Shown here: in pieces, positions 1 through 64,000 of the stretch
Numbering within the stretch: the first letter of the stretch is position 1
Layout of the letters: each line of letters starts with the position of its first letter
Assembly: GCA_922989275.2 (NCBI GenBank)
Contig: OV277856.1
Coordinates: 101,363,038-101,427,037, forward strand
Direction of reading: 5' to 3'
DNA: 64,000 bases
Source of the DNA: Gari tellinella
Taxonomy: Eukaryota; Mollusca; Bivalvia; Cardiida; Psammobiidae
Notes under the pieces: generated by a model
Database searches by the model: none
What the model saw: the letters and a program-made list of their open reading frames with translations, nothing else
Told to the model about the DNA's origin: nothing
Program-made: the position numbers and the translations under genes

Positions 1-1199
1 CGTTGCAATGCTACATTTCAAATATCCAAGCTCTAGGCCTCAAGGTTTGGCACAAGAACATAAACATTAAATGTCTGCACTTTTACTTTTCACACTCTCA
101 TCATTCTCACACAAAATTATAATCTGAAAAATATCAAATCACGTTTACAAATGCGTCATCGTGTAGTCTATACATTTTTTGCGATTTTGGGACCCACTTT
201 GTCTATGGTTTGTACCCATAAGTATATCAAAAGTCCCTCAAACCAAATGTACAGTTCCTTTATCGTGTTAGTATAGTATGAAACGAAGGATAAATCGCAA
301 AATATAGGGAAAACGTTTACCAGTGATTTGATAACACTCGTTGCATGTGTCCAACGAACAAAGGGTTGCCTAAGACGGCTTACACATTTTAACACCATAC
401 ATCACTATTTAGGTGCATCTTTATATTTAGTACGAGTGTTAGCCGTGCCTTCCAAAACAAAATTGTTTCACAATCTGATGATATTTTCTGAACGAAAATG
501 CAAATAGTTAAACTCTGAGAGTTGTTGCAGTCAAGGCATATTGCCAACGACAATAACATAGCGTGCCAAAATCATTCCAATGGATTCCATGTGTGAGATC
601 CGTCTAAAGACCCCAAACCTTCTCAAACCCATCCAAACCTCCCAAAACCACTTTTCAAAGCAACGTTTCCATATTTTAGCAGATGATAGCTTAATGCAGG
701 CTGAAAGTAAAGCAGGATGCGCCTTAGGGGGCATTTCGCTTTACTTTCAACCTGCTTCAATTGATACCTGTCCTCAAAACCAGGAATATACTATTGGATA
801 ATGGGTTAATATCTAGAAGTAACTGCGTATAGCTATCTTAAGTTTTGTACGAGTTGCTCCCCTTGAAATAAACAAAATGGTGTATTTAATTTTAATTTAG
901 CATTTTTATTATTATTATTTTAGTGCAAATTCGCCATTTATAAGCTTTATTTGATAATATATTAAGGAATAAAAGTAGTTTGGTTTGATTGTTAAGCAGT
1001 TTAGGCAGGTTTGGAGAGGTTTGGAGTGGTTTGGGAAGGTTTGGTCTTTTAGACGGACCCGATTGCGTGTAGACAAAACATGTTTGATCATTTTTCGTGC
1101 AACACGTCAGTAGTTTAACCACTTGGCGGAAAAGGTAATGTACAATCATTATTCAAATGAAAAGACATACGTTAAATTTAATGGATCGTGTATATTCTA

Positions 1200-3040
1200 G
1201 TAGGTTGCGTAGAATATTAATTCTAATCTAATTTACTTCATTAATAAAATCTAAAACCTTAATGTTTTAGAACTCCAAACGTTCAGTGTTGCAACGACCA
1301 TTGCGTTTGTAATTGAAAGTTTAATCAAAATCAGTTTAATCAGTTCCGGCTTATTCACATCTGTCTAGCAACCAATTTTGTCATTAAATCAAAATATCCA
1401 TGAACTATAAAAAACAAAGTAAGTCTAACTTTCCTGCGACATAAAAGTATCAAACAACACATTGAATAGTTTCTTTATATGTTCGTAATGGTTAAATCTT
1501 AAAATAGAATGGGTGTATAAATGCTAAATATTTGCAGAATATGTCTGCTTTACTCCCAATCCTTGTAATCACATTTAATAAATGTGATTACATGGGAGTT
1601 AAGCAAATTGACCCTTTCATTATCAATAATTATCGCGAGTATTTTACTCCTTCACTGCAATATCTGCGTCTGCTTCAATATTGTATTTTGCAATATCGTT
1701 TCAAAAGTACATGTAGTTTCAATGCAGTATGACTGATGAAATTTTGAAACAAACGAGTCTCAATTAGTTTGGACCCTGGTCAGACGCCACGTTTCGTGAC
1801 GTCTGATCAGGATCCAAACGGTCTTCAAAGCGCCCTTTGTGAAAGAATTAATACCGAAAACTAACTTTATTTTAGGTTATCGTATTTACAATCAATCACA
1901 TTTCTTGGACATAGTCTACTTTTTTGAGCAACATATATCAACAACGTCGTTGTCATCGATCATGGTATTAGCACTTATTATCTTAATCCCGAATGTGCAA
2001 TAAAATTAGGAAAGTAAATAGTAAATGTAAAGCATGTTGACTCGCATTATTTACATTTCATGGTTCTTAATATATCAACCAACACCTCTAAATGTAATAA
2101 ATCACGCAACCGACACGTGTAATTTAGCCGTCAACAATGCAGGGGATGGGATTAAAATTAACTCATTGACCTCTAATAGTTTCAACAATATATTTCAAAC
2201 TTACAAGCAGGGGTAGACTCTGAGCAAGTTGCTCTTGTATGAGCCCTCTAAGCAGGGTATATGATGTTTGCATAGTACAAGTGTACTCTTCACATGTACC
2301 CTGTTAGTTATTGAAGAGTGCACTTGTCGCTATGGTTGAGTTTGTTTAAATAATCATAGAAAATACCATTAAATTGCGTAAACTAGGATTTAAACCATAT
2401 GTAGTGCACTAGTACATGTTTAACCACGAATTGACACACTTATACCGTGGTCAATATTACCATAAGCAAGGTCATATATTACACTCGCTTTTTGGGGAGG
2501 GTCGAATCTAACGTTGTGAGACCTTGTGACCCGACCCAATTACCTTATGTATATGGAAATAAAATATGTTTAAACTAAACTTGTTTTGACTAACAGTTTC
2601 TTCAGTCGAAATTGTTTACTCGTATTCGATAGAATTGACATTATTACTACATACACAGTTTAACAAACTACTCAACTGAGAACAAAATACGTTGTTGAAC
2701 TTTTAAAAAATTCAACAAATCTTGCAACAAACATTAATATATAATAATGTGTGTAAATTGAAATAAGTTCCGTCCGATTAAGGATTATTATGATGTTTAG
2801 AGCTTTATGATATTCCTGAAATATATATTTTGGTTCAAATGAGGTTTGCCCGGTTTAAATTAAGATTCCAATGAAAATCTGTAAAATATTGATCAAAGAT
2901 AACTGATTATATTTGAGATTGGTTTTTGAGTCTGTGTATACTTCTTGTCGGAGTAGGCTTCAAACTGATTACATGACTTTCTCTCAGTAAGATAAATTGT
3001 CTTCTTTCTAAAATATGAATTTAAAGTATTTTGACTTAGA
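1200..3040. other. No gene seen; minor hairpins
   Basis: AT-rich unique sequence. It holds a TTAA-2 core at 1767-1820 and a TTAA-4-like hairpin near 2275-2330 (ACAAGTGTACTCTTC / GAAGAGTGCACTTGT). Confidence 0.5.
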
Positions 3041-3049
3041 ATAATGAAA

Positions 3050-3125
3050 TGAGTGTTAAACAGTTTGGATCCGGATCAGACACCGCGTAACGCGGCGTCA
3101 GATCAGGATCCAAACTGTTTGCAAA
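3050..3125 (+). repeat. TTAA-2 core hairpin
   Basis: AACAGTTTGGATCCGGATCA pairs with its complement around CCGCGTAACGCGG. Similar isolated cores occur at 1767-1820, 7164-7230, 23204-23255, 28753-28822, 38297-38355, 47225-47280 and 59585-59650. The outer parts of these copies are degraded. Confidence 0.75.
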
Positions 3126-4411
3126 GAACGATTGTACTCGGGGTAAGGTAGTACAGAGGTTCAGTCATAGTTGCCTTGAATCTTGATCATAATTACAAAA
3201 ATGTAGCATATTTACTACACGACATCAGCTATATATAAGTATAAGTACAAGCATAGCTTGTAATGAAAAAACGTATGTACCGTTATGAGTGTATGCACAT
3301 GCTTGTTTACAGCAGCAAAATACACATTAGTGTCAATGAGTGGTGGTATTTGACACTTACTATGACATAGTTCTTGTTGTCATTCTCAAGTTATATACAG
3401 TAAATTCTTTGATAGCAGCTCGGTTAATAGACGATCTTTACAGACGGTACTTTTTTACTTTTACCCTTAGTTTAGCCTTCAGTAGTGTCATTGCTTCTTC
3501 ATCGAACTGCTGTTGGACATATATTTTGTTTATTGTAACCAATATAGTATCTCACTTTACACAGAATGTCGCAATTACTTTTATTCAAAATAGAGTTTAG
3601 AAGTTAAAGTATGTTTCTATACTGTAAACACTGGTTATGTTAATTTTAATGCAATTCAGCGCTTGTGAGGTACAAATGTCCCTCGATTATAATGTATTAT
3701 GATCTTATAGATTCAGGAAGCCACTGTCGATTGTAAAGGCATCTTGTTTCTCCCATAAGCACATTTTTCGCCAGAGAAAGATAAACAACTTTCTCTCATA
3801 CTCTTTGTTTTATAGAATATGAACTGTATTTATTTGGAAAAATCATTTTAAATAAGTACATGTATTTTGAGAAGATGTCATCAAATAATTACAATCTAAT
3901 TTCTGTTGACTGGCTATATTTTTAAAGTGCCTTAAGGTGTTTGCCTTATTTAAGGCATTTAGTTCCAATATGTAATTAAAGTGTGCTAATTCTCCCACCC
4001 AACCATTTATCACAACTTTTACTTTACTGTGTACTGTTATTATTGCTAATGATAGAAATGAACCACAGTTCTGTTTACGAGAGAAAAGTATCAGCAGATT
4101 ATTTATAAAAAAAAAAAATACTTAGTCCTGCATGGCTTCACGCAGCGAGTACTCATTTGGATCAAGCAGTTTGTGAAAGATTTTTGTTCTGTCATTTTAT
4201 ATGAAATAGCATAATTTGGTAAGTACATGTATAGCATTTTCATGCTCAAAATTTAAAGTAACTTATTCTCGATGACACTTTCATTTGCAAACTGTTTGGG
4301 TGAAGATTTGTCTGACAATCCTATACATTATTTTCATTAGACTATGTGTTTGCGAGAAGACATTCCTTCATGAATATAAGTTTACTGTATGACGATATAT
4401 TTACAAGTTTA

Positions 4412-4620
4412 TACAGTAAAACCTCTCTATTACAACAACCAAATTGTGTTAATTATTATGTGTTTACGACAGGTGACTGCTTAAAACGAAGTAACAGTAA
4501 AACAGAAAGTTCCTTTGGGAGCTATCTGTTTTACTTTCCCTTAGCTTTAAGCTGTCACCTGTATTTTATAAAATCCATTAGCCCCCTATTAGTGGTCGTA
4601 ATAGAGATATTTTTCTGTAT
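4412..4620 (+). mobile_element. TA-2 MITE
   Basis: Ends TACAGTAAAACCTCTCTATT and its imperfect complement (GGTCGTAATAGAGATATTTT..). The centre is a long hairpin in which GACAGGTGAC...AAAGTTCCTTTGGG pairs with its complement. TA at both ends. The 119-codon frame covering it is not a gene. Confidence 0.8.
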
Positions 4621-6256
4621 TGTCAAGGCCTTATTTCACGTATTTTATTGTTTGCATATGGCAAATGACACTTGTTGTTGCGGGTTGCAAATACAATTGA
4701 GTTGAGTTGATAGCAGGTCAGTTACTGTTAGACATGTTCTTACACCACGATGACAGTAAAAGGGTTATAAGTTTTATTGAAGTTTGTTTGTTTGTTGTGT
4801 CAGGAACTTGGTAACTTTGCAGGAAAACAATGCAATTCAATTTTAACTCTTCGTTGCTAAATTAACATCTTTTTCATAATGGAATTATTTGTAAACTTAA
4901 TTGTAAAGCCATTTTAACTCACGAAACCTTAACACGGGAGTCAAACAGTTTGAATCATAGTCAGACTCCATGTTTAACGGCGTATAATCTACACCCAATC
5001 AAATTGCAAAGTCTAGTATAATGGCGATTAGCAGTCGAAGGCTTAATTTTGAAAGGGTCAAATTTTGATTTTCATTGTGATCAACCGTGCACTTAGAAAA
5101 CGGCATCTAGATTCTACATGGTTTCACTCCAGTTGTATCTATTTAACACATACAACCATAGCTACGAGTATACTCGTAATTGAAATATGGTGCACACTGA
5201 AATAGTTTTTCCTCTGCAAACGGTGTATACCCAGATCAGAGAGCTCCTGTTTGTCATTTTGCGATAAATTGTAAATAACAACCATAGTCAAAATGGACTA
5301 TACTTTACTGAAAATTGGCATTTTCCTTTTGAAGTTTCAGGGGGGGGTTGACTGAATATTGTTTTAAGAAGTACATTCCTTTATATAAAATGTCGCGACT
5401 GGTCTCTCGTAGCTTCTCTATTTGCAATTATAGTTCACTGCATATTTTCTGGACATGACTCATAAACATAAACTGATGTTATGGTATGATCGTACAAATA
5501 TTTCTAGGGCAGTTATAGCTCTACACATGTAATATTACATTGTATAATATGCACATTACTTACTAATTAAGAATTATATATTTAAATTTCTTCTTTCAAA
5601 GTATGATTTATAAGAATTTTTGTTTTACTTTGCACGCAATATACTTATTTAGAAAATTATAACCTGTATACACTATATTTATGAGGCTTAATTTGAAAAT
5701 GAAATTAAAGTATTTCAGATTAAATATTTTAGGTACTTCATATTTTTTAAATGTCGTAAATTCAAATTATCTTAAGACTAAGGTCAGCATTTAGTTGCCA
5801 TAAAAGGCCAGCCTCGGTCCAAATTGAACACATTACATTATGTATCATGTTAAAATAGAAACAGTTTGTGTTTAAACCATTTAAGATGAGGATAAAACGT
5901 CTAATAAAACTCTTTATGAATTGTAAATGAATTCCAGAACGGTCACATTAAAATATATATAAATTAATGTAAGTACAAACCAAACATGGACATGTATACA
6001 AGTTGTAAAGGATTGTTTAACAAACCTCGTTTTGAACGACCGAGAAAAAGATGAACATATCCAAAAAGTGCGTGTTTGGAATGCAATAGACAAATTAAAA
6101 AAACGTACAAAAGCTTCGAAACGCTGTGAAGGCACCGTGAAAGCATAATTTCATAATCTGTACAAATATGTGCATTTATTATTTGCAGATGAAGACAACA
6201 ATATCTAAAACGAATATTTTAAGGAAAACAACTGTACGTTTGTGTTCAATTTAATG

Positions 6257-6613
6257 TACAGTGCTCCTTGTCTACAACAATACCCAATGGAAGACACAGA
6301 TTGCGTGGTTGTTCGGAGCGAGTTGTTATAGGGAGAGAAATTAGCTTACATTTGCAAACAGCTTGAATCCAGATCAGACACCTAGTAACGCGGCGTCTAA
6401 TCTGGATTCAAGCTGTTTGTCACTCATCATTATTACTTTTCTGTCAAAAGGTCCAGTACGTAAATTTGAGAAAAACAGTAGACGACACTTAAGCAGACGT
6501 TATTGCAACAGACATAAGATTGGAAATAATTGTCTTGTTTGTGAACAGCGGCAAACGTTGTTATAAGGAGGCAAACGTTGTTCAGAGGGCCGTTGTGGGG
6601 AGGGAGCACTGTA
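6257..6613 (+). mobile_element. TA-3 MITE (357 bp)
   Basis: Begins TACAGTGCTCCTTGTCTACA and ends GGGAGGGAGCACTGTA. The central hairpin, GCTTGAATCCAGATCAGAC..., pairs with GTCTAATCTGGATTCAAGC and so shares the GATCAGAC core with TA-1 and TTAA-2 on a different arm. The right third repeats GTTGTTCGGAGGG-type motifs. Confidence 0.85.
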
Positions 6614-6790
6614 GTTCAAATATATTTGTTAACTTTTTTTTTCGTTAATATTTTGCATAGAACATGGTACTATTCTCTTTTTAAATCATTTTGCCTCGGC
6701 TCTGTATAGTATTTAGATTAACCTGGTACAATGTTTTGAGATAACTCCCAATATTGTCATCGGCATTCGACACTCATCTCGCCATCGTTC

Positions 6791-7040
6791 TACAGTGGAG
6801 AATCTGTTATTCTTTCCCGTTTAAACGCAATCGTACGCAAACGCAAAGCACTAAAACGTAGAAAAGAACAACGTTTGGACAATTCTGATAATCCTTGTTT
6901 ATCTTGGTGGCAAACAGTTTGGAGCCTGATCAGACGCCGGGTTACCCGGCGTCTGATCTGGCTCCAAACTGTTTGCACTGCAAATAATAGTTTTAGCGTA
7001 AACGCGTTTATTGGGAAAGAATAACAGATTCTCCACTGTA
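6791..7040 (+). mobile_element. TA-1 MITE, full length (250 bp)
   Basis: Terminal inverted repeats begin TACAGTGGAGAATCTGTTAT and include TA at both ends. The centre is a near-perfect hairpin, TTTGGAGCCTGATCAGACGCC with its complement around CGGGTTACCCG. The two sub-terminal regions differ: GTTTAAACGCAAACG on one side, GCGTAAACGCGTTTATTGGG on the other. TIRs and TA flanks fit a non-autonomous Tc1/mariner or pogo-type element. This orientation is called + for the family. Confidence 0.9.
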
Positions 7041-7607
7041 ATGCAGAAACACCATTCTTATCATTCTGAATTGTCGTTTGTTTCAAACATAATTATCGTC
7101 GGCGAAAATAAATCAAAAATAAGTTTGAAGCATTTTACAATAAAGAATGGTTGAAAATGAGTGGCAAATAGTTTTGGTTCCTGATCAGACAACGCGTTAC
7201 GCGGCGTCTGATCTGGGAACAAACAGTTTGGAAATGTAAGCCAAGTCGCGCTTACTTTGAGAAGGGTTAACTTAAGTTTAACTTGATGGGAACCAATACC
7301 GATGTAATTTTCTACGTTTTATTGTAATGCGTTTGCGTTTCGTTTGCACTAAAACGAGAAAGAATAACGTCATCTCTACTGTGCGTATACTAAACAAAAC
7401 AATAAGCACGATTCCAAGTAGTGGTGTATACCATAAATATTGTACATGTACAGTATAGCCCAATGTTAACCGCTCAATGCAATATGGCTCGTTCAATCAC
7501 AGGTATTCGTGTATGCCGTTTATCGTAGTCCGTGTACAGTATATAGTATATGTTTTACTTACCGCAGCTTTAGGGTAACGCGTTTCCTATCAAAGTATGC
7601 TCAATTA

Positions 7608-7998
7608 AATACGAAAGACTCAAGCAGGAAACGTAACACAAACAATACACCCACCTCTCAAGCAGAACACACACACACACAGTCATACCACAACAAACAC
7701 ACACACACACACACACACGCAATACCATTCCTTCATCTACACACTAAATAGAAAACAACACGCAAGACAAACATAAAGCAAAGTGAATATAGGAGCCCGC
7801 CTTGGTACGGTCAGTAGCAATCAATAATTAACTATAAATTAATTAATTATTAACAACCACTGGGGGGGTTAAACCTGGGTTTAGGGGTGCCCAACCTCAC
7901 ACTTATCTCCTATATTCACCTATAAAGACAAACAGTGTACATAAAATATAAAACCTGTTCCACAACCTCACAATCAAAAAGACCGCCAGCACAGTAAG
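7608..7998 (-). mobile_element. 5'-truncated 3' UTR copy of the Naiad-like element
   Basis: The reverse complement matches 59094-59475 almost base for base, including the 13-bp paired ends of the UTR hairpin, the AATTAATT-rich loop, a CA-rich simple repeat (about 7668-7720) and the 3'-terminal TGAGTCTTTCGTATTTA. Similarity stops sharply at about 7608, the retroelement 3' end, and at about 7998, the 5' truncation. This is the footprint expected of incomplete reverse transcription. The open reading frame across the CA repeat (7509-7751) is accidental. Confidence 0.85.
7668..7722 (+). repeat. (CA)n simple repeat
   Basis: Interrupted ACACAC run within the truncated Naiad-like 3' UTR. The intact copy has a TG-rich run at the matching place (about 59370-59415). 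Confidence 0.85.
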
Positions 7999-8334
7999 TA
8001 ACAATGTTACTTAGTGGTTGAAATTATTTTTGACCAATGAGAGTTGAGTATTTTTGAAAAAAATTCGAGGATTCTATTTTTTAAGTCAGTACTATCAAAC
8101 ACTAACCAACGACTAAAATATTTAATCCTGCGCATGCGTATTTGGGTTGATTCGCAGGTGTTTCTTTGGGTGCGGCCGTCAGAAGTACTAGTGGCGGTAA
8201 ATGTCAATTTCCTTTGACATCTCTTTGTCGGTACTATTTAAAAAGGGTGTTTCGGGAAGAACAAACGTTTTGTTACTCCCAATTGACGGTATAGCTCTTT
8301 GTCGGTACCAACAAAATAATTTCAACCACTAAAG

Positions 8335-8437
8335 TGGTTAGTGTCTATTAGTCTATTTTAACAAAAGATTAAAAGTCGCTCGGGTGCCCCTCGCTTGACT
8401 TTTAATTTTTGTTAAAATCGACTAATAGACACCAACC
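8335..8437. repeat. Palindromic element (hairpin of about 45-bp arms)
   Basis: TTAGTGTCTATTAGTCTATT pairs with its complement ending 8437; the loop TCGGGTGCCCCT is GC-rich. It directly follows another palindrome whose arms AGTGGTTGAAATTATTTTTG and its complement lie at 8008-8033 and 8309-8334. Confidence 0.8.
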
Positions 8438-8481
8438 TATACATAATGTTGCTGGAGCTCAATCCCAAATAGAAACAAAAG

Positions 8482-8694
8482 TACAGTAAAACCTCTTAAT
8501 TACAACCACAAAAGTGTGTTAAGTGTTAGATGTTTACGACAGGTGACGACTACTTAAACTAAGGTGGCAATAAGACAGAAAGCTCCTTAAGGAGCTTTCT
8601 GTTTTTACTGCCACCTTGCTTTAAGCTGTCACCTGTCTATTAAACTATCAATAAGCATTCGTTTTAGTTGTTACTATAGAGACGTTTTACTGTA
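8482..8694 (+). mobile_element. TA-2 MITE
   Basis: Well-preserved copy. The centre AGACAGAAAGCTCC/TTAAGGAGCTTTCTGTTTT and the adjacent AAGGTGGCAATAA...TTACTGCCACCTTGC pair over about 35 bp. Confidence 0.85.
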
Positions 8695-10100
8695 ACTAGC
8701 ATATAGACACAAGTTGCATTCAATGTCAATTCAATTTGCGCATGTTGGATATACATTTCCCTGGATGATAATATAATATATAAGTATGCAACAAATTCAA
8801 GGCGCCACAGTCTATTCTGTAAATCTTACTTTGTCCGTTATCAAATATAACAAGGTATCGATTAGTCCTTAGTTTTCCGAGACCGATTTAACCAATAACC
8901 CCATAAATACGCCTTTTTACGCCTCTAGTTCATTCATCCATTCAGGAAAATAGTTCCAATTTAAACAATTATGAATATGTACCTTCAGAAATATTTTCTA
9001 TATTCTAGCAGATTTTTGCTAAAAGCAGGCTGAAAGTAAAGCAGAATGCGCCGTAAATTCTAGTTATGGCAAAGATAAGGATTAAATACAAAATAAAGCT
9101 TACCCTTTATGATTTGTGTTTGTTAAAACAAATAGCTCTGCTTAAAATCACAAATGCATTTATTATACTTCTATACATGCAAATAGTTTACCTCAGTCAC
9201 TCGTTAGTGTCATGTTCCAATTGGAATAGTCATTTGTTGAATAATGTTAATCGGGGATGTATGATGTTGGTGACACAAAAAAGGCTGCTGTCCTTTAACA
9301 ATATGCATAGAAGCTATAGGTTTTTAATTATACATTAGCCTACTTATTGTTGTCTACAAATATTACCGTCTGTACCAATCGGACTTTACTTACAATTTCT
9401 ACAGATAATGACATCAAGTTTCAAGTGGTTAGAGTGCTTATGAGTTGTTCAGTGTCAAATGTTGATCCAAAAGTTTTTAGTAGTTATCAATAGCTCTCTC
9501 GTGTATAAACAAAAGGTGCAACGAAATGCAATTAAGATCATATTTGTACATGGGCATTGACTGATCATAATATTACAAAATGTTATACTCAATATCATCA
9601 GCTGTTTCAATATTTATGTTTTCATCTGAGAAGCGTTAGTGGAATCGTCAAACGGTTTGGATCCTAATCCTGAATAAGTCGTCTTAACCCTTTCCCCCAT
9701 ATAAGCGACTTTAAGCGTGTTTAATTTATTCATCCGCTAAAGAAAATAGTTCCAATTTATAACCTCATGAACAATTACAATAACAAATATCTTAATATAG
9801 CCTAGTTTAAAGTCCCATTGTGTTTTCAGACCTTTTCTTAATGTCTGAAATACAATAACGGCTAATAATAATTTTTGAACATTCTTATGGGCCAAACTGA
9901 TCTATGAAATGATAAAGACGGACCTAAATCACCAAAAAGGGCGATTTAAAATCATAACAAACCGAAAATAGAACGTCTGATATAAACATTACCACACGGC
10001 TTAGTATCACGTGATACAGTAGGATTCAACTTCACTGTGTGCAACCGTTATCTACCTTCGCCCGTCCATCCATCAGTCAGTTAGACTATCACACTTTTTT

Positions 10101-11015
10101 GTCCGCTCTCTAACTCGAATATTTTTTATCCGATCTTCCACAAACTTGCTGAAAATGTTCATTGATATAAAATCAAGGTTTAGTTTGTTTATTACTAAAA
10201 TCGCATAAGGTATTTTTGAGTTATTGCCTGTTTATTAATAAAAAATGACTGTTTCAGTCATTTTTGCACTCTAAAACAAACAGCTTTTATCGGATATTCA
10301 CCAAACATACTGAAAATATTTATTCATATAAAATTTAGGTCTAGTTTGATTATTACTAAAATCGCATGTGGCATATCTGAGTGTTTGCCCTTTATGTATT
10401 AGAAATGACTGTTTTCAGCAAATTTTGCTCTCCAACACAAATACTTTTTTTTTAATCTTCACCAAACTTGCTAGAAATTTTCATTAATATAAAATCAAGG
10501 TTAGGTTTGATTCCTACTAAAATCGCATGAGGCATGTTGGAGTAATAGCCCTTTAATTATTAAAAAATGGTTGTTTCAGCCTTTTTTGCTCTCTAACACA
10601 AAGAGTTTTCATCGGATCTTCACAAAAATGCTTTATTTATATAAAATCTAGGTCCAGTGTGATTATTACTAAAGTCCCATAAGGATTATCTTAGTTATTG
10701 CCCTTTATGTATTAAAAAGGACTGTTTCACCATTTTTTGCTCTCTAACACAAATACTTTTTTTCCTTGACCTAGATTTAATACTAATTCACGTTGTCAGC
10801 AAGTTTGGTGAAGATCCAATAAAAAGTGTTTGTGTTAGAGAGCAGAAAATGCTGAAACAGTCATTTTTTAATTATTCAAGGACAATAACTCAGACATGCC
10901 TTATGCGATTTTGCTACTTATTGAACCTGACCTAGATTCTATACTAATAAACATTTGTAGAAAGATTGGTGAAGATCAAAAAAGAAGTGTTTGAATTAGA
11001 GAGCGGACAAGGCTG
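10101..11015. repeat. Tandem array of about 160-bp units with an inverted end
   Basis: GCTCTCTAACACAAA-type landmarks recur near 10104, 10269, 10427, 10588 and 10738. Each unit also has TCTTCACCAAACTTGC, ATTACTAAAATCGCAT and AATGACTGTTTCAG. From about 10765 the same unit appears inverted (GTTAGAGAGCAGAAAATGC; CTTATGCGATTTTG) for roughly 1.5 units, so the array can fold back. Confidence 0.85.
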
Positions 11016-11070
11016 AACCGCTTACCCATGGTGAATAATATGTTTACGTTGTCACTGGATCAAGTAGTGT

Positions 11071-11283
11071 TTAACCCTGTGCCCATTGGTCGTAACTTTA
11101 CGGGAGTTTACAAACTGTTTGAATCTAGAAAGACGCCGCGTGACGCGGCGTCTCATCTGGATCCAAACTGTTTGACACTCGTCTTAAGGTTTGTTTAATT
11201 AAAACAATGCATAAATCTAAACTGAACAAATTTTGCAGACGACAATGTCAAAGCAGACGTCTGTGCAGCAGAATAAGGGTTAA
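11071..11283 (+). mobile_element. TTAA-2 MITE (213 bp)
   Basis: TTAACCCTGTGCCCATTGG to AGCAGAATAAGGGTTAA. The hairpin AGACGCCGCGTGACGCGGCGTCT is flanked by diverged GAATCTAG / GGATCC arms. Confidence 0.75.
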
Positions 11284-11689
11284 CAGGGTAATTCTCAGTG
11301 CTCCAGCTATACACATGTAACCGGGAGTAATCTGAACTAATCTAACATTTTCTCACTCATTTCAGCACCGAATGCTATGGTGTTACTACTGATTAAACCG
11401 TCTCTTCGGGGCAATTTTGATGAGTATGACACCATTGGGTTTAAAAGCAGAAATAAAGATTTTAGTTTTTTCGAAATACTTCCGTTATCTGGAGCCCTGT
11501 ATTTACAGAGTTGTCCTTCTTTCCATTCACAAGGGAGGCTTTTTAATTTGTGCAGCACAAAAATATTATAAATAAAATTTAAAAATCGAATTTCTTAGAT
11601 AAAGCCGGTTTTTGTGAAAGAATCGCGTCCTACGTAGTTCAAAAGGGACCCCAAACAACCGTTTTATGCAGGTTTCTCAAAAACACAAT

Positions 11690-11815
11690 GCGACTTTAAA
11701 GAAGGCTGCAAGTAAAGCAGAATGTGCCTTAAGGCACATTCTGCTTTACTTTCAACCTGCTTTAAGTGATCACCTGTATGTAATGTTATAAACAGATTAT
11801 TGGGTAAAGGGTTAA
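11690..11815 (+). mobile_element. TTAA-1 MITE, right part
   Basis: Central hairpin (AGTAAAGCAGAATGTGCC with its complement, 11711-11758) and right terminus GGGTAAAGGGTTAA; the left terminus is not seen. Other one-sided TTAA-1 remnants lie at about 660-808, 8888-9062, 9690-9840, 11940-12000, 12605-12680, 36655-36700, 37018-37085 and 60041-60130. Confidence 0.7.
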
Positions 11816-12082
11816 CTAGATCTGCACTGTGTATCACACTTTAAGATTTAGTGAGACAGACCCCTCGAAAGTTAGCTGAAAACTGATTATTAGTCATTAA
11901 ATCGAATTGCCGCGTACAACTTTGGTATTGTAAGGATTTAACCCATTCTTCCATCAATGCACATTTTTACGTCGCTAATTAGTTCCATAGGGAAACGTAG
12001 TCATCACGTCGGACGTTCTAAACATTAAATAAACAAGACCTTGCCAGCATCTTTAAATATGTTACAGTGAGAAGACGTTAAA

Positions 12083-12332
12083 TACAGTGGAGAATCTATT
12101 ATTCTTTCCCGTTTAAACGCAAACGTACGCAAACGCATGGCACTAAAACGTAGAAAAGTACAACTTTTGGACAATTCTGATAATTCATGTTTATCTTGGT
12201 GGCAAACAGTTTGGAGCCTGATCAGACGCCGGGTTACCCGGCGTCTGATCTGGCTCCAAATTGTTTGCACTGCAAATAATAGTTTTAGCGTAAACGCGTT
12301 TATTGGGAAAGAATAACAGATTCTCCACTGTA
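12083..12332 (+). mobile_element. TA-1 MITE, full length (250 bp)
   Basis: Complete copy with both TIRs. Its right TA is directly abutted by the left part of a diverged relative (12332-12557), suggesting insertion at or in that element's end. Confidence 0.9.
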
Positions 12333-12557
12333 TTCTTTCCAAATAAACGTGTTTACGCTGAAAAGTTTATTACTATTGCAAACAGTTTGGAGCCTGGTCA
12401 GACGCCGGATATTACGGCCTCTGATCAGGCTCCAAACTGGTTGTCACTCAGGTTTAAAAAATAGAATTGTCAAAAGTTTCCTTTTTCCTATTTTACTGCA
12501 ATGCGTTTTCGTTTCGTTTGCGTTTAAACGGGAAAGAATAACCACTTCTCCACTGTG
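12332..12557 (-). mobile_element. Diverged TA-1 relative
   Basis: It shares the layout of TA-1 (AAATAAACGTGTTTACGC side, hairpin TTTGGAGCCTGGTCAGACGCC..., GTTTAAACGGGAAAGAATAAC side, ending CTCCACTGT) but has a different spacer and a weaker core. Its left TIR is missing where the full TA-1 copy joins. Confidence 0.75.
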
Positions 12558-13361
12558 GCTTAAAACAGAATTGAGATAATATGTAGTAATATGTTCCTTA
12601 ACGAGCATTCGGCTTTATTTTCAGTCTGCTTAAATAATCACCTATCTTTAGAATTGAAGCCAAACCATATGGTAAAGGGTTTTCTGGAAATGCTACTATA
12701 GACTTATAAGAGGTGTTTTGGTTATTCTGCTTATAATTATAATAGAAAGCAAAATTTTCAAGCAAAATAAATGAATCTTTTCGATTCGAATGTGTTATAA
12801 TTATCTTGAAATCATTTGAAATCCTGAAACTCATTTGGTGTCTTAATTTTACTTTCCTCAGTGAGTAGTTTCATAAGAACAAGAAAATAAATAGGATCTT
12901 AAATTAGATCCCGCCATTTAGATCAATCTTGTTTTAATGTTTAAGATATCGAATTTCCACTGAACTTTAAATGAGTTACGGATTAAGTTCAAAATGCTAT
13001 TCAAACGAAGACCTGAAGTCACCCCAGAACTAATAAGTAATATTCGTGCTTAAATGATATATTAAAGAAGTTGAAAGGGGCACAAACACAGTTTCTCATA
13101 TATCTGGTTTACGGTTAGGTGCAAAATGTATTTGGTTTCAAGTTAGTTTAGAGAATTAGCAGGCATTGCTATTGCATTGATTAGAAAGTAAATGCACTTC
13201 AAGCAAATAATATTACTTTCCATCAACCACATTTCTAGATTTCAATATATCGTCAAAACCATAAACAGTAAAGCTACCCTTAAATGAATTAAAACAGTTA
13301 ATCAATGACTTTGCACAAGGACACCTTGTTATATAATTAAGTCCCCTCTTTGATCTTGTGC

Positions 13362-13611
13362 TACAGTAGAGAATCTGTTATTCTTTCCTGTTTAAACGCA
13401 AACGTACGCAAACGCAAAGCGCTAAAACGTAGAAAAGAACAACTTTCGGACAATTCTGATATTTCATGCTTATCTTGGTGGCAAACAGTTTGGAGCCTGA
13501 TCAGACGCCGGGTTACCCGGCGTCTGATCTGGCTCCAAACTGTTTGCACTGCAAATAATAGTTTTAGCGTAAACGCGTTTATTGGGAAAGAATAACAGAT
13601 TCTCCACTGTA
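13362..13611 (+). mobile_element. TA-1 MITE, full length (250 bp)
   Basis: Complete copy with TA ends. The right end abuts a TTAA-4-like segment (CTCAGTTAACTCGG...). Nearly identical on both sides of the CGGGTTACCCG centre. Confidence 0.9.
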
Positions 13612-13649
13612 CTCAGTTAACTCGGAAAACGGCATTTTCACCCCTTAAC

Positions 13650-13885
13650 ACATTCAACCCTAGCGACGAGTATACTCGTCATTTACAAACAGTGTATCTA
13701 TGAGGATTACTTTTGTCCTATTCAAACAGTGTAGACCCTGGTCAGAGGGCTCCTCTGATCAGGATCTATACTGTTTGTCATTTTGAAATTTTTTGTTAAA
13801 ATCGACCCTTTATAGTCATAAATGGACGAGACTTATTTTGTAATTGGAATTGTCCATGAAAAGTTTCAGGGATAAATGACTGGCA
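13650..13885 (+). mobile_element. TTAA-4 MITE
   Basis: ACACATTCAACCCTAGCGACG, ACGAGTATACTCGT, hairpin TAGACCCTGGTCAGAGGGCTCC with a partly deleted partner, then ATTGGAATTGTCCATGAAAAG. Further remnants lie at 2215-2350, 5045-5340 and 63518-63660. Confidence 0.65.
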
Positions 13886-13889
13886 TTCG

Positions 13890-15000
13890 GGCAAAGTATA
13901 AAACACTGTCGTTTCATAGCGCTTCGACACGGTTTCTTGCAAACAGTGTTTGCATTCAACTAGGTGTCCATACCAAGTATTAAGAAACAGTTTAACAAAT
14001 GTTGCTTTTTTGTATGCGATATATCGTAGAAATGGCCCTTATTTGCACCAAATGGAATAGACTGTTGTCACATAACACTGGAATTGTTCATTTGAAGTTT
14101 CAGTAGGCACTGAATCAAGCAGTGAAAAACATTTTCACAAATAATAAGAAAGATCAAATTGTTCAAAACGCTTTGTTGTACATGTAATTAAGAAATGTTT
14201 TATCCGGGTTTTTTTCACTGCGATCATGTAATAATCTCAGTAAAGTTCCGATATATCAACCTCGTACAGGGGCATTTTTGTTGAGGAATTCAGATTATCG
14301 TACGTCAACAAGATCTCAGTTTTAGAATATACATTTGATTTGGTCTAGTCTGTTTTAGAGTTTGGTCATCACAAAAGTATTTTGAGTTATAGGATTGTCC
14401 ATGTATCCTGCACTACACCAAGAATCTTTAAGCGATCACCCGAACAAACAGTACTGTGTAGGCTTTTAATATTTTTGTAAAAAATCAATATTGTTTGATT
14501 TCAATTTTTTTTTGGAGTTGTGATAAGCTGCATTGTTTTCAATACCCCCCTTGAAAAACGCCTTGTCGGGACTACTTTCTCTTAGTCCAACAGTTCTCAA
14601 AAATCGCTGCGTGAAGCGAGACGCCAAATGACGTCATTTGCGATGACGATACTTGAAACAACGTCACGATTTGGCGGTAAACATATATGGGGGAGGGACT
14701 ACAATACAACTTGAAAAGTGATAAATAATACGCGCTCATGTCAGAATTTAAATTTAATCAGTAGATCTAGTGGTATCTAAGTAATATATAGAAATTTGTT
14801 TTCATGAAGGCATAAAAAGCCCTGGTCACACTGTATGAAACCGTAAATATTCCCTTAATGAACTTACTATCAAGTATTTACTTTTTCTAACATATTTTTA
14901 ATTTTTCAGCTTCAAACATCATAAATCAATATCTACGAATTATAAACTAGGTTGTGGTAATATTCTCCCGTGGAATTTTTTTTATAATTTTATTGCATTG
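13890..15000. other. No gene or named repeat seen
   Basis: AT-rich sequence with a faintly repeated GAAGTTTCAG / AATTGTCCAT motif suggesting an old TTAA-4 remnant near 14030-14110. Nothing else is supportable. Confidence 0.4.
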
Positions 15001-15002
15001 TA

Positions 15003-15255
15003 TTAATCCATTACCTAATAGACAGTTTCTAGTTTTTGGAAATTGGTTATTGCTTAAAGTAGGATGGAAGTAAAGCAGAATGCGCATTAAGGCGCATTCT
15101 GCTTTACTTTCACCCTGCTTTAAGCTACCATCTGCTAGGATGTAGAAAATGTTTCTTGTGAGACATAATTATGAAAGTCTAAATTGGAACTATTTTCTTC
15201 AGCGGAGGAATAAATTGACAGCGTCAAAATGCCTGTTTATGGGGCAGTGGGTTAA
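15003..15255 (+). mobile_element. TTAA-1 MITE (253 bp)
   Basis: Bounded by TTAA. The central perfect hairpin AAGTAAAGCAGAATGCGCAT/TAAGGCGCATTCTGCTTTAC has TTAA at its apex. Outer ends TTAATCCATTACC and GGGGCAGTGGGTTAA are imperfect TIRs. TTAA flanks with C-rich termini suggest a piggyBac-type element. Confidence 0.8.
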
Positions 15256-15736
15256 GTTTCGTTTAATTGTAGAGAATACTACATACGAGTATCTCACACA
15301 GTATTAGGCATTGCTTTAAACCGAATAGCTTGGCGTCTGAACATTATCCAGAATTATTTGCAAGTGTTTATCAAGTAGCTGACTCTTAGAGAAATAAGGG
15401 TATACAATTAGATTACATATATTTATTCAGATTCAAAATTCTGTACAACTGATTGTCTAAGTCGAATAGCATTGCCAATCAATGGAAATTGAATGACATC
15501 AGGTTTAAGAAATGTATTGCTGTAATTCATAGTACTAATCTTGATAATTGTTTCTCCAAGTCTCGACTTCACGATGATATTAAAGAGAGCAAATGCGATC
15601 AAATTTGCGCAATCAGCGTCACTAATAACTGGCAAATGGGGAAATACACATCAGGTTATCAAGTCTTATTCAAATATAAGAGTTGAAAACAATAAGATAT
15701 GACCATGTCTACGTACGCCATGTTTAAACCTTGAAA

Positions 15737-16099
15737 TACAGCTCTCCCTCTCTACAACGATGCCCAATGGGAGGAGACACAAATTGTGTGCGTTATTCGG
15801 AGGAAGTCGTTATAGGTAGGGAGATTGGCTTATAATACTAACAGCTTGAATCCAGATCAGACGCCGCGCCACGCGGCGTCTTATCTGGATTCAAGCTGTT
15901 TGTCACAAGTCATTAAAAAATTCTGTCAAAACAACTATTATGTTACTTTGAGAAAAACAGCTGACGATAGTTTTAAGCAGACAATCATTGCAGCAGTAAA
16001 AGGGTTAGCCATAATTATCCTATTAAGGGGACTGCGGCAAGGGTCGTTCAAGGGAGAGAATCGTTGTTGGGAGGGCCGTTATAGGGAGGGAACACTGTA
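15737..16099 (+). mobile_element. TA-3 MITE (363 bp)
   Basis: Complete copy with a perfect hairpin around CGCCGCGCCACGCGGCG flanked by GCTTGAATCCAGATCAGA and its complement. The ends show TACAGCTCTCCCTC and AGGGAACACTGTA. Confidence 0.85.
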
Positions 16100-16199
16100 C
16101 TGGTAAATTCAGGTTTGGCTAGTTAGAGGCATTGAGATTCGTATACTTTTTAACGGAAATTGTACAATTAATAGTCAAAATGCTTTTTGTATTACGTGT

Positions 16200-16412
16200 A
16201 ACAAGTAAAATCTCTCTTATACGACCACTTAAACGAAGGATAATTGATCGTGTAAAAGACAAGTCACAGATTAAAGCAAGGTGACAATAAAACAGAAAGA
16301 TCCTAAAGGAGCGTTCTGTTTAACTGTCACCTTGCTTTAAGCAGTCACCTTTCGTAGACACATACTAATTAACAAAATATAGTGGCCGTATTAGCGAGGT
16401 TTTAATGTATTA
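16200..16412 (+). mobile_element. TA-2 MITE
   Basis: Same layout with diverged ends (AAGTAAAATCTCTCTTATAC; CGTATTAGCGAGGTTTTAAT) and a strong GCAAGGTGACAATAAAACAG central arm. Confidence 0.75.
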
Positions 16413-17077
16413 TCACTAACCAAGTAAACTCTATTGTTTAAAGGTAATTTAACATGTCCTGTCTACTTCCAGCTTTATTGAACGATGGAGACACGTTCTT
16501 TTCTATGTAAATTCTCGCAATACACATGGCCCAACTTATACGTGTGTTTGTTTGTCCCCTCAAATGTACTGTGGAGAAGACTGATTTACCATTTTAAACC
16601 AAGCTTAACGCAGTGCAATAAAATGTAAATACATGAACATACTTACATACTTTTATTTGAACAACCATAAGTCCTGCAATGCAGGAAACATCAGCATACA
16701 AATAATATTACTAATAGTCACATAACAACCAGTTTGCACGTGGAAAACGGCTACTTAGGTGGGGTTTATTTAGTAGAAAGTAAGAGTGAGTGTGGCCACA
16801 TTACCATTCGCAGATAAAAGAACACGAGATATCATGATCTGTGAGTGGTCATTTGACCATTTGGTCAAGTTTCGGTACCTATGCTCTATAACTTAGATAA
16901 TTGCATGAGGATGGAAATCCACTTGCAAAAGGAGTAATAGAAGTTGGTAAATGTTATAACCTTTGAATCTAAAAACCGTTTTTGTGTGTATCCAACATTG
17001 ATGGTGTATTAAGACTAAAAATTGGACCTTTGGTAAACGCGTTAGTTCCTTTCATCATCAAATTATTCGGGATATTT

Positions 17078-17290
17078 TTACCCCTCGCCGCTTGATGGTC
17101 GTCTGCTTCAGTATTGTTGTCTGCAAGGCAAGTTTTAAAGTTAGATTTAAGGTTGTATGACTTAATAAATATCGATACGAGTGTCAAACAGTTTGGGTCC
17201 TGATCAGACGTCGCGTTACGCGGCGTCTGATCAGGATCCAAACTGTTTCCAAAAGCGCCCTTAATCGTCATTGAGAGTAAAAGGGTTGAT
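17078..17290 (+). mobile_element. TTAA-2 MITE
   Basis: ACCCCTCGCCGCTTGATGG, TCGTCTGC motifs, a perfect hairpin (GTTTGGGTCCTGATCAGACG... complement at 17222-17248) and a right end TTGAGAGTAAAAGGGTTGA. Confidence 0.7.
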
Positions 17291-17362
17291 CTGAGTCTCA
17301 AATATTTTGGAACCTGCTCGGTAACGTGAAATAATGACGTCTTCTCCACTGTAGCTGGTCAA

Positions 17363-17723
17363 ACAGTGCCCCTCCCTACAACGACACTCATTACAACGAC
17401 TCCCTCCTTACAACGACCCTTGCCGCTGTTCCCCAAATTATACACTTTTGTCCAACATTTTCACTGCTGCAATATCCTCTGCATCAGATTGTTGTCCGCT
17501 GTTTTTATCAAAGGTACATATTTGACATTTTGACAGAAAAAAAACTTAATGACGAGTGACACACATCTTGAATCCAGATTAGACCCGCGTTTCGCGGCGT
17601 CTGATCTTGATTCAAGCTGTTTGCAAATATATGTCAATTGACCTCTGTATAACGACTCCCTCCGAACAACGCACACAATTTTTATCTCCCATTGGTGTCG
17701 TTGTAAAGAGGGAGCGGTGTATA
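17363..17723 (-). mobile_element. TA-3 MITE, reverse orientation
   Basis: Reads ACAGTGCCCCTCCCTACAAC on the left. The hairpin (CTTGAATCCAGATTAGACCC / GGCGTCTGATCTTGATTCAA) is at about 17570-17622, and the right end is GTAAAGAGGGAGCGGTGTA. Confidence 0.8.
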
Positions 17724-18164
17724 TGTTTTATCATGCTGATCGTTGAAACATGTAGGCTTATGTCTGTAGTATTATAGACAACTCAAAGTTAACCTCGTTA
17801 TCAACAATATTGCCTCAAGCATACATATTTTGTAATTACAATTTCGTAATCCTAAAGAATGAGGCAGATAATTACTTTTCACGTGTGCAAGTAGACTATT
17901 CGTATTACTGCCGAAGTAAACAATCATTTAATCAGCACTCAAGAACAAAACCTCATCCTGTTGCGCTGACATAAACATTGCCTTAGGACAACGTGACAAA
18001 TTCGTATTTGTATAAGATTTTATATAGGATGTGTGCGACGTAAATCGTGTAGTTAAAATAATTTAATGTTTTTAACACGCTTGAGGCTAGAATTGAAAAA
18101 CAAACACATATCAGAAGTATAACCAGGACTATTACAGCGGATATTATTTCAATTTGCAACACAG

Positions 18165-18420
18165 TGCTCCATCTCTACAACACAATCCCATGGGAGGCAA
18201 ATATTGTATGTGTCTTTCGCAGGGAGTTGTTTTTGGGAGGGAAAATAAGACTTGACTTAAATTTGCAATCAGCTTGAATCCAGATCAAGCTGTTTGTCAC
18301 TCGCGATTATGTTTTTTTGTCAAAATGTCCTTTATGTGACTTTTAGATAAACAGCAGACGACAATTTTAAGCAGACGATATTGCAGCCGTATAAACCTCA
18401 TTTCGAGGACAGCTGTCAAA
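18165..18420 (+). mobile_element. TA-3 MITE, shortened
   Basis: Left terminus CAGTGCTCCATCTCTACAAC. The core has lost the CGCCGCG segment, so GCTTGAATCCAGATCAAGC is a short hairpin. The right terminus is absent. Confidence 0.7.
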
Positions 18421-18654
18421 TTTTATTGTAGAAACATCCCTAAATGGTCAAAATTGGACTACATTTAATTGGACTCTGGAATTGTCTTTTTTCAAATTCA
18501 AATGGACAATGATCCTTTAAGAGTTTACAGAATTAAAGAATGATATGTACTATACTGTTTACTACTAACATTGTTAATGTACTAGATGATATCTTATATT
18601 GTTTAATAGAATGCCATTTCAACCTCCAATTTGCACACGTTTTCGCCTATGACA

Positions 18655-18904
18655 TACAGTGGAGAATCTGTTATTCTTTCCCAATAAACGCGTTTACGCT
18701 AAAACTATCATTTGCAGTGCAAACAGTTTGGAGCAAGATCAGACGCCGGGTAACCCGGCGTCTGATCAGGCTCCAAACTGTTTGCCACCAAGATAAACAT
18801 GAAATATCAGAATTATCCAAAAGTTGTAATTTTCTACGTTTTAGTGCTTTGCGTTTGCGTACGTTTGCGTTTAAACGGGAAAGAATAACAGATTCTCAAC
18901 TGTA
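18655..18904 (-). mobile_element. TA-1 MITE, full length (250 bp)
   Basis: Complete copy in reverse orientation (AATAAACGCGTTTACGC side first). The 140-codon open frame across it (18540-18962) is a read-through of the hairpin and is not a gene. Confidence 0.9.
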
Positions 18905-19154
18905 CGCAATATTGTATTCATTCAACTACTTGTTAGTTGTCATTATCCAAGGCTTGGTCTAGACTGCCAAATAGTGTATAGAGTACTGCCTTGTCTGTCG
19001 CCACGGCTGGTCTGAGTCTACACTTTACCTCGTTTTATCATACCAAGGCTCAAATCAATTTTAATTGAATATTGGTGTGCAGACGACAATTTCAAAGCAT
19101 GTGGTACATGTATTACCGCAGATTAAGGCCAAACTAATTACCTGTGTTTCCTAT

Positions 19155-19404
19155 TACATTGGAGAATCTGTTATTCTTTCCCGTTTAAACGCAAACGTAC
19201 GCAAACGCAAAACATTAAAACGTAGAAAAGTACAACTTTTGGACAATTCGGATAATTCATGTTTATCTTGGTGGCAAACAGTTTTGAGCCCGACCAGACG
19301 CCGGGTTACCCGGCGTCTGATCTGGCTCCAAACTGTTGGCACCGCAAATAATAGTTTTAGCGTAAACGCGTTTATTGGGAAAGAATAACGATTTCTCCAC
19401 TGTA
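19155..19404 (+). mobile_element. TA-1 MITE, full length (250 bp)
   Basis: Complete copy; the left TIR has one change (TACATTGGAG). Only about 250 bp downstream of the oppositely oriented copy at 18655-18904. Confidence 0.9.
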
Positions 19405-20025
19405 CATACACAAAACAAACAGGGACGGTAGGTTGGAAAATCCTTTTATTTTAATTTTCTTTTACAAATAGAATAGTTATTTTAATATTGTGTTGCAGTA
19501 ATTAATATAATTATAGTCATATATGAACATATATGAAAGATGGAATTAAATTTATTAAGTTTTGAAATTTGTTGTACGCATATCAAATGTGCCAATGAAA
19601 TGTGTTGTCTGCATGTTGATTGTGTCAATAGTTAATTAACTAGTGTATAATATCTGCAAGCAAGGTACTTCATGACAGATTTAGAGAACATTTCAATTTG
19701 ACATTTGCTAAATCGTATTTAACAATCAGTTCAAAACACTTAAACGTGTATAAATTAACTTTTTAAACACTTAGATGGAGAATAACTTCTGTTACACTCT
19801 TCGCAAAAAACGACTGTGATTTTTGCCGCAAAAATGATCGATACATTTTTCGACAAACATATAAATAGGGTCAGAGGGAAAACTAGTGTCGGTCGTGTTA
19901 CCGGCAACACATGTATTTTTTACTTGGCCCAACATATGTCAATGAAACTGGCACCAGAATGAAACACATTTGAAATACATACACTTTAATGCGTGATTGA
20001 CAATTAGTGACCTTATTATGCTCCC

Positions 20026-20714
20026 TCTTTACAACAGCATCCTACGGGAGATAAATATTGTGTGCATTTTTCGGAGGGAGTTTCTATAGGGAGGGGAACG
20101 TATTACCCTTATAGTGCTGAGCATGACTTAGCTTACGTTTGCAAACAGTTTTAACTCAGACCCGAGGCTGCGTATTGCGGCGTCTAATCAAAGTTAAAAC
20201 TGTGTGTCACTCGTTTTTTGATGTTTCTTCTGTCAAAATGTAATTTGAGAAAAAAGAACAGAAGGCAAATTTAACTTTTACTTTTTAAGCAGACGATATT
20301 ACATGTCTTGTTTGGAGAGCAGTGGCAAGCATTGTTGCTCGTAGGTACAGTACTGAATCTTATTAAATTAACAATTTTTGCGATTCGCTTGCAATTCGAT
20401 GACAATTCGCTTGCAATTCGATGGCAATTCGCTTGCGATTTCAAAAAACTAATTTACCCTCGGGTAAGTTTTCTTGAGTGGTGTATCTCACAAATGTTCG
20501 CAAATATGCATTCGTTAAATTTTACGATCCAAATTATGTCACAACCGCTTCTGAAACTTCGCGTAAAAATATTCAAACGTAGGATTTGTTTTTTGAAGCG
20601 CCCGATTCGATGGCAATTCGATGGCAATTCGCTTGCGATTATCATTTTAATTTAATAAGGTTCAGCACTGTAATCGTTGTTCGGAGGGTCGTTGTAGGAA
20701 GGGAACACGTTAAT
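20026..20714 (+). mobile_element. TA-3 MITE split by TA-4
   Basis: The left part has ATGCTCCCTCTTTACAAC and a degraded hairpin (AGTTTTAACTCAGACCCGAGG). The right part resumes at 20673 with ATCGTTGTTCGGAGGGTCG and ends GGAAGGGAACACG. A complete TA-4 element lies between. Confidence 0.8.
20346..20672 (+). mobile_element. TA-4 MITE (327 bp), inserted in TA-3
   Basis: TIRs TACAGTACTGAATCTTATTA / TAATAAGGTTCAGCACTGTA, with sub-terminal direct repeats of GCAATTCGATG and GCAATTCGCTTGC at both ends. The middle is moderately AT-rich, with no coding sequence. The 115-codon frame is spurious. Confidence 0.85.
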
Positions 20715-21178
20715 AGGAAACTTCTAACTCTACCGAGTGAAGCACGTATATTGAGAAGGATTAATGTATTCTCCACTGTACCACTTTCATTAATGATACT
20801 TCATCAGGCCCAGGCCTCTTGTTTCGATTAGAAGATTTTAATATTTACTTTTCTGCGAATCAAATCATTATTTGATACATCAAACTAACCTCGATCTAAA
20901 TCAAGATACTTGATTAATTCTCATAGTTTTTTTTTGAAACTTCTAGAACATCTTTTATGCAAAATCAGTCATTTAGTTCCATTTAATATTCAGTCATTAA
21001 TTTAGAAATAATATTAATCTTTGCCTTGCTACAATTTTGGAAAACGTCAATATTTCTCAATAAAAGGGTTTTGCTTTCATTTCCTACATTTTTCTGCAGT
21101 ACTCTTACATTAAGTTACTTTTATTCTTTCACTGCCAACGGCTCAGAAAGGCGGCTTGGCTAATAGTTTGGATCCTGG

Positions 21179-21428
21179 TACAGTGGAGAATGTGTTATTC
21201 TTTCCCAATAAACGCGTTTACGCTAAAACTATTAATTGCAGTGCAAACAGTTTGGAGCCAGATCAGACGCCGGGTAACCCGGTGTCTGATCAGGCTCCAA
21301 ACTGTTTGCCACCAAGATAAACTTGAATTATCAGAATAGTCCAAAATTTGTACTTTTCTACGTTTTAGTACTTTGCATTTGCGTACGTTTGCGTTTAAAC
21401 GGGAAAGAATAACAGATTCTCCACTGTA
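21179..21428 (-). mobile_element. TA-1 MITE nested in a TTAA-2 hairpin
   Basis: Complete copy. Left flank AGTTTGGATCCTGG and right flank CGACGCCGCGTAACG, followed by its complement TCTGATCAGGGTCCAAACT, are the two parts of a TTAA-2 core hairpin, so TA-1 landed inside the 5' arm. Confidence 0.88.
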
Positions 21429-21997
21429 CGACGCCGCGTAACGTGTCGTCTGATCAGGGTCCAAACTGTCTGACACTCGTATCGACGTTTCTTCAGTCAA
21501 AACAGCCCTAAAGCTGACTTTTAAAAAATGCAAACGAAAACACCTATGCAGACGATATTTTGGTGGTAATAGGCTTAAAGCAGACGATAAAACTTGACAG
21601 TGAAAGAGTTAAAGGGAGAGGAATAACGTATTCTCTACTGTATCATGCTTAGAATGATTACGTATAAATGCCAAGAAAAGGTAAGTCCAGGCAATATATT
21701 TGAACCTTTAATTTGCCAGTAATAGATACTACACGTATTAGAAACCGATCGAATACAGTCAAAATTGTTGCCGCCTAAGCGCGCTAACATATTGGGTATA
21801 TGTGACTAGGTGACATAACATAGAACAAAAGAAAACAATAGAGATGTTCATTCCGTTAGTCCATGTTGGGTTTATGTGGCTTTTTTTGGTTTATGTGGCT
21901 ATTTCATGTGTCTTTTAACACCTCTTTAACAATGGAAAAGTCACATTAACCTGAAATGTTAAAACGTCCGACTACTCATAAGAATAAACAAATCGTG

Positions 21998-22300
21998 TGT
22001 GTGTGTTGTTCGGGGGAGCTGTTATAGGGAGGGACAATAAATACCCTAAGAGTACATTTGAAAAACGTTTTAATCCGCGTTACGCGGCGTCTGATCTGGG
22101 TTCAAACTGATTGCCATTCGTCTTTATGTTTCTTATGTCGAAATGGCCAATAGATATATGTTACTAAGAAAAAACAGCAAACGACAATTTTAAGCAGATG
22201 ACACTGCAGCGATGAAAAGGTTATACATAACTGTTTAGTTTTTTGGAACAGTATCAAACAATGGTTGTTCGGAGGTCCGTTGCAGGGAGGGGCACTGTAT
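21998..22300 (+). mobile_element. TA-3 MITE, left-truncated
   Basis: GTTGTTCGGGGGAGCTGTTATAGGG, a reduced hairpin (TAATCCGCGTTACGCGG) and the right terminus AGGGAGGGGCACTGTA are present. A TTAA-3 element begins at 22301. Confidence 0.7.
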
Positions 22301-22747
22301 TTAACCCATTTGTGCCCATGATCCCATATATGGGACATAGGCAAACAGTGTAGACTCTGATCAGACGCCGCATTATGCGGCGTCTGATCAGAGTCTACAC
22401 TGTTTGCTGATAGGAATTTCAATATAAAACAAAATGAAAATGAAAATTTTGACCAGGCATCCCTTTGATAAAAAAAAATGTACTAATCCGATATATAAAC
22501 ATGGAAAGATCCACTGGGCGCAAATTATTATTATTATTATTATTATTATACCAGATTTATATAGCGCTCTTTTCACACAGGGGTTGTGCGTTCAAAAGCG
22601 CTTTACACGAAATAATATAAATGTACCTACAAATCGAGAAAAGACAAAATAACTACAATTAGATCTGAAATAAAACATGAATAAACATATAAGAGACAGT
22701 CCCCAAAACGGCGATCACATTACCCCCATCAATCAGAATGGGTTAAA
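22301..22747 (+). mobile_element. TTAA-3 MITE interrupted by a retroelement tail
   Basis: TTAACCCATTTGTGCCCATG at the left, GAATGGGTTAA at the right. The core hairpin TAGACTCTGATCAGACGCCG with its complement (22349-22398) sits next to the palindrome CCCATATATGGG. The last bases are displaced to 22737-22747 by the insertion at 22523-22736. Confidence 0.78.
22523..22736 (-). mobile_element. 5'-truncated retroelement tail with (TAA)n
   Basis: On the reverse strand it ends GAGCGCTATATAAATCTGGT followed by (TAA)n. The preceding TTTTGAACGC...CCTGTGTGAA matches 35250-35336. A simple-repeat tail and 5' truncation fit a LINE or LINE-dependent SINE. AAT occurs on both sides as a possible short duplication. 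Confidence 0.75.
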
Positions 22748-23469
22748 ATGTTCGCAAATATCATTGATGTTGGCCTTGGCAGTGTCGGCAGTAGGGTTAA
22801 ATAGCTTAGGCTCAAATGATAATCATTTTAAGCCAAGAAAATTCCAATAAACCGCATAGCAGAGTTTGTTAGTAATTTAAAGTAATCGGATTATGTGTTC
22901 TGTTGATATCACAAAAGCCTCCATCTCAATTTATAAACAAGACAGAAAAGGAATTGAAAGGTTTCTAATCTTTTAGTGACATAATTAAAATTAATTACAA
23001 AACATGTCTATACTAAAATCCTATTTTATCGCATATAACTGCAAATGAGTAGAAGCTTAGAAACCCCAAATACATAGCATGTTATTAGCGATCACTCACG
23101 TAATTTGTCTTAACCCTTATCATGCTAAATTGTCGTCTGCTTAAAATATATCGTCTGCGAAATAAGATCTTTTTCAAGCTTGAGAAGATATTTATATGAG
23201 TGGCAAACAGCTTGGATTCAAATCAGATGCCGCGTTACGCGGCGTCTGATCTGAAATGTTAATCTAGCAGATAAAACTTTTCGATGCACATTTTCATTAT
23301 AAATGCACGTACTGGCGTTATTTGACGGAATTCGATTAAATTAAAAGTAGATTTTGATAAATTAATCATGTCCCGAGGGTACCACAGAGAAAATCGGCGA
23401 TCTAGTCTATTTTAGCATCAGTTTAAGTCGATAGTCAAGACGACCCGTTGGATCCCGTTGTATACCTTG

Positions 23470-23997
23470 TACAGTACTGAACCTTATTAAATTAAATTGA
23501 TAATCGCAAGCGAATTGCCATCGAATTGCCATCGAATCGGGCGCTTCAAAAAAAAATCCTACGTTTGAATATTTTAACGCGAATTTTCCGAAGCGGTTGT
23601 GTCAAAAATGGAATCGAAAAAATTAACGAAGACATATTTGCGAACATTTTTCCTTTCTTTCTTTCTCTATATACTGCTACACGCCCCTTTCGGGTATTAC
23701 GAGCAGGGGCACTTTTTAGGTGCACCAATGGGACTGTACCCGGCCGGTCACTTTATCCTGACACCGACGAACCAGTTGTAATGCTAACCCGAAATCCTGA
23801 GCGCCAAGGCCGGGGATTGAACCCACAACCTCCCGCACTGCAAGCGGACGCTCAACCACTAAGCCACGCATTTGTGAGATACACCATTCAAGAAAAATTA
23901 CCCGAGGGTAAAGTTAGTATTATGAATCGCAAGCGAATTGCCATCGAATTGAAAGCGAATCGCAAACATTGTTAATTTAATAAGGTTCAGTACTGTA
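23470..23997 (-). mobile_element. TA-4 MITE carrying a SINE
   Basis: Complete TIRs (TACAGTACTGAACCTTATTA and complement) and the same CGAATTGCCATCGAATTGCC sub-repeats, but 528 bp long because of a 219-bp SINE at 23650-23868. Removing the SINE restores a normal TA-4 (compare 20490-20500, GTGAGATA-side sequence). Confidence 0.88.
23650..23868 (-). mobile_element. tRNA-derived SINE
   Basis: On the reverse strand the 5' end reads GCGTGGCTTAGTGGTTGAGC, with a polymerase III A box (TGGCTTAGTGG) and, about 40 nt on, a B box (GGTTCAATCCC). A unique body follows, then a GAAAGAAAGAAAG tail. CATTT flanks both sides (23645-23649 and 23869-23873) as a target duplication. Transcription would use the internal promoter; mobility would need an unseen LINE. 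Confidence 0.85.
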
Positions 23998-23999
23998 TC

Positions 24000-25190
24000 T
24001 ATAATAGAAGTCTAGTAATAGATCTAGATACATGTGTCAAGTACCTGTGTATGCGCCCAAACTTTTCGAAAAACCATATATATACGAGGTCAGCGTATAT
24101 CAACGTTTTAGAGAATTTGGATACATTTCTTATACGTTTAGCATATGCTGGCTAAAGCGTTGTAGGGTGACTGCGGCATTAGGAATGGGTTTAAAGCATG
24201 CAGAAAGCATGAAATTTTAAATTTAGAACAGAAAAACCTTTTATTTCCATGCCCGGCTACACTTGGTAACAACAGGGCTCTATATAGCCCAGTATTTACA
24301 TTTCATGGGTATGAACATAATAAATATATAAATATCGGAGTCATGCACAATGTTTTTAAAGATGATCAGTAATTATTGTCTATACATAGGTATACCATTT
24401 TTGTGGGATATCTTGACAGTCTACCTGCCTACTAAACGTAGGACTGTCCGTCAAAGGGGACATATGTTTTTGTCACAAACAGCAGTGTTATCATCTCTCA
24501 GCCAATCAGCTGTAACTTTCCAAAATTTCCAGCTGATCGGAGATAAAGGTAGATTACACATCGACACAAACAGTGGTGTGTAGTCTTATCTTGTATGTAT
24601 GTAAATAATAAACTAGAGCTCCATTTTTGTTGAAAAAACAAAGCTGATGTTTTCCATTTAATACTTTTTATTAATTACGGTGTCCACAGCTCAAAAAGAC
24701 ATGTTTAGTTCATTTCGATACTTTGACTGAGTACCCACGCTACCCATTTCATAAATGGGTTTGTCCGCTGCGAGATTCACGTGGAAATCGCCCACTACAT
24801 ATTTGTGAATGAAGACTCTGGAATGTAGGTTGTTGACAATTCTCAAATGTGAGTAACCTTGTTTACCAATGGCTTGTTGAAGCAAACAGTTATAGATATG
24901 GATTACGGAGGAGATAAATGTCTAATGGACAAACTTTCTTGTGTTTTGTAAGCCGCGCACGGCGTGAAGCTTATCGTTCTAACAATGGCCACCGCCATGT
25001 GCCATTAGAGAAATCTCTGCGAGTTTACTTTGATGGCACACAAGATTGGACATTATGTTTGGCTAATTTGCTGGGGGGGTTCTTTCTTTTTCTTATAACT
25101 GAAGTGCCGTTTGCTTTACTTCAACAGGTGTCCGGTTCAAAGCTTGCATTTTTAAAAGCATCAAAATCCTCATGTCGCATTTAAAAGAAG
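24000..25190. other. No recognised gene; open frames of unknown meaning
   Basis: Open frames of 60-88 codons on both strands (for example 24350-24583 and 24918-25184 forward, 24691-24885 reverse) look non-repetitive but match nothing I recognise and lack clear exon signals. Confidence 0.3.
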
Positions 25191-25254
25191 CGTCTACAGC
25201 AAGGATCCGACAGAATCTCCAATATTAAAAAAATAGAAATACTGTACATCATGT

Positions 25255-25850
25255 AATGTGGTTGCATGCATTAAGACATCTAAATCCTTATCATATGTCT
25301 CCCCTGGCTCCATGCCATGACTCCTCAATAGAATCGTATCTATGAGACGATTCCAATGACAAGCCACTGCATAGTTTCTGTTGGAGACCAAAAGATAAAA
25401 ATAACAGAAATACATCTGGTTATGTGGTTACATCTAAACATCCATATCCTTATGTCTCCCCCAGCCCAATGCCCTGACTCCTCAATAGAATCGTATCTAT
25501 GAGACGATTCCAATGACAAGTCACTGCATAGTTTCTGTTGGAGACCAAAAGAAAAAATAACAGAAATGCATTTGGTTATGTGTTTACATTTAAACATCAA
25601 TATCATTATGTCTCCCCCAGCCCAATGTCCCGACTCCTCAATAGAATCGTATCTATGAGACGATTCCAATGACAAGTCACTGCATAGTTTCTGTTGGAGA
25701 CCAACAGATAAAAATAACAGAAATACATCTGGTTATGTGGTTACATCTAAACATCAATAGCCTTATGTCTCCCCCAGCCCAATGCCCTGACTTATCAATA
25801 GAATCGTATCCATGAGACGATTCCAATGACAAGTCAACACAGAGGTCCTA
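25255..25850 (+). repeat. Tandem array of about 157-bp units, four copies
   Basis: TGACTCCTCAATAGAATCGT recurs near 25318, 25470 and 25629, with a variant near 25785. Each unit holds the hairpin GAATCGTATCTATGAGACGATTC-like core and GTTTCTGTTGGAGACC. Identity is high in the middle units. Reverse-strand open frames here are repeats of one sequence. Confidence 0.85.
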
Positions 25851-26399
25851 TTGGAGACTAAAATATAACACAAGCGACAGAGTTTTGATAAGATGGTACT
25901 CCGACAGTGAAGGGATTTAAATTAAATACTCTGCAGAGAGAACGATGTGAATTAGAGTGTAATTTGAAGTTTTTCAGCAAAATTAACCAGCCCGTATCTG
26001 TTTTATTGCTCTACTGCATCAGTAATAAATTATTCATTGAAAAAAGTCGAATTCAGTGCCAGGAAATTGTCTGTTAAATCATTCCCGCCTGCTCTTTGTT
26101 TTAAAACTTATTGTTTTTGGTAATCCAACTTCTGGAGATTTAAGTTTGGTGTCAGCCAATTGGGAACCCAATCAAATACCTAGTAAATCGAACGGGATCC
26201 AAATTGATTGCATATTCCGCGAAATGTTTACCAACTATTTAGGGTCGGTAGGTTTTACACATACAATAATACATTTAACTTTCCGATGGAGTATTTGGTA
26301 TAATAATATTCGTAAACAAAATTATTCTATTTTGCAGAGCCTTGGAGTCATAAATAAAAGAATCACTTCTAACTACTTTATTTTATTGGTACAGTACTG

Positions 26400-26716
26400 A
26401 ACCTTATTAAATGAACAATTTTTGCGATTCGCTTGCAATTCGATGGAAATTCGCTTGCAATTCGATGGCCATTCGCTTGTGAATATTTTTCAACGCAATT
26501 AACGCTTTAAGTTTGCCTGAATTGTTTATTTCACCAATATTTGCAAATATGCCTTCGTTAATGTTTTTAGATTCCAGTTTTGTCATTACCGCTTCCGAAA
26601 TATCGCGTTAAACGACTCAAGCACACGGTTTGCTTTTTGAAGCGCCCGATTCGATGGCGATTCGCTGGCAATTCGCTTGCGATTATCAATTTAATTTAAT
26701 AAAGTTCAGTACTGTA
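26400..26716 (+). mobile_element. TA-4 MITE (317 bp)
   Basis: Complete uninterrupted copy; TIRs TACAGTACTGAACCTTATTA and TAATAAAGTTCAGTACTGTA. Confidence 0.88.
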
Positions 26717-26847
26717 GGTTCCATTACCAAGACTACCTTAGATTCAAATCTGGTATCATTGTTGATCATTATTGCTATACGAAATTGTCAAAGTAGGTCT
26801 TACATATAATAATTGAACTTAACGAAGTTAAAACAATGTTATTTTTA

Positions 26848-27067
26848 CAATAATAGTTTTAGCGTAAACGCGTTTATTGGGAAAGAATAACATATTCTCC
26901 ACTGTATTTGATTGTGCAAGCATTTTAAACATTTTAGTGTCATTAGGAAAATAAAAATACCCGTGTTTCCGTGAATTGTCCAAAAGTTGTTCTTTTCTAC
27001 GTTTTAGTGTTTTGCGTTTGCGTACGTTTGCGTTTAAACGGGAAAGAATAACAGATTATCCACTGTA
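26848..27067. mobile_element. Two truncated TA-1 ends side by side
   Basis: 26848-26906 carries one TA-1 terminus (GCGTAAACGCGTTTATTGGG to CTCCACTGTA). 26978-27067 carries the other terminus, from TTGTCCAAAAGTTG to CCACTGTA, in the same direction. Both lack their other half and the core hairpin; 70 bp of unrelated sequence separates them. Confidence 0.75.
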
Positions 27068-27210
27068 CTTAGTAGTTAGGAAACAGGCATCGTATAATTA
27101 CTTGTAGTCAAATATGGCAAATAAGTAAACACGAGCTAATGCAGGAAGTTGGTTATGGCTATGATCAAAGTTATTAGAACTCCACAGTAGTATAAAGACA
27201 TATAATAATA

Positions 27211-27431
27211 TAGTGCTTCCTCCTTACAACGGCCCTCAGAACAACGATTCCCTCCATACAACAATGATTGTCGCTGTTCCCCAAACGAAACAATTTTGTC
27301 GTCAACTGATTTCTCTCAAAATTAGGTATTTTACATTTTAGAGATGAAACAAAAAGACGAGTGATGCAACGTTTGGTCTGGCTTCAAGCTGTTTGCAAAT
27401 GTGAGCCAAGTCGTGCTCATCATTCTAATGG
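27211..27431 (-). mobile_element. TA-3 fragment
   Basis: CTTCCTCCTTACAACGGCCC and CTCCATACAACAATGATTG correspond to the reversed right third of TA-3. It ends at the TA-1 insertion. Confidence 0.65.
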
Positions 27432-27682
27432 TACAGTGGAGAATCTGTTATTCTTTCCCAATAAACGCGTTTACGCTAAAACTATTTTTTCCATTGCAAA
27501 CAGTTTGGAGCCAGATCAGACGCCGGGTAACCCGGCGTCTGGTCAGGCTCCAAACTGTTTGCCACTCAGATTGAAAAGAATTACTGAGATATGTCAAAAA
27601 CTTGTTATTTTCTACGTTTTAGTGCTTTGCGTTTGCGTACGTTTGCGTTTAAACGGGAAAGAATAACAGATTCTCCACTGTA
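27432..27682 (-). mobile_element. TA-1 MITE, full length (251 bp), inserted beside a TA-3 fragment
   Basis: Complete copy with one extra base and a different internal spacer (ACTCAGATTGAAAAG in place of the usual ACCAAGATAAACATG). The left flank (27211-27431) is a reversed, truncated TA-3 element. Confidence 0.88.
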
Positions 27683-28714
27683 GCACTGTATCTTCATGTC
27701 TAGAAAATAGATAGATATTTACCCTGTAAACCCTTATTAACTTCATTTCAATTAAATCTCATCCTCTTCCCTGATTTAATGCTTGTTTTACATGAATGCA
27801 TGTATTTGTATATTGAATTTACTAGTCATAAATTTAGTCGTACATTTAAGATTGCGGGATTAATCATATTAATTTTGAAATAGTGTTGCCCGTGTTCTCT
27901 AAATATACACTTAATTATTACTACATTAACCTGTGATTCAGCTTGCCTTCGAAATCAGCTCGGATACAGGGTTTCTGATCAGGGCCCAACCAAGTTGATT
28001 ACAATAATGTATACCAAAGAAGATGGCACCGGCGTTAAATAACACAAGCATCTACTCAACTTATTTTGAATAATTGTTAAATCTATGAATGAAACTATTT
28101 TTTACCGAAGACGATTGTCAATTAAACAGATGGAATGACTATAACCTAACTCTGAATGGGAATAAAAATTAAATTCTATGTTTCGTTTATCACCTACAAC
28201 CAGTACCTATTGACTTTTAATCGGTGGTCTCATTTTTAGATACTCGTACGTGGAGTGACGTAACAAACACGTGTTGATGGGAAATAATCACTGTAATTTC
28301 AAACACTACTTTGTACAAATTATCGTCCTGCTAATATTTGAGATGTGTCGCAACTCAAAAGTCACCAGACATTTCTTTTTTAAGATTTAAATAAGTGTTG
28401 CTGAAGTTCCAATCGTTTCGAATCTTATAATTTCTATGCCAAGTAACGCAATTATGTTGGGATATATTGTTACATTCAATGGTATCAGAGAAATTGATTT
28501 AGATGCTTATATCATGTATATTTTGAAATATTTCAATAATGGTTTTATCCAAATCACGATAAATTGTACTCTGCTTTATACATGTTTGCCTTTCTAAGGA
28601 TCAGTCCTCAACATGGGTGTCAGACATGTTGGTTCCTATTAATAGAGTTTTCGTCTGAATAGGATCAAAACGTTTGCAAAGTGTATGCCTATCATGCAAT
28701 CGAACACAGTTAGC

Positions 28715-29365
28715 CCTTTATCCTTTCACTATCAATGACGCAAAAGGCGCGTTTGCAAACAGCTATGATCCTTATCGGACGCCGCATAACGCGACGCCTG
28801 ATCAGGACCCAAAATGTTTTGACACTCTTATCGATATTTTTTTTTTTAAATCTGAATAAGGGGAGATCCTTTGAAAGCACAGAAAACAAAGAGCAAATAC
28901 TGAAAATTGCAGACTCGGTTTAATTGAGTCTGTACATGAGCAATACTGAAATATGCAACAGCGCTCACGCCCCCTAGCACCAGCGTATGCGGAATTCAAC
29001 TTTCAACTGTAAATGCGCTGAAATCAATGATTCCAAAGGACCAGAAAGTATAACAACACTGAGAATGAAGTACGGGGCGACCTTTTACAGCCACCACACA
29101 AGCACTTAACATCTGCTGTTGTGAATTATATAAATCTGAATAAGGGGAGACTCTTTGAAAGCACAGAAAACAAAGCAAATACTGAAAATTGCAGACTCGG
29201 TTTAATTGAGTCTGTTCATGAGCAATACTGAAATATGCAACAGTGCTCACGCCCCCTAGCACCAGCTTAAGCGGAGTCATATAACCTTAAATCTAACTTT
29301 AAACGCTCTTGCAGACAACAATACGGAGGCAGACGACAATGAAGCGGCGAAGGGGTAACATTCTC
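28715..29365 (-). mobile_element. TTAA-2 MITE interrupted by a duplicated unit
   Basis: The left part has CCTTTCACTATCAATGACGC and the core hairpin. The right part (29281-29365) resumes with GCAGACAACAATACGGAGGC and GCGGCGAAGGGGTAAC. An insert of about 435 bp lies between. Confidence 0.65.
28848..29275 (+). repeat. Two direct repeats of about 143 bp
   Basis: 28848-28992 and 29132-29275 are about 95% alike, both starting AAATCTGAATAAGGGGAGA and ending CCCCCTAGCACCAGC. Each carries a hairpin CAGACTCGGTTTAATTGAGTCTG-like core. About 140 bp of other sequence separates them. Confidence 0.8.
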
Positions 29366-29446
29366 CCGGATAATTTCGTTATGAAAGGGTTAATACTAGT
29401 ATTGGAACAACCAAGGCATGTGTCTCTTGATGTAATCTAAATCATT

Positions 29447-29696
29447 TACAGTGGAGAAAACGTTATTCTTTCCCAATAAACGCGTTTACGCTAAAACTAT
29501 TATATTCAGTGCAAACAGTTTGGAGCCAGATCAGACGCCGGGTAACCCGGCGTCTGATCAGGCTCCAAACTGTTTGCCACCAAGATAAACATGAATTATC
29601 AGAATTGTCCAAAAGTTGTACTTTTCAACGTTTTAGTGTTTTGCGTTTGCGTACGTTTACGTTTAAACAGGAAAGAATAACAGATTCTCCACTGTA
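29447..29696 (-). mobile_element. TA-1 MITE, full length (250 bp)
   Basis: Complete copy; the left TIR reads TACAGTGGAGAAAACGTTAT, a variant shared with the copy at 55078-55327, so these two may be close relatives. Confidence 0.9.
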
Positions 29697-29759
29697 CTCA
29701 CTACTGACATTTACAAAACTTACTTTAAAACATGGAGCTGTAAGGAACTTCTCATTTTA

Positions 29760-31250
29760 ACAGGGTTCAAAATATTTGACAATCATATTAAATTCGTCCA
29801 TAAAGATAACCTAACAACAAACTTTAAGATATCAATGTATAAAACTGGTATCGTAAGGCTGAATTATGGCAAAACGTGGGTTTATATCATAAATGTTTAT
29901 TGCGAACGTACAATTCCAAACATGTTGCACCATAATTCCAGCGTGATAAATCAAAATTCGTGAATTATTACAATACTTTGATATTTCAACTTCAACTTCA
30001 TCCTGTAAGACTCTGTAAGTTTTTAATTTGTTGATAAACTGAAGTGAATTACGGCAAAAAAGACATTAAACAAAAACCGCACAAGTTGACTCGTTACATT
30101 GCTGAACCTTTTCACGGCCAATAGTGACTTGAGTCGACTTTATAAACAGTTTGAATCCCGATAAGATGTCACAAAACGCGGAGCCTAATCAGGATCTGAA
30201 GTTCCTGTACTATTTGGCTTGGCATTCATATCATAATTTCTTCAGCAATAACTTCATTGTTTTGGTCGGGGGGGGGGGGCATTTTGCATGTATTATTTTT
30301 TTATCTGGGTGGCAAACACTGGGAAACCACTGTATGAATACAAGATACGCTTTGATCATACGTGTCAAAATTCTTTTAAGAAAATCAACACTTATTGGAT
30401 ACGTAAATACTTGTTCGATAGTTTTACCTCGGATTACACGTGTGACAACCCCTACATTACCATGGTTGGTAAATGTTTAGGGTTATACACTGGATAACCG
30501 ATGAAGGAATAGACAGACAGAATACTCTTAATTAAATCTGCTCCCGGTAAAGGAACATCCATTAGTAAGAATTGCAAAACCTTGTCATTTATTATTCGCT
30601 AAACTGAGCAAGGTATTTGCCTTGTTTTATGATTGAATGGCGTTTATTGACAGCATAATTCCTATAAATGAGTATAGACAAACATTGAGGAATTCGATCA
30701 AAGGGCTTCTTGAGGATCTTTACTATTTGCTGTACAAATTAGTACCGCCCACTGCATGTATGTAAGTATGACCTGTGGGTAAAATGTATGTCTAATCTAG
30801 TTATACTTTTGAGAATTATTTAAAACGTCATATTTAAAAATGTCTCATAAAATGTGCGATTTTTCCTTTGAATCTTACTCCACAAGCTCATCGACTTTTC
30901 TAACCCTTTTTATAGCCACAATACTATCAATACTGTCGACTTGAATATTGTTGAATGTATTGTAGTAAATAAGTGCCAAAATACAGCGTCTTTATGTTAT
31001 AAAAAGAATATTACGTTCGTTCTCAAAATGTATTGGATTTATCAAACTCGTCATTTTATAAAATGATAAAATCTCCACAAATTATCGTTTTTTATAGTTT
31101 TTCTAAATGACTCGTTTAAAACATCCAATAAATTACGAACATATTTAATAACCTATATTTATTTCGGTCGCTGGATACGGAAGCTATCCAATTAATAAGT
31201 GTGTTTCAAATTAACTTCATTTGTGAGCACATTACAACGTTAGGTTTCCA
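29760..31250. other. No gene seen
   Basis: AT-rich unique sequence with a G9 run near 30270. Open frames of 69-109 codons near 30151-30497 overlap a faint TTAA-2 remnant (TTTGAATCCCGATAAGATG). Confidence 0.4.
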
Positions 31251-31253
31251 AAT

Positions 31254-31425
31254 AAGTAAAACCTCTCTATTACGACCTCTAAAAACAAGATTAATTGACT
31301 GCATGAGAATCAGCTGACAGTTTAAAGTAATGTGAACATAAAACAGACAGCTCCGAAGGGTCACCTGTCTTAACACCTGATAATGAACAAAATGTTGGGT
31401 CGTAATACAGAGGTTTTACTGTAGT
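31254..31425 (+). mobile_element. TA-2 MITE, internally shortened
   Basis: Both ends are recognisable (AAGTAAAACCTCTCTATTAC; GTCGTAATACAGAGGTTTTA), but the right half of the central hairpin is mostly deleted. Confidence 0.75.
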
Positions 31426-32639
31426 TCACAATGATTTAAATTAATCAAAATCAAGTTCCTTTCCGCCACCCATGTAATTTTAACGCTTATAGTTATTAAG
31501 TTTCTTGATTTTCAATTAAGTAAAAGCTTTTATGAATGAATATCTCCTTCTGAAGTTTATAGATGAATACTAAGATGGAGAATGATACGATTAAGTCATA
31601 AATGCTTATTCGTTCTGGTTTCATGAACATTATTAACGTATCATTCCCATTCTGAATTCGATCTTCTTACCATTAACATAAACAGTTTAAATCTAGTCCA
31701 GACACCGGATAACTCAGCAACCAGGATCTAAATAATTATGTTGCAGTCGTATTTCTTAATTTAATTAAGGACATAACACTTAGGTTATAGTTATTTCTCA
31801 TCAACGTTTCCAAGCAGACAATGAAACAACACGACCAAGGTTGATGCAGCTTTCAGACGCGCTACAGTTTTTGTCGGTGCCATTCAGTCGTTAAAATATT
31901 CATCTTTAATCGGTAGAAATGTGGCTATTATGTTGCTATTTAGTTCTTTTTAACCCATCCACTGCCAAGATGGTATTTTGTGAATTAGTGTATTCGTTCA
32001 GCTGTCTGCTTTGCCAATTACACCATTTATTCTTACATGTATATTATACAAATAAGCAAACTATTGGTACTTCAATATATAATAGCTACAAACATACTTA
32101 AGAAACGAGGTTGGAATATTGTTCTACTTTTGACAAAGTTATTTTCAATAAAACAAGTAACCAAGTCAATCATGACGTTTAAGATAAAGGCCCCTGACTG
32201 TTTTAGCATCACTGATTTAAAATACCCAAACTATTCCATATCAATAAGTCGATCAATACATTCTGAAGTGTTAATGGGTTTTGGGGTCTAACACTAGATA
32301 CCAATTATAATATAACAATTAAAAGCAAAATAATTATGTGCCTTTTCTCTACAAACTAACTTGAGAAATTGAGACTTTACAGATGTGGTATACAGACTTT
32401 TGTTATTATATGAAAGTAAATAGCACGCAATACAATAACGTCTTTTGGTGCCAAATGTAACCGTCCGAAAACAAATGGCCTCTGCTAAAGCTTGTATAGC
32501 ATACAAAATTTAAATGTTTAATGTTTTGATTGAGGAATTATTGACTCGAGTAATAAAAAGTTTAGATTTGAGATATTGGAAATCATGAGTCTGGCTCCAA
32601 ACTGTTTGCAAACTAGATCACAGTTGATAATGCAATAAA

Positions 32640-32866
32640 AATGTTAAGGATTTCAAAAGGCGAGTTTGCAAACAGTGTGCATCCCAATCTGACGCCGCGT
32701 AAAGCGGCGTCTGATCAGGATTCAAACTGTTTGACACTCGTATTGACATTTCTTCAGTCAAAGCAACCCTAAAGCAGACTTTAAAATGTTTCAGACGACA
32801 CATCCAATGCAGACGATGTTTTTGGGGTCAAAGCAGACGATGACACTTGGCAGGGAATGAGTTAAA
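32640..32866 (-). mobile_element. TTAA-2 MITE, reverse orientation
   Basis: Hairpin at 32668-32733 around GACGCCGCGTAAAGCGGCGTC. GCAGACGAT motifs follow and the element ends GGCAGGGAATGAGTTAA. Confidence 0.7.
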
Positions 32867-33899
32867 CGGCACCCGCTAACATGTAACCCATTAGCTATAC
32901 CATTAGATTAAAAAAAATACACTATTGGCGCATTGTTTTCACACTTGTACTGCACAGCACGACTACACGTGCAAATGCAAGCACTTTTAATCCAGATCAA
33001 ATGCCGAATAAATCGATGTATCTAATCAGGATACAAAGTGTGTAACAACTTATTCCGATATGTAGGGTCAAATGCATACAGCTTATAAAAAAATTAAAAA
33101 AATGAGACCACATTTGTATGCATGACAGTGAACGGGTTTAATAAGACACTGGCTTAAATCAAGTACATTATAGAATGTTATGTCATTAAAGACGTTTTAA
33201 ATTTTATCCCGTCACTACAGCCTCTAGTGACATAATAAAGGGGTAGCATAAAAAAGAACAAATAAATGAAAAGAAAAACATTTTCCGAACAAATCAAACA
33301 AAAAAAACATTTTACAGATTCATGTCCATTCAATATTTCCGTTCTCAAATAGATCTTGAGCGGTATCGAGTATTTCTACAATCGTTTCTAAATTCTTATT
33401 CTGTCTTCTGATAAAGCAATACGGTAGACTAGCTGTAGCGCCAAGTTGAAATATACTTCAGGTAGGCTAATAGACAAAGCAGAATGTCAGATTTAGTATC
33501 AAATTTCGACATAAATATTGGAATTGGATGCAGAGTTTGGATCTGAAGAGTAAGAAAGAAACTGTTCCAAAATATGAACGACCTTGAAGAGCAGCGCGAA
33601 AACTGGTGACAATTTGCAGTCGACTTTTTTAAATGTTATCTTATGAGATGAAGCGTAAAGTATTGTCCGTTTGAGTTTAAATGTATTACTTTTCAAATTT
33701 GAATTGACTCACTTTTCCGGTTTGTTGCCAGTTTTTCACTCTTAGCGTTTTGTTGTGGTCATTTTTTTCTGTTGGGTAAGATTAACTAAACGCAGTTCGG
33801 CTTGAGCAGTTGTTGGTTTTTATGTAAGAAATTACGTGAAACTTGTCAAATTTAAGTGTAAATTTGAAAGGCCAAAACCAATCAGTGACGAGATAAGTC

Positions 33900-34039
33900 G
33901 AATAATATGTCATTGCATGAGATAGGAGGGAGTTAATCTGCTCGAGGAGAAACCAGTCAACGCTCGGAAAGCCTCGCGCTAAATGGTTTATCCCCTCGCA
34001 GAATAAACCCCTCCTGTCTCATGCAATGACATTTTATTC
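33900..34039. repeat. Palindromic element with GC-rich loop
   Basis: TGTCATTGCATGAGATAGGA (left) and TCCTGTCTCATGCAATGACA (right) form about 30-bp arms. The loop contains CTCGAGGAGAAACC and CCTCGCGCTAAATGG. Confidence 0.8.
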
Positions 34040-34352
34040 TCTGTGTATTAAACTAAGATAACCCCGTTATTGTCAGAATATCAACTGGATGTCTGCTTTT
34101 ATTACTGAAATTTAGATTGAAGACATATTGACTTATCTCACTCATTTTCAGCATCAAACCCTATGGTGTCATTACTCTTTAGATTCTTCTTAGAGTTCAA
34201 TCTAAAAATAAATATTTAAAGTTTTGAAATAAACCCTTATCTGGAGCCTTGTTAAAATTAAAGCTATATTACTTATTTCACTGTCAAACTAGACTGTCTT
34301 GATATCTGCAAACAATTTGGATCTATATAAGATACAGAATAAGTCTACGTCA

Positions 34353-34510
34353 AACCAGGCCCTATGCTTATAAAGCGTTTGAGTTGAGTCTGAGTACATT
34401 CTCAAACATTTGATTGGTTATATTTGAGCCTATGCTCTAATCTCAACAATCAAATGCTTAAGAATAAACTCAGAGTCAACTCAAACGCTTTATAAGCGCT
34501 AGGCCTGGTT
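34353..34510. repeat. Palindromic element with 43-bp arms
   Basis: AACCAGGCCCTATGCTTATA and GCTTTATAAGCGCTAGGCCT are the outer arms; AGTTGAGTCTGAGT and ACTCAGAGTCAACT continue inwards. The loop holds a smaller inverted pair, CATTTGATTG / CAATCAAATG. Confidence 0.82.
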
Positions 34511-35159
34511 CCCTACTGCTTGATACTCATAAAACTTTCTATTCCGACAAAATACCTAAACTGTCAAGAAATAACAGCAGACGACAAATTCACAGCAGGC
34601 GATATCATAGAAGTGAAATGTTTTATGAAACCTTTACCTGAAAGAGTAATAACATACACAGAATGTCAATGTTTTCAGGGCTTTGACAAATTATGTCTAG
34701 AACTAATGTATAATCCCCGTTATTTTATACCATAATTTGGGTGCTTTTATAGCATCAAATATCAACAATGTATTTCCAAGTTCATCTCACCAGTCAGCGG
34801 ATTTACTACAGTAACGACGGTATTATTATTCCCCGTCTAAACGCTGGTTAGGCTCCATAGAGGGATTTCAGGAGGGCTATTTTTAGAACTCTGCATATCA
34901 TTAACTGACCACTGTAGTGACCGGAGGCAGGATATTCCACTGATAAGCCTACAGTCTGTATACACTCAGTATGTTTACATATAACGGTGTTTACCTTAAC
35001 ATTAACACCATGACCGAAATTAAATATTTAGAGCTGTTTAAACAAGTAGATTATTTAAGAAAAGAAAAACTAGAAAGAATAAAACTGTCTTCTAATGATT
35101 TGACTGTAAATCAACACTATTTGACTGATTTGAAATTGATTTTATAAACTAATAATAAC

Positions 35160-35345
35160 AGTTCTTAATTTATTTCAATGTCACGCCATAAGATGCTTTT
35201 TACTTTGATGTAAATGTAGATACATTTTTTTCTCACTTTGTAAGTACATTTATATAATTTTATGTGAAGCACTTTTGAACGAGAAACTCCTGTGTGAAGT
35301 GAGTGCTATATAAACTCTGGTTTAATAATAATGATAAAGGATAAT
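35160..35345 (+). mobile_element. Second copy of the (TAA)n-tailed retroelement
   Basis: TTTGTAAGTACATTTATATA, GCACTTTTGAACGAGAAAC and GAGTGCTATATAAACTCTGG precede a short TAA run. It matches the element at 22523-22736 over about 100 bp. The 5' limit is unclear. Confidence 0.65.
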
Positions 35346-35576
35346 AATAACAGGGAAAGTGGAAGTTCTCATGCCGTCAATCACCTTCTGACAAAACATA
35401 GGGATAGATACATAAGGGCAAACTATTTAAAGTTAAAATTAGGAACTTTAGTGCAATATCAGAAATTTTATGATGCAAACTTTAAAGACCAGGAAGAAGA
35501 AATACCTTTGTATATTTTATACAAAATATCTTATAAACTGAGTGCTTATAACAGATATTCAGTTAATCCTAAGTAG
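35331..35576 (+). CDS. Unrecognised 81-codon open frame
   Basis: The frame encodes a lysine- and tyrosine-rich peptide (HRDRYIRANYLKLK; DQEEEIPLYILYKI). It does not overlap a repeat core, unlike most open frames here, but directly follows a retroelement tail. No domain is recognised. It could be a host exon, a retroelement remnant or chance. Confidence 0.15.
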   Translation: MIKDNNNRESGSSHAVNHLLTKHRDRYIRANYLKLKLGTLVQYQKFYDANFKDQEEEIPLYILYKISYKLSAYNRYSVNPK

Positions 35577-35625
35577 AAACATTACCAATTTACATTTAAT
35601 ATTATCTCTACGTAATCATACTGCT

Positions 35626-36110
35626 TTAACCCATTACTCCATAAAACACCTTATACTGCTTACTATTTTCTTCACCGAGGGAAGAAGTCTACATGTTGCA
35701 CCTATGAAGTCCTGAACAGACACAGTCAAAAGACATGTCCAGTATCTTTCTAGCTATCAACTTAAAGCAGGTTATAAGTAAAGCGGAATACTCCTTAACC
35801 CATTACCCCATATAGCCTATTTCTAGATTTGAAGACAGGTGCCCACTTGAAGCAGGTTGAAAATAAAGCAGAACATGCCGTTAGGCTCATTCTGTTTTAC
35901 TTTCAGCCTGCTTCAAGCTATCATCTGCAAGGATTTAAAAACTATTTCTCATTATACACTTTCATGACTTTAAATTAAAACTACTTTCTTCAGAGGAGGA
36001 CTAAATAAAAATGCGTATTTACGGGGTAATGGGTTAAGGTTAGGGAGCATTCTGCTTTATTTTGAACCTGTTTTAATCTACCATCAAAAGTAGTATTAAC
36101 ATTTATTTCT
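35626..36110 (+). mobile_element. TTAA-1 MITE interrupted by a second TTAA-1
   Basis: The outer copy begins TTAACCCATTACTCC (35626). Its hairpin arm AAGTAAAGCGGAATACTCC ends at the inner copy and resumes after it as GGTTAGGGAGCATTCTGCTTT. The outer right terminus is missing. Confidence 0.75.
35795..36037 (+). mobile_element. TTAA-1 MITE (243 bp), inserted in a TTAA-1 apex
   Basis: TIRs TTAACCCATTACCCCATA and ACGGGGTAATGGGTTAA. TTAA on both sides. The insertion point is the apex TTAA of the outer copy's hairpin. Confidence 0.85.
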
Positions 36111-37099
36111 AGGTCTTGAAGTTCAAAATCATATAAAAATCATACAAAGTATCTTTGTATATAAACAAACAAACATTGTGCTATCACGTCGCAAATGATC
36201 AGAAGTTTAAAAGATTTTTTTTAACTTGTATACATCTAGCAGCTAGGGAACAACAGATTCTTGAAAGCTTTTGCGAAGAATAACAATTACTGTTGTTGTC
36301 AAGCATAATCAGCAACTATATGTGTTTATACATTTGTATTCCAAAACTATGTGAAGACAATTGGAGTGAGTAGTGACAATGTTACACTTTCTCAATATGC
36401 ACATTTTACCGCAATGCGTAATAACACTTAGATATTTCAGATCAACCATTTTTTAAATGTTAATGTTCATTACAATGGCTTTATATAAGAGCCAAAAAAT
36501 CGGCTTTATTTGAAAACACAGACCAAAACACATTACATGTATCAGAAAATGCATACTAAACTGTTGAATAAGGAAAACAATCCCAAACTAGGAATCTCTG
36601 AACATGAATCACAGAAGGAAGTTTCCCGTGCATTTCCAGTGGACTACTTTTAGTAGGTTTAAAGTAAAGCAGAATGCATCCTAAGGCTCTTTTTATTTAA
36701 TCTGAAAATGTCACTTATTTGATCAATTTTACTTACATAAAAATAAAAACCCGCATGTGTATTAACTAATGAGCCATGTAATATCAATATACTTAACACT
36801 TGCAAAAATGTAAACTGCACACAATTCAGCCAAATGTAGATCTGGTTATATCTCAGATATCTGCATTGTATTTATGTATCCCATTGAAGTGGATATGAGT
36901 AGCAATGTTGAAGATATTGTCCAGGAAAGTATATTATTGTAGTAGTAATCTCGTTTAACACATAACAGCTTAATTACGCCTTTAATTTACTCAGCCACTA
37001 TCCACTATCTTCTACCAGGCTGAAATTAAGCAGAAGGCTCCTTCAGGACCATTCTGCTTTATTTTCAGCCTGCTTTAAGGAGCCAACTGTCTGCACTAC

Positions 37100-37292
37100 T
37101 TAACTCTTTCCTCCCTGAAACTTTCAATGGACAATTCCAGTTTCAATTTTAGTCTAGTCCATTTCTGACTTTTAAGGGTTATCGGAGCCCTCTGATCTGG
37201 GTCTTCACTGTTTGCACAGGACAAGTGTACTATCCACATGTACACTGTTTGAAAAGGACGCCTATATGAGGGACTAGGGTTCAAAGGGTTAA
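37100..37292 (-). mobile_element. TTAA-4 MITE, left hairpin arm deleted
   Basis: TTAACTCTTTCCTCCCTGAA to AGGGTTCAAAGGGTTAA; GAGCCCTCTGATCTGGGTC remains from the hairpin. Confidence 0.7.
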
Positions 37293-37818
37293 AGGTCTAT
37301 GGGGCATAGGATTAATGATCTTTCTGTATATGATAAATCTGGTATTTGTTAACTTTTCATGATACTGGCCCTTATTTCATAACTTCCATTTCAAATAAAA
37401 TTGAAAGCAATCCACTTTCTCATTGAACACAAAACACCACAATAGCTTTGTACCATTTTGCCTTCCTAATACAACACAGACTATACAGCAAATGCAGAAA
37501 TAACAGCATGTGTAATGAGTTTACTACAGGAGGCTTATCAGTTGCTCTTTATCTTCTGCCTCCGCTAAATAATTTATGGGCTGTGCGGTCAAGCGGTGAG
37601 CTTGAGAAATCCCTCTATAGTATTTTCAATGGGATTAATATAAATAGTAAAGAACGTCAATATAATGTGGATTTCTACGTTTGAAGGAATTGCATTTGCA
37701 ATTTTTTGCGTACAAATGGAAATAATTAACGTCTTCTCCGCTGTAAATGAAGCTCTATTGCAAAAAGCTGCACCTGTACCAAATTGAGACATGGTACAGA
37801 AGTTACTGTGACCTTCTT

Positions 37819-38069
37819 TTAACTCATTCACCCCTTAAACTTTTAATGGATACTTCCAATTTCAAAATAAGTTTAGTACTTTTTTGACAATTTAGGGTTG
37901 ATTTGAACAATATATTTCAAAATGACAAACAGCGTTGACCCTGTTCAGAGGGCTCCTGAAGGAGCCCTCTGATCAGGGTCGACACTGTTTGCATTGACAA
38001 GTGTAATTCTCACAGGTACATTGTTTGTGAATAACGAGTATACTCGTCGCTAGGGTGGAATGTGTTGAA
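37819..38069 (-). mobile_element. TTAA-4 MITE
   Basis: TTAACTCATTCACCCCTTAA to CTAGGGTGGAATGTGTTGAA, with ACGAGTATACTCGT and a perfect hairpin GGGCTCCTGAAGGAGCCC inside GTTGACCCTGTTCAGA arms (about 37935-37992). The hairpin core differs from TTAA-2 and TTAA-3, but the CAAACAG...CTGTTTG frame is the same. Confidence 0.78.
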
Positions 38070-38399
38070 TAATTTACCTCTACATGTAGTGATGCATTGT
38101 CAAAAGCAAATAGTGTTGAAGATTGAAGAGTAAAAGCGTTTGAGAGAATAAACTAAGATTATGAAATGAGATATCACAATATTATAAAGCATTAAACCCC
38201 TTTACTGCAATTACGTCAGCTGTTCAAAATTGTCGTTTGCTTATATTTCTCAAGTTTTTATTTCATGCATTTATATTTTCGGAATCATTAAGTGCTAAAC
38301 AGTTTGAACCTGGATTTGACACCGCGTTACGCGGCGATTGCTTAGATTCAAACTATTTGCAAATAGACACTGTATAATCTACTTGGAGTAAAGCGATGC

Positions 38400-39600
38400 A
38401 CAAAGTGAAACAATATCATTTATTTCGCATCTCTAGCTCAAAAAAAGACACATACACATTCTATTTCAGGCGCAAAGACATTCGAATCTATTTTAATGTA
38501 CTGTGGTGAAAAGTATATGTTTTCATGATCCTGTTTGAGTATCATATGTCAACGAAAAAAATTCGGAACTATGTTAAAAATAAAGATATATATATAAAAT
38601 ACAAAATAATGGAAATATTAACAATCTCGGAGAATTAAATTATTTCAACGTAAGTGTTTGTGCTATTTTGATAATTGCATGGAATTGTAAACAAACAGCG
38701 AATTCCAATTAATTATGATATTCAATGCATTTAATTTGATTCCCTTATAATTTCTAAAGAGACAAACGGGCAATTTCGTAGAAATTACATTCGTAATACA
38801 GCCAATCTTGTATCAAGCAATCATTTAATAAAAGACATTTTTGTAAGCTTAGATACATGTTGTTTCTAAATGCAGGATGATATACATGTGTGAGCTGTTT
38901 GTATTATTTACATTTGTAACTGTGTATAAAGTACTAACTTGTCTATATTTATATTTACGCTTCTTCATTTAGCGTTCGCTTAAAAGAATGACTAAAATGT
39001 TACCACATTGGTTTAATAAATCCATACAATAGTGGGTTCCTTTGTCTGCCACGGATAAAACCCTTTCTATTGAAATGCAATAAACATTATGCCTGGTGTT
39101 GTTTTTATAATCACAAATAAGAGTTCTTAATGATAGAGACAATGTCTTTAAAGTGAAGCTTCTAATGGAAGAAAAAACTCAGACTCCATTACTGAATTAA
39201 GGATGTTTATTCTACGTTCCTTTCATGCACAAATGTTTTAATGAGTAGCTGGCTTTAACCTGGCTTTTAATGCGAAGTTTTGGTCACATGGGAATACTAA
39301 ATGGTTCATTGTTAAATTACGAAAGAGGAGAATACGTCGGATTTATTTTGAGTGTCTTTTCAAAATTGCAAATAGTGGATTATTTTGAAGATGATTCAGA
39401 TATTCGTTTCATAAACACATAGTCTGGAAACAATTTTAAGACATAAATCTGCAGATAAGATAAAAAGTGTAACAAGAACTTACTAACAAAGCATTCTACC
39501 TTTCACAAAAAAAAGATAAAAATGGTTAAACAAACATTTTCTATATACCTCGACTCCATGCGTTCGCCTAATCAGTTGCTCTGACTATTCATAAGAGTCG
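38400..39600. other. No gene or repeat seen
   Basis: AT-rich, apparently single-copy, without open frames of note. One of the few stretches free of MITEs. Confidence 0.4.
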
Positions 39601-39651
39601 CATGGCTCCCTCTCTACAACGACACCCATTGGGAGACTATTAGTTACATGT

Positions 39652-39752
39652 ACACGGTATTTCGGCAGGGTGTACGGGCTTGTATGACGGTTTTGGATTC
39701 CGTATTTCCTGAGCGCGCATACAAGCCCGTACACCCTGCCAAAATGCCGTGT
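39652..39752. repeat. Palindromic element (34-bp arms), probably inside a TA-3 remnant
   Basis: GGCAGGGTGTACGGGCTTGT and ACAAGCCCGTACACCCTGCC are exact complements. The left flank (39603-39640) is the start of TA-3 (GCTCCCTCTCTACAACGACA). Confidence 0.82.
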
Positions 39753-40734
39753 AACGAATTTATTTCCAGTCTAGATCCAATACAAGAAATAAAACATGCA
39801 TAATCTGACAAAGTTTTACTGTCTTGACCCTAAAGTTGACACTTGAAATTGACATCAGTACATTTCAAACTCACGCGCTATTCGACGGTTTAGTAAAAAA
39901 AGTTATACAGTTAAACTTCGACGATATCAGGAAATCGCATCAGTAGAATTTATCTGCATTCCTACAGTTAATGCAATAATTTCTACGCATTATGTCGAAC
40001 ATATTCCGTAATTCAAGTTTAAAAGGTGGCAACCCCAGCATTTAACTTTGAATTACGGATATGTTAGACTGAAATGAAATCAAGATAGACCTTATCGAAG
40101 ATCGACTGTATCTAAAATGGTTACGTCATCACATTTGAATGTGAACATCCTTAAAATGTTCATTACCAGGGTATTTTGAACGGATAGTTCTCGGGGGACA
40201 TTTACGTTTTATGAAACACTGTAACGATTAATTATACAAATGAACGGAAATAATCAGGAACGAACAAATGGACACGTAGGTCAGTGTCTAGGCATATCGA
40301 GTTCTGCCTATTTTGGTTGATTTCGATAAACATATTGATCTAAATAAATCTGAATCCAATGTCATTTTCATTATAGACGTACTTTGTATTGTCCATTTCA
40401 CGTTCCGTCGTTTGTTTATCATGGTGACGACGTGGGTGGGGTAATCAGGGAAAGCAAAGCAATAAACTAGCATATTATCGATATCTGAATTACATTTACA
40501 CATAATGATCGATTCAAGACAGTTTTTAATTAAGATTTGTTTGACTGCTTGTAAAACAACTACTTAATAAACCGAAAAAGAGAGATTGTTTACGCGAATC
40601 GAGCGAGGGAACAACATCTAGCTAGTCACATGACCCGTACTACCCGGCAAAATCAATGTGTACGATCTCGTACACAGTGGTCACATGTGTATTTTCAGCC
40701 TATCAGAGTCCAAGAATTTATGATGACTGGAAAT

Positions 40735-41005
40735 GTTGTTCGGAGGGAGTCGTTTAAGAGAGAGGGATTACATTTGCAAACAGCTTGAATCTACATCTGG
40801 ATTCAAGCTGTTGTTACTCGTCATCAAGTTTTTTCTATTAAAATGTTCAACTTTGAGAAAAACAGCAAACGACAACTTAAAGCAGACAATAGTACAGCAG
40901 TAAAAGCGTTAGACATAATTGTCTTGTTTAGGGACTGAGACAAAGGTCGTTGTTCGAAGGGAGTCTTTGTTCGGAGGGCCGCTGTTTGGGAGGGAACGCT
41001 GTACT
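40735..41005 (+). mobile_element. TA-3 MITE, left-truncated
   Basis: Starts in GTTCGGAGGGAGTCGTTTAAG, has the short hairpin GCTTGAATCTACATCTGGATTCAAGC without the CGCCGCG core, and ends GGGAGGGAACGCTGTA. Confidence 0.75.
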
Positions 41006-41094
41006 ACAAGTCAAACCAAACTACCATAGTGTTTGTAGGTAATGATAATTAATGAGTTTAATACTTGAAATATAAACTGCTGTACACAAGTAAA

Positions 41095-41291
41095 TTAACC
41101 CCTTCACTACCATGTCGTCAACTGCTGTAAACAATTGTCGTCTGCAGGTTTTTTTTCCAGAATTTAGATTTTAGTTAAATTGAGTTACGTTAAACCGAAA
41201 TAAGTACCGTATCAAAAAGTAGGAGACGTCTGATCAGGATCAAAATTGTGTGCCAATAATCACTGTCCTTTGGGTAAGGCAGTGAAGGGGT
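41095..41291 (+). mobile_element. TTAA-2 MITE with reduced core
   Basis: TTAACCCCTTCACTACCATG and GGTAAGGCAGTGAAGGGGTTA form clear terminal repeats. The hairpin is reduced to its 3' arm (ACGTCTGATCAGGATCAAAA). Confidence 0.7.
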
Positions 41292-41299
41292 TACTGACA

Positions 41300-41549
41300 T
41301 ACAGTGGAGAATCTGTTATTCTTTCCCGTTTAAACGCAAACGTACGCAAACGCAAAGCACAAAAACGTAGAAAAGAACAACTTTTGGACAATTCTGATAA
41401 TTCTTGTTTATCTTGGTGGCAAACAGTTTGGAGCCTGATCAGACGCCGGGTTACCCGGCGTCTGATCAGGCTCCAAACTGTTTGCACTGCAAATAATAGT
41501 TTTAGCGTAAACGCGTTTATTGGGAAAGAATAACAGATTCTCCACTGTA
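41300..41549 (+). mobile_element. TA-1 MITE, full length (250 bp)
   Basis: Complete copy whose core hairpin is perfect, reading GATCAGGCTCC on the 3' arm. It follows a TTAA-2 element ending at about 41291. Both strands give near-identical open frames because the element is palindromic. Confidence 0.9.
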
Positions 41550-41613
41550 ATTCGTTAGAAAGAGTATCAAACAAAACAATTTATAAACCGTTCTTACACA
41601 TTCGCTACAGAGA

Positions 41614-41745
41614 AGAAGACGTTATGTTTTCCTAATAACCGCGTTACAGCTAAAACTATTATTTCCAATACAAATAGTTTTGAGTCAGATCAGACGACGG
41701 GTAACCCGGTGTTTGACCAGGCTCCAAACAGTTTGCCGATTAGAT
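41614..41745 (-). mobile_element. TA-1-like fragment
   Basis: GAAGACGTTATGTTTTCC, CGCGTTACAGCTAAAACTATTATT and a hairpin AGTCAGATCAGACGACGGG...GTTTGACCAGGCTCCAAAC are recognisable; the right half is missing. Confidence 0.55.
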
Positions 41746-43456
41746 TAATATGAGAGGTAGGCACTCAAACACGTTATCTGCCAGGCTTGTTTCAATTTGA
41801 AAAAATATTTGAATGGAGGAAAACAAAGACATTACGATTTCGGCTGGTGCCATAATCCTATCTATAGTACTTTGTAGTACGTACAAAAATGCGCATGCAT
41901 CAGAACAAACGAACAGGGTGATACTAGCAATGGATACCGTAAATAAGACTAGACAGGGAACCTTATGCTGAGCTCCCCTTGATCGACTGTCAACATTCGC
42001 AGTATTGGAAAGGGGTAAAAGCACTTCGTCCCGACGGCAAAATATATTTTACTTTCTTTTAAAAATGAATTCGACACTGTACCCTTCATTCGAATTGTAT
42101 TCGAATAAAAACAAAAATAATAAAAATTGGCCATATTCGGTTGTGTTTTCGTTTAATTTCTTTTGATATTCAGTGAATCAAATGCCTTGACCTATTACAT
42201 ACATATTAAAAGAGTAGATATAAAAGAATAATATAGTAGTTCACTCACATATTTCGTGCTTCTTGAATTGCATGACTTCAAGGGCGCAATGTTGAATACC
42301 TATACTACCTAAGAGACTTAAGCCCGGCATTGAGTAAATGAAAGATAGAGTTCAAAGTTTAAATGACATCATTTTGTTAGCTACTATACTTATATAACAG
42401 TGCCTTACATAATGAAGCAGGGTTAAAAAAAATTACACCAACCGTATTGACAATTTGTTCGGACATATCTTCAGTCAAAGAAATTAATGCAGACGACAAA
42501 ATTAAGCCTAACGATATTCAGACATTAGATGTGCAAATGAGCCAAAGGGGGTATTTAACCTTTTCACTCTTCATGACACAAAAAAGTGCGTTTGCAAACA
42601 GTTTGGTTCCTTATCAGACGCCACGTTACGCGGTAATTTCCGCCAAAAACGTCGAGAGCTAAATGCAACACTCTGTAGCACACTGCCAACTGGTGATGTG
42701 TTTATTATATGCCTTGAATACACACCAGAAACAATTAAATAGTTGTTTAAATCATTTTGTAGCCAAAATTTATAAGTTATTTGAAGCAGAACAAGACTTT
42801 TTGTTTGCCACAATGAATAACGCGGCACTTGTACACGTACGTAAATGACGTCACGTTAAATCGAAAGCTAGGTCAGAGTAAAATACAAAGTGGCTGATAC
42901 AAGGTGGCTGATACAGACTCTTGTATTTTACTGTGCAAATACACGCGGAAACGCTCGATATCATGCAAAGGCAGATAATAAATTTAAATTCATACTACAT
43001 TAAATCATACTTTGAAACGATCTTACAAACAGCAAATTTGAAGCAGACGGCAATGAAACGGTGCAGGGGTAAACATCGCAAGATTAATTTGGCAAAGAAA
43101 GAGTTATCATGCAGCAACTCATTGCACACTATAAATATAAAAAAATAATTATAAGAGTAAACATGGACTGATCAGTCGCAGAATATCAATAACGAACTTG
43201 GTTTACACTGTCTACACATGCGTAAGATTTTATAGCAACACACACACAAGTGATATTAAATATAAAATGTTCGTGTACAACGCAATTTTAAAGACATTTT
43301 AAGAACTTTTTAGTGAAATCCGTTTTAGCTGTGAAAACGTTTTTATCCTGTCACGTGCCTATTTTCCTGACGGATAAAGGGGTGGCAGATAAACTTTGCT
43401 TTATGATACAGAGCTGGAGCAAGAGGCTGATGACAGCCTTCATCCAGAAGACGACT

Positions 43457-43543
43457 TATGGTAACTTATGGTAACTTATGGTAACTTATTATGCTAGTTG
43501 GTCACATGACCGATGTTATTATGTCAGTTGGTCACATGACCTG
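43457..43543 (+). repeat. Short tandem repeats
   Basis: ACTTATGGTA occurs three times in a row. It is followed by two imperfect copies of a 27-bp unit containing AGTTGGTCACATGACC, where GGTCACATGACC is itself palindromic. Confidence 0.75.
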
Positions 43544-43941
43544 TAGCCGGATCTATTTTTACACCGAGACGCTCATTTTTCCCGCTGTTAGGAAAAGTAT
43601 TCTAAAACTCTTATCAACAGAATCCCGACGTGTAACGACGCTTATTCGAAATATTCGTTGCAATCAAATGTTTGAGAGTACGCGCAACAAGTCGCTTGCT
43701 GCGATACTTCTATAATCGTCCACCTTTTAGATGTCCTGAGTAAAAACACACTAGATTGTTAAAGGTTCTTTTATTTCTTTTCAACGTTACTAGGATGTGA
43801 CGTCACTGACGTCATCCATATAATAGCGCGCTTTCCTACAATAACATTTCTAGTTTTTTAGCGAGAATCTTAGAGCAAAAATAACTCTAGCGCTAAAAGA
43901 AACATTCTCTATATAGTTTGCTATTGTGACAAGGATAAATA

Positions 43942-44081
43942 GAATATTTGGTGACTAGCTTTGAATGAGAACTGTTATCTGGCTCGGCTGCTGAAATTAT
44001 CAGGTTCGCCTGCGGCTCACCTGATATATTCATACGCCTTGCCAGATAACATTTCTCATTCAAAGCTAGTCACCAAATATT
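43942..44081. repeat. Palindromic element with GC-rich loop
   Basis: TATTTGGTGACTAGCTTTGA and TCAAAGCTAGTCACCAAATA are the arms, about 40 bp long. The loop has CAGGTTCGCCTGCGGCTCACCTG-like internal pairing. Confidence 0.82.
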
Positions 44082-44307
44082 CTCTATATTTTCCACAAAA
44101 AATGAAATATTTAAACCTTTTCCTGGCAATCGCGAGTTGACTGATTATTTCTAACAGATTAAATCCAAGAGAGATACCAAGATTACTAAAATTCAGACAA
44201 AATCCAAACTACTTTTTGACTTATTTCTAACTTTATTCAATTTTAGACAATAAAACTTAATTCGACAACTTTTGCAGACAACAATAATAAAGTAGTCGAA
44301 AGAGGGG

Positions 44308-44547
44308 TTAACTCTTTCCCTGCCAAGTTTTATCGTCTGCTTTTATCCTCTTATCGCGAAGATATCGTCTGCATTGGTAATGTTGTCTGCAATATTTTCA
44401 AAGTTAGCTTAAGGGCTGTTTTCGATACGAGTGTAAAACAGCGTGGATCCTGATCAGACGCCGCGTTTCGCGGCGTCTGATTAGGATCCAACCTGTTTGC
44501 TAAGTTGCTAAGTTGCTTTTTGGCGCCGTTTACAGTAAAAGAATTAA
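44308..44547 (+). mobile_element. TTAA-2 MITE (240 bp)
   Basis: Type copy: TTAACTCTTTCCCTGCCAAG at the left and TTTACAGTAAAAGAATTAA at the right. Repeated TCGTCTGC motifs occur in the left half; the core hairpin is GTGGATCCTGATCAGACGCCG with its complement at about 44443-44492. Confidence 0.8.
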
Positions 44548-45077
44548 CGGAGCTGATTGACCTGCGTGTTATTGTCTTGAAGACTCATGGATGTGAATCA
44601 AACATGCTGATCATGTGGGGAAGCAGTTATTAGTCGGAAACTAAATGTCAAACAATCCGCCAGGATTTAAATTGGAAATTTGTTTGGATACGGAATTAAG
44701 TTTGACATTTCAGGATGAGATATGCACGTTGCTGTTGGGGAAATGCACACGAACACGTTCATCAGAGGAAAGGTTTTGCTAAAAGTAGTAAATTCATCTG
44801 AGATTTGGATTACAGTAGGACATTATTCTTTCCCGTTTAAACGAAACTAAACTCAAACGCAAATGCAATAGATTTTGGAAATTGGCAATGTTCTTGATAA
44901 TGTTGATGATTTCCATATTTCTGCCAATGTCATTAATTTTTTGGAAATTGATCTTTGTTTTATTTTTCCAAATAAATGGGGTTAAATCTACAACCTTTAT
45001 GTCTAATGCAACCAGTTTGGGGAAATATTAAATGGATCAGGATTGTATATGTTTGCCACACAGACCAAAATAAAACA

Positions 45078-45484
45078 TGTACAATAAAACATAAAAGACA
45101 CTTGACAGCTAAAAGCAAGGTGAACGTAAAACAGAATGCTTCTTTAAGAGATTTCTGTTTTACTGTCGCATTGCTTTAAGCAATCACCAAATACTTAGGA
45201 CAGTTAAGTGGTCGTACAGTGGAGAATCTGTTATTCTTTCCCGTTTAAACGCAATCGTACGCAAACGCAAAGCACTAAAACGTAGAAAAGTACAACTTTT
45301 GGACAATTCTGATAATTCTTGTTTATCTTGGTGGCAAACAGTTTGGAGCCTGATCAGACGCCGGGTTACCCGGCGTTTGATCTGGCTCCAAACTGTTTGC
45401 ACTGCAAATAATAGTTTTAGCGTAAACGCGTTTATTGGGAAAGAATAATAGATTCTCCACTGTAATAGAGAGGTTTTACTGTAT
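45078..45484 (+). mobile_element. TA-2 MITE split by TA-1
   Basis: The central hairpin (AAGCAAGGTGAACGTAAAAC / TTTTACTGTCGCATTGCTTT) lies at 45113-45180. The 3' terminus resumes at 45465-45484 after the 250-bp TA-1 insertion. The 5' terminus is degraded. Confidence 0.8.
45215..45464 (+). mobile_element. TA-1 MITE nested in a TA-2 element
   Basis: Complete copy. The left flank ends GTGGTCG and the right flank begins ATAGAGAGGTTTTACTGTA. Joined through TA these restore the 3' terminus of TA-2 (GGTCGTAATAGAGAGG), so the TA target and the order of events can be read directly. Confidence 0.92.
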
Positions 45485-45820
45485 ATTTAGTCGGCAGAAA
45501 AGTTGTTTCGATAATCCTTTAAGCGTTTGAAAGCGATTTATTACATGAAATAGAATAGGAGGTTTGTGTTATATTTATAGTTTAAAGCTTTTTTATGGGG
45601 GTAATGTGTAATCTGTCTCTGTAATAAAGAATTTGCAAAAACTCTCTTTTCAATCATTTTTTTTGTGGACCGTCATATTTAACTCTTTTGCATACAGAGT
45701 ATCGTCTGGTAAATTTGAATGTCTGAAATCTTATGTAAAACTCTTTATGTTTAAGTTTTGATAAAGAAATATAGATGTATATACCTAACAGTTTGGGTCC
45801 TGATCATGCTCGAAACTTGT

Positions 45821-47020
45821 TTAACCCATTACCCCATAACCTGTTTCTAGTTTTGAAGACATATTACCACTTAAGGGTGTATCAATGTCATGAGCCATTT
45901 TTTCAAAGTATTAAACTTTTTTTCTATCATTGTTTTTTTGGAAGAGCTATTTATGATGAATGAAAAAATGAAAAAAAAATATATATGGTGGTGTCCTTTT
46001 TTTTAGCTACAGCGATTTGAAAAAGGTATGTCAAATTTGGATTTTTTTCTTCAAATTTTACCCATTCAGAGTACAAGCTTCAGTAAAATCTATTTCAAAA
46101 CAAAACAAAAATGTTAATTTGGGTTTTCTTTATTTATTTCATGTCTATGGTGGTATGTTCACATATATAAACCAAATTTAGGCAAAGCAGGCACCAGGTT
46201 TGAACAATATGGATCCTTGAATATCAAAAATATGCTTTATAAAGGGCATGATTTTATTAGATTTTTTATTTTATGAAAAAAAGTACAAAAGTTTGAAAAT
46301 GAAATAGTTCTAGTATTTAACTTTTTCTTATATTCTACCAGATGAAAGCCAATACTAAGGCAGTTCAAAATATGAAAAGAAATTGAAAGGTCAGTGTTGA
46401 AAATTTTGAGTTATTAAAGTAAAAAGAGTTATCGCCCCTTACAAAATTTACAAAAAAGTACCATACCGATAATATTTAGAGCTTTATAAATTTCACATTT
46501 GGTGCCTTTTGTTTCTTAAATTAGTTTTTGTATGAAGAAATACTACCATAGATAGGAAATAAATAACACAAAACCAAATTATCATATTTGTTTTCATTTA
46601 AAATGGGTTTTATTGAAGCGGGCTGTTTGAAAAGGACAAAATAAGAGGAAGTGGGTGGGGTAAATTTTACATGGCCGTAGAGCCAACTGTTGTTCACCAA
46701 AATGTACACTTTTTCTATTTTTTCATTCATCTTAAATATCTCTTCAATACAAAACCATCATAGAGTGTTTTCATGTACTTTGAAAAGTTCCCAAATGCAT
46801 GACATTGATACACCCTTAAAACAGACTGAAAGTAAAGCGGAATGTGCCTTAAGGCGCATTCTGCTGCTTCACTTTCAGCCTGCTTTAAGCTACAATCTGC
46901 TAGAATATAGAAAATGTTTCTGATGGTCAATATTTATGTATGTATAAATATGAACTATTTTCTTCAGTGCAGGAATAAATTAAAGGCGTAAAAAGGCGTT
47001 TTCATTGGGTAAAGGGTTAA
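45821..47020 (+). mobile_element. TTAA-1 MITE split by TTAA-5
   Basis: Left terminus TTAACCCATTACCCCATAAC, right terminus TTGGGTAAAGGGTTAA (ending 47020) and the core hairpin at about 46825-46890 are intact. The copy is interrupted between 45874 and 46816 by the 941-bp element. Confidence 0.85.
45875..46815. mobile_element. TTAA-5: 941-bp piggyBac-like non-autonomous element
   Basis: Terminal repeats GGGTGTATCAATGTCATG and CATGACATTGATACACCC are exact complements, flanked by TTAA on both sides (45871-45874 and 46816-46819). The sub-terminal CAAAGTATTAAAC / TACTTTGAAAAG also pair imperfectly. The empty-site sequence is seen in another TTAA-1 copy at about 60090-60100 (CACTTAAAGCAGG). The interior is AT-rich with T- and A-runs and no convincing open frame. 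TTAA duplication and a G/C-triplet terminus are piggyBac hallmarks. Confidence 0.85.
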
Positions 47021-48098
47021 AAAAAAACTGACTGCAGTGTCTTATAGTGGTGAACTGGATTACGAAACATTGTTGCTTTTGAATGGTCATTTGCAGTGAT
47101 TCACGATAAGTGTTTTTCCTTTATTTCATTGGATAGTTGTGTGCATTAAAAAGTCGTCTCCAAATAACATTCCTCACATTTTATGTATATTTTATGGAAG
47201 AAAAATCAATGCGGTGTCGAATATTTTGATTCTCGATCAGACGCCGAGTTATTAAGCGTGTTATATGGACAAACACTGTTAGAAAACGAAAGCGAAATTG
47301 TGCTTATCTATTGAATTAATGAAACTGACCATTCAAACCCCAAAGACTTTAAATACGGCGAATGATTATCATGCCGTATACTTATTAACTTGTGTTGTGT
47401 ATAAAGTTAGTTACACAGCGAATAAAGACAAGCCACATTCGGATGTTAAGTACGTGCTAGTTGTTGTAAATATGTATAAAGCAATAAGTCGTTTAAACGT
47501 CGCTTAAGTAAAGGGCCACAGACAAATTAAGCTATAAATAAAATAAATGCTCATTTTATCGTAGTATTTGTATTCAAGATGGTCTGCGAGACACATAATT
47601 AGTTGCTTATGTTGTTTCAGAGTAGCAAAATCACTCAATCAACGTGTCTAAATTGTTTCGGTCCATGTTCGACCTTGTATATGTCCAATTATATATATGT
47701 GTTTGTGTGTGTATGAGACAAATTATGAACTTTTGGCGATTTGTGATTTTTCAAACAAAAAGTTGCTTTCTGCCACATATACCGTGTGTGTTAATGAAAC
47801 GATACATAAAGAAGTAGAATTCATTTTCTGAATAATACGTGTCCATGGGTAACATATCCTTAATTAATTTTGCAATAGATTATTGTTCAATAAAATACAA
47901 TTTTACACATAACGAATACATTTATTGGCACATCTGATGATGATGTAGTGACACAGAATGATCATGAGAGAAAAATGATATTAGTTTATTTGCAAATTTT
48001 CTAATAATACCTGTTTTGCTCATCCAGTTTATTAAAGATATTACTATTTCAGAACTTTAACCATAATGATAGGCTCTAAAATCGGTTTCAAAGGTCTT

Positions 48099-48348
48099 TA
48101 CAGTGGAGAATCTGTTATTCTTTCCCGTTTAAACGCAAACGTACTTACACGCAAAGCACTAAAACGTAGAAAAGAACAACTTTTGGACAATTCTGATAAT
48201 TCTTGTTTATCTTGGTGGCAAACTGTTTGGAGCCTGATCAGACGCCGGGTTACCCGGCGTCTGATCTGTCGCCAAACTGTTTGCCCTGCAAATAATAGTT
48301 TTAGCGTAAACGCGTTTATTGGGAAAGAATAACAGATTCTCCACTGTA
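48099..48348 (+). mobile_element. TA-1 MITE, full length (250 bp)
   Basis: Complete copy; the core 3' arm carries a small mismatch (GATCTGTCGCC) not matched on the 5' arm. Confidence 0.9.
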
Positions 48349-48862
48349 TGACACGAACACATTAACCCCGTAGGGATGTCTATATGCGCCATTCCTAAGC
48401 TGTGTACCTGTGAACAGTACACTTGTCCGATTCAAATCGTTTACCGTCAGAGATGGACATGAATAATTTGGAAAGTGGAATTGTCGATTTGTAGTTTTGA
48501 ATCAATGAGATAAGCCCGACTTGTCTTGTTTTTGCATACAATTTCAATTTAATAACTGGGTGGACATAGGTTCAAGTTGTTTGCAATAGTCAACATTGTC
48601 GCGTTGTGTAGATAATGTTTTTAACATCGCTTTCACTACGACTACGGAAATATAGCATGTAGCGGATTTTAAATGGATAGAGTTTTAAATCTGTGTGAAG
48701 ACGAAAGAATCGCATGTCAGTTCTGGATAGATGAAATATGCTGACTTCACTGAGACGTTGTCACATGGGCACATTCGTCATAAAAACGCACGGCTTTGTA
48801 GACAGAGCGTCATTTATAATGCGATTTACAACTTCAGGATGAATAGTTCTAGATTGAGTTAT

Positions 48863-49090
48863 TTAAACCCATTTACGCCCAGTGGATTCTTCCATGTTTT
48901 ATATATTGGATAAGTCCATTTTTTATCGAGGGGATGCCTTCTCAAAATGTTCATGTTCATGTTTTATATTGAAATTCCTAACAGCAAACAGTGTAGACTC
49001 TGATCAGACGCCGCACAATGAGGCGTCTGATCAGAGTCTACACTGTTTGCCTATGTCCCATATATGGGATCGTGGACACAAATGGGTTAA
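48863..49090 (-). mobile_element. TTAA-3 MITE
   Basis: Complete copy: TTTAAACCCATTTACGCCC to GGACACAAATGGGTTAA, with CCCATATATGGG and the TAGACTCTGATCAGACGCCG hairpin, in the opposite direction to the copy at 22301. Confidence 0.8.
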
Positions 49091-49474
49091 GTTATCATTA
49101 TTTCTACTATTCTCCAACCCCACTGCTTCTGTAAAACTATAAAGTTGTTTTATTCAATACAAGCAATATTGCATATACCCTTATCCTGTTTATCCTTTAC
49201 TCCATGACCGGTTTTAGGAATTTAACAGAGATGACTGTTTAAAGCCTTCAGGCGCACTCTGATTTTCTTTCAGTCTGCTTTAACTCGCAACCGGATGGTG
49301 TACTTGTCAAAATAAAATAAAATACTCAAATAAAAGCAAATTTGTGGCATTATTTGGCTTCTGACATTAAAAAAGTATGATCAGTCCAAAAAAAGTCTCA
49401 AGAATCGTCACCGAATCTTAGTTTTTTTAGATATTTTCCATGGCTTTTCTATAGCGTCAGCTGACGGTATAGTT

Positions 49475-49586
49475 GTTGTTGTTGCTTCTCTACACGGGCT
49501 CAGATATAAACCCGAGCCGAATAAAGTACTGTTGTTGTTGCTTCTCTACACGGGCTCAGGTATAAACCCGAGCCGAATAAAGTACT
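49475..49586 (+). repeat. Two tandem 56-bp units
   Basis: GTTGTTGTTGCTTCTCTACA begins each unit (49475 and 49531). Each holds a small hairpin, CGGGCTC...GAGCCG, around ATATAAAC. The units differ at one base or so, implying a recent duplication. Confidence 0.85.
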
Positions 49587-49636
49587 ATCAACCGCTACCA
49601 GTGAAGTACGTTAATTCGCTACCATATATATAGAGA

Positions 49637-49724
49637 GCGCTGGTAGCCGAGGAGGTAAAGGCGATTCCTCATTTTTCATGTTTGTCTCCGCATGGAGGGT
49701 CACGGGTTCGAATCCCACCAGAGC
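49637..49724 (+). repeat. tRNA-Leu-like sequence, probably a SINE head
   Basis: 88 nt with an acceptor stem GCGCTGG/CCAGAGC (one mismatch), an A box TAGCCGAGGAGG, a long variable-arm-like segment GTCTCCGCATGGAGG and an exact B box GGGTTCGAATCC. The layout is that of a long-variable-arm (Leu/Ser) tRNA. The anticodon stem does not pair and the T stem is only 3 bp, so a working tRNA is unlikely. A pyrimidine run (TTCTTCTTTTCTTTTC) follows. Confidence 0.65.
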
Positions 49725-50561
49725 TTCTTCTTTTCTTTTCTTTTTGAAATGCATTTTTTAACAGAATTTATTATCCTAAACTAAATCTTACCCATTTATA
49801 TAAGCATTTGACATATATTTACAAATTACTATTTTTAATGCTAAATCCGGTTGCGAGCCTCTTTAAGCTATCATCTACTGGAATAAAGAATATATTTCGT
49901 ATGACACATATTCACGACTGTATAAATAGGAACTGTTTTCTTTAATGGGGAAATAAATTCAATGTTTAAAATGCATTTATGTTGAGTAATGGGTTAAGAC
50001 CGTATGTATTGAATTAACCCTTACAACGACAGTCATATATTGTTTTACCTTTTTATCAGACATACTACTACCGGCTTTATCATTGGTGGTATGCACCACT
50101 GTCTGAAAGTTTGATTTAGGTCAACATGACTGAAAATATATCGATATGACTGTTAAACGGTTTGAATCCTGGTCAGACACCATGTGAGGCGGCGTCCTAT
50201 ATGGAACCAAAGTATAACTGAGCCTTACAATGATAAACCCTGATGTATTGCATTTCAAAAGTGTAGATCAAGGCCAGCCGCCATCAAAGACGCGGTTGTT
50301 GGTCTTGATCTACACTGTTTGACACCACATGCCTCTAAAGCATTTTATGTAACTGTATTATATACGTACTTTAGTCGCCTATAGCTGTGAAATGGTTAAC
50401 AAAAGTATTTCAATGCAATTGTTGGGCGAACAAATCATCTATACACGTGTCTGACAGTTTCGGATCTGACCAGACGTCAAGTTCCTTATACGTCTGATAA
50501 GGGTTTAGACTACCAGACGCTAACATTGAAGGTTCTTCAGTCAAGTTGCGTCAAATTAATG

Positions 50562-50815
50562 TTAACCCTTTCCCCAATAGAAGCGACTTTTAGCGTATTT
50601 AATTTATTCTTCCGTTGAAGAAAAGAGTTCCAATTTATACTGTTACAAATAAGAATCATAAGAAATATTTTTATATAGCCTAGCAGATGGTAGTTTAAAG
50701 TAGGCTGAAAGTAAAGCAGAATGTGCCTTAAGGCACATTCTGCTTTACTTTCAACCTACTTTAAAGTGATCACCTATATTTAATGTAATATACGGGTTAT
50801 TGGGTAAAGGGTTAA
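50562..50815 (+). mobile_element. TTAA-1 MITE (254 bp)
   Basis: TTAACCCTTTCCCCAATAG at the left and TTGGGTAAAGGGTTAA at the right; perfect apex hairpin GCAGAATGTGCCTTAAGGCACATTCTGC. It lies just left of the foldback element. Confidence 0.85.
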
Positions 50816-52611
50816 ACAAACAACAGAAGATTACATGTACCTGACATGGCAAAGAAATACTCAAAACAGGGTTAAGGTAAATGCGGATTGTAATCAACCC
50901 AAACGACCTATCTATCAATTTGCGATATACTGTTGAAATCGACCATGAGACTAGTAGTCCAGGACTAGGCCTCTAGACCCGTTTGCAAAATGGTGTTGAG
51001 AGAGTTTCTCACTTGATGTGAGTTAACGAGACCATAGACATCACAAATCACCGAGGTGCTTGTCTGCCACACTGTCACATTTCCCATAATATCCAAATCC
51101 AATATGGCCACCGCCAGCCATTTTGGAAAAGCTAACTTTTTTGTTTTTTTGAGAATAAATAAGTGTAATACCTCTAAATTGATTGTTTTTTGGTGTGGAA
51201 CTCATTTCTGCTGCCCTTTGTGCAATCTGGGGTGTCTTTGATTTGGAAAGGTCAAATTTCACATTAGACAAATCCAATATGGCCGCCGCCAACCATGTTG
51301 GAAAAGCATTTTTCGTTGTTTTTTACGAAAAATCAAATATAATACTTCTAAATTGATTATTTTTTAGAGTATAACTCATTTCTGATGCCCTTTGTGCAAT
51401 ATGGGATGTCTTTGATTTGGAATGATCAAGTTCCACGATAGCAAAATCCAATATGGCCGCCACAAGCCATGTTAAAAAAGCTAACTTTTTTCTTTTTTTG
51501 GAAAATAAACAAATGTAATACCTCTCAATTGATAATTTTTGGGTGTTGAACTCATTTCTGATGCCTTTTTTGCAATCTGAGATGTATTTGATTCGGAAAG
51601 GTCAAGTTTCACAATCGCCAAATCCAATATGGCCGCCGCAAGCCATGTTAAAAAAGCTAATTTTGTTTCTTTTTTGGAGAATAAACCAATGTAAAACCTC
51701 TCAATTGATAATGTTTGGGTGTTGAACCCATTTCTGAGGCCTTTTGTGCAATCTGGGATGTCTTTGATTTGGAAAGATCAAGTTCAAAAATAGCCAAATC
51801 CAATATGGCCGCCGCAAGCCATGTTAAAAAAGTTAATTTTGTTTCTTTTTTGGAGAATAAACCAATGTAATACCTCTCAATTGATAATATTTGGGTGTTG
51901 AACTCATTTTTGAAGCCTTTTCTACTATCTGGGATGTTTTGATTCGGAAAGGTCAAGTTTCACAATAGCCAAATCCAATATGGCCGCCGCAAACCATGTT
52001 GAAAAAGCTAATTTTGTTGTTTTTTGAACAAAAATCAAATGCTATACTTCTAAATTGATTATTTTTTAGAGTAGAACTCATTCTGATGCACTTTGTGCAA
52101 TCTAGGTTGTCTTTGCTTTGGAAAGATCAAGTTCCAAAAGAAGCAAAATCCAATATGGCCGCCGCAACCATGTTGAAAAAGCTATTTGTTTTCTTTTTTG
52201 GAGAATTATCAAATGTAATACCTCTAAATTAATAATATTTTGGTGTGGAACTTATTTCTGAGGCCCTTTGTGCAATCTTGGGTGTTTTTGATTCAGAAAG
52301 GTCAAATTCCACAATAGCAAAATCCAATATGGCAGCCGCAAACCACGATAGAAAAGCTAATTTAAAAAAATAATAATTAAGAAAGATCAAATATACATGT
52401 AATACATGTATATCTTAATTGGTTATTGCTTGTGTTTAACACACCTCTCTGAGGTCCTTTGTTCAATATGAAGAGTCATTGGTTTGAAAAGGTCAAGTTC
52501 AATGTCTTTTTGATACATTAACGACCTTTGGCTTAGCTTGAACAGCAGTAGTCAGTATGTAAACAAGATGTAAGTAAATGGCAACTCTCTAACATTAGAC
52601 AGAGAAAACAC

Positions 52612-52690
52612 GACAGTGAGCGGGACTCAATCCTACGTCCTGAGGTAAGAGGCTTTTATCCTAACCACTAAGACTATCACCGGCCTATGG
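52612..52690 (-). repeat. tRNA-like module in left foldback arm
   Basis: The reverse strand carries an A-box-like TAGTCTTAGTGG and, about 40 nt on, a B-box-like GGATTGAGTCC, similar to the tRNA-Glu layout (TAGTGGTTAGGA then GGTTCGAxTCC). It probably derives from a SINE captured by the foldback element. The stems are too poor for a working tRNA. Confidence 0.55.
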
Positions 52691-52837
52691 ACAGACGGTA
52701 GGGCCGGGGCAGAATATATAACACCTTGTTCCACATGCATAGAAAGATACATCAATAAAGCATCAACAATTGATTAGATACACATGTAGTTCCAAAGTCA
52801 TTTCGTGCCGGGTTTTCACAGGGTGAAGAAACTGAAG

Positions 52838-53164
52838 TGTCCAGTTTTCCATGACAAAATGTGTTGCAAAAAGTACCTCTGCAGCACGGCAAAGACATCA
52901 ACGAGTATCACACGTCTCTGTACACTAATACAATGTGAGCAGACTCTATGGTAAAGGCTTAAGGCACTTTTAGGGCAGCAGAGTACCAATGTACTCCTTA
53001 CCACAAGGATCCGACACGATTGATTTTGAGAGGAATAATCGTCAGAAGGGATAAATAGAGAAAAGGGATACAACTGATTGTCAGTATATTCTCACCCTAT
53101 CTCGACAAAACCGGGCATATCATGAATAAAAATTGATGAACCGACACTTTTGTTGCATGTCTGT
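52838..53164. other. Unique spacer of the foldback element
   Basis: A 327-bp single-copy loop between the arms. It holds an 85-codon open frame on the reverse strand (52816-53073, overlapping the arm), whose product resembles nothing I recognise and is probably accidental. Confidence 0.4.
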
Positions 53165-53317
53165 CTTCAGTTTCTTCACCCTGTGAAAACCCGGCACGAA
53201 ATGACTTTGGAACTACATGTGTATCTAATCAATTGTTGATGCTTTATTGATGTATCTTTCCATGCATGTGGAACAATGTGTTATATATTCTGCCCCGGCC
53301 CTACCGTCTCTCCATGG

Positions 53318-53400
53318 GCCTGTGGTAGTCTTAGTGGTTAGGATAAAAGCCTCTTACCTCAGGACGTAGGATTGAGTCCTGCTCACTGTCGTGTTTTCTC
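53318..53400 (+). repeat. tRNA-like module in right foldback arm
   Basis: Inverted partner of the module at 52612-52690, with the same A-box-like and B-box-like segments (TAGTCTTAGTGGTTAGGA; GGATTGAGTCC). The two copies would place convergent polymerase III promoter remnants on either side of the spacer. Confidence 0.55.
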
Positions 53401-55077
53401 TGTCTAATGTCAGAGAGTTGCCATTTACTTACATCTTGTTTACATACTGACTACTTCAGTTCAAGCTAAGCCAAAGGTCGTTAATGTATCAAAAAGACAT
53501 TGAACTTGACCTTTTCAAACCAATGACTCTCCATTTTGAACAAAGGACCTCAGAGAGGAAATGAGTTAAACACAAGCAATAACCAATTAAGATATACATG
53601 TATTACATGTATATTTGATCTTTCTTAATTATTATTTTTTTAAATTAGCTTTTCCATCGTGGTTTGCGGCTGCCATATTGGATTTTGCTATTGTGGAACT
53701 TGACCTTTCTGAATCAAAAACACCCAAGATTGCACAAAGGGCCTCAGAAATAAGTTCCACATCAAAATATTATTAATTTAGAGATATTACATTTGATAAT
53801 TCTCTAAAAAAGAAAACAAATAGCTTTTTCAACATGGTTGCGGCGGCCATATTGGATTTTGCTTCTTTTGGAACTTGATCTTTCCAAAGCAAAGACACCC
53901 TAGATTGCACAAAGGGCATCAGAAATGAGTTCTACTCTAAAAAATAATCAATTTAGAAGTATAGCATTTGATTTTTGTCCAAAAAACCCAACAAAATTAG
54001 CTTTTTCAACATGGTTTGCGGCGGCCATATTGGATTTGGCTATTGTGAAACTTGACCTTTCCGAATCAAATACATACCAGATTGCACAAAAGGCCTCAGA
54101 AATGGGTTCAACACCCAAACATTATCAATTGAGAGGTATTACAATGGTTTGTTCTCCAAAAAAGAAACAAAATTAGCTTTTTTAACATGGCTTGCGGCGG
54201 CCATATTGGATTTGGTTTTTGTGGAACTTGATCTTTCCAAATCAAAGACATCCCAGATTGCACAAAAGGCATCAGAAATGAGTTCAACATCCAAAAATTA
54301 TCAATTGAGAGGTATTACATTGGTTTATTCTCCAAAAAAGGAAAAAAGTTAGCTTTTTTAACATGGCTTGCGGCGGCCATATTGGATTTTGCTATCGTGG
54401 AACTTGATCTTTCCAAATCAAAAACATCCCAGATTGCACAAAGGGCATCAGAAGTGAATTATACTCTAAAAAATAATCAATTTAGAAGTATTATATTTGA
54501 TTTTTCTTCAAAAAAACAACGAAAAAAGCTTTTCCAACATGGTTGGCGGCGGCCATTTTGGATTTGGCTAATGTGAAATTTGACCTTTCCAAATCAAAGA
54601 CACCCCAGATTGCACAAAGGGCACCAGAAATGAGTTCCACACCAAAAAACAATCAATTTAGAGGTATTACACTTATTTATTCTCCAAAAAACAAAAAAGT
54701 TAGCTTTTTCAAAATGGCTGGCGGCGGCCATATTGGATTTGGATATTGTGGGAAACGTGACAGTGTGGCAGACAAGCACCTCGGTGATTTGTGATGTCTA
54801 TGGTCTCGTTAACTCACATCAAGTGAGAAACTCTCTCAACACCATTTTGCAAACGGGTCTTCAGGTCAGGTACAGGACTATAGACAGAGTTAAAATTCTG
54901 TGTTGAGATGGGCAACCTACATGGTCGTCCTGAATGGATGCGGTAGATATTCACAATCTAAACTCACAGCTTGGTAAACAGACTGCCCAAATTGTCAGAT
55001 ATTCATATTTAAAGTCCTTCATTCAATGTGTCTAAATTCTCAACTTAGAAATACAGACGACACTTTATAGCAGGGGA

Positions 55078-55327
55078 TACAGTGGAGAAAACGTTATTCT
55101 TTCCCAATAAACGCGTTTACGCTAAAACTATTATTTGCAGTGCAAACAGTTTGGAGCCAGATCAGACGCCGGGTAACCCGGCGTCTGATCAGGCTCCAAA
55201 CTGTTTGCCACCAAGATAAACATGAATTATCAGAATTGTCCAAAAGTTGTACTTTTCTACGTTTTAGTGTTTTGCGTTTGCGTACGTTTGCGTTTAAACG
55301 GGAAAGAATAACAGATTCTCCACTGTA
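55078..55327 (-). mobile_element. TA-1 MITE, full length (250 bp)
   Basis: Complete copy located about 220 bp right of the foldback element and 660 bp left of the Naiad-like element. Confidence 0.9.
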
Positions 55328-55431
55328 ACATAATGCGGCATGGCAGTGAAACAATACAGCATTACTTCACGATAGGAGGGGGGGGAATGTTGGTTTTACA
55401 CGTTCGAAATTGAAATTAAGTGTGGAGATGT

Positions 55432-55643
55432 AAAACAGTAAACTTTCTAACTACGACCATAAAATAAAAGCTAGCTGATTTTTTTAAAGATGGGTGACAG
55501 CTTAAAGCAAGGTGACAGTAGAATGCAAAGTTCCTAATGGAACTTTCTGTTTCGATGTCACCTTGCTTTAAGCAGTCACCTGTCTTAAACACCCAAAACT
55601 ATGAGCGCAATACTGTGGTCGTAATAGCGATGTTTGACTGTAC
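55432..55643 (+). mobile_element. TA-2 MITE
   Basis: Ends ACAGTAAACTTTCTAACTAC and GTCGTAATAGCGATGTTTGA; central arms AAAGCAAGGTGACAGTAGAA and the complement ending CACCTTGCTTT. Confidence 0.8.
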
Positions 55644-55867
55644 ATTTAACCTCAAATCAGTCCTGGACTGAGAAGGGTTTCACATATGCCCATTTATCAT
55701 AAAAACTCGCAGATTGGTAGACATAACGGCACTTCAAGTTATTTACACAACCTGAATACGAATAGTTCTAGATTGTATTGTGTTAGCTGAACTTTAGTCT
55801 TACAAGTCTCACCCATGAAGTTATAAGGGCATGACGAAATATATCTTTTACTCATAACAATAATATT

Positions 55868-55972
55868 ATCTACGCCTAGTGTCTACTTAAGTGGACATAG
55901 GCTAACAGTGTAGACCCTGATGAGACGCCGCGTTACGCGGCGTCTCATCAGGTTCTGCACTGTTTGCTGCAT
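55868..55972 (+). mobile_element. TTAA-3 core fragment
   Basis: Hairpin GTAGACCCTGATGAGACGCCG with complement around CGCGTTACGCG. The compensating change GATGAGAC/GTCTCATC occurs on both arms. Immediately upstream of the Naiad-like element. Confidence 0.7.
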
Positions 55973-56038
55973 CATATGAAATATTTGACTGTATGGACAA
56001 ACACTACAGTGTCTTGAGATCTCCCTTGTATATCTAAA

Positions 56039-56450
56039 ATGAAATCTTTAAACAAGTATACCGAGATAATGCAATGTAATACAATTTGAAAAGAACCAGG
56101 TTGTGGTGTCCAGTATGTTGGGCAAACCGGTCGTCCCCTCAAAACTAGGTTTAATGAACATCTTCGTACTTGTAGAAACAAAAAACTGAGGAACTTTTTG
56201 TATCAACATTTTCGGAAATCTGGACATGGATTAGATTTTATTTCAATTCAACCTGTCATATTACGTATGATAAAAATGCTACTAATAGTTTCAAATGTAA
56301 GGCTAGATTTATAACGGAATTAAAATGGATTAAAAATTTACAGACACCCTTTCCTTTAGGCTTGAATGATAATATATACCAATCTGGCAATATTTCAAAA
56401 GAACCTTCTATTGATATTTTTCTATTTATTCTACACGCAACCGTAAATCT
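56039..56450 (+). pseudogene. GIY-YIG endonuclease domain of the Naiad-like element
   Basis: Frame 2 reads CGVQYVGQTGRP from about 56102, the YIG half of a GIY-YIG nuclease, followed by the catalytic-arginine region RFNEH and further histidines (YQHF, GH) expected of the CCHH motif of Penelope-like nucleases. After about 56250 the domain continues in frame 1 (ITYDKN, then ELKWIKNLQTPFPLGLND), so one base has been gained or lost. A TGA at 56087-56089 is in frame directly before KEPGCG, where related nucleases have the first Cys of the CCHH motif. The VIY strand expected before it seems shortened, so this end may also carry a small deletion. The ATG at 56039 is in frame but may not be the true start. 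The domain would nick target DNA for retrotransposition. Confidence 0.75.
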
Positions 56451-56951
56451 AGATCGCATGGTATTCGTATAAATGGAAATATTAAACGTAAATCACGTAA
56501 GTCGGTTTCTATAACAGATTTGCATAATCTGCTGTTACTTTCTGGTAAACATAAAATGCTTTCTCGGCTTTCTTCGTTGTCATTGTCGTCTTTAAGAGAT
56601 ATTGACGACAAGGCTGATGGAATAATTTTACGCACAGATCCTCTGTATTATACTGCGGGTTTAATACAAAGTTATACTCAGCATGTTCTCAGACCTCATA
56701 TTGATTCTTTAAACGATCACAAAAGATATTTCATTAAGGTCCCTTTTATAAATAAAGGTATTGACTTCATAGATTTACAAAGTATTCTCCGAAACAAAAA
56801 TGTGATGAATGCTATTCCAAATTATTTCAAAAATCTTGAACCACATATTATTTGCTATAAGTATAATAAATCTGTAAGAGGGTTAATTTTTAACTACAAT
56901 AAAATTGTTTCTGATCTTAAAATTCTCGAAAGTCACACCAGATACATGTGA
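56424..56951 (+). pseudogene. Basic linker and N-terminal RT-proximal region of the Naiad-like element
   Basis: This frame-0 segment picks up where the GIY-YIG frame stops. It opens with a strongly basic stretch (RNRKSRSHGIRINGNIKRK) that could serve in nucleic-acid binding or nuclear import, continues through SITDLHNLLLLSGKH and KADGIILRTDPLYY, and ends at TGA 56949-56951. That stop arises from a one-base shift, because the next frame continues with the expected CxC region within about 15 bases. The middle has no recognised domain, but its position between EN and CxC matches the family layout. Confidence 0.65.
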
Positions 56952-58836
56952 CTGTACCTCTTCTAAATTTTGTTACGCTCCAGTGGGTCATATAAAAACA
57001 GGCACTTTTGATATCATTAAAGATAAACGCATCAGAGCGCTTTTGAGTACGGGACCTAAATTTAGATTACCTGCCTTAATTGATTTCGATACTTGCCGCA
57101 ATCATATTTCGGAAGCTTTGAATAATTATAGTACCAACTGGTGGCGAAGAGAACATGCTGAAAATGACGCTCTTTCAAAATGGAAAGAATTAATTTTTGA
57201 TATTATCGATACCCGGATTTCGTTCTATGTATCCAATAACCATCTTTTACCACCTAAACCTAAATGTAACATTCGTCACTTAAAGAAGGGCATACAAGAC
57301 TTTCATTCCAAATATGTACTCGTTCCTGCAGACAAAGCATCCAATAATGTGATAATTGTATGACGATTACATTATGTTGATACTTTAAACCAGGAACTTG
57401 TAAATACCAATTCCTACACATCAACCAATTTTACGGAACGTAATGTAGTATCTGATAATCTTGATACATGTGTACAATTAAAAGCTGAAGTCAACATTAC
57501 ATGTCACAAACTTCCTGCAATGTACTGGATACCAAAACTCCACAAAACTCCATATAAGTCTCGTTTTATTGCTAATTCAAGTGCATGTACTACTACTAAG
57601 CTTTCCAAACTTTTGACATCGTCTTTAATTAAAATCAAAGAACATGTTCAAAGGTATTGTGCAAAGACTTACGAAAATTCTGGACTTAATCTGTTTTGGT
57701 CTATCAAAAACTCGAATGAAGTTTTGACGAAGCTTGAAAATAGAAAATACCAAGCTTGCAATATAAGTACTTATGACTTTTCTACACTATATGCTACCTT
57801 ACCTCATAATTTAATAAAAACTAAACTTATACAACTTATTGAAAAGACTTTTGCCAGAGAAAGGAATCTATTTCTGGCGTGTAATACTGATCGTGCATTT
57901 TTTACAAATAACACGGTTAAGCATTACACTATGTGGACTTGCACCGATGTTTGTAAATCACTATCATTTCTTCTAGATAATATTTATGTACGTTTTGGGA
58001 GTACCATATACCGCCAAGTGTTTGGTATCCCTATGGGTACAAACTGTGCGCCTCTTGTCGCAGACCTATTTTTGTACTGTTATGAGAGGGACTTTATGCT
58101 AAGTCTAAAACCTGATACACAGGCAGATATGATTGAAGCCTTTAACGATACATCGCGCTATCTAGATGATATTTTTAATATAGACATCCCATTTTTTGAT
58201 ACGTTGTTTCCTTTTATTTACCCAAAAGAACTACGCCTTAATAAAACAAATGAGTCAAATTTGTCGGCACCATTTTTAGATTTAGATCTTTTAATAAATA
58301 ACGGAATTGTTTCTTCTAAGATTTACGATAAACGAGATGATTTTGATTTTAGTATTGTAAATTATCCTCATCTAGATGGCGATGTTCCCCGTTCTACATC
58401 TTACGGGGTTTATATCTCACAACTTATTCGTTTTGCTAGGGCCTGTACCTCTGTTGAGGACTTCCACATTCGTAATAAAACTATTACTGAAAAGCTTCTT
58501 AAACAGGGGTACAGATTTCATAAACTTCGTAAAACATTTTCTAAATTCTTTTATAGAAATCGTCCTCTTATTAACAAGTATAAATGTAACTTAAAGTCTT
58601 TTCTGCGGCAAGTTATTTCACATCCGGAGTTTTATGGTTATGTTATTTACAAACTTCGTAAGATTCTTGGACATATTCATTTTCAAAACCTGTTTGTGAA
58701 ACGTATTAGATTTTTCCTCAAAAAAGATTATGAGCCAACTATATTGCTGCGCACTTCACGTTTGGTTATCGATCAATCTACAACCATGCTTTCCTCTTTG
58801 GTTGTGCGACGACAGACAGGGCTTAGCACGACATGA
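56935..58836 (+). pseudogene. CxC motif plus reverse transcriptase, with in-frame TGA
   Basis: One frame runs from about 56935 to TGA 58834-58836, interrupted only by TGA at 57361-57363. The CxC motif (TCDCTSSKFC) is encoded at 56947-56955. After the internal TGA the frame continues without a break into YWIPKLHKTPYKSRF (57523 on), the RT motif 1-2 region. Counting from Met 57520: motif A is TYDFSTLYATLP with Asp86, motif B is GIPMGTNCAPL at 169-179, motif C is YLDDI with Asp216 and Asp217, and FLDLDL at 252-257 fits motif E. All three catalytic aspartates are present. The stretch between motif 2 and motif A has room for the insertion-in-fingers domain reported for Naiad RTs. The internal TGA follows NNVIIV, where relatives commonly have Cys, so it may be read as selenocysteine. 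A frame-0 path ends at TAG 58824-58826 and may be the original C-terminus. Confidence 0.85.
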
Positions 58837-58891
58837 TGATGTATCTCAAAAGCCGTCCTTAACCGGGAGAGTTATGTCGGATTTTCGTGCT
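58825..58891 (+). promoter_or_regulatory. Candidate SECIS element in the Naiad-like 3' UTR
   Basis: Manual folding gives helix I, AGCACGA (58825-58831) with TCGTGCT (58885-58891), 7 perfect pairs; a small internal loop CA/TT; the quartet TGAT (58834-58837) opposite GGAT (58879-58882), giving U.U, G.A, A.G and U.G; and helix II, 58838-58847 with 58867-58878, ten pairs with two 1-nt bulges and G-U pairs. The apical part opens with AAAA at 58848-58851, and CCG/CGG (58853-58855, 58864-58866) could form the mini-stem of a form 2 SECIS. AUGA to AA is 11 nt, as in known animal SECIS elements. It sits at the ORF end, where a SECIS serving upstream UGA codons belongs. The fold was done by eye only. 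Confidence 0.6.
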
Positions 58892-59171
58892 TTGTTTGTT
58901 TTTTCCTCCCTCTCTGTCGTACCCTGAACCCATCCATGTCTTGCAGTTACTCGTGACTACAGACTAGTCGCTTGAGTACAATCTGACCGTTGCCACAGTG
59001 GGTTATTTTTAGCACGGGCTTGAATGTTAAATTCTTTCCCGTGTTACTAATAATCTTGTCATAGATTTTTTGTTAGATGTTTTACATGTATTTACTTACT
59101 GTGTTGGCGGTCTTTTTGATTGTAAGGTTTTGGAACAGGGTTTATATTTTATGTACACTGTTTGTCTTTAT

Positions 59172-59309
59172 AGGTGAATATAGGAGATAAGAGTGAGGTT
59201 GGGCGCCCCTAAACCCAGGTTTAACCCCCAGTGGTTGTTATTGGTTAATTAATTTATAATTAATTATTGATTGCTACTGACCGTACCAAGGCGGGCTCCT
59301 ATATTCACT
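59172..59309 (+). repeat. Conserved terminal hairpin in the Naiad-like 3' UTR
   Basis: GTGAATATAGGAG at 59172-59184 is perfectly complementary to CTCCTATATTCAC at 59297-59309, enclosing about 112 nt with an inner AT-rich palindrome around TTAATTAATTTATAATTAA. The same paired ends and loop occur in the truncated copy at 7608-7998. No hammerhead core is recognisable, in line with reports that Naiads lack canonical hammerheads. It may be an RNA structure used in priming or processing. Confidence 0.6.
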
Positions 59310-60147
59310 TAGCTTTATGTTTGTCTTGCGTGTTGTTTTCTATTTAGTGTGTAGATGAATGAATGGTATCGCGTGTGTTTGTGTGTTTGTTGTGGTATGA
59401 CTGTGTGTGTGTGTTCTGCTTGAGAGGTGGGTGTATTGTTTGTGTTACGTTTCCTGCTTGAGTCTTTCGTATTTATATGAATGGGTTAACTCTTTCAGTG
59501 TCATATTGTCGTCTGCTTACAAATTGTCGTCTGCGTTTCTAAAAGAAATCAACCTCTTTGTACTAAAGTATATTGACAGAGTTTCAAACAGGTTGGAGCC
59601 TGGGTCAGACGTCGCGTTACACGGTGTCCGGTAATGGACTGTTTGCAAATAAAGATGATTGTCAGAATAAGAGTTATCATTGCCCTGCATCATAATCATC
59701 GTGCTGGGTCATTTTCCAATTTTTTTTAATCAGGGTCAAAGTGTCAAACAGCTTTTTATTTTACCGTTTGATTGTCACTCTCTTGAAGACGAAATATTAT
59801 GACGTAATGACGAAAGGTAATACGGCAGCGAATTAGTTAAACATCAACTTAGAATTTACATAAAAAATGTCCTTTACATTTAGATTTTAAAATATGAATT
59901 TGTTGTTTTCTCTATCCTCATGTTTAACCCATTTTGAGTCCTGTTATGACACCAAATTACAAAGCATTTTGTCCAATCTAACGCTTTACAGTCAAACTAT
60001 TATAGAGGGACCAGAAGTGAAGTGTAGTGGAAACCTCATAACCCATTACCCCATAGGGTAGATCTATTTCAAATATTGAAGATAGGTCACCACTTAAAGC
60101 AGGTTGAAAGTAAAGCAGAATGTGCCATAAGGATATTTCACGAATAT

Positions 60148-60364
60148 ACAGTCGAGAAGGCGTTATTCTTTTCTCCGATTAAATGCATACGAAACGCAAA
60201 CACAATTGCAATTAATTTAGAAAAGGACAACTGTTTGACAATTCAGATAATTAAATTTTATTATGATTTGAGTGGCAAATAGTTTGGAGCCTGTTCAGAC
60301 GCAACGGTAATAACAGTTTTAACGTAAACGCGTTTATTGGGAAAGTATACTCTTCTCCACTGTA
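60148..60364 (+). mobile_element. Degenerate TA-1-like element
   Basis: Begins TACAGTCGAGAAGGCGTTAT and ends TACTCTTCTCCACTGTA, with the GTAAACGCGTTTATTGGG sub-terminal block. Most of the core hairpin is gone. The left half of a TTAA-1 element lies directly upstream. Confidence 0.7.
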
Positions 60365-60429
60365 ACCAGTTTCCTAAGAAAGTTTCTTAATTATGTTATA
60401 TAGAACTCCATGACAACGATTGTTTTGTA

Positions 60430-60632
60430 GTGATGAAGACGTTGTTTTTTCCAAATAAAAGTGTTTGTACTAAAGCAATTATATTCATGTTAAAGCGTTT
60501 GAAGCCAGATAAGACGCCGGATATTTGGGTTTGATCTGGCCCATTCAGTTTGACACTCAGTAAAACAAAAGGAAACCATTTTAAAGTAATTTATTTTTTT
60601 ACCGAAAATTATTACGTCTTCTCCACCGTAAA
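60430..60632 (-). mobile_element. Degenerate TA-1-like element
   Basis: AAATAAAAGTGTTTGTACTAAAGC and a weak hairpin (TTTGAAGCCAGATAAGACGCCGG) lead to a terminus TCTTCTCCACCGTA. An old, strongly diverged copy. Confidence 0.55.
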
Positions 60633-60691
60633 GAAGAGTTTAAGACACAATCAGTTACCAACGAATTAAAAGCTAATCGACGTAAATGTTC

Positions 60692-61873
60692 TATACTCAA
60701 ACGCAAAAGAAACTGTGCATGTTCTAAGTTAGGATAAATATGGTAATATCGGTCCTAGGCATGTGATTTTTGTACCATATAAAGCACGAACGTCACTTAA
60801 TTGAACAATGTACACATTCGGTCTGTATCAGCTTAAACGTTACGTAACGTCCCAAAACAGGATATTTGCACGGATTGCCCGTGTAGAAGCTTGTCAAATG
60901 TGAACTCGGTCAAATAACCTCTCATTCCCTTCTTGGAACTCCTAGGAATAAGAAAAACACACAGCAATCACTGTAAAACCGGAACTTGCTATGACAAGAC
61001 TATCACAACGTCAGCCAATTGAGACGTTAGTGATGCTCAATAGAGGTACTCTATTTATGATGTTGCGCGGGCATTTAATTGCCACAGAAACACTACCAGT
61101 AGTCTTCGTGAAAGCTTCCAGCAAACAGTCAACGTTGCAGGTCGGCCTCGAAGCGGCATTCCTGTCGTTACTAACGCCAGATTAGACGTCACTTGGAACT
61201 GACGCACACACGGCGTCGGTTTCAAACGGCTACCGCTACAGCGAGACAGTTCGGTATTAGCATGTTGAGACATGTAGCAGTTCCAATTCATCCACTTTGA
61301 TGCATGCCATTGTCACAATACGCGTCCGCATATACTCTCGTCTCGCGGCATAATCTGAATGCAAACGGCGTTAACGTGCCATTCACCCAGACCTAAATCC
61401 AATGGAGCAAATCATGGACCTTTTCGGTAGTAGGGTACGGTCACGGCATGGAATCATCAACTTGCAGGAGCTACAGAATGCTTTCCAGGTCGAATGGAAC
61501 ACAGTTCTTCCGCACGCCGTTCAACGTTACGTCAATTCTGAGAGACGTCTTATTGTACAGGTAATACGCCGAAAAGGACGTAATTCCCAATATAAATGAA
61601 TTTATCAGAATTAAACCATTAAAATAATCTTAAAATTCAATTTTATTCACAATAACACTGATTTCACAATTTGTGAATTTTTGATTTTGACCCCTACCGC
61701 GCTTAAACGTTTAACACGTTTTTTTCCAATACGCTATTTTCAAAACATCTTCTCTGCATTATAGGTAATTGAATAAGCTAAAATTTGATATCAAATTCGA
61801 CACACTGTCATTTATGAATGTCTGCAAAAATACGTTAAAATCCCATGCACAGTTTCTTTTGCGTTTGAGTATA
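60692..61873 (+). mobile_element. Tc1-like transposon with 30-bp TIRs, internally deleted
   Basis: Perfect inverted terminal repeats at 60692-60721 (TATACTCAAACGCAAAAGAA..) and 61844-61873 bound the element, with TA at both ends as expected for the Tc1/mariner superfamily. The length of about 1.18 kb is short for the family. It encodes remnants of both ends of a Tc1 transposase but lacks the middle of the catalytic domain. Confidence 0.85.
60991..61599 (+). pseudogene. Tc1-like transposase remnant
   Basis: The N-terminal part begins MTRLSQRQPIETLVMLNRG (60991). After a frameshift it continues DVARAFNCHRNTTSSLRESF (from 61059) and GRPRSGIPVVTNARLD, typical of the second helix-turn-helix and GRPR hook of Tc1 transposases. 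The C-terminal part (about 61386 to TGA 61597-61599) reads as a damaged SPDLNP box followed by MEQIMDLFGSRVRSRHG, NLQELQNAFQVEWN and YVNSERR, the conserved Tc1 tail. Only about 180 bases separate the halves where the family has several hundred, so the first two catalytic aspartates appear deleted. It is non-functional on its own; with intact TIRs it could be mobilised in trans. Confidence 0.8.
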
Positions 61874-61879
61874 CATTCC

Positions 61880-62990
61880 CTTGGAGTGCTCTTTTGCCGA
61901 TAAGATTTACGCTCTTTAATGGATGTGGTGGCAAAATTAAAAATAAATTCTTTCCTCCATATTCTTCACTAGAAATGCTACTTATTTCGAAACTTTTAAA
62001 AGAATGTACCGTTAATTTATAATTTTACTTATTTTATCCTTTCATACGGTGCGCCCTCAAACAGCCCCTAGAAATCAAAACATGGAATTCAAAAAATCTC
62101 AAAAGAATATTTATAGTTGGTACATGTTTATATGTGAATATCTGTAAATGGTTTATAAGCATCCAGGATAGTAAATATACAATCATTTGGACACTTCCAA
62201 AGAAAGAAATTCAAAATGTACAAGAAATGGAAAAGAATTATGACACCCCTAAAAGCCTTAAACCTGGCAATTTTAACTAGTCTGTTTAATATATCCCTAT
62301 TTTAATTTCCCCATGTTAAATATTTCAAGGTTGCTATATGTTCAAAAAGTACACTAAATCATAGCTGATGCTGTATGATGTAAAGGCATAAAAACTAGAA
62401 AATGTCCCTATTCATAATTACAACTTCGTTGAAACAGTGTTGTACATTGGCTTTCCTCAATTTTTATGTATCTTCAATAATTGTTCAATATGTTTTAGAA
62501 AGTTACCTTATTCTTTTTACAATACTAAACTAGAGCATTATGGTGTGTAAGAACAAGGCATATATAACAATATAATCACCGCGGCCCATCAATGAGTGTC
62601 TGAATTCACAGCCCTCGGCTAGACTTTACGACTAGACTTTACAATTGGTATGACCTTAAAATAACATATCTATATAGGCATACTATTCATCACACTAAAA
62701 GTAGCTTGGATATTTAGATATTGACAGATATAGTGCCTAGTGGTAGCATTTACCTTGCATAGTCTGGTGCTTACATTAACCTGGTAATCTAAAGAGCCAT
62801 CAGTGCTATGTTTATGGAAAGTTAAGTTTTATAGGTATGATCCAACATGCATAGGATCCGAAGTGTATCGAACATTGCCGAGTCCCATTGTGTGGGTAAT
62901 TCTTGACGATATTTTGATCACTCCCTAGTCTTCAAGACAGATTTTTATTCTTGTCCTAGAAATAGTCACTCATGCTGATATATTTAACCC
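61880..62990. other. No gene or repeat seen
   Basis: AT-rich sequence to the right of the Tc1-like element with no open frame, hairpin or family match that I can support. Confidence 0.4.
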
Positions 62991-62993
62991 ATT

Positions 62994-63147
62994 TATGCAA
63001 AATGAATTATTCCATGCTTATATATTGGATAGAAATTCCTATTAGCAAACATAACATACTAGTACTCAGATCAGATGCCACACTATGCGATGTCTGAATT
63101 GTTTACCTGTTACACATTTATGTTACGCTAAAATCAAATGGGTTTAA
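62994..63147 (-). mobile_element. TTAA-3 MITE, degenerate
   Basis: TTAACCCATTTATGCAAAATG and CAAATGGGTTTAA ends survive; the hairpin (CAGATCAGATGCCACACTAT) has decayed. Confidence 0.65.
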
Positions 63148-63275
63148 TTCAAAAGGTACCATGTCCAAGTACTTTTTGAAATAACAAAAAAACATTCAAC
63201 TGAGTTTTAGTATATGGCACGGAAGTTTTAGTATTGTCGTGGCGTACACCAACAATCTAGCACACGGAAATGAGA

Positions 63276-63497
63276 CATACAGAAGACGTTATTATTTCCC
63301 GTTTAAAAACGCAAATACAGAGCAATTAAAAAAACGAAAGAAAACTAAAACTTAACGATTTAATAATTTCTGAGTGGCAAACAGTTTAATCAGACGCGGA
63401 TTAACCGGTGTCAACTCTGGTTCTAAACTGTTTAAGGTGCATTATAGTTTTAGCATGAACCCGTTTATTGGTGAATAATAACGTCTTGTACACTGTA
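63276..63497 (+). mobile_element. Degenerate TA-1-like element
   Basis: TACAGAAGACGTTATTATTTCCC and GTTTAAAAACGC on the left; TTTTAGCATGAACCCGTTTATTGG and TGTACACTGTA on the right; a reduced hairpin AAACAGTTTAATCAGACGC between them. Confidence 0.6.
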
Positions 63498-63861
63498 GAT
63501 ATATCCACGAAATACTTAACTCTTTGAACCCTAGTCACGCATATATGCGTTCTTTGCAAACAGTGAATCTTTGAAGAGTATATTTGTCCTATGCAAAAAG
63601 TGTAGACCTTTATCAGGGTCTACACTTTTTGTGATATTGTAATACATGACAAAAACAACCCTAATTAATAAAAATTCTAACACACCTCGCCCACACCCCT
63701 ATATAAGCGAAGAAGGACCGTCTTGGTGTTCGAAATTTCAGTAGAACACTCACGCGCTGAACGTTCTAACGTGACGTCATGTGGCGTCGAAAATGCGTAC
63801 GCCAAGAAATGTAGCGCCGTTAATTTGGTGCAATTTAAGGTTAAATTATGTGTTAGAATCG

Positions 63862-63972
63862 AAATAATAAATTCATACCAGTGTTCTATCTAACAATCGA
63901 ACACGGATAGTCGTTGAGATGCTTGTAATTAAATCACTCGGCCTAAAGGACACTGGTATGAATTTATTATTT
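63862..63972. repeat. Palindromic element (23-bp arms)
   Basis: AATAATAAATTCATACCAGT and ACTGGTATGAATTTATTATT are exact complements around a 65-base loop. Confidence 0.8.
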
Positions 63973-64000
63973 CTTAAATAAACTAGACTAAATTGGAAAC

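Follow-up and report, generated by a model that had tools for sequence, protein, structure and literature searches.

Results

The window, i.e. the whole stretch of 64,000 nucleotides of Gari tellinella DNA analysed here, carries a copy of a Naiad-like Penelope element, truncated at the 5' end and broken by frameshifts, and, elsewhere, a second fragment comprising only the 3' end of the same element (Table 1). The main copy matches element positions 769-4183 of the sister copy L004 at 95.0% (blastn) and has four frame-breaking indels relative to L004. Truncated and broken in this way, the window copy itself is dead. The initial annotation had let the element start at 55985, whereas the copy begins at 56083. 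The GIY-YIG stretch CGVQYVGQTGRP (from 56102), the CxC motif, the YLDDI of the reverse transcriptase (RT) and the two TGA codons it had named (codons 166 and 592 of the intact L004 ORF) are all present, and so is the permuted order, with GIY-YIG N-terminal to CxC and RT in both the window and the L004 ORF.

Table 1. Element features in the window (positions are those of the window).
Feature	Position	Strand	Remarks
Naiad-like Penelope copy, 5'-truncated	56083..59476	+	blastn; 3' end ...TTCGTATTTAT common to most of 40 copies
In-frame TGA, codon 166 of the intact ORF	56087..56089	+	first Cys of the nuclease C..C..H..H pattern
GIY-YIG nuclease piece (GCGVQYVGQTGRP...)	56099..56257	+	frameshift after it, near 56257
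CxC motif, TGT GAC TGT	56947..56955	+	codon 454 is Cys in the window copy
In-frame TGA, codon 592	57361..57363	+	directly past the PADKAxNN stretch; RT start
Reverse transcriptase frame past TGA 592	57364..58836	+	open in the window copy; final codons off the intact frame owing to an indel
RT catalytic YLDDI	58159..58173	+	
SECIS-type hairpin	58825..58891	+	AUGA / AAAA apical / GGA core, CCG/CGG mini-helix
Remaining 3' untranslated region	58892..59476	+	aligned across copies
Second fragment of this element, only its 3' end	7603..8001	-	92.6% over 406 columns

The family to which the window copy belongs is a recently active Naiad-like Penelope retrotransposon. Its copies are spread over many chromosomes and fall into four subfamilies. 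Ten of 40 sister copies show an uninterrupted 1081-codon frame when TGA is read as a residue (L014 and L022 have 1084 codons); L041 was excluded from all counts of 40 copies because it overlaps L003. In the L004 ORF the nuclease lies N-terminal to the RT within one frame, with GIY-YIG at residues 159-208 (Pfam PF01541, 23.0 bits, cut-off 22.6), YLDD at 858-861 and, between the two domains, the linker motif U/C454-x-C456, the CxC motif of Naiads, in which both Cys are invariant in alignment A4. The RT is telomerase-related, as telomerases are the top PDB matches to the fold of the relative P0031; a PDB sequence search returned four matches at E 0.68 and nothing useful. Partial insertions in tandem or inverted arrangement are also present (an inverted partner of L003, a direct partial copy abutting L025).

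The initial annotation had reported two in-frame TGA codons, which is true of the window copy, but full-length sister copies have five, at codons 124, 155, 166, 454 and 592. Codons 124 and 155 belong to a Cys cluster ahead of the nuclease, the C..C..H..H pattern of the nuclease begins with the Cys of codon 166 and the CxC motif with that of 454, and 592 marks the RT start. The window copy, being truncated, dead and hit by four frame-breaking indels, could suggest that the TGAs are ordinary disabling mutations of dead copies and that the hairpin is a product of chance. The sister copies speak against this. Among copies covering the site, TGA is found at codon 124 in 19 of 19, at 155 in 19 of 19 and at 166 in 21 of 22; codon 454 is TGA in 34 of the 40 copies and Cys (TGT) in six, and codon 592 is TGA in all 40. 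Any other in-frame stop occurs in just one of the 40 copies, so that TGA is kept and other stops are not, the pattern for which the initial annotation had proposed to test at its two TGAs. Exactly five TGAs are present in 63 of the best 73 of 2055 candidates from a protein search of the own genome (all five sites), and the stops of these best 73 sum to 362 TGA, 16 TAA and 2 TAG (five-TGA count and TAA/TAG totals by hand; codon-by-codon reading of the sites in the 40 copies only). Since invariance is common among the copies (547 of 956 well-covered codons), TGA conservation among copies alone is weak evidence. That all copies stem from one dead copy through a recent segmental amplification is unlikely, given their distribution over many chromosomes and four subfamilies. 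Most segments downstream of TGAs also have a dN/dS below 1: in pairs of copies mostly picked for open frames, values are 0.18-0.29 between subfamilies, while past codon 592 four of the five pairs give 0.15-0.21 (0.62 for 593-1081 of L004/L011), with 0.83 and 1.10 in two of five pairs for the segment 125-165.

In well-covered rows, Cys stands at codons 124, 155 and 166 in 31 of 31, 33 of 33 and 33 of 33 relatives, at 454 in 39 of 43 and at 592 in 43 of 49 (six W). All non-Cys rows at the latter two sites show W, which is how TGA reads under code 4; one relative, P0062, has W at 155, 166, 454 and 592. The placement of the two window TGAs at Cys-like positions, as initially proposed, is thereby confirmed. 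Only 10 of 926 well-covered columns contain at least 85% Cys, and all five TGAs are among these ten (hypergeometric 4.5e-11). With poorly covered rows excluded, all five are among 9 conserved Cys columns out of 896 (2.6e-11). Three relatives (P0004, P0012, P0013) do not have the nuclease and show chance-aligned Cys at 155/166; the result stands when they are excluded, and codon 166 is Cys in 36 of 36 relatives when they are counted. Stops in the relatives fall on the same two positions: among the 144 mapped relatives listed (one of 145 proteins gave no alignment), the stop lies exactly at 454 in 63 and exactly at 592 in 50, so that 113 have residue 453 or 591 as their last, the kind of stop not being visible in proteins. 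Twenty-one short relatives end at 591, and pearl oyster gene models are among those stopping at 592. Random decay as the source of the TGAs is contradicted by the TGA tallies and the Cys columns, and we give this explanation practically no credence.

Eukaryotic SECIS elements have an AUGA/GGA core, an apical AA and a stem of about 11 pairs. The SECIS-shaped hairpin that the initial annotation had placed at the ORF end was recovered there as Rfam SECIS_1 at 27.9 bits (E 0.031 over 4227 families), below the gathering score of 35; it is presumably a form-II-like SECIS. The folding energy of this stretch is -23.1 kcal/mol (z -2.3), a value reached by 4 of 200 shuffled sequences. The SECIS model matches 7 of 11 loci at 26.7-30.2 bits and misses four at E<=1, and no SECIS match in the window and the 11 loci reaches the gathering score. 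Copy 3' ends gave a two-sided answer: a SECIS-like core follows the ORF in all 43 copy ends examined, but the minimum-free-energy fold is SECIS-shaped by eye in 33 only (two of which add core-loop pairs), and the other ten include the intact copy L007. Twelve of 24 closer relatives (alignment A2), near-duplicates of a few families, end in ...SDSMM(A/V)(P/S)T. With this ending, the codons at the frame position of the AUGA core must read ATGATG.

Decoding of the UGAs without selenocysteine (Sec), by stop readthrough or by a near-cognate tRNA inserting another residue, would leave the same open frame and the same selection past each of them. Five ordinary readthroughs in series, however, would leave very little full-length product, and this explanation accounts neither for UGA at Cys columns, alternating with TGT at 454, nor for a SECIS-type hairpin after the ORF. 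Readthrough is favored where UGA is followed by CUA, whereas the codons after the UGAs of L004 are GCG, CGA, AAA, GAC and CGA. Plain readthrough is rejected on the absence of the UGA-CUA context in L004, and insertion of a residue other than Sec is altogether very improbable.

Cys at 454 occurs in the clade L001/L007/L013/L038 (support 0.97) and in the pair L032+L040 (support 0.98), which differ in 5' ends and flanks. Switching between Sec and Cys at codon 454 is shown within one genome, and both versions have spread. This also bears on the idea of the UGAs as chiefly a selenium-dependent brake, by which mostly nuclease-only or truncated protein would be made and full-length enzyme only at high Sec supply. 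A stop at 454 cuts between nuclease and RT and one at 592 cuts at the RT start, and both recur widely, just as a brake would have it. The sites nevertheless track conserved Cys, including 124, 155 and 166, where stopping yields no useful protein, and since Cys-454 copies have spread, no brake is needed at 454. A mainly braking role is, in our view, unlikely, if less so than readthrough without Sec.

Discussion

Our analysis leaves little doubt that the window holds a dead copy of a recently active Naiad-like Penelope family, the intact sisters of which encode a nuclease-CxC-RT protein with five UGAs decoded as Sec. Because the five UGAs each fall on a conserved Cys and a selenium-insertion hairpin follows the frame, a selenoprotein is very probably the product of the element. 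The Naiad-type selenoprotein initially proposed is hence supported by conserved TGAs, Cys in relatives and the SECIS-like core. Intact copies would produce one protein, made of an N-terminal GIY-YIG endonuclease, the CxC linker and a telomerase-like reverse transcriptase. The SECIS hairpin of the element RNA, which begins at the ORF stop codon, would recruit the host SECIS-binding protein, EFSec and Sec-tRNA, and Sec would enter at positions 124, 155, 166, 454 and 592, all occupied by Cys in relatives. Judging from other Penelope elements, the full-length enzyme would then nick DNA and reverse-transcribe the element RNA. A Cys-to-Sec exchange takes a single third-base change; with a SECIS present it may be close to neutral in a selenium-rich bivalve, and sites would therefore flip back and forth, as codon 454 does in this genome.

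In a tree of 128 tips, 117 form one clade (support 0.99) that takes in a piece of a lucinid-symbiont MAG and also P0062. Over short stretches, pearl oyster gene models share 80-91% identity with P0062. Codon 454 undergoes 21 parsimony changes on this one tree. No related DNA was found in viral contigs (queries P0001 and A5) or genome contigs (A5). We tentatively suggest, with somewhat less than even confidence, that Sec-encoding Naiads are an old bivalve-wide lineage rather than an oddity of a few clams, and that the Cys/Sec flips in nuclease, linker and RT work as a near-neutral ratchet in selenium-rich, processive hosts. If so, element mobility would depend on the selenium supply of the host.

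Selenoprotein-encoding, multi-Sec Naiads of clams and spiders were reportedly described by Craig, Yushenova, Rodriguez and Arkhipova in Mol Biol Evol in 2021 (doi 10.1093/molbev/msab225; in the reference list of PMC11167929). These reportedly share with the Gari element the permuted GIY-YIG/CxC/RT order, a bivalve-type host and several in-frame UGAs. With multi-Sec clam Naiads reportedly published already, the Gari element is a further, well-documented member, and the phenomenon is not new. Beside those Naiads, what is shown here for the Gari element are a conserved Cys as counterpart of every one of its five sites and Sec/Cys alternation in one genome, and for its relatives the many stops at 454 and 592. 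Naiads have an insertion bias to microsatellites; by eye, no microsatellite is seen in the short flanks of the 40 copies, several 5' flanks being empty or cut. Naiads are not known to carry a canonical hammerhead ribozyme, and in 11 loci (58,401 bases) none of the Rfam matches with E<=1 is to a hammerhead family, an absence that carries little weight.

Among the listed papers on Naiad, Penelope-like and other transposable elements, none was recognisable from its title or abstract start as dealing with a selenoprotein retroelement; Naiad is named in PMC10941475. According to PMC11167929, canonical Penelope-like elements (Penelope/Poseidon; e.g. the anole element) share the GIY-YIG nuclease, the telomerase-like RT and tandem copies with the Gari element, but their nuclease is C-terminal, whereas the Gari nuclease is N-terminal and accompanied by UGAs. 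Multi-Sec decoding from one mRNA is shared with bivalve selenoprotein P, for which PMC8230778 and PMC8744743 give 46 Sec in oysters and 132 or 133 in one bivalve, so that such hosts are capable of it. Selenoprotein P is a host selenoprotein, whereas the Gari element is mobile, and no sequence resemblance is expected.

A mobile element with five Sec ties retrotransposition to the host selenium machinery. The many copies, with 454 being TGA in some and Cys in others, amount to a natural experiment on the Cys-to-Sec exchange and allow a direct test of whether Sec in place of a structural cysteine is of adaptive or regulatory value or simply neutral. Gene predictors split such elements at TGA, and pieces are found fused into host gene models, e.g. 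in the pearl oyster.

Results and discussion

The window holds a copy of a Naiad-like Penelope retroelement, and in the intact frame of this element every in-frame TGA codon lies at a conserved cysteine site. All features listed in the initial annotation, which had proposed a Naiad-type element that probably encodes a selenoprotein, are present in the sequence. The copy itself is dead, since its 5' part is missing and four indels break its frame relative to L004, an intact copy from the same genome that serves as reference for codon numbers. L004 carries in-frame TGAs at codons 124, 155, 166, 454 and 592 and ends in TAG. The truncated window copy reaches three of these sites and reads TGT at one of them (see table).

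Among 49 aligned relatives, Cys occupies codons 124, 155, 166, 454 and 592 in 32/32, 35/35, 36/36, 39/43 and 43/49 of the rows with a letter; at codons 124, 155 and 166 some of these rows align by chance or have poor coverage, and the stricter count omitting them gives 31/31, 33/33, 33/33, 39/43 and 43/49. Every non-Cys row has W. Judged by their residues, the W rows P0003, P0005, P0006, P0007, P0008 and P0013 look like predictions made under a code with TGA as Trp; in the relative P0062, four of the sites (155, 166, 454 and 592) show W and the fifth, 124, shows Cys. Columns with at least 85% Cys number 10 of 926 well-covered ones and include all five TGAs (P 4.5e-11); with the stricter rows they number 9 of 896, and the P for five TGAs falling there is 2.6e-11. 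The other five of the ten columns are TGC or TGT in L004; the ten lie at its codons 119-171, 454-456, 592 and 667, and the Cys groups mix TGA and retained Cys (five columns each).

From the 1.6 Gb assembly (80 contigs), 40 of 5124 candidates were scored and compared, all of them near copies (94-98%); L041, which overlaps L003, was left out of these counts. With TGA read as a residue, the frame is uninterrupted in ten copies (L003, L004, L006, L007, L009, L014, L020, L021, L022 and L024) over 1081 codons (1084 in L014 and L022). TGA is found at codons 124 and 155 in 19/19 covering copies each and at codon 454 in 34/40, the other six having TGT. The expectation that TGA is kept at window positions 56087 and 57361 and other stops are not was borne out: the corresponding codons 166 and 592 are TGA in 21/22 (one AGA) and 40/40 copies, and in-frame stops other than the five TGAs occur as singletons only. 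A protein search spanning all five sites returned exactly five TGAs in 63 of the best 73 of 2055 candidates, with summed stops of 362 TGA, 16 TAA and 2 TAG (the latter two totals counted by hand), and a search over codons 454 and 592 scored 54 copies, of which 51 have two TGAs, one has three and two have a single one, TGAs being counted per copy in both searches rather than read codon by codon. Because 547 of 956 codons are invariant among the copies compared, TGA conservation among such young copies is weak evidence when taken alone.

Selection on the frame was estimated from pairs mostly picked for open frames, with dN/dS of 0.18-0.29 for intact copies across subfamilies and 0.18-0.42 over all 14 pairs run. 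By inter-TGA segment (five pairs) dN/dS was mostly below 0.6, and 3' of codon 592 it was 0.15-0.21 in four of five pairs; the exceptions are L004/L011 (0.62 after codon 592) and two pairs that reach 1.10 and 0.83 over codons 125-165, a segment of 41 codons. The frame has thus been maintained both before and after the TGAs.

Stops at codons 454 and 592 also recur in other sources. Shorter relatives came from two more protein searches (40 listed; best 120 of 542), and of 144 mapped relatives (145 given, listed matches), many of them near relatives and hence not independent, the last residue is exactly 453 in 63 and exactly 591 in 50, no exact end at either residue being found in the remaining 31. 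A protein that ends at 453 or 591 has its stop at codon 454 or 592, and such ends are no length artefact, because the length limits of the search cannot pick two exact residues. Among the listed matches, the 50 relatives stopping at 592 have Cys at 454 in 47 cases and a gap in three. Fused Sec-Naiad pieces were seen in gene models of the pearl oyster Pinctada imbricata (P0145-P0147, P0149 and P0150: CEP104-like, SNARE, SLC35F, lectin, fibrinogen-like); P0145-P0147 end exactly at 591, i.e. with a stop at 592, and the fused models are likely annotation artefacts caused by TGA. A Naiad piece with a stop at 454 is present in P0258, which comes from the MAG of a gammaproteobacterial symbiont of the lucinid Lucinoma myriamae, and is probably host DNA contaminating that MAG.

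The tree of relatives (128 tips, 251 columns, stop labels deduced from protein ends) has many short branches; support of 0.99 applies to a 117-tip clade that unites its stop- or W-bearing relatives with P0002, which has Cys at both sites, and 11 all-Cys relatives fall outside. Codon 454 takes 21 parsimony changes on this tree, against a mean of 42.7 and a minimum of 33 for shuffled labels (n=200). The tree of the copies places TGT at codon 454 in a clade of L007, L013, L038 and the window copy (support 0.97) and, separately, in the pair L032+L040 (0.98), whose members differ in chromosome, 5' end and flanks. The two separate groups imply at least two instances of a Cys version, newly arisen or retained, that went on to be copied. 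The intact frame of L007 reads Cys at 454 and TGA at the four remaining sites.

A SECIS-type hairpin lies at the ORF end. Its core (AUGA, an A-rich apical loop, GGA) is present in 43/43 copy ends, but the minimum-energy fold is SECIS-shaped in 33/43 (by eye; two with extra core-loop pairs) and of another shape in ten, intact L007 included, and Rfam SECIS_1 matches in 7 of 11 fetched loci score 26.7-30.2 bits, all below the gathering score of 35; L006, L011, L013 and L021 gave no SECIS_1 match at E<=1. For the hairpin stretch of the window the folding energy is -23.1 kcal/mol, with a z-score of -2.3. The hairpin starts at the stop codon. Twelve of the 24 closer relatives, near-duplicates of one another, end in SDSMM(A/V)(P/S)T; since Met has one codon, MM implies ATGATG at the same frame position, and on these protein ends the place of the hairpin seems conserved.

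Going beyond the observed TGA placement, cysteines in relatives, open frames, selection, hairpin and flips, host factors probably decode the five UGAs as Sec, the Sec residues would serve a function in the enzyme, and Cys/Sec exchange might act as a near-neutral ratchet. Spider and clam Naiads reportedly became selenoprotein-encoding independently, with several Sec each (a 2021 paper). On that account the Sec-encoding Naiad is already known as a kind; our literature searches found no paper on selenoprotein-encoding retroelements. To that outline the present analysis adds that each of the five UGAs coincides exactly with a conserved Cys, that Sec/Cys flips occur within one genome and that stops at 454 and 592 recur widely. 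Selenoprotein P of bivalves is very rich in Sec, with 46 Sec in oysters and 132 or 133 in one bivalve (PMC8230778 and PMC8744743), which shows that such hosts can read several UGAs per message.

Other features of the window

The three long palindromes resemble MITE or foldback elements, and two of them are mutually related; the palindromes also give matches to microRNA precursors that fall short of the gathering score. The remaining features are listed in the table.

Features of the window and their positions
Feature	Position	Strand	Remarks
Element copy	56083-59476	+	compared with copies of the same genome
TGA	56087		codon 166 of the intact frame
TGT	56947		codon 454 (CxC motif)
TGA	57361		codon 592 of the intact frame
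SECIS_1 match	58825-58891		27.9 bits, below gathering score
Second fragment of the element	7603-8001	-	3' end only, 92.6% identity to L004
Repeat	54500-54750		76 bases, twice, spacing 175 bases, with GGCGGCGGCCAT
Palindrome	55142-55208		tiny loop; arms of the three 78-97% complementary
Palindrome	55484-55589		tiny loop
Palindrome	55901-55967		tiny loop
Reading frames with NPMEQIMDLFGSRVRSRH	61044-61599	+	similar to a decayed Tc1/mariner-type transposase
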